This document shows, in pieces, positions 1 to 64,000 of a stretch of 64,000 nucleotides of DNA. Numbering within the stretch: the first letter of the stretch is position 1; each line of letters opens with the position of its first letter. Under the pieces are notes generated by a model that saw only the letters and a list, made by a program, of their open reading frames with translations, had not been told where the DNA came from and made no database searches. Source of the DNA: Cladophialophora immunda. Its lineage: Eukaryota; Ascomycota; Eurotiomycetes; Chaetothyriales; Herpotrichiellaceae. Position numbers and translations under genes: made by a program. The stretch covers positions 2,936,485 through 3,000,484 of the forward strand of contig NW_015622542.1 in NCBI RefSeq assembly GCF_000835495.1, in the 5' to 3' direction.

Positions 1-56
1 GAGTAATCAACACCAGTATACCTCGGATATCAGAGTCCTGAAACACGGCCGCCATC

Positions 57-929
57 ATGCACGAGTTTGCCCTCTACGGTCAAGTGCGAAAGGATGACCA
101 CCATCGAATGCTCCAGCAATTGGCCGGATTTGCACGTATGCAGCCCCAGGATGCCAAAGAGATCCACCTGGTCTTCAAGGCGCGCCAGCCTCCTGGGGTC
201 GATCTCGTCCAGTCCATTGGTGCATCTCATCTCGCGAGCCAGCAACAGCAGGATATGCAGCGTGTTAAGAACATGCTCAATGCTGGCCTCTACTATGTCC
301 AACTGGTTGGAGAGGTGTTGCCAGAGAAACAGGCTCGAGTTGCAGAAAATGGCGACGTGACCATGGCAAACGGCAATGGCAGCCACACGACAGAAAAGTC
401 AAGCGTGAAGTGGTCCTTTGAATTCAAGGATACTCCAGACGCGGGCAAGCAGGCAGTAAGCTCACGACTGATATCCAGGACGCCCATGGACGACGGCAGC
501 TTTGTCAAGTTTCTCGATAATTTTGGCTACGAGTATGACCTCTCCGTCCCCTCACAAGGCTGGCTCCAAGGCTAACCAAGTCACAGGTATGTTTCTCGCT
601 ACTTGGTCGTGGGATCGAGGTTCTATGACCACGACACCACTCTTTTCCTACACAAGGTGCTGCGACTCCCCCAAATAGCTGCAGACGAAGCGATCTCCGA
701 CCAATCATTCTTAGCCAACGTCGGTGACCTCCCCGAGCTGGACGGCTCTGGTGGCTTTGTCCTCCAGGCATCCATTGATGTGGTTGATGGAAATAACCCC
801 GAACTGAAGGAACGAGCGACTCGGCAATTGGTGGCTATCAGAGAAGCGTTGAGGCAGGCAGTCGATCTGTCACCGGGCGATAGATTGGCACTGGATACGC
901 GGCTGCCTATCACTTCACGTAGAACCTAA
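57..929 (+). CDS. MED18: Mediator complex subunit 18 (Med18/Srb5)
   Basis: Exons 57-532 and 587-929 give 272 residues. The 54-nt intron has a GTATGA donor and CACAG acceptor, and splicing restores the run GYEYVSRYLVVGSRF. The N-terminus MHEFALYGQV and the stretch LVFKARQPP are typical of fungal Med18. Med18 is part of the Mediator head module (with Med20 and Med8), which links activators to RNA polymerase II in the nucleus. Fungal Med18 consists of a beta-barrel fold with few short motifs, so the call rests on overall likeness. The start is the first in-frame ATG. Unspliced, the first exon would end at a stop at 573-575, so the intron is needed. The gene is followed on the same strand by the PNKP gene. 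Confidence 0.88.
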
Positions 930-1251
930 TCCGTTGAGGTATTAGAGAGCAACGTGTCGCCGATGGAGGCAGCCTTGCCTCTGCTGACTCAGGTCATTAC
1001 ACGTGACGTGAGTAGATAGATAAATGGCGTCTTTTCAAACGCGTAAGTCGCGTCGATTTTCTGGGTCCTCGATTTTTAACTATCCCAAACGCCCAAGAGA
1101 GCGATATTCTCAACTAGCCCTTTCAAGACTTCCTTTCCTGCTGAACCTGGCTTCCCGTTCATGGCTGGCTCCATTGAGTCGCTGTACTCGTCCTGTTTCC
1201 CGCTCTCACCTTCCTTTCCTTGACATAGACATCCTGGGACGGTGCTACACC
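930..1251. promoter_or_regulatory. Intergenic region upstream of the PNKP gene
   Basis: No gene seen. It holds a TGACTCA (AP-1/Gcn4-like) heptamer at 985-991 and a CACGTG E-box followed by ACGT at 1000-1009, about 250 bases before the PNKP start. These are candidate regulatory sites seen by eye only. Confidence 0.35.
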
Positions 1252-3488
1252 ATGAAACGATCAGCCCCAGCCCCGGCTGGTTCTGTCTCTCCACCGCTGG
1301 TCAAGCGCAAAATTGAATCGGCCACCACCAGTATGATGAGGAACCTTGCAATATGATACAGTGCTGACTGGGCCCAGGTAAGGCTGTGGCTAGCTTCTTC
1401 AAGCCAGCGTCTCAAAAGGAACCAGAGAAACTCGTATGGCGGACCGTTGACCATAGCCTCATCATTGGCCGATACAATGTGCCCCATAAACCGCCCCAAC
1501 CACGCACCCTTCCTGTCAAAATTGCGGCTTTCGATCTGGACGACACTCTCGTGGCCCCAAACACCGTCAACAAATGGGCGAGATCTGCAGTGAGTTGGAA
1601 ATGGTGGGATCCCTCAATCCCTGGCCGATTGAAATCTCTTCACGATGATGGCTACCTCCTTGTCATTCTCAGCAACCAGTCGGCAATCAGCCTGAAGGAT
1701 AATCCCAAAACCCTCAAAAAGGACATGGCCAGCCTTGCAAACTTCAAAAACCAGGCCAGCTCCATCCTGAAACAAGTCGACTTGCCAATCAGTATCTACG
1801 CCGCCACAGGCCAAGACCGATATCGCAAGCCTCGAGTGGGGATGTGGGAGGAGATGTTGGAAGACTACGATCTTCAAGCCGAAGGAGCCGTGGACATGGA
1901 ACACTCGTTCTATGTGGGTGATGCTGCGGGGCGAGATAAGACCGACAAGAGAAGAAAGGATCATGCAACGTCGGACAGGTACTCGCTAATGTCATGTCGT
2001 TGGTGAATGGTATGCTCACTGCCATCAGGGATCTTGCGGCGAACATTGGTATCAAGTTTCACACACCAGAAGAGTTCTTCCTCGACGAGGCCACTGAACC
2101 GTATGAGCACGTCTTCGACCCGACAAAGCATCTTGAACCTGCACAGCCTTCTGATTCTACTGTGACCGGCGCCGTGGAGGACACCGTATCCGCACCGTTC
2201 ACGAAGAACAGCCCCCACGAGTTGGTCATTTTCTGCGGCTCACCAGGCGCTGGAAAAAGCACATTCTATTGGGACGTCCTCCAGCCACTTGGCTACGAGA
2301 GAGTTAACCAAGATATCCTCAAAACAGTGAGTTCAAACCATTTTCCCTGACTGGTGGTGCTTTCCGTGCCGGCATTTCCTGAATACAGTGACACGACATC
2401 CTGCCATGTCAGCCCCTACATATGTGGCCTTCAAGGAGAAAGGGTTTTAAGCTGAGACATTACTATTTCCGTGCAGCGCGATAAATGCATCAAGAAAGCA
2501 AAGGAACTCTTGGAGGCAGGGTTATCCGTGGCAGTTGGTACGTCTATTCTTCTTGTTGCTCGAAGTGTTGGCCTGCTCAACCTCCTCCTTCCCTCGACAG
2601 TGACACACATGTCATTTGCTGGACAGGGACAAAAATGACATGTCATGCAGAAATGCCGTGCATGCAGCTGTCTGTCTGGCCATGAGATGTCACTCCTGTA
2701 CAACTCTACCCAGCATCTCTTGTTACCCTTGTCCTACCCCCAATCAAAGACCTTCCCCAGATTCCGTTGTAACTACAATGACTCGACCACCTTGGGACAA
2801 TATCCACTCTCTGCATCATGCGCCAAATCATCATCTGGCCTGAATCTCTCTTTCCGCTCTTCCCCGTCTCGTCCCTCCATCTTGCCAACCCCCTATCTTG
2901 AGTTCTACCACATGACGCCATCCTCGTACTTACTGACGCTTGTGCTGGAATGACAGACAACACAAACGCAGACATCGAAACCCGGGCGTACTGGGTAAGA
3001 GTAGCCCAGGAATTTAATGTCCCTATCCGCTGTGTCCGCTTCACAGCCTCGACTCGACTTGCAGAGCATAACGACGCTGTGAGGGCAATGAATCCAAATA
3101 CGGTGTGTATCCTCTCCTGCATCGGACGCGATACTCGTTGCAAGACTTCCAGCTGTCCATCTGCAACTTATCTACATTCAAGTACAAAAGGCTGACGGCT
3201 TCCCCATAATCAACAATAGATGAATCCTGAGAATCGGACCCAGCTCCCTGGTATCGCATTTCGATCTTTTATCCAAAGATTCCAGGAGCCTACTCTCGAG
3301 GAGGGCTTTGAAGATATCTACAAGGTCGAGTTTGAGGTAGGTCCTAACCATGTTGTTGTGCCACCTCCATCCGACTCCTCCAGTCATGCTTTCGCTTCTC
3401 ACTGACACGGCGGGACTTATAGTTCAAGGGGACCGAGGAACAGAAAAAACTTTGGTCAAGATATTGGGTGTCGAAGTTTTCAACGTGA
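1252..3488 (+). CDS. PNK1: Bifunctional polynucleotide phosphatase/kinase (PNKP/Pnk1)
   Basis: Seven exons (1252-1330, 1378-1978, 2029-2326, 2477-2537, 2957-3102, 3220-3336, 3423-3488) give 455 residues. The HAD-type 3'-phosphatase domain comes first, with the nucleophile motif FDLDDTLV at residues 78-85 (D79, D81) and ILSNQSAIS after it. The P-loop kinase domain follows, with Walker A GSPGAGKST at 297-305 and the downstream VDNTN motif joined across intron 4. The enzyme converts 3'-phosphate/5'-OH DNA ends into ligatable ends during nuclear strand-break repair. There is no FHA domain, as is usual in fungal Pnk1. The N-terminus (MKRSAPAPAG..KRK) is basic and could be a nuclear localisation signal. 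Introns are 46-150 nt except intron 4, which is 419 nt. All exon phases agree. Confidence 0.93.
2607..2643. repeat. 11-bp inverted repeat inside the long PNKP intron
   Basis: ACATGTCATTT (2607-2617) is the exact reverse complement of AAATGACATGT (2633-2643), separated by 15 bases. It sits in the 419-nt intron 4, the only long intron of the gene. Confidence 0.6.
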
Positions 3489-6400
3489 TTGAAGCAGAGC
3501 AGAGATATGCTTTTTGCTGCTCGGCCACATCTTCCACAGCTCTAGCGACAGGTATCTGAGACAGCACACAGGCATCGACTTGTGTAAGAGCTGGTCTAGA
3601 AGTCCCACTATGTTATCGCTGAATATGAGTAAAGCCTTGGGACGTTGCAGGTAATGATGATCACAGATTTACGGCCTGGCTTACACTACCTGGCTTGCTC
3701 TCATCCCCGCAGCGACAGCCACAAGGACCAAGAATATGCTACGTATCACGTCACGCATTTATTCGAATCATGACATATGCTGCACAGTCACTTAAAGACA
3801 GAACTGCTGGCGTTGTACTTGTGGCATTCGATCACTTTGCAGATGGTTGCGATCCAGTATGCTTCGAACATAGAAGCTGATATCTCATTGGGTTGCTTAT
3901 TCCGAAATCCCAAGTACCACTTGTTAAGGTTGGGACACAACAGAAGAGCATCAACCGCAGATGTTCAAAAGCAGAGGTCCACCAAGACCCATCGGAAATG
4001 TTACATTGGGAACTGGGAGTTCAAGACCGCTCAAGAGTGCTGATACGTGGGCGTTCTAGGGGCATTACTTTACAACAGTCAAACATTCTGTCAACAGTAG
4101 GCGGAAAGGGGGAAGTCTGAGCTCCAATTTTCATTGGCGGAAGACCACTATCAATGCCTTCGAGGTCAAGACGTTATGTTCTTTCGCGACATGGTGTGGC
4201 ACCAAGAATCCAGCCAAGCACTGATGCGATATCGGGATTGTTTGTTAGCCACAGTCCTCGGTGGCCTTTTCCACTTCCCTCTGCCGACGATACCTCCTTT
4301 GATAAAAGCGAGTGCAGCGGGAGAAGAAGCTCCCGAGGATAGGCGGTCCAACCTCAGGACCAAAAGAAATCCGAATGGACATTCGCCGTTCAGAAACAGG
4401 ACAGCTGTGATATGGGTGTATGGAAGCTTCTGGCACACCTCTCCCGGGCTTCCCACAGTCGCTGGATGCTTTAGCGGGCGCTCCCCGGTCAGAGACTCAG
4501 AGGTGCTCGTCGAAATGCACTGTGGAGATCGAATAGACTTTTCCCCTCGGACGACTATTGATTGCGGCATTCCCCAACGACTGCGACATCCCTGCATGTT
4601 GGAGACTGGCGCCTCGTCTCGGGGGTTTTCAAGAGCGTTGTGGCTGAAACGGTCAGGCAGGGGATATGAGATATACCTCCGGGGCTCCAGCCGTATACCC
4701 TGCAGATAAGGGACCCGACGACTCTCTCAGTAGGCAGTATTCCACGAGAGTTGGAGGACGGGTTCTTAGAGAGCTCTCGCGAGTATGAAAAGTATAGATA
4801 GAGTCACTGGGAGATGGTGGGATTGAGCCAACCCTCCATTTCCTGCATGCTGAAAATCCATCCGGGTTCTGACTTGTGCCTATACGGATACATTCTCCAT
4901 TCCAGGAGCAATGATGCTATTCGGACAAATGACGATGGCGGCGATTACAGTGGAGCGATTGGGAAGCATGAACTAAAGATGGAGAGGAAGGAGAACACGA
5001 GGTGGCATTGACTATGGAGGGCCACTTCGAAAGGTCATCCTTGTAAGCAACCGATTGGCCGCTCAAGCATGGTAGTGCCCGCAGGTTTTGGCGTGTGAGG
5101 AGCTGCCGGTCGCTTCTGAATCCTTCCTGCTTCCTCGCGAAGGTGGGATGCTGGTTAGTGCCGTCAAGAAGCAGAGAAGGGGGCCACGGCCAGCCACCCG
5201 CATTTTCGACATCCTCACACGTGGGATACAGGTCAGGAAAAAGAAAAGAAGAGCAAGAAGAAGAGGAGCCAACGGGCAAGTCCTACAGATGGTAGAGAGG
5301 AGGTGTTGTGTCGACAAGGAGCGACCACGGCCCACCGGGCGGCAGTGCAAAATCTGCGAGTTGGGGAATCACACAATTTTGCATCAATGAGGAAGGTCGG
5401 TAAAGACCCAGCACATTTGTGCGCGTGGGTATATCTGATACCGTTCCTGCATCGCCCTTGGCAGTTCCTTGCAGAACAAACCACCTAGTGAGCCTCCAGC
5501 ACGGGCGGAAGCATCAAGGCGGCACGGGTGAGGGCACAAGCGCCATCTCACAGCATGGACGTGCATGGGCTAGACACCTGCGGGACAAGTGCTTGCTCTG
5601 GCTGCTGTGCCAGCGGCTCCGGACTTTCAACATCGGTCGAACTGGCATTCCGCCCACTAGATTTGCTTGCTGTAGTCTTGTCCGGCGCATGCGACAACCC
5701 GGTCGTTGTTTGTGTCTGCAAACCCGCTGAGCTATCACCTCTCTTAGCCTTTCCTTCGTATCTTTCGTGCAGAGAGAGGACAGTGACAAGCAACCAAGAG
5801 AGCCAACCGCAGGCAGGGCGGGCAAGCCACACACCTCATCGTCAATGCCCTTTTGGCTTCGCAGGCGAGCACTCACCACCAGCTGCAGCTCACACAAAAC
5901 CTCAGGCATGTCGCAGCAGAAGCCAGCAGTGCCCGCCAGACCAGCTCCTTTCTCAACTTACTCGTCTTCTCTTGCAATCCAAACGACCGCCCTCCACCGC
6001 ACCTCAGTTATCCCTCCCCAGCCAGCGAAGTTCCCCTCTCCGTCGTTTGTTGGATGGACAGAGGGGCGATTGGATAGCAGAGGAATCAGTCGTGAATTGA
6101 GTGTGAGGGTGAGTCCAAGATCCGAACACTAGAAAGGTAGCGGAGGAGGAGGGCAGCGAGCTGTTTGGCGCACCAGATTCGGTCTGCTCACCTGCTGTCG
6201 TCGGTGGCGCGCCCGTTCTGGTGCTGGCGAGGCCGTGATTCGAGCCCATGCAATTGTTGCCCTCTTGGTGGCTGCCAGTGGCTCCCAAGGCTTTTCCCAT
6301 CCTGGCCGGGGCCGGTGGACGGGCTCGACGGGTTGACGCGGGGCTTCTTATCCCAGGCGGGCTTGCGCCGTTGGTTGGTGGTGGCTGTTGGGTTCTGAAA

Positions 6401-7035
6401 GTCTCAGAGACAGGCCAAAGTAACAGGGTCAGACCCTTGTCCCCGCCCAAGCGAGCAGCGAAGGATTGGCTGCAAGCAACCCTGCATGGAGTCGGCCCAA
6501 CAGCTGCCACAGCCAACGAGCCCAGGGCCACGGCACACAACTTTTTCCTCTGTCCACTCAGGCCTCTTCCCTCCAGTTCGAACTTGTCAACATCCCTCTG
6601 CCCTATTCACTCCTCCCCTTCTGTGTGTACACATGGCACTCGACTGATGGAACATTTGCAGACAGGCAGAGCGTCCTCCCCTCAGCCTCGACCAGTCAAT
6701 CTGTGTCTGGCCTGAAAGCAGTCGCCGCTGATTGACCCCAGCATTCAGCACCGCCGCCACGCCACTACGAAAGCAACAGCTGCGACTGCCCTGCTTTTCC
6801 ACAGCTTTGCCAGTCGGTGTTTACCTCACCACCAAGACAGTCTCGTCCGCGACCCAATTCACTTGAGACCACCTTCACCAGCCCATCCATCATGCTCGCA
6901 GCTGTCCGACTGTGACCTGACCCAGCCCAGTTTCAGTCCTCTTCGATTCGATTTCCCTCTTGTTGCCAAAACACTCGCTCGACTAATTCGATCCTACTCT
7001 AAGAATAATACCAATCCTTCGACCTGTACTTCACT
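3489..7035. other. 3.5-kb intergenic region, probably including a long leader for the next gene
   Basis: I see no convincing gene. The longest open frame (4134-4709, plus) has no recognisable motif and biased, low-complexity content. From about 5500 to 7035 the plus strand is rich in C/T and has many short AUG-started frames, as in long 5' leaders of fungal regulatory genes. That stretch may be the 5' UTR or promoter of the gene starting at 7036. No tRNA or rRNA was recognised. Confidence 0.4.
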
Positions 7036-8577
7036 ATGGAACATAGCACTCTATATCCCTTCGACACGCTGCCTCCCGCCACTCGCTCTTCCGGCTCTTC
7101 AGTCGACACATCCTCACCCACAGTATCCATGTTCTCCAAGGGCCATTCTTCTCGAGGTTCCAATTCCTCGGCCGCATCCTCGCCTGTCCCCCGAGAGTCC
7201 CTCGACATGTTTGGAGGGGTTAAGCGGTTGGAAGATGTCACCGAGGAGCCTCAGGAAAGAGACGAGTTTGACGGTTACACGTTGGTCAACGACGGCACAT
7301 GTGACTGGAGTGACTATGACAAGGCTTTCTCAAGTGATTACGGCCACCCTTCGCCTCCCACCTCCCCAGTACAGCCCGACTGGATCTTGGCAGCACCCAA
7401 TGACTCGTCAATCACCCACCAGCCTTATCATATGGTGCGTCGCAGATCAGCAGAACAGCCGTCGTCAACACAGGGTCACCGCTTCAGCAGCAAATTTGGG
7501 TCACTATCCCGACGGTGGAAGAACAGATCGGCAGCTGGACCTCAGCTCTCAATCGTCACGCATGTCAGCGCTTCCGCTTCTCGTTCGGGATCCCTAAGCT
7601 CTTCGCAGATCTGCAGCCCGGCTCTCAGTGCTGTCTCCAAGCATGAAAGCATCCTGCCATCCTCCTCGACTGTGCACCTGACGAACGAAGCAGTCGTTGA
7701 CGCGGATGTGAGACCAATAGAGATTGAACAGAAGATGCCAGAACAGGACTTGGCGGAGTCAATCCAAGCCACCACACCTCTATTGCCACCCATGTTCTCC
7801 GAATTCTGCAAGAGAGAAGAGCCTGTCCACTCTCCTCTTCAATCACCGGCTATTGCGCCTACATCCGCCGTTCTGAGCTCACGGCCGTCCCTTGATGCAC
7901 CATTGTCAGGCCTGCCATCCCCTCCATTGTCGACGAAACCGTCAATGGTCTCCATCCACACAAGATCCCGCGCGAACACGGCGAACAATTGCCCTTTTGG
8001 CGATATCCCCCCATTGCAGCTTCTTGAAGACCCCTCCGATCCTTGGGCCGTTCGCCTGGGTCATGCCAACTATACCATACACCCAGAGCCGTACACTCCT
8101 GAGACCCTGGACTTGGACTCTTATGCCGAGTTTCGCAAGAACTGGGATCAGGCCAGAACACACTATGCTAAGCACATAACGAGGACCGCCGAGCACTACG
8201 GGTCCACTTCCAAAGTCTATAAGCTGACGGAGGAAAAGTGGGCTTCGATTGACGACACTTGGAAGCGGCAACACAACCTTATGAGGACCGCCCTGGCCCC
8301 GGTTCTGGCTCGTCTAAGCGGTGATTCGGAGACGCAAGACTCTACCACGTCGAGCTCGGTGCTCGAAAAGCCTCTCACTAGAGTGGTTGTGCCTGTCATC
8401 GATGACAAGAGTGGAAAATTTCCCAAGCTTGGTGACGGCGAGATAGTCGGACCAATGTCTGTCGCTCCCCCTCGCGCTTTCAGCGATTCCAACAGGGGCG
8501 CCGAAACAGGGAGCCCACCCATCTCACCACACAAGCGGAATCTCCTCAAAGTCCTTTCCGATATCTTTCGCAACTGA
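7036..8577 (+). CDS. Conserved fungal Ser/Pro-rich protein of unknown function
   Basis: Uninterrupted frame of 513 residues starting at ATG 7036. Residues 1-320 are low complexity, rich in Ser, Pro and Thr, with basic clusters such as HMVRRRS and LSRRWKNR. The C-terminal third is ordered-looking and carries the run DPWAVRLGHANYTIHPEPY followed by a helical, charged stretch (FRKNWDQARTHYAKH). This layout resembles a family of Ser/Pro-rich proteins in Eurotiomycetes usually labelled hypothetical. Function is unknown. It has no signal peptide or membrane segment that I can see. The many SP/TP sites suggest phosphorylation by proline-directed kinases (inference). The leader is unusually long and free of other genes, which suggests elaborate regulation. 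Confidence 0.8.
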   Translation: MEHSTLYPFDTLPPATRSSGSSVDTSSPTVSMFSKGHSSRGSNSSAASSPVPRESLDMFGGVKRLEDVTEEPQERDEFDGYTLVNDGTCDWSDYDKAFSSDYGHPSPPTSPVQPDWILAAPNDSSITHQPYHMVRRRSAEQPSSTQGHRFSSKFGSLSRRWKNRSAAGPQLSIVTHVSASASRSGSLSSSQICSPALSAVSKHESILPSSSTVHLTNEAVVDADVRPIEIEQKMPEQDLAESIQATTPLLPPMFSEFCKREEPVHSPLQSPAIAPTSAVLSSRPSLDAPLSGLPSPPLSTKPSMVSIHTRSRANTANNCPFGDIPPLQLLEDPSDPWAVRLGHANYTIHPEPYTPETLDLDSYAEFRKNWDQARTHYAKHITRTAEHYGSTSKVYKLTEEKWASIDDTWKRQHNLMRTALAPVLARLSGDSETQDSTTSSSVLEKPLTRVVVPVIDDKSGKFPKLGDGEIVGPMSVAPPRAFSDSNRGAETGSPPISPHKRNLLKVLSDIFRN

Positions 8578-9500
8578 TATGTACAAATCCCTGCGATCCT
8601 TTTCACTTGTACACAAAGCCCTCCTCGCCACGACTGTACACATTTTCTTTCGGGTTATACAGAACCATTTGTCTACCATTATTATGGCTGGCGTTATCGA
8701 GACAGAGACCTACAGATGCGAAGGACGTGACCGCAAGGTCTTGAAGGAGGAAAAGAAACTTGAATCCAGGGAGCGATCCCTTGTCAACAACACCTGCTAT
8801 GCCACTTTCCCTGGTAACAACAACAGCCATATTTGCCAATTCGTTCTCTATGCTTTACGATGACCACGACGAAAAGTCTAACGTTCCTTCCACAACATTA
8901 TCCTCATCCAGCAAATGGTATTCCAGATGATGACGACTTGCAGCCTTCAGCACAGCGAAGCGACCTTTTTTTTTAAGTCTTTGTTTTCAATGCTTTCGGG
9001 TGCGCGATGGATTTCGGAAATCGGTGAGGAAAATTCAAATTCGGCGTCACCAAGGTCCTGTAGGTGGAGATGGAGTTGGGGGAATATTTTCGTACACATG
9101 GCGGCTTTCATACATCGCTAAACGGACGTGCAACCTCTCGAGAGCGAACACGATAGAAGGATCCTGATGTATGCTAGCGCAGTCGGACTGCCAGATTTCT
9201 GCTACAGTGATAGAGAGAGACGGAGCTGAGGGCTGAGGGCTGAGAGCTGAAGCCAAGAGGTCCTGGTTATATGGCCAGAACAAAGTTTTCGAGAAAGACA
9301 GTTAAGACAAAGTGCAGATATACGCCCTCAAAGAAACTGGGTAGAAATGGCAGAATCTGAAAAGTGGAAAAAAGCGCAGAAGTGAACGTTCTCTTGTTCA
9401 TCCTTGGATGTGATTCAATGATGTAGATGTTGATGTAGGACGAGCCGTGCGCTTGGTCTCTGTTTGTGTAGAAACCTCCCTTCGTCGGCCAGAGAGAGAC

Positions 9501-9558
<58 letters not shown>

Positions 9559-10321
9559 GGGCTCGGGGAGTGGAGAGGGAGCAAGGGTTGTGGTGGCTGG
9601 AAGATGTAGGGAGGGGACAGTCATGGGAATGGTCAGGGTCAACAAATGGAGATGGGGCCATTAAGATGGAACGATGAGCAGGGGAAAGCAGGGCAAGGTT
9701 TTCGCAGAGATCAAGAGGAAAAGGGAAATCGGTCATGCTTAGAACCCGGTCATCAGACCACGACATTCATCGCGGTGTTGTATCTCCCTCCTATAGCTAG
9801 CTGGAACCATGCGCGGTGTTGGTATTTGTTGTGCACTGCAGATAGGGTCGCAGCGGAGCTGAAGAGATATCTAACTGAGGTAAGCATGGCAACGTTGGAC
9901 ATCTTGTCCGTATAAGAAAGATGTAGAAAGAAGAGGGTTCCTTCATGCAAAGAGTCAGATTTGTAGGAGAAGCCGCTCCTGCAAAGCCGCGCGGCGCTCT
10001 CTCTCTCTAACCACCCAGTTGCCAGTTGGAAGAAGACTTTGGAAAAGAGTCGACACCACATTGCTGAGCGCGTCGTTTGCAGAAGCTGAAAGCGATTGCA
10101 AGAGCCGTGGACTTCAAGCTTGCTGAGAACGGCTTGCGGCGCCGTCGGGAGGTGTGGCTGTCCGGCCCTATGATGTCGTTGCTGTACAATCCGCCAGATG
10201 TCAGCAAAAGGGACTTGTGTTGCATCGAGTATAGGCGCTTGTTCCCGGCTCGAGATAAGAGGGAGGATGAGGAGCTTGCCTTTCTGTGCCGTGATCAATG
10301 AAATAAAAAAAAAAAACAAAT
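8578..10321. other. Intergenic region downstream of the Ser/Pro-rich gene
   Basis: No supported gene. The first 300 bases are probably 3' UTR. It contains a GA microsatellite with a poly-G run (listed separately) and a short poly-A tract at about 10302-10320. Open frames over the microsatellite are artefacts of the repeat. Confidence 0.4.
9491..9561. repeat. (GA)n microsatellite followed by a 14-G run
   Basis: About 57 bases of GA dinucleotide, slightly interrupted by GACAGAGACA, then 14 consecutive G at 9548-9561. Purine-only on the plus strand, so prone to slippage and to non-B structure. Sequencing length may be unreliable here. Confidence 0.95.
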
Positions 10322-11107
10322 GGCTGAATATCACCCAACCACCCTCTTTCCAGGCCGTATGCACATTGCTGTCGATGAAAATTCACAGTGGAAAGTTGTC
10401 GTGATATGTGCTAGAAATCAGTCAGCAGTGACCGGGAGATGCACGTCGCGGGGATGTACTCACGAGATCGTTTGTATTGGAGAAAAGGACGACCTGGATA
10501 CCACCCGACCGCCCTCTTTCCAGGTTAAATGGCGAATGTTGTAATTTCTGCCCAGATTGGGAGATAATGTACACTAAAGACTGTTAGCAGAAGAGAGAGC
10601 AAAGGGGGAGGAACGGAAAAAGTACTTGTCGTTAGACATGGGGAGTTCTAAGACCTGGGAAACCGCCCAACCGCCCTCTTTCCAGGTAATACAAGTCGTA
10701 GAATGTTGTTAAAGGCCGCCAACTGGTGATGCGCTTGCTGTCGTCGTAGAAGTTGTGAACATGTCGCTATATTATTGAAGATCAAGGCTGAGAAGGGAAA
10801 TGTTGCAGAGATGTCATGATTCTTTTCGAGGGCGTCGTGATAGCAGCTCGTGAGCTGAATGTACCAAAATGAAACAGAGATGACCAACATCATCTGTGAG
10901 AACTGCGGTGCTGCGCCTTTGAAAGACCATACAACGCCAAATGTGAGTGAAACGGGGTATCTGCTGGCAGTCAGATGCTGTTGGACGAGCTTGAGAGCAC
11001 ATATGGTGGTTGCCTTACCATAACTGTGTACATAGTCCAAGGAACTCCTGGAAGCCTCCCTGCCACCCTCTTTCCAGGAAAATAGTCGTATAAGCTGATC
11101 AGATCGT

Positions 11108-11238
11108 GAATAGTTGTACAAGGTATCTTGGATTCATCATTCAGGATTTCAAAATGTCGTCAATAGCTGTCCAAAATATGTCGGATTTCTTATGGAGGAG
11201 CTGAAAATGTCGTCGATAGTCGTACAAGGTATGTGGAG
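11108..11238. repeat. Degenerate 53/54-bp tandem repeat within the hairpin array
   Basis: Three diverged copies with phase-matched cores: TAGTTGTACAAGGTAT at 11111, TAGCTGTCCAAAATAT at 11164 and TAGTCGTACAAGGTAT at 11218. The last two are also preceded by AAAATGTCGTC. The spacing is 53 and 54 bases. It lies between hairpin copies four and five. Confidence 0.6.
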
Positions 11239-12056
11239 ATGAAGCGATAAGCTGTGGTGAAATGTGCCGCTCGTCAAAATGCTTGGAACGCTGTGCGAGA
11301 TTGAGTTGAGTTTCTCAGTCGAAGATGCTCGGAGATGTTCTGGTGCATGAAGCATTAGATACTTGAGACTCCCAAGCCGCTGAAATGAGGTAGATTGTTG
11401 TTGTAATCGTGCAAAAAGATTCTGAAAGCCACCCTGCCACCCTCTTTCCAGAATCCAGAAAATTGTGTCGTTGAGATTTCGAATCATTGAATATGCTGAA
11501 CCGAGGATAGCCTCATGAATGTTGTGTGGTGTGCCACTGTGATGTCGTGGAATGCTTGCGTCGCTACGCAGACTTTTGAGGCTGTCGTTTCATGGAGGAA
11601 ATAGAAACGTCGAGATTGTCGTTTGATGTAGGAGAAGAAAAAGGACTTCTGAGAACCACCCTGCCACCCGCTTTCCAAGAAGTCGATATGTGCAGTTGTT
11701 GACATGTTGTACTTTCGACAAGTTGTCGTTTGAATGCTGCACTTCGGTTGTTGTGCTTGCCACTTGTTTGGTATCTGAGGATTCGAAAATCGAGAAGCTG
11801 CCTGCCCAGAGAGAACGGATTGTGTGCATTGAATGAAAAGAAATGCTGGAGACCACCCTGCCACCCTTTTTCCAGATTTCATTGGTTTGAACACGTGTGA
11901 GATTGACATGACGAGTCAACAGTCGAACAGAAGACATGAATGGCAATCTTTCGGAGCTGAATTTGTTGGTTGTTGCGTGATTGTTGTGCTGACAATCTGA
12001 GAGGCGTCGAAAAGAAGTCCCGGAGTCCACCCTACCACCCGCTTTCCAGGATTGTA

Positions 12057-12380
12057 TTGATGTTGAAGTAGTGTTGATGTTGAAGTAGTGTTGATGTTGA
12101 AGTAGTGTTGATGTTGAAGTAGTGTTGATGTTGAAGTAGTGTTGATGTTGANNNNNNNNNNNNNNNNNNNNNNNNNNNNNNNNNNNNNNNNNNNNNNNNN
12201 NNNNNNNNNNNNNNNNNNNNNNNNNNNNNNNNNNNNNNNNNNNNNNNNNNNNNNNNNNNNNNNNNNNNNNNTTGATGTTGAAGTAGTGTTGATGTTGAAG
12301 TAGTGTTGATGTTGAAGTAGTGTTGATGTTGAAGTAGTGTTGATGTTGAAGTAGTGTTGATGTTGAAGTAGTGTTGATGT
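12057..12380. repeat. 17-bp tandem repeat interrupted by an assembly gap
   Basis: Near-perfect repeats of TTGATGTTGAAGTAGTG: about 5.6 copies to 12151 and about 6.4 copies from 12272 to 12380. The unit contains no C on the plus strand. Because it flanks the N run on both sides, the true copy number is unknown. Confidence 0.97.
12152..12271. other. Assembly gap of 120 N
   Basis: A run of 120 undetermined bases within the 17-bp tandem repeat. Any open frame crossing it (for example a 375-residue minus-strand frame) is unreliable. Confidence 1.
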
Positions 12381-12723
12381 CAAAATGTGAGGGAAAATTT
12401 GAATAGCCATACAGCCTTGAGACACAGTGCCGATCTTTGAGAAAATCTCAGAAGTTTGAAGACCAAAACGGTTCCTGGAAGCCACCCAATCGCCCACTTT
12501 CCAGGATGAACTCGATGACTGAGTGAGATGTAAGAACATGAAGCAGGGAATGTTGACGTAGACCGTGCAAGTTCTTGATGAGGTTTTGCTTTGGTGAAGT
12601 GATGAAATCCGGTCGAATATCAGCAGGAAGGCCTTGGAGACCTGGTCGAGACTTTGTCGAATGGGACGGATGATGGATGATGAAGAAAACCCTGGAAAAC
12701 CACCCTGCCACCCTCTTTCCAGG

Positions 12724-13122
12724 CTTAATAGCCTCATTGGGTTTTCATCGATGTGTTGTAAGTCCTGATGATTTGGACTGTGGAATGGTGCGCTGAACAC
12801 TGCTCCAGACAAGAACTGACTGAACCAGCCACTGTTTGATCTGCAGCTCAAACAGCGACTGGCAAGCCTGATTTGTCTTTCACAGTTCCCAGCATTGTTT
12901 GTTGATGTCGAGAAGGTTGATGTCGAGAAGGTTGATGTCGAGAAGGTTGATGTCGAGAAGGTTGATGTCGAGAAGGTTGATGTCGAGAAGGTTGATGTCG
13001 AGAAGATTGATGTGTTTGTTGTGTTTGAAGCCGCCCTGGCCAAGTTCTGTGCCTTTGGTGTGTACCTGACTGCAACCTTTGACTCCTAGGCGCCTTAGAA
13101 GCCATCAGTTGCCATGAAGCAA
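12724..13122. other. Spacer between hairpin array and C2H2 gene
   Basis: Non-coding by my reading. It contains the 15-bp tandem repeat listed separately and presumably the 3' UTR of the minus-strand C2H2 gene that stops at 13123. Confidence 0.5.
12901..13005. repeat. 15-bp tandem repeat, seven perfect copies
   Basis: Seven identical copies of GTTGATGTCGAGAAG, then a diverged eighth (ATTGATGTGTTTGTT). The unit shares GTTGATGT with the 17-bp repeat 500 bases away, so the two may have a common origin. In one plus-strand frame it would read VDVEK repeats, but that frame is short and has no gene context. Confidence 0.97.
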
Positions 13123-13968
13123 CTAGAAGAATTCCGCGAAAACACTGTCTAGTGCTGGAGCTTTTGTCAGGAAAACACCTCCGCCAGACCCGTAAGTTGT
13201 AAACGGGGAAGGCTGGACGGCGTTCTCCTTGGGTACAGTGGCCTGTTGGGAGCCGCCAGCGGTCATCTTGGTCGCAGGCGATATAGGCTTTGCAGGCGGC
13301 TGCAGTCGGGGAATTTCTTGTCCCCAATGACCGTTAAACTGTGTATAATTGGCTGCGAACCACACCGGATCGGTGGGCACGCCTGGAGCCAAGTTGATGC
13401 CTTGCTGGGAGGCATCCACGCCCATGTCGAGCGTGACAGCAGGCCCTTGAACCAGGGCGAGTGCTTCTTCTTGGAGCATTTGCTGCTGCCAATGCTCCAT
13501 AGGTGGGTGCACTCCGTACCCACCAAAGTCCTGCTCCTGTGCAGGAGCAAACTGCTCTTCTTGAGCGTTCTCTGGGGCTGCAGATTGCAGCCCATTGACC
13601 TGAGGTGTCCTGTTGTCCAGAACGCCGTCGTTCTGCACGAGTCCCTCTTGGTTGACCCTGACGGGTCCTGGGAGCTCGTCTGCCCAAGCAAGGGGCTTGT
13701 GAGGGCACGATCTGATGTGCCGCTTCACGTTGTCGACGCGGTTGCTGGTGTGGTCGCAACCGAACTCGTGCCATGCGCACCTATAAAGGCCGGCGTTGCC
13801 GGAGCAGGACCTTCTGTGCCTGCGGAGGTTGGACTTATCTGTGAAGACCTTCTGGCAGGCTTCACAGACTGAGCGCTCTCCGCGGTGAGCGCTCGCCAGA
13901 TGGCCGTTGAGAGTGCTCTTGGCCGTGAAGGCCTTGTCACACTCTCTGCAATGGAATGGGCCGGCCAT
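13123..13968 (-). CDS. C2H2-type zinc-finger protein, probable transcription factor
   Basis: Single exon of 281 residues from ATG 13968 (good context, CAAG before ATGG). The frame extends upstream only through non-ATG codons. Finger 1 is a classical C2H2 (C7, C10, H23, H28). Finger 2 is C2HC-like (C35, C38, H51, C55). Finger 3 is wider (C64, C71, H84, C88). The rest is Gln/Pro-rich and acidic, like an activation region, ending in [12 protein letters not shown]. It probably binds DNA in the nucleus; the target is unknown. The hairpin and tandem-repeat locus begins immediately downstream on the same strand. An upstream spliced exon cannot be excluded. Confidence 0.8.
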
Positions 13969-15856
13969 CTTGAATGCTCTGGTGGTTGTACGTGTAGAGC
14001 GGTGTGGTGGCAAGTCCAAGGTGTTGGTGCTTGAGCCTGGGGTGTTGCAGGCTCCTTCGGCAAGAGTCAGCCTCCAGTGGCATTAGAGGATAAGATTCAA
14101 ATGGTACCTTTTGACGCGTGGGAGGTCGCTGTCTTCAGGACAACGGCGAGTGCAGGTTGATGAATTGGTGTTCAGTGTCGGGCTGAATGCAGCTTTCTGG
14201 TTTGATTTTCTGTGAGGATCGGACTGTGTCGTAAGAGCTGTATGGGTTCTAAGGAGAGGGAGAAGGAGAGGACAGGAAAACAGGACGACATTTGTACTCA
14301 AGGCGAAACGCGTGAAAAGGAATTCCCTCCGGTTGAACCATGATGTGTCTCTGTTTTGAAACTTAAAAGCTGCTTAGAACTTACCATTGTATTGATATAT
14401 ATTACGGTCCTGCAACGACGGGAGTGGGAAGCTTGGACCCGAAAGAAACAATCACACGGCAAAAGGGCAGCGCGAGCTTTGATAGACTTTGACAACGTGT
14501 GGTAGAGCAGGCCGGGAGTAAGTCAGGGGAAGAGAACATGGTTGGGTGTAACGGTAGATGCAAAAATACACCAGAACGGGAAGTCATAGTAACGCGGTAA
14601 ACTTTCAACATCAAGACGAGAATCGAAATGCCTTGGTTGCCTCGCGATCATATCGACTCACAATCATTTCCCTGCTCAAGTGGCCGGAGAAGGGTCGCCT
14701 GCAGCGGGTTAGGGTTTGCTGCATTTCATGGTTGAGGAATATGGATTCATAACACGTCCAAAATCGCGAATGTACGAGGAATGCGTGGCTCATTGTAAAG
14801 ATCACTCTCACAGTCCCAGCTCAGTCATCGCTCAGGTCTTTCAAACGACGAAGGTCAATGGATTCTCTCCGCTGGAGGCTGGCTCGGTGCGTGTAGGAAA
14901 GAAGGTGTCCAGATCGAAATCTGCTTTGTTATGTCGAAACACCATCAACCACAGCAACGAGCGAAGGGACCCAAAGACCGTCCAGCAATAGAGTCCGTCG
15001 TGTATGACGCTGGCGACAAACATGGCCAAGGGCCCACGATGTATTGGTGGTTTCCAAGGGTCCCTGAATGCGCAAGTTCCAGACTTGTGCCGGTGGTAGA
15101 CGTCCGTGCCACCGACCTCGCCGTCGTCAAGGTGAACCAGATAAGTTTGGTTCAGACGGGACCTTGGAGACCGTGTATCATGAGGCAGGGTGAGTTTTGT
15201 GAGGGGTCTCCACGTCAACCAAGAAGTACTCTTCATGGCGCCTGTATGTGGTAATTTTCTTTCTTCATTCGCGTCGCGTTTCACGCGTCCCGTCTGTATT
15301 GGGTGGAGTCGTGTATTTTATTTTATCTTTTCCAAACCACAAAAATACAGTACAGGAGCAAGTTTCCTTGGTGCTTCGAAAGGATGTGGGTGAGAGGGTG
15401 AGAGGAGCAGGCATCTGGCAGTCGTGTCGTCGGTTGTTAGGGTGAGCAGTTGCTTGATGGAAGAGATGCAATGCACTGGTGAGGTTGGAATTAGGTGCTT
15501 CGTATTGACAGTGTGCGGTGCCGTAGTCTCGGCCTCGCGCAACAGCTATCTGACGCTGGCACGTGAAGCGTGCATACTTGTAGTTGCAGGTGGTCCCGCC
15601 CCGCGCCGAGCCCGCTTATTCCTCTGCCCATGCGCCGACGGTCAAACGAGGGAAAGTCAAACCCCCCCCGCCATGCACCGCCTCTTTTCCATCGCTTCTT
15701 AAATCCATCTCGCATCCCGCAACCTCTGGCGTCGGTGCTCTAACTTCTCCCATCCAACTCCCAGGCCGTTCCCGAAACACCCTACTTCGTCTTCTAGAAC
15801 GCCGCACTTCGATCGCGGACCTTAATTCCCTTATCCGTAGCCCCGCGGCCTTCGAC
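13969..15856. other. Intergenic region between divergent genes
   Basis: Promoter/leader space for the minus-strand C2H2 gene and the plus-strand myristoyl-type gene. Open frames here are short and without motifs. A CACGTG is present near 15560, roughly 300 bases before the next start. Nothing else was recognised. Confidence 0.4.
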
Positions 15857-16345
15857 ATGGGGAATCTGTGTTCCAAATCAGCCAACCAACCTGACAATTT
15901 TGCCACCCCTGGTCGTACGGTTGGGTCGAGTACGCAGCCTAGACAGACCTCGGCGCCCGTCCCGCAGAAGATCACAAGCAGCACCCCTGGTCGAGCTTTG
16001 GGTGGGGGCGATGGAGGCCCAGGCGTTGAAGATGCCAAAAGTGCTGCTGCCAGAGCAGCCGAGGTGAGTCTTGCTGTGCTGCATCTAGCGGATGGACTCA
16101 GGGTCGGAAGCGTGGTGGTCCTGCGGCCTCGCCTTGACGCTGCCGTGCCCCTGACGAAGACACTGCGATCTAACTGAGATGGCCAGGAGCGCGCCGCAAG
16201 AGCCAGCAAACCTGGGGGGAAACTCTCCAGCCAATTGTCGGCGCAGAAAAAGCAGACTCAGAATCAACTGCTGAACTCGGGTTCCGAGGCTGAGCGGAGG
16301 GCGCGAGACGCCGACCAGGGTGCAGAAGCTCGAAACTGGAACTAA
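15857..16345 (+). CDS. Small conserved fungal protein with N-myristoylation/palmitoylation motif
   Basis: Exons 15857-16063 and 16187-16345 (intron 123 nt, GTGAGT..CCAG) give 121 residues. The N-terminus MGNLCSKS has Gly2 for N-myristoylation and Cys5 for palmitoylation, so the protein is probably tethered to a membrane. The rest is low complexity with Ser/Thr/Pro/Gly, a short TPGR motif occurring twice (residues near 18 and 45), and a basic, Ala/Arg/Lys/Gln-rich C-terminal half that may be helical (ARASKPGGKLSSQLSAQKKQ). Small proteins of this layout are widespread in filamentous fungi. I know of no assigned function. Splicing removes the stop that ends the unspliced frame. Confidence 0.75.
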
Positions 16346-16953
16346 ACCGGAGTCCTTGGGTCCATCCACGCAAGTCACCGCGGTTGTTCGGGGTCGCGAA
16401 GTTCCAGAAGAACCAAAATGTTTCTGCCTGCCTCGATTCCAAGAGTTTGACCAATCTTCTAGAGAGAGCTTGGACCATTCAGTGACACCTCGAAACCTTG
16501 AATGGCTCAAGAGGCCCGCTCTCCCAGCTTCGACCACGCAACGCTCGCTACGGACCCACGCCTTGTTTTCCAAAGTACATACGGGCTGGGGATGTTTTGA
16601 TTCGTGTTGATAACTTCGCGTCATAGAGATTTCCCGGGTGGCGCCAGCAGAACTGCACCCCAGGGTTGTTGCTGGCTTCTACAGGGTTTTGCAAAGCGGC
16701 GAGGATCTCTCCTTCCTGAACTGAATGATTTTGGCGCTGTGTTCTCTCTTGCATGCTCTGACGTTGGTGGTTCTACAGGACATATTGGAGTTCAAACTGC
16801 ATTTTGTTGAATACAGTGATCTTTTGTCTTCTTTTACGACCACTGTCTGCTCGACTAGGATCAATGATGCCAAAGGGTAAGTGATCCGTCAGTGACCACC
16901 AGTGCACGTTCATGAAATGGCTATCATGAAATGGCTACTATGTATCTCCGACT
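16346..16953. other. Intergenic region between convergent genes
   Basis: 3' space of the myristoyl-type gene (plus) and of the metallo-beta-lactamase gene (minus). No gene, repeat or RNA recognised. Confidence 0.5.
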
Positions 16954-18279
16954 TTAGGATGGAACATCAACCAATTTCCCTTCTCGCCATACCCCGGTCA
17001 CCAAGTGAGGTCGAGTCTGTTTGCCGTCCTTTGGCAGATATCCCAGGAAGCGCCAGAAAGTGTTGGTCTTATATCCAGCTTCTTTCCAGTCATTGATGTC
17101 ACTTTCCGGGGAGTCGTTGAACAGGGGTAGTTCGTCGATAAGTGCTCGGTCGTGCGAAATGCACACAAAGATATTCGGATGTGCGTCGTATTCCAACATC
17201 TTTTGCACGCTGAGCTGCGCCGTGGCGGGGTCTGCGGTGATGGTTGGTGCTATCTTGCCTGTCGCAATCGAGTGGAAGGGCTTAGTTCGCGCATGCTCCG
17301 GGTCCGGGTGTATAGAAGTAAAGACTGAACACGGGCAAGGCGGGATAAAGGGCGAGTTCACAAGGGCCTCCTCGGGGATTTCGGCTGGCATGGGTTGGTA
17401 TATACTTGGACGGAAGACGCCGTTGAAGTGGCATACGTCGCCGCCCAGGAAAACCCAGGTATCGGGTGTCGTGCGCGCTAGGGCACCAATATGGCCAACG
17501 GCATGCTGGAGCGATACAATTATTTATTGTTCCTCGCAAGCCCCAGGTCTGGGGAAGACTCACCCCCGGAACATTAAGCAGGAAAAGGCTGCCATCCCCC
17601 CAAAAGTCGTAGGACTCGTAGGGTCCGATGTGATCATCGCTAAAGGAGATCTCTCGGACCTCGCGACCTCTAATAACACATTTTACCAAAGCTTCTCGTG
17701 GGTGGGTAGCTGAGGCCTACTCGAAGTCCGAGTCTAGCATCATTGCCTTGGGATTTGTAGGATAGCCCGGCATGAAGGACTCTTTAAATCCGGGACCAAC
17801 AACAACCTCGGTGGAAGCGGGAAATTGAGACATATCACCCGAGTGATCCCAGTGCCAGTGGCTCGCTGCAGGTTAGCGATCGTAAACTAAACCTCCTCAA
17901 CTCACACGTACCTCCAGACGACCGCATTGATCTGCCTCAAATCGATGCCCTTTTCCTCCAAAATCTCGCTGACATTTTTCTCCACCTTCAAGCCGACGGC
18001 GGCCTCGAGAAGAAGCCCATAGACGACGGGTGGGAAGTTCCAAAAGTCCTTGCGGGAACCGGCGTCAAAAAGGATCTTCTTACCGCTGTTCGGGTGCTCC
18101 AACAGGAACGCCAAGGTCGTGAGGCTAAATGTTTCAAGGCCGGGGATGACAGGTTCGAAAAAGCCGATAGATGCCAACTGCATGTCGGTTGTAGTGTTGA
18201 TGGCGCGCACCTTGACGATGGCGTTGCCAGTAGGGAGTTGCCATGGGGACAGCGGCTCCGGTTGGATCTCGTTGGCCAT
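16954..18279 (-). CDS. Metallo-beta-lactamase-fold hydrolase, AHL-lactonase-like
   Basis: Four exons on the minus strand (18279-17912, 17861-17721, 17669-17564, 17505-16954; introns 50, 51 and 58 nt) give 388 residues. The zinc-binding signature HWHWDH is at residues 124-129 (H124, H126, D128, H129), assembled exactly across intron 1. The other ligands are likely H206 (PGHAVGHIG), D228 (FLGGDV) and the His of CISHDRA. The family includes lactonases that open N-acyl-homoserine lactones and other lactones, but also other hydrolases, so the substrate is not known. No signal peptide is seen. It stands next to an MFS transporter on the opposite strand, sharing a 616-bp promoter, which suggests a shared task such as handling an imported or toxic lactone (inference). 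Confidence 0.85.
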
Positions 18280-18895
18280 TTTGCAAGTGTCAGAAAAGGA
18301 GCTCGAAGAGAATCTCGACCTCTTGCCGCCATGCAGATTGTGTGTTGAGAAGTAGAGATCTGGATCTCGACCGTGTCTGGGACTCATCGATGGAATCTAC
18401 CAGTGCGGAGAAAGTTGATCTGGTAGAGGCGGCCGCGGGCCACGGCTCGGTAAAGGCCACATAAAACGACACGCATGGATCAGCCCCTGCAATTTGTTGG
18501 GAGAGCGGAAGGGTCTTCATGAGAAATCCATGCCCATCGTCCGAGCCACGGATCAGTATGGCCGTAGGAACTCCCGACAATTCATCTTCGAAACTACTTC
18601 AGCGAGCCTCGATCGATCCATCGGTCATGATGAGGGCTCTGTCTTCGAGGTTCAGTATCACGACCGTGACGGGCTCTCGTGCCAGAGTTGTCGCTTGACA
18701 GTGTCGTGCAGGGCAATCTCATCTTGGAGCCACCAAAACGATCGCAGTGACCCTCCTGTGTAGTGTCGTTCGCGAGGCTGAGCAAGACTCCGCGCCACAT
18801 TTTCAATCCCAATTCAATTGAATGAAGTCAGCGCTTTCTCTACCTTGAATTTCCACTTATTGCCGCGGAGGGCTTTGGTCTCTTCAGAACATATT
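18280..18895. promoter_or_regulatory. Bidirectional promoter, lactonase-like gene / MFS gene
   Basis: 616 bases between divergent starts. Contains CCGCGGAG at about 18864, the reverse complement of CTCCGCGG found in two other cluster promoters. No gene seen. Confidence 0.4.
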
Positions 18896-21032
18896 ATGGA
18901 CACCAATCACGCCAACGATCCCCCAGCGAAGGAGGCCTCGGGACTGGACCAGAAACCCACTCAATCCGAGCACACCATGCATATCGAGGAGACGTCGTGG
19001 GAGCTAGAAGACCACGGCGACAACTCTGCCGGAAACGCCGACTGGTCTAAGAAACAGATGGCCGCATATGCTTCATTGTGCATGCTCTGGGTTGGTAAGG
19101 ATGAACCCCTGTTGCTACGTTTGTCTGAGGATCCAGTTGCTAACCCCACGCAACACATGTAGGCTCTCAAGTTCCTCTCTACTTTGTCGGTGGTTCCCTC
19201 GCATACATGGTAAAGGATCTCGGTGGAGCACAGGCACAGGCCTGGCTGCCGGTATGCTACACTCTGGTTCTTGCCGGAATTTGTCCCTTTGTAGGATATC
19301 TTCAGGATCTTCTCGGGCGGCGTTACATGACTTTAGGAGGGGCGGTCGTCATCCTGGTCGGGAGCGCCGTTGTTGGCAGTGCACATTCGTTTGGGCAAGG
19401 TATTGCTGGAATGTGTATCGCTGGAGGCGGCGCAGCTGTTGGTGAGCTTACTGCTCTTGCCGGGTAAGATGCTCACAAATGTCCGAAAGCCAACGACGGT
19501 GAGATGTGCCGGAAGCTAACGTGGGACAATAATACAGGACATCCGAACTCGTTCCTGTGAGAAAACGAGGCCTCTACATTGGCATCATCATTCTGTTCCT
19601 CCTCCCGTTTTGTCCCTATGTCATGTACTCGCAGCTTCTGAGCACCCACGCTACCTGGCGGTGGACCATGTGGATCTCCATGTGAGTGCTGAGTCTGCGG
19701 TTGATGCTTGCCCGTCGGGCTGTAGAAGCTGAAGATTGGCACAGGATCTACAATGCGATTGCTTTGGTGGGAATTACACTGTTCTACTTTCCCGAGAGGA
19801 TCCATTCGACAAACGCCGGACCCGGTCTGGCCATCTTGACCCAGATTGACTATGTGGGGGGATTCTTATCAATCGTTGGAGCGGTTCTCTTGTGAGTCGT
19901 CTTGTCATACGCGTTAACCCTAACCGTAGGCTGACGGAGACAATGGTAGTCTTGTGGCCATCCAAGCGGGAGGATATACCTACCCGTGGAGCAGTGCCCG
20001 AGTACTCGCCCCTCTCATCATCGGGGTCTTGTTGGTCGGCATCTTCTTCGTCTGGGAATGTAAAGTCGCCAAACATCCGTTGATACCACGAGAACTCTTC
20101 CAGGGTCACCGTGCGGTTGCCATCAGTTTCCTGGCGGCCTTTGTCGGTGGCATGAACTTTTACTCCCTCCTCAACTTCTTCCCGTTGTCGTTTGAGACCC
20201 TCTTTGACCCTGCGCCCGTCCAAGTCGGCTTGAAGGGACTCGGTTACGGATTCAGCGTGACTCTCGGAGCCGTGTTTTTCAACATCCTGCTCACAGTTTT
20301 CAAGAACCATCACAGAGAGGTGATGATCATCGCCGCGGTCGTCATGAGTAAGTCTACTGTTTCGTTGTTTCTGTCCAGAACCCCCAAGCGTGTCCTGATG
20401 GATGAAAAGACTAATCAGTGTACCAATACCACAGCCGCCTTTGGAGGAGCGTTGGCCGCGGTCACTCCCGAAACGCCACGCCTTGCCGTGGCCCTGGGTA
20501 CAATCTGCGGCTTTGGTACCGGAGGACTCCTTGTCCCCCCACAGACTATCGCCATTAGTTGCAGGTGAGTGTGATGGGATGCTGATTATGGCCAGAGAGT
20601 TATCTAACAAAGATTGCCTCTAGCCCGGACGCATTCATTGCCACCGCTACCGCCCTCTCACTTTGTGTTCGAGTAATTGGCGGCTCCATCGGATACGCCA
20701 TCTACTACGCCATCTTCAGCAACAAATTGACGACCGATCTCCCAGCCAAAGTGGCGGCGTATGCCGTCGAAGCAGGGTTGCCAGTCTTTTCCGTCACCGA
20801 ATTTGTCGGGACGTTTCTCACCGACCCGAGTGCTGTGGCGAGTGTCGAGGGAGTCACACCGGCGATTCTCGCCGCTGCGACCAAGGGGACTCAGTGGGCG
20901 TATGCGGATGGGCTGAGGCTGGTTTGGCTGACGAGCATTCCCTTTGGAGTGTGCGCCATCCTCGCCTGCTGCCTCTTGGGGAATACCAAGGCGTTCATGA
21001 CGAATCGCATCGCGGCCCACATTCGCCACTAA
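18896..21032 (+). CDS. MFS transporter, TRI12 (trichothecene efflux pump-like) family
   Basis: Seven exons (18896-19094, 19163-19463, 19538-19681, 19745-19891, 19950-20347, 20435-20564, 20624-21032) give 575 residues. A hydrophilic N-terminus of about 55 residues is followed by roughly 14 hydrophobic segments. The loop motif LLGRRYMTLGG is a variant of the MFS signature between TM2 and TM3. Later runs such as SSARVLAPLIIGVLLVG and GGSIGYAIYYAIF are typical of the TRI12/siderophore-type subfamily. Members move small molecules across the plasma membrane with protons, mostly export, sometimes siderophore uptake. The gene ends before the convergent beta-oxidation gene and shares its promoter with the lactonase-like gene. 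Uptake or efflux of the cluster's substrate is plausible but not shown. Confidence 0.87.
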
Positions 21033-21956
21033 ATTCGCTGGCCCTCCGAAGGTGTGACGGATTCAGGTGAAGAATAATGAAGATGGACGCCACACAGATG
21101 GATAGAATCAAGAACCTGGCACTGACCTGCTACCAAGCTGCCGAGTGTCCCTGAGTTACAATGACTGAGACTCATTCGTATCGGGAGGGTAGCACAATAT
21201 TGCGTTTCTAGGGAATGGGCCCCTTGAGCTCACGTTAGTTGATCCGTTCTTTGCATCCTTGTGCAGTCTTGTGCCTACGTTCACCACCGTATTGCTCAGT
21301 CGGAGAGTCGGTACATATCAACGCCATCAATGTATGTATTAGGCACAACCTGCGTCTCCTGGACAGTCATGAATTGTCTCTGTGAAGGACATAGGACAAT
21401 ACAAAGTGTTCTCTAGCCTGCTAATTCTCTCCGTCGTCAGGAACGCGATCGCTTCATGGGCTTGTTAACTTTGCTCGCCCTGTTGCGGCCATGATCGGAG
21501 TTCCCTCTCTGGCCTGGCCCCATGCAGGTCGTTTCGTTAACACTCGTGGCCACTTGGCCCCGAGTTCAATCTTATTTAGGAGACCATTATTGACATATCA
21601 CTATGACTTATAAACCGTTAGATAGCCCGCCTCTTGACAAGTCCAACGATACTAAGCTGGACTCGCCTCAATATTGCCATTCACCATCGTCGATTTAGCC
21701 TCCGCCGCGTAAGTAAGAATCTTATCCAAGCGGATTCTGCCACCATTACAATAGACAAGAGAGACAACAACGAAAGAATCAGAGCACCAGAAAGCGAGAG
21801 GTATACACTACTGCCCAAACTACACCACCCGCTGGTCCCTCCTGCGGATCTCTCTCCTCTCAGGTGCGAACGTGTCCTCGAGGAGTGCTCCCAACACCTC
21901 TCAGCTCCCAATGCTTCTCTTCCTATTTACTCGGGCGACCTTTCAGCCAGGCTCCC
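21033..21956. other. Intergenic region between convergent genes
   Basis: 3' space of the MFS gene (plus) and of the beta-oxidation gene (minus). Open frames from 21634 onward mostly overlap the neighbouring coding sequence antisense. Nothing supported. Confidence 0.45.
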
Positions 21957-24888
21957 CTACAACCTACCTCGATATTTTTCTCTGAGCAACTCTGCCCTTC
22001 CCCCATTGATACAGATCTTGCCCGTCTCTACGACCGATGTCTGAAACAAGATGGCATCGCCCTCTCTCCACATCTCTGTCCGAAGAGTCTGGCCCGGATA
22101 CACGGTAGAGGCAAATCTCGCTCGGATATTCCTGATGGGTCCAAATTCTTGGTATATATGTTTGCCCGACATGCCGAAGAAGCACAGCCCGTGGAGGATG
22201 GGTCTCGAGAAGCCGACCGACCGGGCTTTGGCGAGATCGACATGCATTGCGTTACGATCCCCGTTAAGCCGGTACAAGGCAGCGTGCTCCTCGGTGGTGC
22301 GTTCAGAGCGGACGACGTCGACCTTCCGGCTTGGTGCGAGCGCTGTCGATGCCCGATGGCGAGATTTGGTACTCTTCTGGCCTCCAAACCCTCCAGCTTC
22401 TCTCACGAATGCCGCCACCTCGTTGTAGAAGATGTCCTCTCCCGTCTCTGCGTCGCGTGTCGTGTAGCCTGTCACGATGATGGCCGCCTTGTTCTTGTCT
22501 AATACCTCTAGCAGGCGAGGGTACGTGACCAATTTCGCCGCAGTCGGGATGGGGAACTTGCGGACTTCCAGATAATGCTCGCCATGGAGCAGATTGGCAA
22601 GATTCCATTTCGGCAAGAGCTCGTCATAATTGAAAGGAAGCTTGGTGTTGAAGAACGGAACTACACCAAAAGTCGGCAGGACCTGGAAATTTCGCTCTCG
22701 CTCGTGTATCAGCGGGAGCTCTCTCCACGTCGCTCCCAGAGTCAGATCTGCAAGCAAGAGTCAGATCAGGCCACATGAACCGCGTGTTGGTCAACTTACT
22801 GTACAGAATTACCTCTCTGTCTCCGTATTCGTACGTTGTCCCCGAAATCGTGCGTCTTTTTGCGTCCTTGATTCGAGCCAGTACCGCACTCTGGGAAAGC
22901 AATCCCACTGTCTCTTGTAGCGCACCCGGCATTTCCTCCGAATAGATCAGGTTGGTAAAATCGGCGACCTGCTTCAAGAACTTGGATGCGCTGCCCGAGG
23001 CCAGCTCTTCCTCGCGTGGCACCTGAGCCCCGCTACTCTTCTGCTGCCTTGTTCGTCCATGCCAGCCGACACCGAGCTCGAAGAACGCACTCGTTGACGA
23101 GAATCTCAGGGCATCCGAGGATATCAGTGCCACAAAGGGAGCGCATTGCTCGGGGTGGAAATTATCCCAATCACCCGAGACAGATCCCACCAGACCTGGT
23201 GTACTTCCAAAGGGGCACATGGCATTGACCGCGATGTTGTGCTTGGCACCCTCGCGAGCCAGCGCCTCTGAGAAGCCCAGGACAGCGCATTTCTCAAGGG
23301 AGTTAGGTTGGTGGACTTCGACAAATGGTGAGGTTCAACATACCGCGGTGGAATAGTTGGATTGCCCAAAGTTACCATACATACCACTCGTGCTGGAGAC
23401 GTTGAGAATCCTCCCATAGCATTGCTTGACCATGTATGGCCATGCCGCTTTGGTCACTCGGAACATGCCTTTAAGGTGCACGGCAATGATGGCGTCCCAG
23501 AGATCATCAGTCATGTTGGCAATCGACTTGTCACGCACGAAGCCGGCGTTGTTGACAACAATATCCAGGCGACCATACTTGGCGATTGCTACTTCCACAA
23601 TCCTCTCTCCTTCCTCGACCGAGCCGGGCACGGCATGGGCGTCGCCTCCCACTTGTCGGATGGCCTCTGCCACCTCCTCGGAGCCCTTGAGATCGTTGAC
23701 GATGACCTGGGCGCCCAGGCTAGCAAACAGTTTCGCATACGCTCGGCCGAGACTGCAGAGATCAGATGAATGAACCCGTCAAGTTGGCGCAAGGCAGACT
23801 CACCCGTTGCCAGCCCCAGTGACCAGCGCAGTTTTACCATCGAGCCTCACGCTATTATCTGTCGGACTTGGGGCCAAGGCAATGGCCTTGCGATAGTTGG
23901 ACGCATGATCCGAAGTGTTATTGGGATATGTCCCTTGCGAGAAGTCGTTGACGTCGTTCCATTTACTGAGAATGGCACCCGCCGTCAGGCCAGCATCGGG
24001 ATTGAGAAAGGCTCCGGACGCTCGTTGCCATCTAACCTTTCTCAGACGACCACCCTCTATTTCGTAGAGATGGCCGGTCTCTGTAGTGTTGGACCGGTGA
24101 ACCAAGGCTGCGACCACCTGCGCCACGACTTCGACCTCGGATGCTGGCACGCCTGGAGCCGAGCCCGCGTATCCTGCTGGAGCGAGCACCGATGCGAGAA
24201 TGTCGTACTTTGCTCCTTCTTTGGCGAGGGTCTGGATAAAGCCCAGCTGGCCATACTTTGCCGCTGCCACATTTGTCAACCCTCCTGGCCAATACAAGGG
24301 ACAAATACTGACCCGCATAAGAAGGTGAACATGTATATTCCTTTTCCACAACAGTCGACGTGCAAAGAATCCTTCCATGCTTTTGTATCTTCAAGTAGTT
24401 CCAAGCAGCGTTCACAATCTGAAGCGAAGGTCAGGGCAAACTCCGAACGCGTCATATCGGGGTTCAAGAGACCTTGTAGGCGCCTCGAAAGGTCGGATCG
24501 AGCATCGCATCCCATTCATCTCGCCCTGTTGCCGCCCAGTCGCCGTCCAGGTAGTCGCCATTGTTGTAGACGATGGCGTCGATGCGGCCGAATGCCTGGA
24601 TTGCAGCAGCAACGACACCCTTCCCGTCATGCACGGGATTCGAGACTGCGACCGCTTTGCCACCCGCCGACGTGATCGCTACTGCCAGCTCGTCGACGAA
24701 ACCCTAGGCGAGGTGACCGTATCAGCCTGTGCATCATCTCGAATGAGTTGAACCCTGCTTACCGCGTCTTTGCTGTCGTGGATGACGACGTTGGCACCAT
24801 GGCTTCCCAGGTATCTAGCATAATGCTTGCCCAGGCCATGGCTGGTCCCGGTAATTACAACGGTCTGGCCATCGAAGCGGAGCGACAT
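21957..24888 (-). CDS. FOX2: Peroxisomal multifunctional beta-oxidation enzyme (Fox2/MFE-2 type)
   Basis: Seven exons (24888-24763, 24703-24473, 24418-24313, 24263-23804, 23752-23344, 23292-22800, 22747-21957; introns 49-59 nt) give 871 residues. Two short-chain dehydrogenase domains come first: about 5-250 (TGTSHGLG; S..SPSYAAAK) and about 288-540 (TGAGNGLG, NNAG, SNYSTAK). A MaoC/hydratase-2 double hot-dog region fills about 610-871. Fox2 hydrates 2-enoyl-CoA and oxidises the 3-hydroxyacyl-CoA in peroxisomes. The hydratase-2 motif reads NGDRNAMH where SGDxNPLH is usual; the catalytic Asp and His remain. SDR1 has NNGD for NNAG. The C-terminus GRL is not a standard PTS1. These changes, and the cluster context, suggest a specialised paralogue rather than the housekeeping Fox2 (inference). 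Confidence 0.88.
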
Positions 24889-25304
24889 GTTTGGCGGCAC
24901 ACTGTACACCTCGACTCGTCCTCGAGACAGAACGATGTTGGTTTTGAGACCTTTTCACAGCCTTTTTTGGTTTAATCGGCTCCGCGGTTGGATCCATTGT
25001 GTTGCGGCACGAGATCCTTACCGGGCCCTGTTTCTTGCCGACTACTCGATCCCATGCTAGTCCGAACTCTCTAGGATGGTGAGCCGTGGAACACGGCTAT
25101 TTTGGAAAACCCCATTGGTGGACACAGCTACGAGCTGTATGGAGAAAATGTGGAGTCAGAGCTCGCGGAGCCATGTCTAACCACCACCACCACCACCACC
25201 CACCATGTTAGATTCTAGAAAGTAAGACAACCCTTGATCTATCGGCATATCGTCCCTGCTTACCTAGTCGAGACCACCGTTCTAGCAGGCCTTCCATGTT
25301 CTAT
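24889..25304. promoter_or_regulatory. Promoter of the Fox2-type gene
   Basis: 416 bases between the Fox2-type start and the stop of the upstream CoA ligase on the same strand. Contains CTCCGCGG at about 24976-24983 and a (CAC)n run at 25181-25204 flanked by the inverted hexamers TCTAAC and GTTAGA. Confidence 0.4.
25181..25204. repeat. (CAC)n microsatellite
   Basis: Seven or more CAC/CCA trinucleotides in the Fox2-type promoter, bracketed by the inverted pair TCTAAC..GTTAGA. Confidence 0.9.
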
Positions 25305-27203
25305 CTACAACTTCGCCTTCGGTCTCGCATCCGAGGCATTCGCATCTCCGCTCTTCTGAGAGGCTGCAAACTCCCGCAATTGCCGACGAAGGATCTTGCC
25401 AGACTGCGTCCGGGTTAGTGGAGCCTGGTAAGAAGGAGGGCTGGGTGTACCGGGTTTTTGGGGATGCTGTCTATGAATTCGGCGCCGTAGAGCCACTTGA
25501 CACGCGCCGTTCTTTCTTTCATGAAAGCCAGGATGTCGTCTGTCGAGAGCCGGTTGCCTGGTTTCCGCACGACGTATGCGTAAGGCTTTTCATCCTCGCC
25601 CCTGCTGCGGTCAGTTCTGTGGATGGTTGCGGACGAAGACTGAACCAACACTTTGAGGCCGATTACAGCGCCATCTTGAATGTCGGGGTGCTCCAAGAGC
25701 AATGCCTCCAGCTCGGCCGGGGCGACTTGGTTGCCCTTGACCTTGATCAATTCCTAGACAGCGGTTAGAGACGTCGTTGGCGCCACAAATTAATCTACCT
25801 TCTTCCTGTCCACGATCCAGTATTTGCCCTCCTTGTCTTGTGAGGCAATATCTCCCGTCTTCAGCCAGCCATCAGCAGTGATCATCTCCCGTGTGGCTTC
25901 CGGCTTGTTCCAATATCCCTTCATGGCCTGTGGGGCGCGCACCCAGAGCTCGCCTCGTTGCCCGAATGGGACTTCGTGGATTTCGTCGTCGGCCATGAGT
26001 TTGACTTCGCAGTTGGGCACGGGCTCACCGACCGCCTGGGTGGTCGAGATATCGCGTTCATCCCAATGTAGGACCGTCGTCGGGGTTCTGGAAACATGTC
26101 AGCAAGCGAACACCCGTCCACGAAAGCCACACGTACTCGGTCATTCCCCAGGCCTGTTTCACATTCACCTGTCCATTCGACCATAGCCTCTCGAACTCTA
26201 CACAAGTCTCTCGCGACATGGGCGCGGCGCCGGCCTGAACTTTGAGGACGCTAGAGAGATCATATTTCCGTGACTCGGGGCTCTTGGCCATGGCAAGGAC
26301 CATGGGCGGCACCAGGGTCAACTCGGTGATGCGGTGATCTTGGATGGCTTTCAGCATTGCGGGCAGGCTGTACTTCTTTAGAATGTAGACGGGTATATGT
26401 CGGTACAGCGCCAGCCCCGAATAGAAGAGCAGACCGAGAGAATGATACATCGGCAGCGGACAGAACATGCGTTGATTCCGAGAGTTGTTTTCGTCCGCCT
26501 TGAAGCGGGGATCCAGGTTGAACATGTAGTCGAGCTGCCGGATGTTGGCCGTCAAGCTGTAGTGACTGAGCTCGACACCCTTGGGAACGCCCGTGGTGCC
26601 CGACGAGTAGAGGATGGCGACCGTCCTCTGAACAAACTCTGGTGACTTGCCATCGTCCCACCGAAATGCGGCGCCCGCCTCAGGGGTTGCGATCAAGTGT
26701 TTCCAGTGACGGACGGCGCTCTTGCCTTGGGCGCGACCCGGATCCACAAGAGGCATGTCGTCGAAGATGAACATGTCTGTCGTCTTGAAATTGACCATCT
26801 TGGCAGCGTCCAGAGCCGTGGGAAGGCTGCCTTCGGCGACCAGGAGGAACTTGGTGCCGCTGTCCTGGAGTTGGTATGCCAATTCACGCGCCACAAATGC
26901 CGGGTTGGCTGTGGTGACGATGCCACCGGCCATAATCACGCCCATGAACACCACGGGGTAGAAGACGTTGTTGCCCGAATACACCAGGACGCGATCCTTC
27001 GGTCGCAATCCCGCCTGTATCAGGCCGGCCGCGACTCTTCTCGCCCATAATGCAAACTCGGCGCGAGTGACTCGCAAGGCCTCCGGCTGCTCGGCGTCCA
27101 AATAGCACGGTTGGTCGGACAGCTGTGCGTCGGGAGATCCCAACACCAAAGACGGGAACGACACGATGGGAATGTCGACCGACCACTGTGATTTCTGGGG
27201 CAT
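25305..27203 (-). CDS. Peroxisomal acyl/aryl-CoA ligase (4-coumarate-CoA ligase-like)
   Basis: Four exons (27203-26137, 26087-25799, 25753-25451, 25403-25305; introns 49, 45 and 47 nt) give 585 residues. The AMP-binding box ILYSSGTTGVPKGV lies near residue 210, followed by WGMTE (joined across intron 1), DGWLKTGD and the C-terminal lysine motif region KNPSGKILRR (joined across intron 3). The protein ends in AKL, a standard PTS1, so it should act inside peroxisomes. The reaction is acid + ATP + CoA to acyl-CoA + AMP + PPi. Members act on phenylpropanoids, benzoates or fatty acids; the sequence alone does not choose. An insert of about 18 residues after VIGLK (near 25610-25660) stays in frame and has no usable splice pair. 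It supplies the CoA thioester for the adjacent beta-oxidation enzymes. Confidence 0.92.
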
Positions 27204-27906
27204 GTTGACGACTGTTCAGAAGGTTTGAACCGATGAAGGACAATGAGGCTGGAGATACAGCTCAGAACGATCGAGCTCGAGGAAGCCTCTGCCCGCCACG
27301 TTGGCGCACCTCATGATGGACTATATTTGTTTTCGGCTTGGAGATCTGGAGCATTCGCTCATTCAGGTCAGCCGTGGCACCGGAATTGGCTAACGGGTCG
27401 AGAGGGCAGAATCTGGTCGTGCGGCCGCCAGCGGCGCTCACTCGACACCGATTTGTGGCCGACCTCCAGCGAGGGCCCCCAGGACGTGACCCAAACTCTG
27501 GAGAAGAGCCCGCCATCGCGTTACCGCATGTGACTGATGCAGCGTGAGATAGCTGGAGCCGAGTAAGTCTATCATCGTGACCGTCTTTGGCCTCCTTTGG
27601 GGTGTCACGCCTGGGCATAGCTGCCCTAGCCACCCCCCTCCCCACCCCCCCAAGCCATTCCCTCCCAGCCCAATGAGTCCGTCATCCTACAAAATATATA
27701 CAAGTCTGCGGGCATCATCGGGGGGTCTCGCCACTCCCTCCTGGGCTCCCTGCAGCGCCAGCCGAATACCCCAAAATCTCCAGGGCCCCCCCCTCCCCCC
27801 TCCCCCGGGGTTTGCGAAATCTTTCAACCTCGTGGCCTCCCCGTGCCCGTCATTATCGACGTATCTGCCTTTCATCGTCACCCATCGAACATCTGAAGTC
27901 GACACC
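27204..27906. promoter_or_regulatory. Bidirectional promoter, CoA ligase / Zn2Cys6 regulator
   Basis: 703 bases between divergent starts. Has several CGG/CCG triplets (for example GCGGCCGCCAGCGG near 27420), as bound by Zn2Cys6 proteins, and strong C-runs at 27620-27670 and 27785-27805 just upstream of the regulator. Autoregulation by the adjacent factor is possible but unproven. Confidence 0.4.
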
Positions 27907-30456
27907 ATGGCCGAGCCGGCCACAACACAGCCGCCGGCTGCGGTCTTGCCCGTTATTCTTCCCTCGGCACCAAAAGGCTGGAAGCGGCGAGCGAGCGCGG
28001 CATGTTCATACTGCCAGTGGCGCAAGATCCGCTGCAACGTAGAAGCGGGAATCCCGTGCAACAATTGCAAGCTGGAGAACGTCGTGTGCCGCATCACGAA
28101 GAGACGGATGACAAAGTAGGTCTTTTTTCGAATTCCTGTCTGGGCCAGGATCACGAAGGACTGACATGTGTTGACGCTCTAAAGACAGGACAGAGCGGCC
28201 CAGCTCCGACAACAACAACAGCAGCAGCAGCAGCAGCAGCAGCCGCCGCCGCCTGCAGCGAGGGCCATGTCGGCCAGCACCAACCCCAATGTCATTGAAC
28301 CCAATGCTCAGATGCGGACACCGCTTCCACAAATCGTTCCATTTCAGAGTGCGTCGGTTCGCTCGGTCGAGCGCCAGTCCATCGAGCGCCCGATACCCTT
28401 AGCCGACCTGGAAAGCTCCCCCGTCCTGGGCATCAGCTCGGAAACTTCTCATCAAGGTAGGGGTGTCTCTGGCCCGGAAATGTGACGCTGGCTCTGACGC
28501 GCTCCCAGGAAACTCCAAGGACCCGGCCTTTCCCAGGTCCCCCAGTCTACGGTCCGCTCACTCCTCCAGCACGACCATTGAGCAGATCCAGCGACGGTTG
28601 GTGAACAAACCAACCCTGCCAGGCTATTTCGCGCCCGTCCCCGACCACCTGGCGAACGCAGATCTGGAGTACCTGCAGAAAAAGGGCTCCTTCGACATCC
28701 CCAGCGACGGCTTCCGTGATGCCGTGCTTTGTAGCTACGCCGAGTTCGTCCATATTTACATGCCCGTCCTGAGCATCGATGACTTCCTGATGGATGTGGC
28801 CGGTCTAAGAGGCTTCAATGGCAGTGTCAGCCTGCTGCTCTTTCAAGCGGTCATGTTTCTTGGCTGCGCGCATGTTGACATCAAGCTGCTGCGCATGATG
28901 GGCTTTCTGACTCGCAAGGCGGCGAGGCGGGCCCTTTATCAAAGAACCAAGGTGACTATCCCGCGGGTACTTTGTTGGAAAGTCCGCCCTAACGGTTGCA
29001 GGCACTGTACTATCTCGGATACGAGCAGAACAGGATCCAGGTCATTCAAGCTCTGCTCCTTCTCTCCACCTGGTATGATATCCCTGACGATCAGGAAGAC
29101 GGCTATCACTGGCTTCAGATCGCTGTCGGCCTGGCGCATAGGGAAGGCCTTAGCAAGGATCCGACCCCCCTGGACATGTCCGAGTCCGAAAAGCACGTCC
29201 GGAAATGTCTGTGGTGGTGCCTTCTCAATCGCGACCCCCTCCTCGCGGTCGGGGCGAAGCGGCCCATCTCCATTCGACCACACGACTGGAATGTCCCCGA
29301 GCCTGCACTCGATGACTGGAAAGTCCAGGACACGGCCGGCCTCAAAGCTTTTACACTCGACTGGAGTCGGCGGAAGTGGGACATGCTCCGCACGGTCTTC
29401 GTCAGTCAATGCAAGCTTCATCGCCACTTGAGCAAGATCATGGCGGACCAGTACGTGATGGCAGAACATCACTCCCACCGCCACCGCACGTCCGTGGATC
29501 CTACGAGCACCCGAGTCCAGCTCATGCCCGTCACGACCGACGAGGCATGGGTGTCGATGCGAGAATCCGAAAGCAATCTGCGCACTTGGCGAGAAAATCT
29601 CCCGCCGGATCTCGAATCCACTCAAGTACCCGTAAAACCTTTGGATGAGAACTTGGAGGCCTTTGCGGTGATGCGGGCGATGCTTCATCTGCTGTACCAC
29701 CTGTCCATCATCTCGATGTATCGCCCGTGGCTTCGCCACCCCCATCTGACCCGGGGCTGCTCCCCTGCATCGACCGAGGAAGGCTTTCAAGACATGATCC
29801 GAACATCGATCCGGACCTCAGCACACTCCATCACGGAGCTCGTCGTCGAGCTTCACAATGCCGATCTAGCCCGCCACCTCCCCCAGTCCGTGTTGAGCTG
29901 CATGATCGCGTCGATCGTCATCCACATCTCTGACCTGTGCTCCAAGGACGAGTCGCTCCAGGAACCGGCTCTGCGTGACTTTGAGCAGACTTCGCACATC
30001 ATCAACGAGCTGCGCGAAAACTACTACTCGGCCGACTTTCTAGGCGATTTTGTGGACCTGGTCGCCTCGACCAAGAGACTCTGCCATCGCGCACCCGTAC
30101 GTAGCGAGCCGCTGCGCAGCCGAACATTTGTAACCTTCAACTTGGAGGACCAGTCGACGGCGTTCCAGAAGTTTCTAGGTGAAGAGGAGGACCCTAAAGC
30201 CGAGCCTGCCACAGAAACAGCTGTGCCAGCTCCCAACGCGCCTTTTCCCAATCCAACCGAGCTGCCACCGGGCGTCTCGCCCTTGGCGTTCCATGAAGGC
30301 TTCTGGGGCCTGATGGAGGAGCCGACCGATGCGGCTCAAAGCTGGCAATATCTCCAGAACTTTCACGCAGAATCGGCCGGGTTGCTGGGCGAGATCTCGG
30401 AGGAGCACCAGTTCAACTTCTTCAACCCAATACCGGGAGTCGACATTGAAACCTAA
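27907..30456 (+). CDS. Zn2Cys6 transcription factor, probable cluster regulator
   Basis: Four exons (27907-28115, 28185-28456, 28509-28951, 29002-30456; introns 69, 52 and 50 nt) give 792 residues. The Zn2Cys6 cluster is C33, C36, C43, C51, C54, C61 in a basic setting (KGWKRR). It is followed by an 11-Gln run encoded by CAA/CAG and four Pro, then a Ser-rich linker. The large C-terminal part carries the fungal-specific transcription factor domain: LYYLGYEQNRIQVIQALLLL, then CLWWCLLNRDPLLAVG, which is the family's conserved region. It acts in the nucleus on CGG-containing sites. It lies in the middle of the beta-oxidation cluster, divergent from the CoA ligase and convergent with the thiolase, so control of these genes is a reasonable inference. 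Confidence 0.9.
28210..28242 (+). repeat. (CAA/CAG)11 repeat coding for poly-Gln
   Basis: Three CAA then eight CAG codons within exon 2 of the Zn2Cys6 gene, followed by CCG/CCT Pro codons. Likely length-variable between strains. Confidence 0.95.
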
Positions 30457-30565
30457 ATCTTGTGACACGTGTTCCATGATAATGTCTACGTACTGCCATA
30501 CTGTTATTCTGTGACTGACAGCTGTCACTATGCCAATGCCAGATGATCTGCCCCCTTCCAGCCTC

Positions 30566-31991
30566 TCAAAATCGCGCCTCCACCTTCGATTGGGTGTCCC
30601 CCAGAGCCCAATGGCTGCTGTTGGACCTCGATCGAACCAACTCTGCCTGTGCCTTGGTGAAACCCCGAGCTTCGACAGCCGGATTATAGCCTAGGCCCGT
30701 AATCTTCGCCACCTCTGCATTCTCGACCCGGCGGTTTAACTTTCCGTCAGCTCTCTTGTAGACCGTCACGACCCCGGCGCCTCCCATCCCAAGATTATGA
30801 GCCAGTGCCACGGAAATGCTCTCAACTAGGCGGTTATTAGCCCAGCCGCGCAGCTGCCAGACGAGCTCGGCGCACTGAGCTAAGCCGGTGGCGCCGAGGG
30901 GGTGGCCTTTGGAGATGAGACCGCCCGAAGGGTTGATGACGACCTGGCCCCCGTAGGTGTTCTTGCCTTGTCGAACGAATTCGTGAGCTTTGCCCGGCTC
31001 GCTGAGACCGAGGGCGTCAATCCAGATCATCTCGGCGACCGAGAAGCAGTCATGCAACTCGACTAGTTTGATCTGCTCGATCCGGGTGTTGGCCTCCTGG
31101 AGAGCCGTCTGGGCGCACCGGGCAGAGAGGCGGTGTCCAATCAGGTTCAGTGCGCTGCCATCGAAGGTGTTCGCCGGGTCGGTCAGCATCGATTGCCCTG
31201 CGATCAGGATGGCTTGGGACTTTAACTCGGGCCGAGCGTCGAGGAAGGCCTGGGAAACCAACACCGCCGCGGCGCCACCGTCACTCGTGGGACAGCACTG
31301 CAGCTTTGTCAGGACTCCGTCGACACGAGGCGACTGCAGGATCTGGTCGCGGGTATAGACGTCACGGAACTGCGAGTAGGGGTTTCGCTGCGAATGTTCG
31401 TGGTTGATGCGAGCGATTTCCGCAAAGTCGTCTGGTTCAGCACCATATCTGCAAAACGTCAGCCCCGAAACCTATCAAGATCTTGAAACGTCCGTACTTG
31501 TTCATATACTCCTCGGCCGCCGTCGCGTATAGCTGGGCGGCCATGGGTGCTTTGGTCGCCGCTCGGAGTTTGTGCTTCATGTCGATCGTCTTCTCAATCG
31601 GATCCGTGCGATCTTGCCAGTGGCTAGACAGACTTCCCGGCATCATCTTCTCAAATCCCACCACGAGCACACAGTCTGCACCGCCATATGCAATGGTGTT
31701 TCGGGCTAGCACCAGCCCGGTCGAGGCCGTCGCGCAATTATTATTGGTATTGTGGATCGGGATGGCCGTCATGCCGAACTGGTAGAAGACACGTTGGCCG
31801 CTGGTGCTGTCGCCATAGCAGTAGCAGGCCACACCCTGGTCGACGTCGTCATAGGTAATGTGTGCGTCGAGCATGGCCTTGATGCCGGCCTCGTAGCCGA
31901 GCTCATTGTAATCGATTTTGCCGCGGGGCTTGACGAACTTGGTCATGCCGACGCCCAGCACGTAGACGGGGGACTTCTGTTGGGGTGGCAT
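30566..31991 (-). CDS. SCP2-type thiolase (acetyl-CoA C-acyltransferase)
   Basis: Exons 31991-31498 and 31448-30566 (intron 49 nt) give 458 residues. The acylated cysteine is C86 in NNNCATASTG. The C-terminal half has LHDCFSVAE and GGLISKGHPLGATG, whose His and the Gly-rich loop complete the thiolase active site. The layout (HDCF rather than the NEAF of classical thiolases) is that of SCP2/sterol-carrier-type thiolases, which cleave 3-ketoacyl-CoA with bulky or branched side chains. The C-terminus ARF is at best a weak PTS1. It is convergent with the Zn2Cys6 gene (110 bases between stops) and head-to-tail with the enoyl-CoA hydratase. It would carry out the last, chain-shortening step of the cluster's beta-oxidation. 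Confidence 0.92.
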
Positions 31992-32368
31992 TGTTGATGG
32001 CGAGTCGACGTCTGTTAGATGCTACGTGATTACAGCGAAATTGCAGAAAGGTATGTGGAATTGGGCGTCTACGTCTGCACACTGCTCGATACTTCAGCAC
32101 CTCTTCATGTTGTTGTGCTTACTCGGCACGATCGTCCTCGGACGGCGGCCACGGATGGCAACGCAGCAGCCAAAAGGACCATTACATATTCTGTTATCCA
32201 CCCCAGCCTGTGACCCGGAGCCACCGCAGAAGCTAAAGATGAAGCGCGTCGGGAATGGCGAATCACGTCTCTTGCCGTTAACCGCCAGCCGAGCCAGATA
32301 TCACCTCGTTTCACTGTGTGACGGAGACGAAGCTGGGCTCCTCTGGTACCACAACGTTGCCTGGTCCA
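31992..32368. promoter_or_regulatory. Thiolase promoter region
   Basis: 377 bases between the hydratase stop and thiolase start. Contains the CGG-rich run TCGGACGGCGGCCACGG near 32135. No gene seen. Confidence 0.35.
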
Positions 32369-33264
32369 TCACATCTTGTGTCTCTTCTGCCCCGACTGCA
32401 TCCGGTCAACTTCTCGGTCGAACACGCCCAAGGTCAGTCGCCGCCACACTGCAAATACCTCGGACACATTTTGCATGTCCCTGGCCTTGCGGCTGGGTCT
32501 GTTGATGAGCGCTTTGATGCAGAGCACGCTCTCGAGGTTGAGATGATGCCCAAACTGGTCGTTCAGCTCCTTCATGACGGCCGGTAAAAACATCTCGCCG
32601 TCTGCCGGGATGATCTTGTTGACGAAGCCACACCGAACCAGCTCGGCCGACGAGATCTTCCGCCCAACGAGCAGTGCCTCGTTGGCTAGGCTTATGCCGA
32701 GTTTCTGGACGAGCGTGTACGAGGTGCCGACCTCGGCCACCAGGCCCAACGAGGCGAACGGTGTGAGCAGGTACGTGAGGGGCGTCGCGTAGGCGAAATC
32801 AGCAAAGGCTGCGACAGCTGCGCCGCCTCCCACGGCCGGCCCGTTCAAGGCGGCCACGATGATCTTCGAGTGCGTAGAGAAAGCGTCGGTGAGGAAGATG
32901 TTCCTGGCCACGTATGTCTGTAGCCAGTGTCGCCCCGTGTCCGGGTCGGTCTGGGGTTCTCGACTTGCGAGATTGGCACCACTGTTTGCGGGACGGATTA
33001 GATCAAATAGATTCGCGGTTAGTATCGACAGAAAGCTAAGCCAAGATGAACTCACGCAGAGAAGAAGCGGCCTACTCCTGTCAGTACCGTGACCAGGACT
33101 TGGTCTAGGCCATCGATTTCGGTCATGATGCCCGCCAGCCGGGCAAACTGTGGCGTGGTCAAGGCATTTAGGCGTTTCGGGTTGTTAAGGGTGACGATCG
33201 CGAATTTGCCTTGGACGGAATACGAGACAACAGCAGTATCATCCTCGGACATGATGGCTAGCAT
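32369..33264 (-). CDS. Enoyl-CoA hydratase/isomerase family protein
   Basis: Exons 33264-33056 and 32981-32369 (intron 74 nt) give 273 residues from the first ATG. A second ATG at 33252 (MSEDDTAVV) is an equally good start and gives 269. Crotonase hallmarks: IVTLNNPKRLNAL near the N-terminus, TGVGRFFSAGANL (oxyanion-hole region, joined across the intron) and IVAALNGPAVGGGAAVAAFADF. The family hydrates 2-enoyl-CoA or shifts double bonds. The usual active-site glutamates are not obvious, so an isomerase of the Eci/Dci kind is as likely as a hydratase. The C-terminus KRHKM resembles a variant PTS1. It shares a short divergent promoter with the reductase at 33546. Confidence 0.88.
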
Positions 33265-33545
33265 GGGTCAATCGCTGCTGTAAATGCAAGTGTCGCATGC
33301 ACAGCTCCAGCGATCACTGCCAGACTTTATGCTGTTCCTGCTCCGCGGGCCGCGGGGGAGTTGAGCCTCCCACCAAGGGCCGCCACCACGTCAGTGATGT
33401 ATGCGCAGGCGTCCAGAACGATGTGCGTCTTCTTTGATCCATACATAGGTCCTTTTTTTATTTTATTTTTAGAACGGAGTCTAGAATCCTTTGGACACTC
33501 TCTGAGGCCGAGTCTCGTGCTTCGTGGCACGAAATCTGATCGATC
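33265..33545. promoter_or_regulatory. Bidirectional promoter, enoyl-CoA hydratase / dienoyl-CoA reductase
   Basis: 281 bases between divergent starts. A double CCGCGG (33343-33348 and 33350-33355, one base apart) occurs within CTCCGCGGGCCGCGG. CTCCGCGG also occurs in the Fox2-type and MFS promoters. A plausible Zn2Cys6 target. Confidence 0.4.
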
Positions 33546-34722
33546 ATGGTAGCACCCACTCGCTCAGACACCCTCAGCGACAGCTGGAGGGATGGTATCT
33601 TCAGTAAGTCCGCTCATGGTTCGCTGCTAATCGGCCGTGGCTGACGACGTGACCGACTCGCACAGACGGCAAAGTCGTCTTCTGCACCGGCGGAGCAGGC
33701 GACATTTGCAGTGGCCAGGTGAGGGCCATGGTCTTCTTGGGGGCGGACGCTTGCATCATCGGTCGCAACGTCCAAAAGACGGAGAGCATGGCCAAGAATC
33801 TGGCGGCGTCCCGGCCAGGTGCTCAAGTGCTCGGTTACGGGGGTGTCGATGTTCGAGACTACAACAGTCTCCAGAGCGCAGTGGATCGCTGTGTGGCCGC
33901 CTTAGGAGGCATCGACTTCGTCATGTAAGAAAACCCCGATCTCGACCTCCCCGCCACGACTATGTCTCATCCTGTTTGATGCAGTGCCGGCGCGGCGGGA
34001 ACCTTTCTGTCGCCCATTACTTCGCTCTCCCCCGCGGCGTTCAAGGCCGTGGTGGACATTGATCTCGTCGGCTCGTATAACACCCTGAAGGCCACACTGC
34101 CTGCTCTGGAGAAATCGGCATCGAAACATACCCACGACGGAGGCAGAAGTGAGTGTCCCCCGAGCACACCTTTCGACCGATCCCCGGAACTGACTAACAT
34201 TGCCCCAACAGCCCCAGCCTCTGGCACCGGTGGCAGGATCATCTTCATCAGCGCGACTCTTCACTACCGAGGCACGGCGCTGATAACGCATGGCAGCGCC
34301 GCAAAGGCCGGCGTCGACACTCTGTCCTCTTGCACCGCCATCGAATTCGGGCCGCGGGGCATCACGTCCAATATCATCGCACCAGGGCCGATCGCTGCAA
34401 CCGAGGGCACAATGCGGCTGATGCGGTTGAAACGGGGCGAGAATCCCATGAAAGGCATTCCCGCCGGCCGATGGGGGACGGTCAAGGACGTGGCCGACGC
34501 GACCATCTACCTGTTTGCTGACACAGGCAGCTATATGAATGGAACCATCATCGTTGGTAAGTCTCACCAGGCCCCGGTCCTTGTCGAGACTTTGTGACTG
34601 ACCCTTCCCCAGTCGATGGAGGTCACTGGAGAACCCATGGGGCAAACGACAATGCCGACTTTCCCTACCCGAATTTCCTGTTATCGAGGAACATCACCGG
34701 CGTCGGAGATGCCAAATTGTGA
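33546..34722 (+). CDS. Peroxisomal 2,4-dienoyl-CoA reductase-like SDR (Sps19 type)
   Basis: Five exons (33546-33603, 33666-33924, 33985-34148, 34212-34556, 34613-34722) give 311 residues. The Rossmann motif is TGGAGDICSG, with NVQKTESMA as the nucleotide-binding helix region. The run SATLHYRGT..THGSAAKAGVD is characteristic of peroxisomal 2,4-dienoyl-CoA reductases, as opposed to SDRs with a YxxxK active site. The C-terminus AKL is a standard PTS1. The enzyme reduces 2,4-dienoyl-CoA with NADPH, an auxiliary step for unsaturated chains. One intron (34149-34211) falls after a His/Asp/Gly/Arg-rich loop. It shares a 281-bp promoter with the enoyl-CoA hydratase, so the cluster seems equipped for unsaturated substrates. 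Confidence 0.92.
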
Positions 34723-35549
34723 CTTTTCCGGGCGTTGTTGATCTCGGGTAGCTTTCCTCTTGAAAGGGGCATGTCTCAGTGGCGGCCGTTGTGGAGCTAC
34801 GGATGTAGTATTGTACGTTGGCGTTGATTCTCGGATTTGCCACAGGCTCAGAATTCCTTCCACTTTCGCATGACTATTGCGCGGTCGAACATCGACAATG
34901 TGAACGTCGGCTGGGTTGGTGGTTATCGGCGATGTCACGCTGTGGTTGTTACGACGTCGCTTCGACATAGAACAGGTCAGACAAGCCGTTGGCGGGCGCA
35001 CACAATGTTGCTCTACCGCAGGACAAACGATCCTAGTCCATTCGGCGGTTCGCTGGGCATGATCGACTGAGGAACGATTGTCAGCTATCTTAGTTCACAC
35101 AATAAAGCATCTTCTTCTCAGTTCATTCACGACAAGATCCACCAGTCTAATGCACCTTTTCAGGTTCTATGTTGGCTGTGATCTATTCATTCATCGCCAG
35201 AGAACATCACTTTTCCAGCTCACACTCGCCCATGTGCTCCAGATATACACAACAGTCAGAATCATTCTTGCATCATAATTCGAAGATCAGCATATTGGCT
35301 TCCAACACCGGCCACCATCTTGTCTCGTCGATCTTGAATTTTCCCTTGAGTGGTGTTGATGTGCTCAAGTTACCAACCAGTTTATTCCACATATATGCTT
35401 ACATAGTCCAAGCATCACGGCATCCATCCCCGCAACTTGGTAAAAGCATACAACTCTTTTGCTGGTCGGTTAATGTTAGGTCTTTGTTGCGAGAGTTATG
35501 CTTACACAACCTCCGCACCATCGACCTAGTCTTTGTTGGTCCCCGATAC

Positions 35550-35917
35550 AGATATCACAGTATTCGCTTCGTCATGATAGCCTCCCGGCCCTGCAGTCTT
35601 CCTCCTTTCGCGACAGAACCTGTGTCCCAGGTCACTGCAAGGCCAGTTTCTATGCCGCATTGGTCATTGATCCTGAGATGGTCAGAGAGACGCTCACTAC
35701 CGGGAGGACAGGCTGCGGGCACACCATCGAGAAAGCGACTTCCACGCACTCCGGTTGAGACCGTCAGGTATATTCGCATCGAAGGGACACCAAGTTCGTA
35801 AATGGAGGCAGTGTGCCAGGAGCCGATGCCAGAGAGCAGAGCAGTCTTTTCAGCAGCGGTAAGCTTGGTGAGGACATCCTCAATGTCGACAGTAGTCTAG
35901 GCAGTCATAGAACCCAT
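35550..35917 (-). pseudogene. Relic of a GH3 beta-glucosidase (5' end only)
   Basis: On the minus strand an ATG at 35917 is followed by an in-frame TAG six codons on, then VDIEDVLTKLTAAEKTALL and SGIGSWHT..LGVPSMR, typical of the N-terminus of GH3 beta-glucosidases. The expected DGPNGVRG catalytic-domain motif is broken: DG.N is readable only in a shifted frame, and GVRGSRF and DGVPAACPPG return in the first frame, implying two compensating indels. TGLAVTWDT follows after an unrelated insert. The remaining several hundred residues are absent. It is a decayed, truncated copy. Confidence 0.65.
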
Positions 35918-36186
35918 GACGGGCAAGTGCACGGGCTCAAGATTGGCAGGTCAAAATAGATCGAAATGGGGACTCAAACGGGAAACGGTTGCACCAGATA
36001 CAGTCAGAGAGTAAGAGTTCTACAGCAGGGATCTGCTGCAGCAAATACGTCAAGAATCGGTGTTGAGTCAATGAATGAATTGTAAGGTCAAAGGGTAAAA
36101 GGCGGAGCAGTGAGAAAGTCCACACTGACGGAGAACGACATGTACGGCCAGTGCCTGCTGCTCCAGCTACTTGTGGCAAGACAATT

Positions 36187-36402
36187 CCATGGCGTCGCGA
36201 CCTTAGGCCCAAATTCTGGATTCTGGCCCAGCAAACCTATGATTAGGTCCTTCAAACTCGTGTTCAACCCCTCCGCTCTCTTGTCCTGGTGAACTTCGTG
36301 ATATGGTGGGCCATATATCATAGGCGGACAGAACGTTACCAAATCCCAGGTAATCTCGCCCTTGGCTTTAGCTTCTTTCCACATTTCCCAGGTTACGCTT
36401 TC
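36187..36402 (-). pseudogene. Relic of an NAD-dependent epimerase / dihydroflavonol-reductase-like gene
   Basis: Minus-strand frame with ITWDLVTFCPPMIYGPPYHE, LNTSLKDLIIGLLGQNPEF and a preceding AW-like helix (EMWKEAKAKG). It matches the middle of the extended-SDR family (the CPPMIYGP segment). Neither the N-terminal glycine-rich motif nor the YxxxK part is present nearby in a usable frame, so only a fragment remains. Confidence 0.5.
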
Positions 36403-36989
36403 CTTGATACCAACTAGATTCTACTCTGTGGTCGCCAATGATTGAGGAATTGCATTCCTCGCAATGCTGCGGAGTTTGGTAAAGGGAGAGATGGGTAGAG
36501 CTGCCGCATCGATGACGGAATGCCTGGTTGTTTCTACCTTGGAATCGCTGGATTTTACCACTCCGGTATTGCACATGTCAGAGCTGCCGAGCTGCCTTGT
36601 TACTCACGTACTGAGATCGTATTCCCACCGGCCGTATCTCGTCCACTTCACTTCTGACTGTCCCGGGGTGAAGATGACCCTAGTAGACTCGAGGATATGA
36701 CCCACAGCACCAAGATCATCGGATGCGGTTGCGTATGCTGCCTAGTCTGTATCCTAGTGGATCGATGTGGTATAGCCTCCATGCGCGGCAAGCTATGGGG
36801 CCCTCACACACCTATCCCTGGATAGCGATTCATCGGCGATAAAAGGCTCTCGTGGATCCACTTGTTGATAGTTTTCGGCGATAATGCACCAGCCTTTCTA
36901 GGCTGACGTCCGGGCCCTTTGATACTTCTCCACGATCTTGCGGAATTTGGGAGCTTGATCGACATGGTCGAGCTCTGCTTTTCCCCGGG

Positions 36990-37080
36990 TATAAAGGGAA
37001 CGAAGGTGAATCGCCGTTGAAATCTTTTGTTTCTTCATAATGCTACTTCATAGTGCTACTTCATAGTGCTACTCATATAG
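36990..37080 (+). promoter_or_regulatory. TATA box and 13-bp tandem repeat before the alpha/beta hydrolase
   Basis: TATAAAG at 36990-36996 lies 163 bases before the ATG at 37159. Two perfect copies and one diverged copy of TGCTACTTCATAG follow at 37041-37080, perhaps in the 5' leader. Confidence 0.4.
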
Positions 37081-37158
37081 CAATACAGTAGAGCAGGCAC
37101 CAGTTCAATTTCTCGCAACTGCGTCTCATCTGACCTATTCATTATTGGACCCCGCAAT

Positions 37159-38142
37159 ATGCCGGCTCACGGGAACTACACGACAGAGAATGTCCGCTAT
37201 CCGTCCCATGGCGAGACCATTGCTGGGGTTCTCTTCCGACCCATCGGCGTCGCCAAGCCTCCGGGCATCGTCCTTACCGGGCCCTATTCGTTCGTCAAAG
37301 AGCAGGCGCCGACGCAGTACGGCACGCGTCTGGCCGACGAGGGCTACGCGGCGCTGATCTTTGACCCACGCACGGTGGGCGAGAGCACGGGAATGCCGCG
37401 GCGGCTCGAGAACCCGAAGATGAAAAACGAGGACGCCGTCGCGGGGCTCGACTATCTCGTCTCGCGCGGCGACGTCGACGCATCCCGACTCTTCCTCGTC
37501 GGCATCTGTCAAGGCGGGCCCGAGAGCCTGGACATTGCCTCGTACGACAAGCGGGTCAAGGCCGCGGCATCCGTCTCAGGTTATTTCCGTGACCACGAGA
37601 CGGACATTTACATGATCTGCGCAGGTTGTGTGGCCTGGGAACCGGGCGTCGACATTGGCTCGCTCAAGATGCCCTCGCCGGAGCAAGGGGAGGCGCTGTT
37701 GAAGGCGCGTCTCGAACGCGCCCGCAAAGCTCGCGAGGTGTACGACTCCACCGGCGAAGTCGTGTATCAACCCCTAGTCGACCCGGAGGCCGCCGATCCA
37801 AACACCGGATCCCTGGCAGGTCTCCCGGGCCCGGTGGTATGGGCGTGGTACGGACCGTGGACCTTGAAGGGATTCGAGAACCGTTACGCCGTCATGAGCG
37901 ACCTGGATCACTTCTCCTACACCACCGTCCCAGGCGTGGCGAAGCTCGATAAGCCGGCCTTGATCATCCACGGAGACAATTGTATGAATTCGGCCGCGGC
38001 CAAGAGACACTTCGAATCCATTCCGGCCGCAAAGAAAAAACTCATTTGGCACAACGATGTCTCTCACTTTGAGAATTACGATAAGCCTGATGCGGTCGAC
38101 AGAAATGTGGGCGATATTGCGAAGTTTTTTGCCGGGGTGTAA
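37159..38142 (+). CDS. Alpha/beta hydrolase with a cysteine nucleophile (dienelactone-hydrolase-like)
   Basis: Single exon, 327 residues. The nucleophile elbow reads GICQGG (near residue 115), with Cys where most esterases have Ser; dienelactone hydrolases also use Cys. A core strand pattern PGIVLTGPYSF and the acid/His region LIIHGDN..SHFENYD complete an alpha/beta hydrolase fold, with an inserted helical lid (about 165-215) rich in Arg/Lys/Glu. There is no secretion signal and no PTS1 (ends FFAGV). A role in opening a lactone or cleaving an ester or C-C bond fits the cluster, but the substrate is unknown. The promoter has a clear TATA box. It is convergent with the Zn2Cys6 gene at 38244. 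Confidence 0.85.
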   Translation: MPAHGNYTTENVRYPSHGETIAGVLFRPIGVAKPPGIVLTGPYSFVKEQAPTQYGTRLADEGYAALIFDPRTVGESTGMPRRLENPKMKNEDAVAGLDYLVSRGDVDASRLFLVGICQGGPESLDIASYDKRVKAAASVSGYFRDHETDIYMICAGCVAWEPGVDIGSLKMPSPEQGEALLKARLERARKAREVYDSTGEVVYQPLVDPEAADPNTGSLAGLPGPVVWAWYGPWTLKGFENRYAVMSDLDHFSYTTVPGVAKLDKPALIIHGDNCMNSAAAKRHFESIPAAKKKLIWHNDVSHFENYDKPDAVDRNVGDIAKFFAGV

Positions 38143-38243
38143 AGGGGGTGCGGTGGTGGAGAGCAGAAGGTATGCAGATTTTGAATCCAAAGTACACAAA
38201 ATTAGGGGATATATGTAGTATCATGAACGTCCTCTGCATTTTC

Positions 38244-40536
38244 TCACGATAGACTGAAGTTGCTCATGAAGCTCCAGAAACTGTTGTCTGGGTAACGACC
38301 GTCGAATGCTAGGTCCCCTACGAAAAGGTCGGGGGCCTGCCAGGCGTCCTGTATGTCCGGTGCAGAAATGTCTTGATAGAATAGATCGTGGACTGGCTGC
38401 GGAGGCAAAAGAGTCTCAACGTCAAAATGGGGAGGGTCCAGCGTCCTCCACTCCATTTGCGGGCAACTCGGTGACAAGAATTCAGCGTCGGCGTTGCCCA
38501 CTGGCAAACCTGGGTTCAGACCTGTGGTCCCAGTGGCCGAACCTTCTGTCACGCCCTCGCTTGTGTGACTCGAGTGCTGAAGAGCGTGTCCGCCAGCTTT
38601 CTCCAAGTGGGAGAACAGCTTCTTCACAACGCCGTATGCCGCCCGAGCCATGGCACTGTGTTCGCCGATCTTGCTGAGCATGTCCATACCCCAGCGCAGA
38701 TTTTGGACCATTTCCGAGAGCATGTCGAGGTTCTCATTCGGAAAGAGCACAATCGTGGCCAGTGAAATGACCATTGCGTCAAACAATGGGTAGACCATGT
38801 TGAATGAGATGTTCTGCTGCGGTGCTGACAGCTGAAACAATCGCCTCTGGACTGTGACGATCTTGAGCGCCGCCGCGAGTGCCTCGGTCCGACTTTCAGC
38901 CACGCTGAATATGTAAGGTCGATGCAGCGAGAGCAAGACAAAATAAATCCCGCTCGTCAATGCCAGGCGTGCCGCCGGGAGCCAGTGGCACCCTGTTAAT
39001 TCTTCAAAGTGGACATCCGGGTCTTCATCTCGACACCAAAGTGGGATACGGTCCATGTTCTCCACGATCGTGGCGTGCGTCTCTCGAACCATGTTGTAGT
39101 CTTCTGTCCGTGCTCCACGGCTCTCAAGGCGATGGACTTGTGGAAAATATCGGTACGCAACGTCGTAACCAACACGAATCACACTGGATGGAGTGGGAGG
39201 GTCGTGGCCCGTTCTCTTTCTCGGCGGTGTTCCACTCTCTCTGCGTGCCAGGTCGTCCGGAAGAGAAAGCTTGTTTCCCGCGGCCATCATGGTCGTGATA
39301 GGTCTCCCTAGCACGACAGCCATGTGAATATCCCAGTTATGCAGCACAAACCAGATCCTGCGCCTCATCTCCTTATCCCACTGAGCGTCAATGCTTGCCG
39401 ACGAGTCTGGTGAGGCCAGTTCTGCATGGAGCCCGATTTCCTGCGCGTCCCGAATGGCGGTGCCGAGAACATGCCATGCCTCGATGACATTTCCGGTATT
39501 TTTCAACAAGGATGCCCGCAGGAGCCCTGACTGTACCGCCACAAAGGTCACTTCCCCCTTTCCCATCGTTTCCAGGGCTGAGAAGCCAGCTTCGGAGAAG
39601 TCACATGCCAAATCGACGAATGTCATCTCCGATGCGTATTTCAGGGATTCAAGACGTGAGAAAGTTCCGTCGGCCACCGGTTGATGGATCAACGCATGGG
39701 CCATAACCTGGAAAAGAAGGGAAGGAAATGCACGGACGTCAGCGGGCAGGACACTCATCGCATTGCTATGAGCCGAGTAAGGGATGCGAATCCACGTCTC
39801 GAGCTGCTGACGAAAGGTGATCTCGTCGATCACGTCGTAGTGCCAATTGATCTCCGAGAAAAACTGCTGCACGAGGATGTCGATATGCTCCTTTGGTGGT
39901 AACTGACGGATCAGGGATTGATATTTGTGGTCCAGCGCTCTTTGCTTGCTATTCAAGGTGGACAGAGGGCTCGAAGTGGATGAAGAGGTGGCCCCCACCT
40001 TTTTGACCAAGCTGAAGGTATTGTGTTCACTGTGAGTGGAATAACCCAAAATGCTGACCAGGTCCATATGGTCTTGCGGGGATAACGGATTCGTCTCTGG
40101 CAGTGACGACGAATACGACGTCGTGGAAGATTCGATCCTGCTCTCACCAGAGCTGGCCATACCTGCATCTGTGGCGCGGCGTTGGCCATATTGGTTGTCG
40201 TTACTTTCGTAACGGCATAGCTCCTGTGGTCCCTACATCAGAGTACACCGTAGACATCGTACCAGGAGCCCTACCGGCTTCCCCCGACCCGTGCAGTGCT
40301 GACACGGTCGGAGACGGTCACACTAGATTTGACAATCAACGTCCGTCCCGCCAACATCACCGTTGAGTGGCGTTTTGTGAAAGTGGGTGGCCGAGGAATT
40401 CTGAAATGTACGGCTTCCGCTCGACACTGACCTTTTGTTTGCGACGATGGCACTCAATGCAGGATCTCAGAATCCGGTGTCTCTTTCGGTAACAGCGCTG
40501 GTTATTCCCGACTGGTGTCTGTTCCAAGGAGTTCAT
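38244..40536 (-). CDS. Zn2Cys6 transcription factor
   Basis: Three exons (40536-40432, 40322-40275, 40223-38244; introns 109 and 51 nt) give 710 residues. The zinc cluster is split over all three exons: C26, C29, C36, C42, C45, C54 (CIECHRRKQKC..PCQHC..C). Without the 48-nt middle exon the cluster would be lost. The fungal-specific factor domain follows, with FFSEINWHYDVIDEITF and MRRRIWFVLHNWDIHMAVVLGRP. It probably regulates the adjacent hydrolase or the cluster as a whole (inference). The upstream in-frame GTG at 40548 is not used; ATG at 40536 is the first standard start. Confidence 0.9.
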
Positions 40537-41375
40537 GAGGTGCAACACAGGGTAATCCCGAAGAACGACTGGTCACAACCGGAGCAGGGGAAACGGCCTC
40601 AATGGCTCAAAACGGGACTCAATGTCCCAAGCACTTGTCTCAGCTCTGATCTGAGGATAGAAGAGAGACGCAGGATTGGACGGTGTTATCGACACTCGCA
40701 CTCCCTGCCAAGACGCTAGTTCGTCATGTGACAATCACGTGATAAACCAAGAAGCCTTGGCTAACTTCGGGTCACCTTCCTTGGACGGGAAGACTAGGGA
40801 TTTAGTGTGTAGTACGGAGACCTCTTAGCATCACGTCATCCAAGGCCCCAGATAGCTCGCCTTCCAGGCCACCGTAGACCTAATCAGGAACCCAGGAACC
40901 CCTAGTCCCCATCCGCTTTACAGGTGTGATATTGTGCGACCGGGTTTTGTTGCATCACTCAACCACAACATTGCAGATGAAGATAGGTCCTGAACGGCTC
41001 GACTCAGCGATCACGGAGAAGATAACTCACGGTGCGATCGAGCTGCATGGGCCAGAGAGAGCAGAAGACCAATATACAGTCCTGCCACGAGGTGCGAGCA
41101 AGCTCTGCGCCTCGTGGACGACACAAAGGCCCGATCCGACCGTCTCCTCTCCAGCCACTCCATTCAGTCCCGATCAGATAGATAGATCTACAACTTTCCC
41201 CAGCTCGAGCCAACCGAGGGCGTTGTAGAGATTCATTGCTACAGCCCTTCTTCGTGAGAGGCCGACGGTGATTCCTCCAGTCAGAGAAACGAGAGTCGAT
41301 ATTTAAACACAAGAATGTAACAGGTGTGTACGGCGATCAACTGAATCGCCGACTGTTCTTTGCTCTGTATCAGCT
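40537..41375. other. Intergenic region upstream of the Zn2Cys6 gene
   Basis: Promoter space. A CACGTG lies near 40735. No gene recognised. Confidence 0.4.
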
Positions 41376-41774
41376 CTATCTCTCTTCCATGTTCAAGCTG
41401 AAAGGTGTAACGAAGCAAGGCCTGCGGGTTTCTGCCACTGGCAGCTTGGCATACGAAAGCCTCCATCGTCCTAAAACCGGCCACATGGCTGGCTTAAATA
41501 CAAAAAGTACTTTTGCCCCTTTATCTTTAGCCGGAACCCAGCTGCAAAGGCGCTGGAGCGCCTCCTCAGGGTGGTCCGTGACACCAAAACGCCCCTTCAT
41601 ATCATCACCATCCTCCCAAACTGTGGCATCCCACGCAGTCAGAATGTATGGCGCGCTCGGAGCAGAAGTGGCAGAGGCAGGAAAGTCCAAGTCACATCCG
41701 ACCCATGTTGTCATGTGTTTCATTTCATTGCTCATCTTGCACTCCGTACCCGCTGTGCTCGGTTTCGGTTTCAT
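41376..41774 (-). CDS. Possible small protein of unknown function
   Basis: Uninterrupted 132-codon frame from ATG 41774. The middle looks protein-like rather than random: TAWDATVWEDGDDMKGRF, HPEEALQRLCSWVPAKDKG and VLFVFKP. I do not recognise a family. There are no membrane segments or signal peptide. It lies 256 bases past the stop of eIF3h on the same strand, so it could also be part of that gene's 3' region. The opposite-strand frame over the same span is less convincing. Confidence 0.35.
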   Translation of the reverse strand: MKPKPSTAGTECKMSNEMKHMTTWVGCDLDFPASATSAPSAPYILTAWDATVWEDGDDMKGRFGVTDHPEEALQRLCSWVPAKDKGAKVLFVFKPAMWPVLGRWRLSYAKLPVAETRRPCFVTPFSLNMEER

Positions 41775-42030
41775 TGCGCATCACTTCGCATCGAATTCAT
41801 AGCTTTGATTCGCCTCGTTTCGCCCACCTCGTCACATATTCCAAGCCCGGTCAAGCGGTCAGTCAGCTCGACCTTCCTCGAATTAGTGCGAGTCATGGGC
41901 TCAATCAGTTCTTGGCTCTGCTCACTCTCTTTTCCTCTCCACTTAGCACATGCTGGTGGCTGTTCTTTGCCATCACGAGGAGTTGCAACATATGGCGTTC
42001 GTACTGATGGCATTACGCTCATCTCCCGAC

Positions 42031-43341
42031 TTATTCATTTCGGGGCAGGCTGTTCTCGGTCCCTTCACCAGGCAACAGGTTCCCTCGAACAGCAAACATC
42101 TTCCCTGTGGTCCCTGCAACAAAGCCATCGACTTGTCGGGCATACTGCTCAACCTGGCGACTATTCAACATGCTCTCCAAACGGCTCGGCTCGGTAGGTA
42201 ACTTGAACAATTTCTGCCACTCATCCTCTGGCAGAGGTGGCTGCTTCGACAGTGCTCTCGCCGCGTTCTCCGCCTTGCGCTTCTGCTGCCACTGCTGGAT
42301 CTTAGCCTGCTCGCGGGCCAGAGCGCGGGAATAGTACGAGAAATTGTTGGCTTCAACATGGTGGGTCTCAATGCTGTCAAGAAGGTTGTCGCATGTTTGA
42401 GAGAGGTAGGGGTCAATGGAGATCGAAAGTGACTCGAAGGATGGTGCGAGGGTGTCGTTCTTGACAATGGGGTTATTCTCGATCTCGTCAACAGAGCTGG
42501 GAGGCTTCATGACGCCTGAGGCCAGCATCCGGGGCACTTGGTGGAGGAAGGTCGTGACAAGGTGGGAGTTGTGGACCGAGACAGGGACTTCGACGAGGAT
42601 GTCTGAGTATTTGAGACCGGACTTGAGGAGACTGTTCAGTGGTCGTTAGCATTGAGGCTCTTTCAAAAATTGAGCGAAGCATGGGAGCATTACTTACTTG
42701 TCGGTGGTGAATTTGTTCTCCTTGTATGCAGTCATGAATTGCGGTGACAGTCGGAAGGCGCGAATGCTCAGGATCCCCTGAGAGCTACGACTGACATCAT
42801 GCACCAGTGCCACGGTCTTCTCGTTCAATTCCTTCTGATAGTGGTACTGATTCTCGATGAAATTCGCGTTGACAAAATTTCCCAGGTTTGCGCTCGTGTA
42901 CCACCCCACATTGTTCGCGTCGACATTGACCTCACGCAGCATGCGGATCATCTCGGCTTGGTAGGCGGTATTGGCCTTCGCGCGAGGAGCGGAGGCAGCA
43001 GCGTTGAAGTGTTGCGGTTGGTTGTCGAACTGAGCCTCGGGTGGCAGATCCACAACAGGGAAGGGGAATGTGTTGGTCACCTCGAGGGTGCCAGAATTGT
43101 TATCCATGCCAACAAGGGAGCCGGTTGCGACGGTGGGGAAGCGACTTGCGCAGTGCTTGATCACTTTCATGACGACCTTTTCATCCTGTCAGTCACTTCT
43201 GGGGGCGGAATGAAAAGAAATTGCACTTACCAGCGCCTCGAGCTGGACCGCCTTCACCTGCGTCTCTTTCCTGCATGATTGTCAGTGATCTGGCCAGTAC
43301 TGAAAAGAGCACAAAGGGACGTACTCCTGTACGGACGCCAT
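42031..43341 (-). CDS. Eukaryotic translation initiation factor 3 subunit H
   Basis: Four exons (43341-43325, 43270-43231, 43176-42698, 42631-42031; introns 54, 54 and 66 nt) give 378 residues. The first exon is only 17 nt (MASVQ plus two bases). The MPN domain covers roughly residues 14-150 ([40 protein letters not shown]) and lacks the JAMM metal ligands, as expected for eIF3h. The C-terminal part ([28 protein letters not shown]) is typical of the family. eIF3h is a peripheral subunit of eIF3, which recruits the 40S subunit to mRNA in the cytoplasm. Confidence 0.92.
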
Positions 43342-43818
43342 GGCTGCAGCGGGTTTGATGTAGATTCGTATGGGATGAGTTCTGCCCGACTTCTTTGTGG
43401 GGAGGGACATTTTGGCGGCGGTGATGGTGGGAGAGGAAAGTGAGCCGAGAGTCACGTGGATAATGAGTGTTCATTTCTCTCTGTCGACAGGACGTCTTCT
43501 GGGTGGAAAGTGTTAGTATTTTTGAGTATATCTTGGCACGGGAGCCCCTCGCTAGTGCCAGGAACTACTGCAGCAAGCTAATTACACCAGGTAATGGTTG
43601 ATTGCAACTGCGGACGCCCAAAGCACAATTTCAGCCACGAGGCTGAGCCGCAGCCTTGTCGGAGAACCCTCCTCGGAGCTGGAAGGTGCATGACGTTCTC
43701 TCCAAAAATTATTTGTCCGCCGATTGATGATACTTGGTCGACCACCCAGTTCACCTTTTGTTTTCCTTTCTTTAACGGAGTATATAGACCTCATCCCGTT
43801 GCTGCGCGCGTCTCTTCC
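43342..43818. promoter_or_regulatory. Bidirectional promoter, eIF3h / mitochondrial carrier
   Basis: 477 bases between divergent starts. GTATATAGA at about 43780-43788 lies some 35 bases before the carrier ATG. GTCACGTGG (with CACGTG) near 43455 lies upstream of eIF3h. Confidence 0.4.
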
Positions 43819-44936
43819 ATGTCTAATAATACCAGTCTTGATATCTGGTTTGTGAGTGGCATCAGATCCAGCTTCATTCCTTCGCCTGACATCTTGCATA
43901 GGCTGGTGCATTTGCTGCGTTCACCGTCGATCTGCTCGTCTATCCCCTCGACACTCTCAAGACACGTCTCCAATCACAACACTATGAACAGCTCTACAAG
44001 GATGCGAGTGGCAAGACGAAACCTTCTCTATTCCGCGGTCTCTATCAAGGCGTTGGTTCCGTCATCCTCATTACCATTCCCTCGTCAGGCGCATTCTTTA
44101 CAACCTACGAAGCCTTGAAGTACGGTATTTCGGAAGCAGTTCCTCCAAACTCCACGATATTCCTTCCTCAGCCTGCGATCCATGCTGCGGCGAGTGGTGG
44201 TGCTGAGCTTGTCAGCTGCGCTATCCTGACTCCCGCGGAAGTCCTCAAGCAAAATGCTCAAATGCTTAGTGCTCGAGGGAAGAGAACATCTACCTCCTTG
44301 GAAGTTTTCAGGCATTTCAGAAAGAATCCTTCAAGATTATGGAGAGGGTACACCGCGCTGGCTGCGAGAAACCTGCCGTTTACCGCTCTCCAATTCCCTA
44401 CGTTTGAGTTTCTGAAAGGATATTTCATGCAAAAGCGGAAGAACCAAAAAGGCGGGGATCCCGTCGATGGAATAGCTGAGCGCGCGCGTGTTACGGCGAT
44501 GAGTGCCGCTATCGCTGGAAGCGGGGCTGCGTGGATCACGACTCCGATCGACGTGGTCAAGACTAGAATCATGCTTGCTGCAGGATCTGGTGACGACGGC
44601 CCGAAAGCAGACCCCAAAGGGAAAGCATCTAAATTCCTCTTGGAAGGTGTTCAGGGGTCGCGCAAAAGCGGATTCACCGTGGCCAGAGATATTCTTAAGA
44701 CCGAAGGCACCCGAGGCCTGTTCCGAGGGGCTCTTCTCCGAGCTTGCTGGACCTCTCTTGGCAGCGGTCTATACTTGGGTTGCTATGAGAGTGGCCGTTT
44801 CTACCTGGAGAAAAGCAGGTCGGAAGCAAGAGAAGGTGATCACCTTATGCAGCGTGACTGGTCGAAGGTCAAGGTGGGCATCGGAAGCTCCAGGTCTCAG
44901 GAGGTGGTGAAAAAGAGTGCATGGCAGGAAGATTGA
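43819..44936 (+). CDS. Mitochondrial carrier family protein, possibly the S-adenosylmethionine carrier (Pet8-like)
   Basis: Exons 43819-43851 and 43902-44936 (intron 50 nt) give 355 residues. The 11-codon first exon (MSNNTSLDIWF) joins AGAFAAFTVDLLVYPLDTLKTRLQ. All three carrier repeats show their PxDxxK-type motif: PLDTLK, PAEVLK and PIDVVK. Six membrane helices are expected in the inner mitochondrial membrane. FRGLYQGVGSVI and SSGAFFTTYE resemble the S-adenosylmethionine carrier branch, but I am less sure of the substrate than of the family. The C-terminal tail of about 45 residues is basic and longer than usual. It shares a promoter with eIF3h on the other strand. Confidence 0.85.
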
Positions 44937-45678
44937 TCGATCAGACTCACTCAAGCGACCTTCACACCATCCGAGATTGGAGCTTGCTCAACGAGACCTC
45001 GCCATGCCTGCTTCCATGCTATCATGCTCACCAACGAATATCCTGCGTTTCTCGAAATGAGTGTGATTTACCTAGGCAGCGGACAACATTTATCACGGAC
45101 TGGGCTCTCAACTACTCTGGCACACTCTCTGCGACCGAACTGCTGAGCAGGACCGAGCGAGTACGGCAAGATTCGAGCAGATGAACGAACGGTTCCCTAG
45201 CTTTTCGGGAGCATTCCAAAGATCGGACAGTCGTCTAGATGCAGCAAGCCTATCTCAAACGGCCGTGAATATCGAGCGACGCTTGCCTACTATTAGTCAT
45301 CTTTTCTGTCTGGGAGCGCCTGAAAGGAATGCCGTCATTTGATATACCACAGTCCGAATTAGGAAAGAAACGTGACTTGAGTCGAGGCTGGACGACAGGT
45401 GCGGCCGTAATAGGTCAGTATGCAACCAGAGGTCTCAGCTTTAAGTCTCACACCTGGATAACTCAGCAGACAAGGGTATGTGGCTTTCCCGCATTATCAA
45501 TTCAACCAGAGGCGGATGTACCTTACAAACGTCAACAACTCTTGCGTCAATCGTACCGTGTATGCCATAAAAAGTACAAATACAAGCCTTGCTTCCTGGG
45601 GAGTCCAATATGGTCACTTCAACTCAAGTCGAAGATACTATCAATATTGGTCCCTAGCTCACTATCAAGTCTCAGAAC
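44937..45678. other. Intergenic region
   Basis: 3' end of the carrier gene and promoter of the NmrA-like gene. No motif, repeat or further gene recognised. Confidence 0.4.
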
Positions 45679-46631
45679 ATGGCAGACGTTTCAATCCTCC
45701 TGATCGGTGCAAGCGGCGCTCTCGGAAAGCCTCTCCTGGATGAGCTTATCAGGCAGAGACATCAGTTCAAGCGCATCGCCGTTCTCGCAACTCCTGATAG
45801 AGCAAGCAAATTCAGCAATTCTGGCGTTGAAGTTGTTGTTGGTTCCTTTTTTGACGCAAAGTCATATCAAGGTCCGCATCCGGAGACAAAACCTCCCTTC
45901 CCATGACTGCATTTTGACCAATTCGTGCAGGCTTCACACATGTCATATCGGCAGTCGGCAATCCCCTGATGGTCCTGCAGCCTGCCATGGTTGAAGTTGC
46001 CGTCTCCGCCGGCGTAAAGCATTGGTACGCCTCGGAGTGGAACAGCGACATCTCGCAACGCCAGATTCAGGACCTGCGCTATTTCCGCGACAAACAAGCC
46101 GTGAGGGCCTATCTACGCGCCAAAGCCGCTCAAGAACCTAATTTCCAATACACGCTCATGGTCACTGGTATTTTTACCGAGTGGGCGCTCGATGAGTTCT
46201 ATGGGTTTGACCATCAGAAGCTCACGGCCAAACTGTATGGCGAGCCTGGTAGGAGGATTGGTGTAACGAGTATCCCCGACATTGCGCGGTACACCATCGA
46301 CTCACTACGGATCCCGTTCGAAGGCCCAGGTCGCACACTGCGGGTGCAAGGCTGGACGGGCAAGATCGAAGACCTGATTCGCGAATTGGAGCAGGTTCGA
46401 GGAGTCAAATATGAAATCACCTGGGTGGATGTCTCCGCGGCGAAGGAACTCGAAGAACAGGCCAGAGCAAACGAGGATGATTTGTCGGAGATGATGTACA
46501 GTATCAAGCCTTTGTTGGCCAGTGGATATGGCGTTGCGGATGGGGTTGGCAAGTTGGATAACGGGCTCTTTGACTTCAAGCCAGAGACACCAAGAGAGAC
46601 CTTTACGCGTGTCTTCAATACCCAGACATAG
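45679..46631 (+). CDS. NmrA-like / isoflavone-reductase-like NAD(P)-binding protein
   Basis: Exons 45679-45871 and 45931-46631 (intron 59 nt) give 297 residues. The Rossmann start VSILLIGASGALGKPLL is near the N-terminus, followed by HVISAVGNPL and AGVKHWYASEW, typical of the NmrA/PCBER branch of atypical SDRs. Family members are either nitrogen/redox sensors that bind NAD(P) or reductases of phenylpropanoid-like compounds. The sequence does not decide between these. No targeting signal is seen. It lies between two housekeeping genes, outside the beta-oxidation cluster. Confidence 0.88.
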
Positions 46632-46832
46632 CAGGGCGGGATGCTTTGGAGAAATTCAGATGATATAGGAGCTGTCATCAACGGGAAGAGGAATGTGCAA
46701 AATTGATGTCCTCAACGTACACAGGCGGGTCGTCAATATTCGTCATGAAAACCGTCCTGGTTCCCTTTTATGACCTCCCAGGTCGCTGCTGTCGTTTTGT
46801 TTTATCGTGACGAGGCATTCTACATGGCGGAA

Positions 46833-48242
46833 TTAGGTCATCTCCACGTCCTCATCCCAAGCCCTAGCGCCAGGATGACCACCGACCTCGTCCTCCCCCT
46901 CGCCTTCAATCTCAAGGTCTTCGTCGTCCCCCTCCTCCTCATCGTCCTGGTCATCCACATCCTCCCAGGGGTCGCCTTCCTCCTCGTCCATCTCGCCTTC
47001 GACACCCAACTCCTTGTTCAAACCGTGCACCAACTCCACCGCGTGCTCCCGGAGCCGCTCGTCCTCGTACCCCAGCACACGGTACAGCCGGAGGCAATTC
47101 TCCAGCCACTGCTTCGCGGTCTCGTGGCACTTGGCCGCGGCTTCGGGGACCGCGTCGGCGTCGGGTTTCTGGGAGATGAGCACCTGGCACCAGCCGCCGA
47201 GGTACCAGCACTCGACGCTCTGGTCGTCCTCGCGGACGAGGCCCTCCAGGACGGACATGGCGAGCGGTTCAAGCTGGACCTCCATGAGCAGGCGGCTGAG
47301 GGAGACGCGGGTCGCGAAGTCGGGCTTGCGGCCATCTTCTCCTCCTCCCACGACGGTGCCCTCCTCCCCGCCCTCTGCCCTGCCGCTCTCTTTGGGACCC
47401 TCGTCGCTCGAGGTAGACGACACGTCCTTCCACCAGATGTCAAGACTTCTCTTCAGCGCCGTTCGAGAGTCCTCTATCCGTTCTTGGCTGATCCGCACGC
47501 TCGCCAATGTCTGGAGCACGCCCGCACTCAGATACTCGGGGCACACGGCCACGGCCTCCGTGACGAGCGACTCGCACCGCGACTCCGCGTCGTTCTCCCA
47601 CGACAGGTCGGTCATGTAGACCTCCGCCATGGCGCAGAGCGCATCTGCCAGCTTCGATTTCTTCTCGTCGAGCACCCGCTTCGTCCCCGCATCCCCGTCG
47701 GAACCGGTATCCATCTCGTTGACCGCCTCTTCGAGGACCTCGATCTCATTCCGGAGCACCTCGCACGCCTGTTCAAAGTACTTGATACTCTCGGCCCCGC
47801 CTTCTTCGCACAGCTGCGCGAGCCATAGCCACGGCTCCGCCGATATAAGTGCCCCGTCTTTATCGATGTGCGTCGCGCGAGTGAAGTTTCGTCGTGCGGA
47901 CTCGACATCTCCTAGTGCAACTTGGATTTCGGCGTTCAGTGTAAGGACAGACGGCAGGGTAGGTACGCCTTGTGCGGCCAGGGAGAGCAGGTCGTCAATA
48001 TCGATCTCGTCCTCCTTGGGAGCATGCTGTTCTTGACGTTCGGCTTCGAGCCTCTTTAGCGCTTCTTCGGCAAGCGGGAGCGCCAGTTCGGGCTGAGACT
48101 GTTCGAGGAGTTCGGCGGCCTCCGTGAGAAGGTCTTCAATCGACTTCTGCGACTTTTTGGGAACGCTTTTCACGAGCGGGGAGGTCGTGGAGCGGAGGAT
48201 GTCTTTTTGCCGGGAATTTGCTTTCGTCTTGGTTTTGGCCAT
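46833..48242 (-). CDS. ACL4: Acl4-like TPR chaperone of ribosomal protein uL4
   Basis: Single exon, 469 residues. The basic N-terminus (MAKTKTKANSRQKD) is followed by helical TPR-like repeats, for example SIEDLLTEAAELLEQSQPELALPLAEEAL, AEPWLWLAQLCEEGGAESIKYFEQA and CWYLGGWCQVL..CHETAKQWLENCLRLY. The C-terminal tail is extremely acidic (about 60 residues, ending DEDVEMT). This matches Acl4, which holds newly made Rpl4 (uL4) until it joins the pre-60S particle. A long antisense open frame exists over this gene but comes from its codon bias. Confidence 0.85.
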   Translation of the reverse strand: MAKTKTKANSRQKDILRSTTSPLVKSVPKKSQKSIEDLLTEAAELLEQSQPELALPLAEEALKRLEAERQEQHAPKEDEIDIDDLLSLAAQGVPTLPSVLTLNAEIQVALGDVESARRNFTRATHIDKDGALISAEPWLWLAQLCEEGGAESIKYFEQACEVLRNEIEVLEEAVNEMDTGSDGDAGTKRVLDEKKSKLADALCAMAEVYMTDLSWENDAESRCESLVTEAVAVCPEYLSAGVLQTLASVRISQERIEDSRTALKRSLDIWWKDVSSTSSDEGPKESGRAEGGEEGTVVGGGEDGRKPDFATRVSLSRLLMEVQLEPLAMSVLEGLVREDDQSVECWYLGGWCQVLISQKPDADAVPEAAAKCHETAKQWLENCLRLYRVLGYEDERLREHAVELVHGLNKELGVEGEMDEEEGDPWEDVDDQDDEEEGDDEDLEIEGEGEDEVGGHPGARAWDEDVEMT

Positions 48243-48731
48243 GTTGGCTACGGGCCTGGTCGGGCTCTATAGCAGGGAGTAAGCCAATGAAGAATTTCTC
48301 AACACCAAAACCCTCAGGAGTGGCTATTCAATAGTAGTTTCTTCGAAACCACAAAAACTTTTTGAGAGTTTTGTAACATCATCTTTCTGGAAGGAAGGTC
48401 TCCCGAGCACAGCCTTGTTGAACATCGGCAAGGCTGAATGCTTGTAGAGAACTCGCTTGATGCAGACCAGTCAACCCTGCAAATTTACGTATTTGTTTCT
48501 AACACATGCATAATTCGTCAAAATGTGTTTTTCTGTGAAATTAGGGCCTGGGACCCGTAAGAATTCTACGATTGCCGCGACTTCCGCCTTATTTCATCCA
48601 CGTTCTGGCAAGGCAGCTTGCATCTCCTTTTCAATTATTGGTCGTCGGCTAGCCGTCCGGTCACTAGGAGCGTTCCCATCTGTTTTCAGGACGACCAGGA
48701 TGACATAGCTGTGCGTATGATACTTGGTGAA
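48243..48731. other. Intergenic region
   Basis: Promoter of the Acl4-like gene and 3' space of the Zn2Cys6 gene. Nothing else recognised. Confidence 0.4.
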
Positions 48732-51476
48732 TCACCACGTAGCAGAATCCCAAAGCCATGTCTGCCCAACGGTATTCATCATGTTTAGATCAGTACCTAA
48801 GAGACCCATATCATTGCCGCTTGTTTGGTTGGTGTAGGAATTGTCCGCGCTGTATTGGGCGACGTTTTGGTTTATTCCGTCATTATCTGATCTCTCTGTA
48901 TGCTGCACAGAAACTTCCGGGAACATCGCTTGCACTGTGTGTTAGCTCAAGAGACACAGGAGAATGACGAGGTCGGTGGTACTTACCTTGCTGCATGATC
49001 AGTAAGCCATTGTTGAAATCTATGTTCTCGAAACCAGAGAAGTCAAAATCGTCCATGGAAGTTTCGGCTTGATCAAGCGTGAAAGGAACAGCTTCACCCT
49101 CTATCCGTGTCGTCGTTGGATTCGCGGCGACTTCTTCGGGGTATTCTGGATCACCGAAGGCTGGACCAGGTGTTGCATTGGAGGAGCCTGCCATTTCTCT
49201 GGCTCTCGTTCCTGATAAAGTGGCCATGTTCTGGGAGGTTTCTGATTCCGAAAGCATGGCTTTGATCTCTTTCTCTCCAATCAATCGAATAAGGTCTTTC
49301 AGAATCTTTGATGTTTGCGCAGAGAGGAGGGCTCTGCCTGATAAGAACCGCGAGAGGGACATGATCCGAGCAACGGCCTGTTTGGCCATTTGCGCCTCTG
49401 AGGACAGTGGCCTCGAGAGAGCCACTACGCACAAGACCATGCCAGCTGTGAAAAGATTGATTCCGAGAAACGCTGCGGCGTGACTATCCCGTGCAGAGAT
49501 CAAGCATTGACGGTAATCGCCCAGCTTCGAAGACCTGATTGCAGATTCCCAACAATTATCTCTGCTGGCAAGTAGGATTTCATGTACATGTCGATGTGAC
49601 AATTTGGTGTCGTTGGCAAAGTCGATCTGTCCGGCGGAGTACGTCGAACTTTGGGATCCGGAAGTTCCTGCGTCTGACTTGAAGTTTCGCAGATCTTGAG
49701 ATAGTAACGGGCGGTGTAGCAGGATCTGTACATTGTCATACGCAATTTGAAGAGCCAGTGCTTGTAACATAAAAGGCCTGCTATTAGCCGTCACGGGTTC
49801 CGCGTTGTTCCGACACAGATCTTCCAATTTCAGCTCCGGCGGCAGAGACCTGAAGAAGTGAGACAGCTCTTTATCAATTCGATAGACCTTGAGTGCCAAC
49901 TCCGACACACTGGAACTTCGATGAAAATATAGGTCACCGATGATGGGCGAAGATATCTGGTAAAACTTGATCTTGTACTTCAAGTAGGCAAATGTGGTAA
50001 CCGGCTCCACGGTTCCATCTGGCATGGTCGCGGTTGAGCGGAATGATGGATGCTGCACAGTGGTGTCGCCGATGTTCTCTGGGGTCTTGATGTCAATTTC
50101 GCCAATTGGAATACCACAGGGTCGACCAAATATTGTAGCTGCAAATCTATATTTTAAATCAGTAAAGGTGCTGACTTCCAATTCCGCTACTTACCGATCG
50201 AAGATAAACAGAGCCCAGAAGACTCGTCTGCGCTCTTCTTTCGCAATCTCCGACAGACCTCGCCAGGCTGATTCTCTGTGCAGCAACATGAGTTGGGCAC
50301 ATCTTAGCCCGGCACCTAGAACAACAAATGCAAGGTTGGGGCGACCGTAATAGACGTAATATGATCCCAGAAGGACACAGACTTGGACAGATTCGAGGTC
50401 TGCAGCATCGTACAGGGAGTGCAAGCTGTCTTCCACCTTTTTGAGAGATAGCTTTCGAAAAGTCTCGAGCTGGAAGGTAGGAAACTTCTGCCGTACGTCG
50501 TCGTCCGAAGCGTAATGTGCACCCATGGACAGGACCAGAAGAATGAAGATGACCTGGTTTGACCTCGTCCGCGAGAATCTCCTCGATGCCATCAGCCTCT
50601 CGTAGGAGGATCGGAATGTGGGTTCGTGAAAAAGCATCATGAACCAATGTACCGCGTCGAGATAGGTGTTTAGAAAATAGTCTGTCACCCTTTTAGAAGG
50701 CAATTCGAGGCCCAGCAGCTGTTCCATCGTGATATCGTCCTGAGATGTTCCGAACGCTCCTTGCGAACTACCCACACCCCCGGGGAGTGCAGATGTAGAG
50801 CTTTCGAGGATGATCTCGGGGCTGAAGTTGTCAATGATCTAAACGCAATGTCAGTCGCATGACCCGACCCACAGACAGTCCGGCAAACTGACCTCCTGTG
50901 TCAGTCCCGCTGATGAGATTCTCTGGTTGAAGGCTTCGGGATCTGTCGCTGAAAGTCGGTCGAGGCTAACCGGCGCTTTGATTTTCGCCGGACTATTCGT
51001 TTGTTGACCAGGAGTCGAACTGTTCTCTTGATCCTCGCCATGGCTGAACCGTGATTGGGGGGAGGAACTTGTGGCATGAAGCGAGACTGGAGGGACAATC
51101 CCGTTCTGTTTCTCGCTCTGACCACTATCTGCGTCCGGGGAATGAAGCCTCGATTTCTTGCGCCTGAATCCGAGTATCGCTTCCTTAGCCCACCAGAACC
51201 TTGATCCCCCAGGAGCAGGCAACGTAAGAAGAGTGACTAACCTTTGCCTAGACTCAGATATACAAGGGACCTCGGACCTCAAGCACAACGAACAAGGTCG
51301 CTCTTGATCACACTAGCCATCGATATTAGATGAGAATGGATAACAGAGGGCGCGAGTAGTCGACTCACCTTCAGTTTCTGTCTCCGGCATCTCTGGCAGG
51401 CCGATTGAACGCGAGATCGGCGCTTCGCTCGTGGAATCGACGAGAGTTGTTGTGACCATTCTGTTTCTGTGTCCAT
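48732..51476 (-). CDS. Zn2Cys6 transcription factor with fungal-specific factor domain
   Basis: Six exons (51476-51369, 51312-51242, 51163-50893, 50838-50195, 50146-48987, 48928-48732) give 816 residues. The zinc cluster is C27, C30, C37, C43, C46, C53, joined across intron 1. I placed the exon 3 start at 51163 because it gives ESRQRRKKSRLHSPD in frame; a shorter intron ending at 51200 is also in frame and cannot be ruled out. The regulatory domain shows VHWFMMLFHEPTF, VQVCVLLGSYYVYYGRPNLA and ERRRVFWALFIFDR. The C-terminus is acidic then Asn/Gln-rich, as in activation domains. Targets are unknown. It lies outside the catabolic cluster. Confidence 0.9.
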
Positions 51477-52159
51477 GACTAATTGTCCATTTCCGTAAGA
51501 AGCATTTACGAGATACGCGAGTATCGAGAGAGGCTTTAAGTGAGGCCATGAATCAGCCCGCTAGAACAAATCTTGGGTCAAAGGGCACCTCATCGTCGTG
51601 TAGAGTTCTCAGCGAGGCGGAAATTGCCACTCACAGACCTGCTAGCACGTTTCCCGTGATAGAGGCACCTCGATAATAATGGGCAGCGGCACGACGAGTG
51701 GGCAGAACGAACAGCTGGGGATTACTAAGAATCGGGGCTTAGGCGCCTGGGGGCCCAGGGGGCAGCTCTGCGGGTGCCCTCCTTGCCTCCGTACCTAGGT
51801 ACCTAGGACTCCCTACTACTCGAACCCCAGAAGCCACAGGGCGCCCCAGTTAAAGTTATCCTTAGGCGCGGAACGTGGGAACCTAGGCCTGTCGCCTCCT
51901 ATTTGGCCCGATTAGAGCATCTTCGTTAATTGGCTGCGCAAATTGTTCGACGAGTTAGCTGGAGTCCTTGTTCCAAGTTCACGAGTCCAAGAGCTTTGCG
52001 CCTTCAAGAGACCCTACACATTGAGAGAGGTGAACGGAGAGAAATCTAAAGTAGTTCTACAACCACAATTGCTAGGCCGCCAAAGACAGGCCAGTGTCCG
52101 GGAGGGGCATTTACAGTGCGTCTATGCCAGGAAGACCTCGTATTGATACATGTGCTAAT
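51477..52159. other. Intergenic region with CCTAGG palindromes
   Basis: Upstream of the Zn2Cys6 gene and past the uL2m stop. It contains the 14-bp perfect palindrome CCTAGGTACCTAGG (51794-51807) and a G/C-rich block at about 51735-51790, with CCTAGG again near 51883. No gene recognised. Confidence 0.45.
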
Positions 52160-53432
52160 CTATGCATAACCTCTTCTGCGTCGTCCCTGGTTCCGGGGAC
52201 GTTGGGTGACAACGAGAGGGTTTACTTTGTGCTTGTCTCGCGTCTTGTAGCCGGATTTCGCCTGATGACGGGTCAGCACGATGAAATGAACACTGCGACA
52301 GAAAAACACTTACCGGAACTCCCCAGGGGCTCACCGGGATGCGATTACCCTTGGATTTTCCTCGACCACCACCGTGCGGATGGTCTGCTGCGTTCATGGC
52401 CACACCTCGCACAGTTGGTCGAATGTTGAGCCAGCGCGATCGACCCGCCTTGCCCAGAGAGGTATATTTGAAGTTGACATTGCTTGCAACACCAATGGTT
52501 GCTACAGCGTCTTTGTCGATGAGTCGGACCTCACCACTGGACAAGCGCACCGTAACATAGTTGGCCGCTTTTTCGAACTTTCTCAATTGATCCGTGCTTA
52601 ACGAAGACAGATCCATGTCACCACTGTCACCAATCAACTTCATCATCTCTTTCTGCACCGTGTCCTCCCCTTTGCCGATAATGATTCCATGTGTTCCTGC
52701 ACTTCGGCAGATCTTCCCAATGTCGCCTTTCGTGGGAGTAATGTTGAATATGGGGGTGCCGACAGGGATCATTCCCAACTGCAGACAGTTGCCCCGGTGT
52801 GCGGTTTTGGACGCTAGGACACCCTGGTCGATATGTCCACCCATTTCGTCAATGAGTGACTGCGGGAGACCGGACCGGTAGCTCTCGACAGTGTCACCAG
52901 CTCGCAACCCTTCTGCCGCTAGAATGTAACTCCTTTCCTCGGTCTGGAGGTTCTTGACGAGGGCGATATGAGCAGTACGGCCGGGGTCGTGCTCGATTCG
53001 CTCGACAAGATGCCTGCCGCCGGTACGCCTTGCAAAATCGACAATTCTTATCCTTCTCTTATGTCCACCTCCACGGTGTCTAACCACCACATGGCCAGTA
53101 TGATTTCGGCCACCTTTGCCATGACCCTTCTTGGGAAACGTGAGGGAAAAGTGCGGTCGGCCTTTCCATAAATGTTCGTTCAATGGACGGACCAAATGTC
53201 GAATACCCGGCGTTCGAGGAGTGTATCGGCGTAGGCGAACTTCGAATTTGGAGAGTGAGGTTCGGTCATCAGCTTGAGCGAGAGGGAGATCTGTGCTGGG
53301 AGGTTCTGTGACTGAACCGCTCGGGTGCACGGGGTCAATGACTTGGACCTGCGCGTAGGTCCTGCGCAAGCTGGGTGACGGAAGCTGACATCTCCTGCAC
53401 AGCGACCGGAAAGGTATTCGGGGTTGTAGCAT
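52160..53432 (-). CDS. RML2: Mitochondrial large-subunit ribosomal protein uL2m
   Basis: Exons 53432-52314 and 52261-52160 (intron 52 nt) give 406 residues. A basic, Arg/Ser-rich presequence (MLQPRIPFRSLCRRCQ) suggests mitochondrial import. The uL2 hallmarks are GRNHTGHVVVRHRGGGHKRR and the signature PTVRGVAMNAADHPHGGGRG, whose His contributes to the peptidyl-transferase region. The second exon supplies the conserved tail KSGYKTRDKHKVNPLVV. The unspliced frame would replace that tail with unrelated residues, so the intron is real. Confidence 0.95.
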
Positions 53433-53800
53433 GTTGAGCGGCTCTAGAAGACACGCCCCGACGTTTGCCTCTCGTTGATCAACTCATTGTCTTGAGCATT
53501 GATGTACAAAGACACTTGGGCACAGAGTTAGTTTGGAGCTCCGACCCAAATTTCACAAGCAGAGGTGGAGCGAGGCTGACCAGTCGGCAAACATGCCTGC
53601 TCAAGGCTGGCCATCCAAAGGGGGTAAGCGCAGCCTTGTCCATGTCTTCTTCGCGCACTACGAGGTGCATCATTCTTATATTGACCACACTTTCAAGAGA
53701 GACTTTCTCTGATCTGGATTGTTTTACTTGTCTTTGATCTCTTGCCTCATGACCCAGCCAATTTGTCTGTTCTCATTTGACCCTCCTGGACACATCAACC
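53433..53800. promoter_or_regulatory. Bidirectional promoter, uL2m / CCCH protein
   Basis: 368 bases between divergent starts. No distinct motif recognised. Confidence 0.35.
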
Positions 53801-55290
53801 ATGTATGAAGCTGCCCTGGATCCTGATAGAGAGCACCCCAAAGGTACATCATGAACAGCGAACGTTGCCCGACGAGGACGCTAACGATATTATCCAGATC
53901 AGGTGAAAATGGACACAGACGCTGTTACTCCTCAGAGCAACAATGTCTCCCGGCTACACAAGTCGTCTCTATTCAAAGCAGAGGGCAGAATACGATGGTC
54001 CGAAAGCGTTGGTCCATATCCGAAGCCGTCATTCATAGCTGCAGTCAGGCAGAAAACTTCCGGCGTTTTGAAGCAGGTTCTGCGATGGCCCCATATCGGA
54101 GTTCTGAACTGGTTGGCACACAAAGAGTCGAAAGAGGGAACGAAAGTTGCGGTTTCCAAACCCCCAACTGTCGAGGACGACTCATTGTCCTCGATCCCTG
54201 GTTTGACTGGACAGCACATGGCTCCCGAGATCGATCAGCAGACACAGGCCTCCGGTGAGAGTGAATGTATGTCAATGTGCCCTATTCTTATGAGCCCTCT
54301 CAAGTTTTGTAGATCACTCGGTCGATGATGTTCGAGTCAGTGCATCCCTTTCAGAGAGCCCGACCAGATGTGGCAGCTCCGAACTTGGCCCGCCAAATGA
54401 AACCTACCATTCAATCCTTAAGCCCCTTCGAGCGCCAGAACAACCTTCGGATTTTGGCCTAGGCATGCGGACAGATGAGCCGCGTCACACAACAAGGCTT
54501 GACCAGCATTCACCACTTCATATTCAGCGACAGAAATCCACAGACACACCTAGGTCGGCATAGCTCCTGCGCAAAAACCCCTACTTTTGAGATGCGCTCC
54601 GTACTAATGGAAAGAAATAGGCCAATCATTGAGAAGAGCCAATGTCAGCAATACAGTCTCAGCGGTATAGGGGTCCACCCGGTGAGCAAGATAAATGCCC
54701 GAGATACTAATCCTTTTCATTCAGGTTATTGCACGTATGGCACGCATTGTCCCCATGTCCACGACCCCATGAAAGTTTCTCTTTGCCCCTCTGTCATACA
54801 CAATCGATACTGTTCCCGAGGCAGCAACTGTAATCTCAATCACGTCCCCACCCCAAACACGTTGCCAACGTGCAAATATTTCCTTGCTAAAAGGTGCAAT
54901 CGATCCCCTTGTCCCTTTTCCCACGCTCAGGTAGAGCCTTGGGCCGCGCCGTGTTTGGATTTTGCATCCTTTGGCTACTGTGAGCGAGGCGCAAGCTGTC
55001 GCCATCGCCATCTCCCTCAGTGCCGTGACCATGCTCGATCCGGCATCTGTTACAATCTCAGATGCCCGCATCCTCACGTTGACCAAGCGGGAGGTGTGGA
55101 GATTGGACGCCCGCTACACAGTTCTGGCACCCAGAGGCCTTCGACTCTCGTGGGATCGCCAACGGAGGAAACCCCCAATGGACTGGATCTCGTCACTCCC
55201 GTGGCTCCTCGCGCTGATGATGACAATGAGGTGGGTCCCATGGACAAAGAACGACCATTCAGCCACCAGGACGACTTTATCCCGTTGTAG
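53801..55290 (+). CDS. CCCH zinc-finger protein with five fingers (ZC3H3-like)
   Basis: Five exons (53801-53843, 53898-54266, 54313-54553, 54621-54664, 54725-55290) give 420 residues. Five CCCH fingers lie in the second half: CQQYSLSGYCTYGTHCPHVH (joined across intron 4), CPSVIHNRYCSRGSNCNLNH, CKYFLAKRCNRSPCPFSH, CLDFASFGYCERGASCRHRH and CRDHARSGICYNLRCPHPH. Five contiguous fingers with the short third one resemble ZC3H3, a nuclear protein linked to mRNA polyadenylation and export. The N-terminal 230 residues are probably disordered. The first three exons are inferred from frames and splice sites only; the finger region is certain. Confidence 0.78.
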
Positions 55291-55948
55291 GTGCGCCGTG
55301 CTGGCACCCCGGAGCGGGAGAGGCTGCGAATTTCGTTGGATATGGAGGCGGCGCTACCAGGAGTAAATGGACAATAAGTGCGTCAGGGGTATTAAGATCG
55401 GTCAGGATATCAGAGCTTAGACGGTACCTCAGTGATGGGGATTCATAGTGCTACCACATGCTGGGCCTCTCTCAGCGAAAGAATGCAGAAGAAGAATTCA
55501 ACGAATTGATTTGCGGATCTCAAAGAACAGACCTTTCTGCCGGTCCAGAATTGTCAGTGGCAGCACAGCACGGCTTCGACATCGAGGCATCATTTAATTG
55601 TAGGTAGTCGCGTGTAGCCTTGAGACCTTCGCCCAAATCCTCCGCAGACACATTTTTCTGGTTCATGTACTAGTTCTTGGACACGATATAAAGAAGCCAG
55701 AGCGGTGCTTTATCCAGACACGTCTGGGTCAAGATTTTTGTTCCAAATCGGAGCATATCAAAGGCCCATACCCCTCCGACGAGAGCACCCCAAGTTCTGA
55801 CCAACGGTATCTCAAATTTCCTATGAATTATGATGCTGCATCGGATGGGATGACTATAGTAAATTCGTGACGGAGAGCAATGTCTCTCTGTGGTATGCAT
55901 GGACTTCTACGACGTTTCAGTTGTCCCCGTGCCGCCTATTTTCGACTC
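55291..55948. other. Intergenic region between convergent genes
   Basis: 3' space of the CCCH gene and of the gene at 55949. No gene or repeat recognised. Confidence 0.4.
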
Positions 55949-56864
55949 TTACACTGGCACGGGAAGAGTCGGCCAGTCATTTGGATAGGTGATCGACCTG
56001 CTCGCTTGGCCCTGGCCATACACGACCTTGCACTTGAACGACTGGTCCTTGGCTTCGACGTCATCGTCGCCGAACTTCAAGTTTTGGAACCACACGCTGA
56101 GGTCGTGGACCGACTTGGGCAGCAAAAGACCCGTGCCAGGAACCCACAAGGGGTAGCTCTTGTAGACGGGCGTGGCTGGGTCAATCGTGGTGTTTGGTGT
56201 CCAATCGTTTGAAGAGTTTGGCGGGCTTCGATAGAGCACAATCCGAACACCAACCCGGTTTAGGACTCCGAATCCATTGGGGTCGATCCATTTCGGACGA
56301 ACCCATGTGGAATCCTCGCTCGTAGAGTAGACTATTGCGTCTTTGTCGGCTGGCAATTGGCTCGGCTCCTGGGGGATTTCGTAGAGGCTCCCCGGGGTTA
56401 TTGACTTCAAGCCGTACAAGGTATCGCCTGGCCAGAGCGCGGCAGGTTAGAAGCTTGATCATCACTACTGAAACGTCCCCGAGAACGAAAAAGTGGTTCG
56501 AAGCCAGTAATGATAGAGATAATATGAGGACTGTGAGGCATACCATTCTTCTTGTAGAACCCTATGAAGTACTTCAAGTTGTCGGGTGATGGAAGGTTGA
56601 ATTGCACTTCGATCGGGGACTCAAAGCCTAAATCGGGCGCAGGTTAGGGCATCGACTGACTACTTACAAAAGACGAGTGACGACAAAATGATGTGACTGA
56701 CCTTTGCCATCAGCGGGTTGAAACTGCGTCAGGTAGGTTGGTGGTTCATTGAAGCCCTCGGTCGAGTCGAAGTAGCCCACACAAAGCGCATACGATCCGG
56801 CGTTGAGGTCTTGAAGAACACCTGCATCGGGAACGACGACAGTCAATGGCGGAGCGTCAGGCAT
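55949..56864 (-). CDS. Conserved-looking protein of unknown function
   Basis: Three exons (56864-56702, 56627-56544, 56427-55949; introns 74 and 116 nt) give 241 residues. The joined sequence reads as one coherent protein: LQDLNAGSYALCVGYFDS, LPSPDNLKYFIGFYKKNGDT, ITPGSLYEIPQEPSQLPADKD and VHDLSVWFQNLKFGDDDVEAKDQSFKCKV. It is rich in aromatic residues and Pro, without transmembrane segments or a clear signal peptide, and looks beta-rich. I do not recognise the family. The frame extends upstream of ATG 56864 only by non-ATG codons; an upstream exon is possible. Confidence 0.65.
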
Positions 56865-58231
56865 TGGCGAGGACGTTGTCAATATGAAGATGACCGATCT
56901 CTTTTTGCACAGACGTTTGTGAGTGAGTGGTCGGGAACCTGTGGATGTGAAGAGACAGCCAGCCTAGATATAGGCGGCATTTCCATGTAGTGCAGAAGGC
57001 TCGCCTTCTAGGGCAGTATGAAGCCTTTCACGTCCGATGACAATTCAACCACCGAGAATAGCAAGGTTGATGCTGGCGAATAGAATTTGTGGATCAACTG
57101 AGTTGTCGAAATAGAGGCAAGCAAATGAGCAGAACCCTGTTAGTGAGCGAGTAGCTTCAGTCTGAAAGTGATCGAAACTGTCAAATTGCAGCATCGACAA
57201 GGATCGAGAATGCCATGTTCAGCTGTTGTTGTTGCGCGCCTCAGCCATATTTGGCCAAGTTCTTGTCCAGCCTGATCATGTTTGTTGCCGTATCCGGACG
57301 CATACATGCACCCTGCAGGTGCATCTCAGCTCGAGGTCTTCGAGTATTTACCTACCTCGTATAAAAAGGGAGTCCGGGCGAATAGATTTCACTGTCCCGT
57401 CACCGCCCGTTTGCTTCGAACTTGACTAGTCGGGGTTGAGTGCAGCCTTGAAGGCCCAAGCCTCGAGGAGCGAGTGGCATTGGCTTCCAGGTCTCAGCTA
57501 GCCACGGACACCTGGGCGACCAGTACACAGTACTCCTTCAAGATGGAGTGGCGTATTTCAGCCCTGGCAGAATAGAAGGTCTGAAGAGGCATTCTCTGGG
57601 GAGAGGAAGCACCAGTTACCCTGAGAAAATTGACGTAAAGTCCGCAAGCCACATGCGCGGAGTATGGGGTCTGGGCCTCTGTATGGCGCTGCGAACAGCT
57701 CAGCTTTCCTGATGAAACTGCCCAGATCGGGAGATCATCCAAGCAACCATTGAGATGTCGCAAGTGAAGGGAGGAAAGACATCATCCAACCTGTTATTTG
57801 AAGGCAGTGGCTTGCGCAGATGGACCCTGACGATGGAGGTGAAGGAGCGTTGGTAGACAACGACGAACGGACAAGGAGGCTCGGACACATGGACGTTCAA
57901 GTTGAAGCGAAAGGCCCGTGCCGTTGATACATACCTTCAAGGTTGCGAGGCTGGGCTAATACGAGAAGTCTGGGGCTGCCAGGCTTCATAGCTGGTGAGC
58001 TGCTCAAGGTTTGGAGGAAAGAATAAGGCTAGTGAGGCTCGGGTTCAAGCGCATGTTAAAGCGGCCTCGATTCACGCTCTAGCATCGAACCACATGGGGA
58101 AAGCAGTTTTCTCCATCCGCAAAGTAAGTGCATGCCAGTTCAACTTCCAACAATCCGAGATGTTTACTTGACCACGTCTTGCATGAGAATACAAACACCG
58201 GCCATTTAACAGCAATCTCGAAGCCGCCGTC
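56865..58231. other. Intergenic region of 1.4 kb
   Basis: Holds a TATAAAAAG at about 57359-57367 with no recognisable gene downstream of it. Short open frames only. It is the promoter space for the unknown gene (minus) and COA1 (plus). Confidence 0.4.
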
Positions 58232-58930
58232 ATGGGTGCGAGGAAACTGCTCCCTGCTCCCTGCAGCTTCTCCCAGCTTCAGACTCTCCCGCTGTCCATC
58301 CGCCGTGCGATATGGCGAGCCCACCACCTGCACGATTCCTTCTCCATCTCTGCCCGGAGGCTGAGCATATCCCGCGCGTCCCCGTCGTCCTCGCCGTCAC
58401 CCTCTACACCACACATTTCCGCCGACCGGATCGTGCGGCCCCTCGTCCCTCCACCCCGCGAAGGGTCGGGGCCTCTGCTCTCGCGGCGCCCCGACCGGGC
58501 CCTGCCTGAGCTGACCCGGCCGATATCAATATGGCTCAAGACACTCCCTGTGTTTATCGTGCTCGTCACCGTGTCGTCGCTGGCCATCTTCAACTACGAG
58601 AAATCCTCCTCGTCGACCGTCAACTCGATCCTCTACGCCCTGCGCACCAACGAGCATGTCCGCGAGTTGCTGGGCGACGAAATCTACTTTGCGAGCAAAC
58701 TGCCCTGGATCAGCGGGGAGTTGTCGCCCATGCAGGGCACGATCGACATCAGCTTCTGGGTCAAGGGGACGAGAGGGAAGGCGAAGACCAAGTTTGTCAG
58801 TCTACGAAAGTCCCGGGGCGGGTTTTTTGAGACATTGGAGTGGAGTCTGCAGATGGAGGATGGCACCATGGTGCAGTTATTAGAAAAAGAGGGCACAAGG
58901 GATCCTTTAGAGGGACAGAGGTTTGACTAG
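58232..58930 (+). CDS. COA1: Cytochrome c oxidase assembly factor 1 (Coa1)
   Basis: Single exon, 232 residues. The N-terminal 95 residues are basic, Ser/Arg/Pro-rich, as in a mitochondrial presequence. One membrane segment is at about 101-120 (WLKTLPVFIVLVTVSSLAIF). The C-terminal soluble part holds the family core: LGDEIYFASKLPWISGELSPMQGTIDISFWVKG and FFETLEWSL. Coa1 works in the inner mitochondrial membrane with Mss51 and Cox14 in early Cox1 maturation. Confidence 0.9.
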   Translation: MGARKLLPAPCSFSQLQTLPLSIRRAIWRAHHLHDSFSISARRLSISRASPSSSPSPSTPHISADRIVRPLVPPPREGSGPLLSRRPDRALPELTRPISIWLKTLPVFIVLVTVSSLAIFNYEKSSSSTVNSILYALRTNEHVRELLGDEIYFASKLPWISGELSPMQGTIDISFWVKGTRGKAKTKFVSLRKSRGGFFETLEWSLQMEDGTMVQLLEKEGTRDPLEGQRFD

Positions 58931-59100
58931 TTGAAAGACAACAGACAGGAGGCAAGAGGTAGAATTGAAAAAAAGTGGGTTTTGTACATTAGCTTGTACC
59001 TGCTCTCATGACGACGATGGCAAAGCTACCGTCGAGCAGGAAAATGAGATGAGTGAGGGCTGAATCTCCTCCAAAAGAAGACGCAGATATGTTTGGTTTC

Positions 59101-60110
59101 TCAGTCGCCCGGTTTGACCTTTGACCCCTTGGTATTTATGCCCGTACCTGCGCCAACAGCTTTCCGATGAGGCATCTTTCCAATATTCCAACCCCATGAT
59201 CTCAACGTCTTGACAACTTTGGGCAGGATTGCAGCAGTGAGAGGGACGCGAATGAAAATAAAGGATTTGTGCACCGCATACGCGAGGGCAAGTTGAGTCC
59301 ATAAACCTAATGACACCAATATGTTAGCCTTTCTCGTCCTAGTATTTTCTCAGCCCCGGCGAGCTGTATCTCACACCGGGGAAACAGAAGAAATGAAGAA
59401 AGAGAAGCAGGTCAAAACCACATACTGGCATTGTCACCCTGGTTCGCCTTCTCCGCCGCTTTGTACCCATGATCGTTTGTCGGCTCTTCCAAAACGCGTC
59501 CGCCTTCCTGCGCGGCTCGCTGCTCGAGCTCCCTCACGCCGGCTTCCGCAGAAGCCTCGTCGATTGCTCCGTCGGCGGCCATCTGGGCCTGGGTCGAGCC
59601 CTGGATCGGCCACTTGACAATCGACTTGAAGGTCTCGACCACGACGTGCTCGTAGTGCCCGATCGTCTCGGTCCCCATCATGCGCACCGCCAGGAAGCAG
59701 AAGGGGAAGTCGAGCGCCGAGAGCGCCAGGTAGACGCCTACCGCCGTCCAGCCGTACTCGCGGGACATCGTCTTCAGACGCTGCTTGAGGGAGGGTTTCT
59801 CACTCGTGGTGCTGGAACTGGTGTTCGAGTTGTAGCGGCGGCCAAAAACATTGTGCCGCCGCGACGGCTGGCCTCTCAGCGTCGTCCGCCATGATTGCAG
59901 CGATGAGAAAGAGGGGGTGTCCGTGGGTCGCTGAGTGTGTATCGATCGTCTCAAAAGAGCTCGTTGGGGTAACAGGGTCGGTCTGGTGCGGAAGGATTGC
60001 TGCAGGGGAGCTCGAGTCTGATGGATGGCGCGGCGTGATGCAGGCAAACGCGACTGAGCGCAGAGCTGTCGCAGAGCAACATTGCGCTGGAATACGCGCA
60101 TGCTCTCCAT
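59101..60110 (-). CDS. Mitochondrial DUF1279 (FAM210-like) membrane protein
   Basis: Exons 60110-59426 and 59306-59101 (intron 119 nt) give 296 residues. The N-terminal 95 residues are strongly basic with Arg, Ser and Thr and no acid (a mitochondrial presequence). DUF1279 spans about 108-275: LKTMSREYGWTAVGVYLALSALDFPFCFL, and in exon 2 SLWTQLALAYAVHKSFIFIRVPLTAAI and VKTLRSWGWNIGK. Two or three membrane segments are expected in the inner membrane. A Met at 60101 is an alternative start. Human FAM210A/B proteins with this domain affect mitochondrial translation and metabolism; the fungal role is unclear. Confidence 0.88.
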
Positions 60111-60647
60111 AGTCAGGACGCTCAGTATCCACAGGACTGACAAAGGATCGAAATATTTGTGAGCGTGTTAGGAGAATGTCGCATGTCGCAGGAAGAGAAA
60201 AAACCCGTCGACTTGGGTGCCTTGACCCGTCGATGTCATTTTCACCACCATCGGAGTTGGCGACCCGAAAGCTCCGGAGTTTGCAGCCTTGTCAAAGGGA
60301 AAAAGGGGCACTGGAGTCTCCTGGGGAAGATGGCTCTCTGCTATCGTATTGTCATGCAGCAACACCATCTGAGCACGCTTTGGTCATGTCCCTATGTACA
60401 GCCCGCTCACGTCAACCTCAACACACCAGCGCCAATTCGCTGTTTGCACCCCAAGCCCAAGGTCCCAATATGCGTCAATTCTCCAACTTGTTCCAAGTCC
60501 TCGAGCTCCTGGCCTCTGCAAGCTCCCAAACACTCATAAATCCGTGACCATCCACAAGCATACCGTGCGCACTCTGTACCAACCATAAAATACTCCCCGG
60601 GCTTCTTCTGGACATCATCCCCATTTTCTGCATGCTGCGATCGTGTT
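60111..60647. other. Intergenic region
   Basis: Promoter of the DUF1279 gene and 3' space of the JmjC gene. No further feature recognised. Confidence 0.4.
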
Positions 60648-63600
60648 CTACCAGGGATGTTTTGGTAGCCTGCCCCTTTTTTTTGGACCATTAGCAGCAT
60701 TAAGAGACTTCGCTGGCATCACTCGACTCGCGCTCGCAGCTCCGTTATTAACGGCGACCCAAGCTTGGCCGGGCTTTCGAGTCTGTGTCCCGTCGTCCGA
60801 ATCATCACTATCAGCCCACTCCGAAGCCAAGGCTTTCGCGGTCGACACAACGGCTCGCTTCGGTACGGTCGGTGGGGCGAGAGAACCTCTCGACTGTCTC
60901 TTACTATTCGTGACCGCCTTGGGAGGTGCAACAACGTCTTTTTGTCGGGCAGGCGCGACCTCTGTCTGAGCTGGAGTAGCGGCTTTGTTGCCCGGGGTAC
61001 GCTTGTCCAAGAACGATTCCTGAGACCAAACGTCGTCCAGGTCTTCGCTTTCATTCTCCATCCACTCGATCGCAGCCATTTTTGCTCGTCTATTCGCTTG
61101 TGCTTCCACTGCTGCCTTTGACTGGCTTGAGAGGGAGATGGCTGAGGTCGATTTGGCAAGTGTCGCTTTCTGAGGAAGAGGCGATAACGAGGCCACTGAG
61201 ACCGGCCTTCCATTCCGGTCAGCTGGGGAGCTCGTCGTCGTTATATTATGGACGCTCTGCACCACAGTCAGTTTGGGAGCTTTCGTGGCCATTCGTGGTG
61301 CTGGCGTGGAAGCGCTCGGTCCAACTTCAACCGGAGGGCTTGAGGCAGAGCTCTCATTCCCTGCTGATTCGGTATCCGAGGATACGGAAGAATCGAAAAC
61401 CGGGCCGGCGTCGTCCAACCTAACCACCTTCATTGTCGGCTTATTCATGGACTTGCGGCGCTCAGAAGAAGGTTCAGAAACAACCTCATTAAACTCGTCC
61501 TCTGAGGGTTCTTCATAATGGGTATTGTGCATCCGGGTCTGCCGCCTGGTAATTTCCGCGTCAGGAGGTGGTCGCGGAGCTCCATCCGCGGCGTGTTTCC
61601 TGCGGTCACGATACCGACCGGGCATGAAGTCGTCATCCTGTTCAACAACAACATTTTCAACACCTCGTCGAATCTTCTTTTGCACGGTTTGAGGATTTCC
61701 TTCGGCAGCGTTGAGCGCATGCAGATCAGAGCTGATGACCGGTGCAGGAGCTTCCGCCCCATTCAAGGCCTGCCGCGCCATATCTGCCATCTTTTGCATT
61801 TCCTCAAGTTTCTGTGCCGGAAGTGGCAACTTCACAATGAGCGACTTCCGTACTTTGTTCTTCTCGACGTTAGCTTTCTTGGAATGATAAGGACGGTCGC
61901 CGTCATCGAGCCTTGCACGCTTGCGCTTACGCTCGATCATCTCAATCTCTGCCCTATCATCCCTGCCACCAGGTGCGTACCCTGAAGGCACGGCCACTTG
62001 TTCCTCGTCAACAAGGACGGGAACATGACGCACGATCTCTGGATCCGGATAATCGTAGGTGATGGCCTCAGTTGGATCGTAAGCATGCTCAACGTCTCTG
62101 ATGACGCCACCCTCAGGAATAGCGTATTCAGAAGTAAGATCGTCAATGAGAGTCGACTCTACTCCTTCTGGGTTTTCGTCATAATCGTCTTCGTCCTCTG
62201 CGAGGGACTCGGGTGGCCCATCAGTTGTCAGCATCGGGTCGATTGGAATGCCTTCTTGTTGCGCCAACCGAATGAGACCATCTTCCACTCCATCATGAAT
62301 CTCTTGATCACCGTCAACGTAGTGTTCACCTAGCTCCGGCGTCGTAGCTTTGGCAGCCTCTGCCTCTTTCCGACGCTTTTCCAGACGACGGGACTGGTCC
62401 CCATAATCATCACCTGCCTTTTGAATCCAGGCAATGTTGGAGTAACTAAAATCCACGAGGCTTTCAACCGATCGAGGATCTGCTATTGCCTTGGTGTTAT
62501 GCCCAAGGATTGTGCCAGATGGGTGGTAGGCTTTGTAACCGGGCCTGGACTTACACTGACGGCAGCCACAGATGTTTCGACAGCTCGGACACAACCAGTC
62601 CGGCTCAGCAAGGATATCCTGCGGCATCATATCGAATCTTCGAAAAAGAGTGCCGTAGCAATAATGTTTGTCACATTTCGTGCATGTGGCCTGCTTCCAT
62701 TTGGGTTCCCAGTGGAAGTCAACATGGCATCGAGCATGCTCTCTTAGAAACTTATCAGTTCGCCTGATCTTTTTCTTTTTCTTGACATTCCCATTTGCGT
62801 CCACCTCCTCCACCACTTCGCGGTCGTCGCCTGTTACAGGAGACGGCGGACGGCGGATATCGCAAAACGGCCTCTTTGCTAACTCAAGTTGGCAGATCTG
62901 GGCCAGGGTCCTTTTGTTCCCGAGCCTGTCCAGTTCAATTTTAAGAGGCATGGGTGATTTCTCAGTCACTCTGCCTTCATATTGCAGAATCTGTTGTCGC
63001 CACTGTTCGTGCTTCTGTGTAAGTTCTCCCCAGGGCCACTGCTCAACCCACCTCAATTTTGATATGCATGCACAGCTTCTGCCCATTGCATAACACTCCA
63101 TGCAGATGTCATAGGTGTCTTCGTCGCCGTTCGCCAACTGTCCTACACAATTGGGACAGGTGAGAAATCGGTTGAAAATATTGCAGCGGCAATATGAACA
63201 AGTAATGTTGCTGTCATAAGGGATATACTCGACCTTCTTCTCGATGCGGTCAGGCAGGAAGCTCTCCGACACTAATATCCCGGTGAACAGAAGCTGCAGT
63301 CTCCGGAAGTCCTTTTCTAGTTGCCGGACTTTCGAGTCACGGGGCATTTTGTGTTTCAGACCCGAAGATTTCTGCCTGAACTTCTCTGCCAGCCGCAGGA
63401 GTTTCGAGTATTTCTGCATGGTGTAGTAAATGATTGCCTTGTTCTTGTACTGTTCATCGCGGCACACCATCCTTGCTCGCGGCAGAGCTTCATGCATTGC
63501 CATTTCAAGAGTCTCAATGGTTGTTCTGTTCCAAGCGACTTTCATCGTTCTGGTTCCACGGTTCCACACCTGATGCGGAGCTAGTGGAGGAATAAGGATG

Positions 63601-64000
63601 AAGTCACCGGGCTTCTGCTCGACAACGTACGTTTTGAATGGTGCGTTCTTCCATGCGTTGACTTGGGCGAAATGCTTTTCGATCTCAATGTCGTGACCAA
63701 GGCGGGAAAGCCAGTACTCAGCGACTACCTCTCGTTCTTTGGTCTCGGTCATGAACCAGATCGAGGATCCCGGCTGTGTGAGTTTCCCATCCTCAGCTAG
63801 GCCGGTAGAAGCTTCGACCATGATATTCTGACCCAGGCTCGCGCACATTTCTCGATGGGCGGGGGTATAAGTGCCTTCATGGCCGATATAGCACATGAGA
63901 TTTTCCGCGCGCATTTCTTTCGGAAGGCTGCTCATCAAGTCTCCAGCTCTGGCGATCCCCTTTCCTTTCCTCATACCGGGCCTGATTAGGTCGTTTTCGT
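60648..64000 (-). CDS. JmjC-domain protein with zf-4CXXC_R1 zinc finger and AT-hook (5' end outside window)
   Basis: The open frame runs from the right window edge to the stop at 60648, about 1,116 visible residues; the N-terminus is missing. Counting from Met 63974, the JmjC domain shows TPAHREMCASLGQN (H40, E42 as iron ligands) and PHQVWN (H134). A Cys-rich segment (about C259-C301) follows, then a zf-4CXXC_R1 (CDCA7-type) finger at about 416-474 (TCTKCDKHYCYGTLF, LCPSCRNICGCRQC). The C-terminal half is disordered and basic/Ser-rich and ends in KKRGRLPKHPW, an AT-hook-like motif. With an apparently intact HxE..H triad it may be an active 2-oxoglutarate/Fe(II) histone demethylase or hydroxylase; the finger and AT-hook point to chromatin binding. 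Single exon throughout the visible part. Confidence 0.88.
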   Translation of the reverse strand, partial: ENDLIRPGMRKGKGIARAGDLMSSLPKEMRAENLMCYIGHEGTYTPAHREMCASLGQNIMVEASTGLAEDGKLTQPGSSIWFMTETKEREVVAEYWLSRLGHDIEIEKHFAQVNAWKNAPFKTYVVEQKPGDFILIPPLAPHQVWNRGTRTMKVAWNRTTIETLEMAMHEALPRARMVCRDEQYKNKAIIYYTMQKYSKLLRLAEKFRQKSSGLKHKMPRDSKVRQLEKDFRRLQLLFTGILVSESFLPDRIEKKVEYIPYDSNITCSYCRCNIFNRFLTCPNCVGQLANGDEDTYDICMECYAMGRSCACISKLRWVEQWPWGELTQKHEQWRQQILQYEGRVTEKSPMPLKIELDRLGNKRTLAQICQLELAKRPFCDIRRPPSPVTGDDREVVEEVDANGNVKKKKKIRRTDKFLREHARCHVDFHWEPKWKQATCTKCDKHYCYGTLFRRFDMMPQDILAEPDWLCPSCRNICGCRQCKSRPGYKAYHPSGTILGHNTKAIADPRSVESLVDFSYSNIAWIQKAGDDYGDQSRRLEKRRKEAEAAKATTPELGEHYVDGDQEIHDGVEDGLIRLAQQEGIPIDPMLTTDGPPESLAEDEDDYDENPEGVESTLIDDLTSEYAIPEGGVIRDVEHAYDPTEAITYDYPDPEIVRHVPVLVDEEQVAVPSGYAPGGRDDRAEIEMIERKRKRARLDDGDRPYHSKKANVEKNKVRKSLIVKLPLPAQKLEEMQKMADMARQALNGAEAPAPVISSDLHALNAAEGNPQTVQKKIRRGVENVVVEQDDDFMPGRYRDRRKHAADGAPRPPPDAEITRRQTRMHNTHYEEPSEDEFNEVVSEPSSERRKSMNKPTMKVVRLDDAGPVFDSSVSSDTESAGNESSASSPPVEVGPSASTPAPRMATKAPKLTVVQSVHNITTTSSPADRNGRPVSVASLSPLPQKATLAKSTSAISLSSQSKAAVEAQANRRAKMAAIEWMENESEDLDDVWSQESFLDKRTPGNKAATPAQTEVAPARQKDVVAPPKAVTNSKRQSRGSLAPPTVPKRAVVSTAKALASEWADSDDSDDGTQTRKPGQAWVAVNNGAASASRVMPAKSLNAANGPKKRGRLPKHPW

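Follow-up and report, generated by a model that had tools for sequence, protein, structure and literature searches.

The sc1 RNA and the Spinach aptamer are both products of laboratory selection. Each combines a duplex stem with a G-quadruplex made up of short runs of G, and the duplex-quadruplex junction of sc1 is bound by the RGG box of FMRP (PMC5135001). Stem and quadruplex are likewise joined in one motif in the stem-loop-containing quadruplex sequences of the human genome (PMC4477648). Among repeated elements, the Xist A-repeat consists of 26-mers, present in 7.5 copies in mouse and 8.5 in human and separated by U-rich linkers, and has been proposed to act as a protein-binding platform (PMC5742192). 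The DICE of the ALOX15 3'UTR, as described in PMC9701828, repeats a short C-rich element ten times.

Here we describe a locus in a 64,000-nucleotide stretch of the genome of the black yeast Cladophialophora immunda (the window) at which ten hairpin elements of 34–41 nt, all in one orientation, occupy positions 10322–12726. Their differing arms pair in cis, and conserved tracts alternate with freely varying linkers. The locus differs from sc1 and Spinach, which are single modules, in carrying ten natural copies whose quadruplex is a predicted one. In the human quadruplex-duplex hybrids the quadruplex contains the stem-loop (PMC4477648), whereas in the fungal module it would lie in the loop of the stem, and the arms of the repeated module show compensation. 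As judged from sequence and predicted structure, the array resembles the Xist A-repeat in that several structured units recur on a single strand, with diverged linkers between them, and differs from it in its loop and in its longer, variable spacers. The DICE lies in a known 3'UTR and has known binders; the fungal array begins approximately 20 nt past the stop of a possible plus-strand frame without detected homologues, lies downstream of the stop codon of a minus-strand C2H2 gene, and has co-varying stems. The Xist A-repeat, DICE and sc1 are offered as likenesses in a possible mode of working, not as families to which the array would belong.

Results

The array is situated within a 4.5-kb intergenic gap flanked by convergent genes (Table 1). 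Ten dispersed hairpins had been reported here in a preliminary description, and all ten were found, in the same orientation. With few exceptions each element reads, on the plus strand, as an outer arm, CTG(G/A)A.., CC-N-CCC-NN-CC-N-CCC-N-C-TTTCCAG and a second outer arm. Successive hairpins start 170, 161, 393, 374, 227, 197, 174, 455 and 217 positions apart, the spacing of 455 (hairpins 8 to 9) containing a 324-bp minisatellite stretch. A run of 120 Ns at 12152–12271 within this minisatellite represents either an assembly gap or a masked stretch, and a further element could be hidden inside it.

Table 1. Positions of the hairpins, spacers and flanking genes in the window
Feature	Position	Strand	Remarks
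Left flanking gene	7036–8577	+	100% identical to CLAIMM_06726 of Cladophialophora immunda
Hairpin 1	10322–10356	-	Fourth G tract lost; outer pairs GG/CC, one hand-placed bulge
Hairpin 2	10491–10526	-	
Hairpin 3	10653–10687	-	Inner stem with 1-nt bulge
Hairpin 4	11046–11079	-	
Hairpin 5	11418–11455	-	Outer arms GATT/AATC
Hairpin 6	11644–11684	-	Outer arms GACTT/AAGTC; one hand-placed bulge
Hairpin 7	11840–11880	-	Outer arms GAAAT/ATTTC; one hand-placed bulge
Hairpin 8	12016–12053	-	
Hairpin 9	12473–12506	-	Second G tract broken
Hairpin 10	12688–12726	-	Outer stem with one C-C mismatch
Spacers between hairpins	10357–12687		C-poor on plus
17-bp minisatellite between hairpins 8 and 9	12057–12380		Contains the 120-N gap 12152–12271
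Right flanking gene, C2H2 zinc-finger protein, 281 aa	13123–13968	-	Array downstream of its stop codon

The spacers are nearly unrelated between hairpins, and a tandem satellite with a similar whole unit was rejected on that ground. Downstream flanks of the hairpins gave a mean similarity of 26.1 against 24.1 for shuffles, with 2 of 36 pairs exceeding 3 sd (copy 8 left out), and upstream flanks 23.0 against 22.5 with no pair exceeding 3 sd. Tandem repeats of 53 and 17 bp are present within the array, and one of 15 bp just beyond it. On the plus strand the masked 10301–12900 stretch has a C fraction of 0.164 and a G fraction of 0.283. TGTCGT occurs 10 times on the plus strand of the spacers, 0.9 being expected for the masked 10301–12900 stretch, and its complement is absent within the array; this hexamer (10397–11724) constitutes a second strand-biased motif of the hairpin stretch.

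To assess pairing in cis, the 3' arms were permuted among the ten copies with the CTG/CAG core as anchor. True arms exceeded permuted arms in contiguous Watson-Crick run (p = 0.0025), in contiguous run with G-U allowed (p = 1e-4), in Watson-Crick pairs among the first five (p = 0.0085) and in pairing energy (p = 1.7e-4 with plus letters, 3.4e-4 with minus letters). Allowing one 1-nt bulge in true and permuted arms alike gave p = 1e-4 (Watson-Crick) and 1.7e-4 (with G-U). No single copy was responsible, p ranging from 5e-5 to 7.5e-4 when each copy in turn was left out, and the seven copies without an outer bulge gave p = 0.018 (Watson-Crick) and 0.036 (with G-U) by themselves. Since neighbouring copies share arms, the permutation test should be conservative. 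The first outer pair occurs as CG, TA or GC and the second as AT, TA or GC; after manual placement of outer bulges in copies 1, 6 and 7, 19 of the 20 cells for these two pairs hold a Watson-Crick combination. The statement that outer arms differ between copies yet stay complementary within each is thus upheld (cis pairing p about 1e-4), on the small sample that ten paralogous copies from one genome provide. Pair counts from a raw MAFFT alignment are weak, this automatic alignment misregistering several copies: 72.2% of cells were paired, as in 6 of 500 shuffles, and the covariation score was reached by 24 of 500, the number of pairs changed on both sides by 238 and the number of cells with such changes by 162, while sliding the structure by -1 gave a higher covariation score. 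The further contention that this pattern is hard to explain except by selection goes too far, as template switching is another process by which stems can arise and be kept (PMC8794818).

The loop is conserved in its runs and not in its exact sequence. TGGAAA on the minus strand (TTTCCA on the plus), previously noted as common to the elements, is present in 10/10 copies. The loop GAGGGTGGCAGGGTGG itself occurs exactly in 2/10, the remainder being variants, so that the earlier account of a conserved G-rich loop is accurate for the positions of the runs and not for the linkers, which vary. In the ten run columns of the C tracts (G tracts on the minus strand) 2 of 100 cells are changed, against 18 of 60 in the six interleaved linker columns. 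Fisher's test gave p = 3e-7 with cells treated as independent, which they are not as the copies share ancestry, and a column-level Mann-Whitney test gave p = 2.5e-4. Runs and linkers interleave within 16 bases and recent copying therefore cannot explain the contrast between them. No C occurs in any of the 50 cells of five of these six columns, as though the length of the tracts were important. The four G runs described earlier (3-2-3-2) are intact in eight copies; copy 1 lacks the final GG run and copy 9 the second run.

G-U pairs had been taken as a pointer to a minus-strand RNA, a suggestion that a count of wobbles does not bear out. A hand-made pair table, with 12 pairs for each copy, contains 9 cells that are G-T on the plus strand (A-C on the minus) and 7 that are A-C on the plus (G-U on the minus). 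When folded without quadruplex energies, the plus strand formed the core pair at P >0.6 in 8/10 copies with 25-nt flanks, as against 3/10 on the minus strand, and at P >0.4 in 6/10 with 120-nt flanks, the C-rich loop being open. The minus-strand stem reached P >0.8 under these energies in 3/10 copies with 25-nt flanks and 1/10 with 120-nt flanks. With quadruplexes allowed, at the rough quadruplex energies of the folding program, a stem bearing a two-layer G-quadruplex was predicted in 8/10 minus-strand copies, 3.1–8.4 kcal/mol better than without. The proposal that the loop suffices for such a quadruplex accordingly stands, as a prediction, for all but copies 1 and 9, and the same eight copies are predicted to combine four G tracts of at least two with a duplex stem, as quadruplex-duplex hybrid sequences do. 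This combination was the best minus-strand fold in 7/10 copies with 40-nt flanks and 6/10 with 80-nt flanks. Relative to likewise-folded shuffles the mean z was -2.1 for the minus strand with quadruplex and -1.7 for the plus-strand hairpin. Folding energies within the lowest 5% of shuffles were obtained for 3/10 plus and 0/10 minus copies without quadruplexes, and for 4/10 plus and 6/10 minus copies with quadruplexes allowed. Predicted single-element folding energies are only modestly better than those of shuffles, and the predictions slightly prefer the minus strand. A stem of at least 7 bp around a two-layer quadruplex motif was found in 6/9 clusters in the array and 2/115 elsewhere in the window. 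It is the ten stem-quadruplex modules together with their compensating arms that are unusual, and not the single folds.

The covariance model proposed in the preliminary description was built from the ten copies. Across the whole window it recovered these ten (48–62 bits) and one other match at 7.9 bits, adding no further copy. In an unfiltered search of 8600–14500 nothing else exceeded 11.6 bits, the match at that score being the antisense of hairpin 10, and the two long gaps between hairpins held chance-level matches only (best 8.5 bits, E 0.27). No Rfam family (4227 scanned) matched the window at the gathering threshold. Sub-threshold matches from a relaxed scan of 9800–13200, to a togavirus frameshift element and snoU36a, were judged to be chance.

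The 42.2-Mb genome was searched with degenerate patterns, using the reversed pattern as control. All 7 exact matches to CNCCCNNCCNCCCNCTTTCCAG lie in the array. At up to 2 mismatches there were 57 places, 10 of them in the array (reversed control 34), and three off-locus places had one mismatch, two of these being poly-C runs. The loop alone matched 76 places at up to 2 mismatches, 6 in the array (reversed control 63), and the tract pattern GGGNGGNNGGGNGG alone was too common for use (1,856 matches, 1,812 for the reversed control). As DNA, the whole stretch matched only itself with simple repeats skipped, and pattern and DNA searches together revealed no second array locus in the genome. No quadruplex-capped stem of at least 7 bp was predicted when 15 off-locus pattern matches were folded with quadruplexes allowed; the off-locus sites L007 and L072 have a 4-bp stem around a quadruplex and L035 a broken 5-bp stem. 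In viral and prokaryote collections the degenerate pattern occurred in 1 and 8 records respectively, with one exact match each, in stretches of GC 0.63–0.84. Two of these nine matches (L082 and L089) fold as a stem with a quadruplex. L082, at 2067–2121 (minus) of a contig in the viral collection, is a single copy scoring 24.2 bits with the model. As candidate relatives L082 and L089 were set aside, being pattern-chosen single copies; they are probably chance matches. A search of the open literature, partly aimed elsewhere, found no account of such an element.

The C2H2 gene at 13123–13968 appears to be patchily distributed, homologues beyond itself having been found only in Fonsecaea pedrosoi and F. 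erecta; for the left neighbour, by contrast, relatives at E 1e-10 number more than a thousand. About 20 nt separate hairpin 1 from the end of a possible two-exon plus-strand frame at approximately 9649–10301, after which comes an A-rich tract. A search with this frame gave 19 candidates, none of which qualified as a homologue, all having E above 1, and within the genome its C-terminal 74 residues have no match other than themselves. A weakly discriminating codon-usage score was mostly slightly negative over the array. CTTTCCAG was considered as a repeated 3' splice site and rejected, no canonical 5' splice or branch sites being seen nearby by eye. A transporter-like gene was noted by eye at about 18900–21030, two exon pieces of which have no Pfam match. 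CLAIMM_06732 encodes a pump raised 23-fold on toluene (PMC5595782); its number is six from CLAIMM_06726, and our guess from this numbering is that it is the gene at about 18900–21030. A search for the TRI12 family found nothing in the window among the 67 of 241 candidates scored. On the minus strand, 21960–22760 encodes MFE-2 type hydratase and MaoC-like domains.

Discussion

We tentatively interpret the locus as an array of structured RNA modules, situated in a noncoding RNA or a long UTR and serving as a multivalent protein-binding platform; this is the reading that we prefer, held at somewhat less than even confidence. The locus would encode one RNA, either noncoding or the long untranslated tail of a neighbouring gene. 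Were the array transcribed, each minus-strand module would form a 7–11 bp stem capped by a two-layer G-quadruplex, as predicted for 8/10 copies. Repetition of the module would then offer many equal sites to a quadruplex- or tract-binding protein, perhaps of RGG-box or KH type, and the resulting RNA could act as a multivalent scaffold, a sponge or an mRNA-control array. For C. immunda CBS 110551, a published strand-specific RNA-seq study assembled 5,300 non-coding transcripts from 4,507 loci (PMC5595782).

Two alternatives would also give the elements a function. In a plus-strand RNA the stem would present the open C-rich loop (CCACCC..CCACCC..CUUU) to KH-domain poly(C)-binding proteins, in the manner of the DICE. 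The openness of this loop in plus-strand folds, with the core pair above 0.6 in 8/10 copies with 25-nt flanks, the conservation of the C tracts, and the description of the DICE as a CU-rich, tenfold 19-nt element bound by hnRNP K (PMC9701828) all speak for such an RNA. Copies 2 and 6, however, do not prefer the stem even with 25-nt flanks, the wobbles (9 against 7) favour neither strand, and the available portion of the DICE account (PMC9701828) includes no hairpin; we regard a plus-strand RNA as unlikely. Of similarly low, marginally smaller probability is an element acting as DNA, in which the arms are extruded as single strands, one strand forming a G-quadruplex and the other an i-motif or C-rich loop, or else a polar protein-binding array; a replication-fork barrier or a transcription-termination array between convergent genes would be examples. 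All copies face one way between convergent genes, tract conservation is no less compatible with a quadruplex or i-motif in DNA than with a quadruplex in RNA, and the product of the C2H2 gene next to the array could be a DNA-binding protein. A double-stranded binding site, on the other hand, has no need of arms that differ and yet remain complementary.

The remaining explanations invoke mutation or mobility. An old tandem expansion in a minisatellite-rich stretch, its stems kept complementary by template-switch mutation and without function, would draw on a process capable of creating and maintaining stems (PMC8794818). It is also consistent with the 53-, 17- and 15-bp tandem repeats in or just beside the array, and with hairpin spacings that may reflect an old repeat of ~190 nt. 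Template switching accounts for the arms and not for fixed loop tracts beside varying linkers; moreover, the hairpins persist while the spacers have lost nearly all similarity, and the two long gaps hold only chance-level matches to the model. An origin without function appears improbable. It is most improbable that a small mobile element inserted repeatedly and independently into short palindromes: removal of the core from copies 5, 6 and 7 would indeed leave short palindromes, but the genome yielded no second locus, and the ten copies share one orientation within 2.4 kb.

A more specific form of the preferred RNA reading may be put forward, although we consider it doubtful: a natural fungal RNA bearing ten duplex-capped two-layer quadruplex knobs with G-poor linkers, selected for pairing and tract spacing and not for sequence, which would make it the quadruplex equivalent of the Xist A-repeat or the DICE array. 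To our knowledge, there is little evidence that natural selection maintains the G-quadruplex as a structure and not just as G-rich sequence. The ten copies in this one genome separate structure from sequence: tracts are kept, whereas the stems co-vary and the linkers are variable. Were it transcribed, the array would allow quadruplex function in fungi, and multivalent RNA scaffolds beyond the animal kingdom, to be tested.
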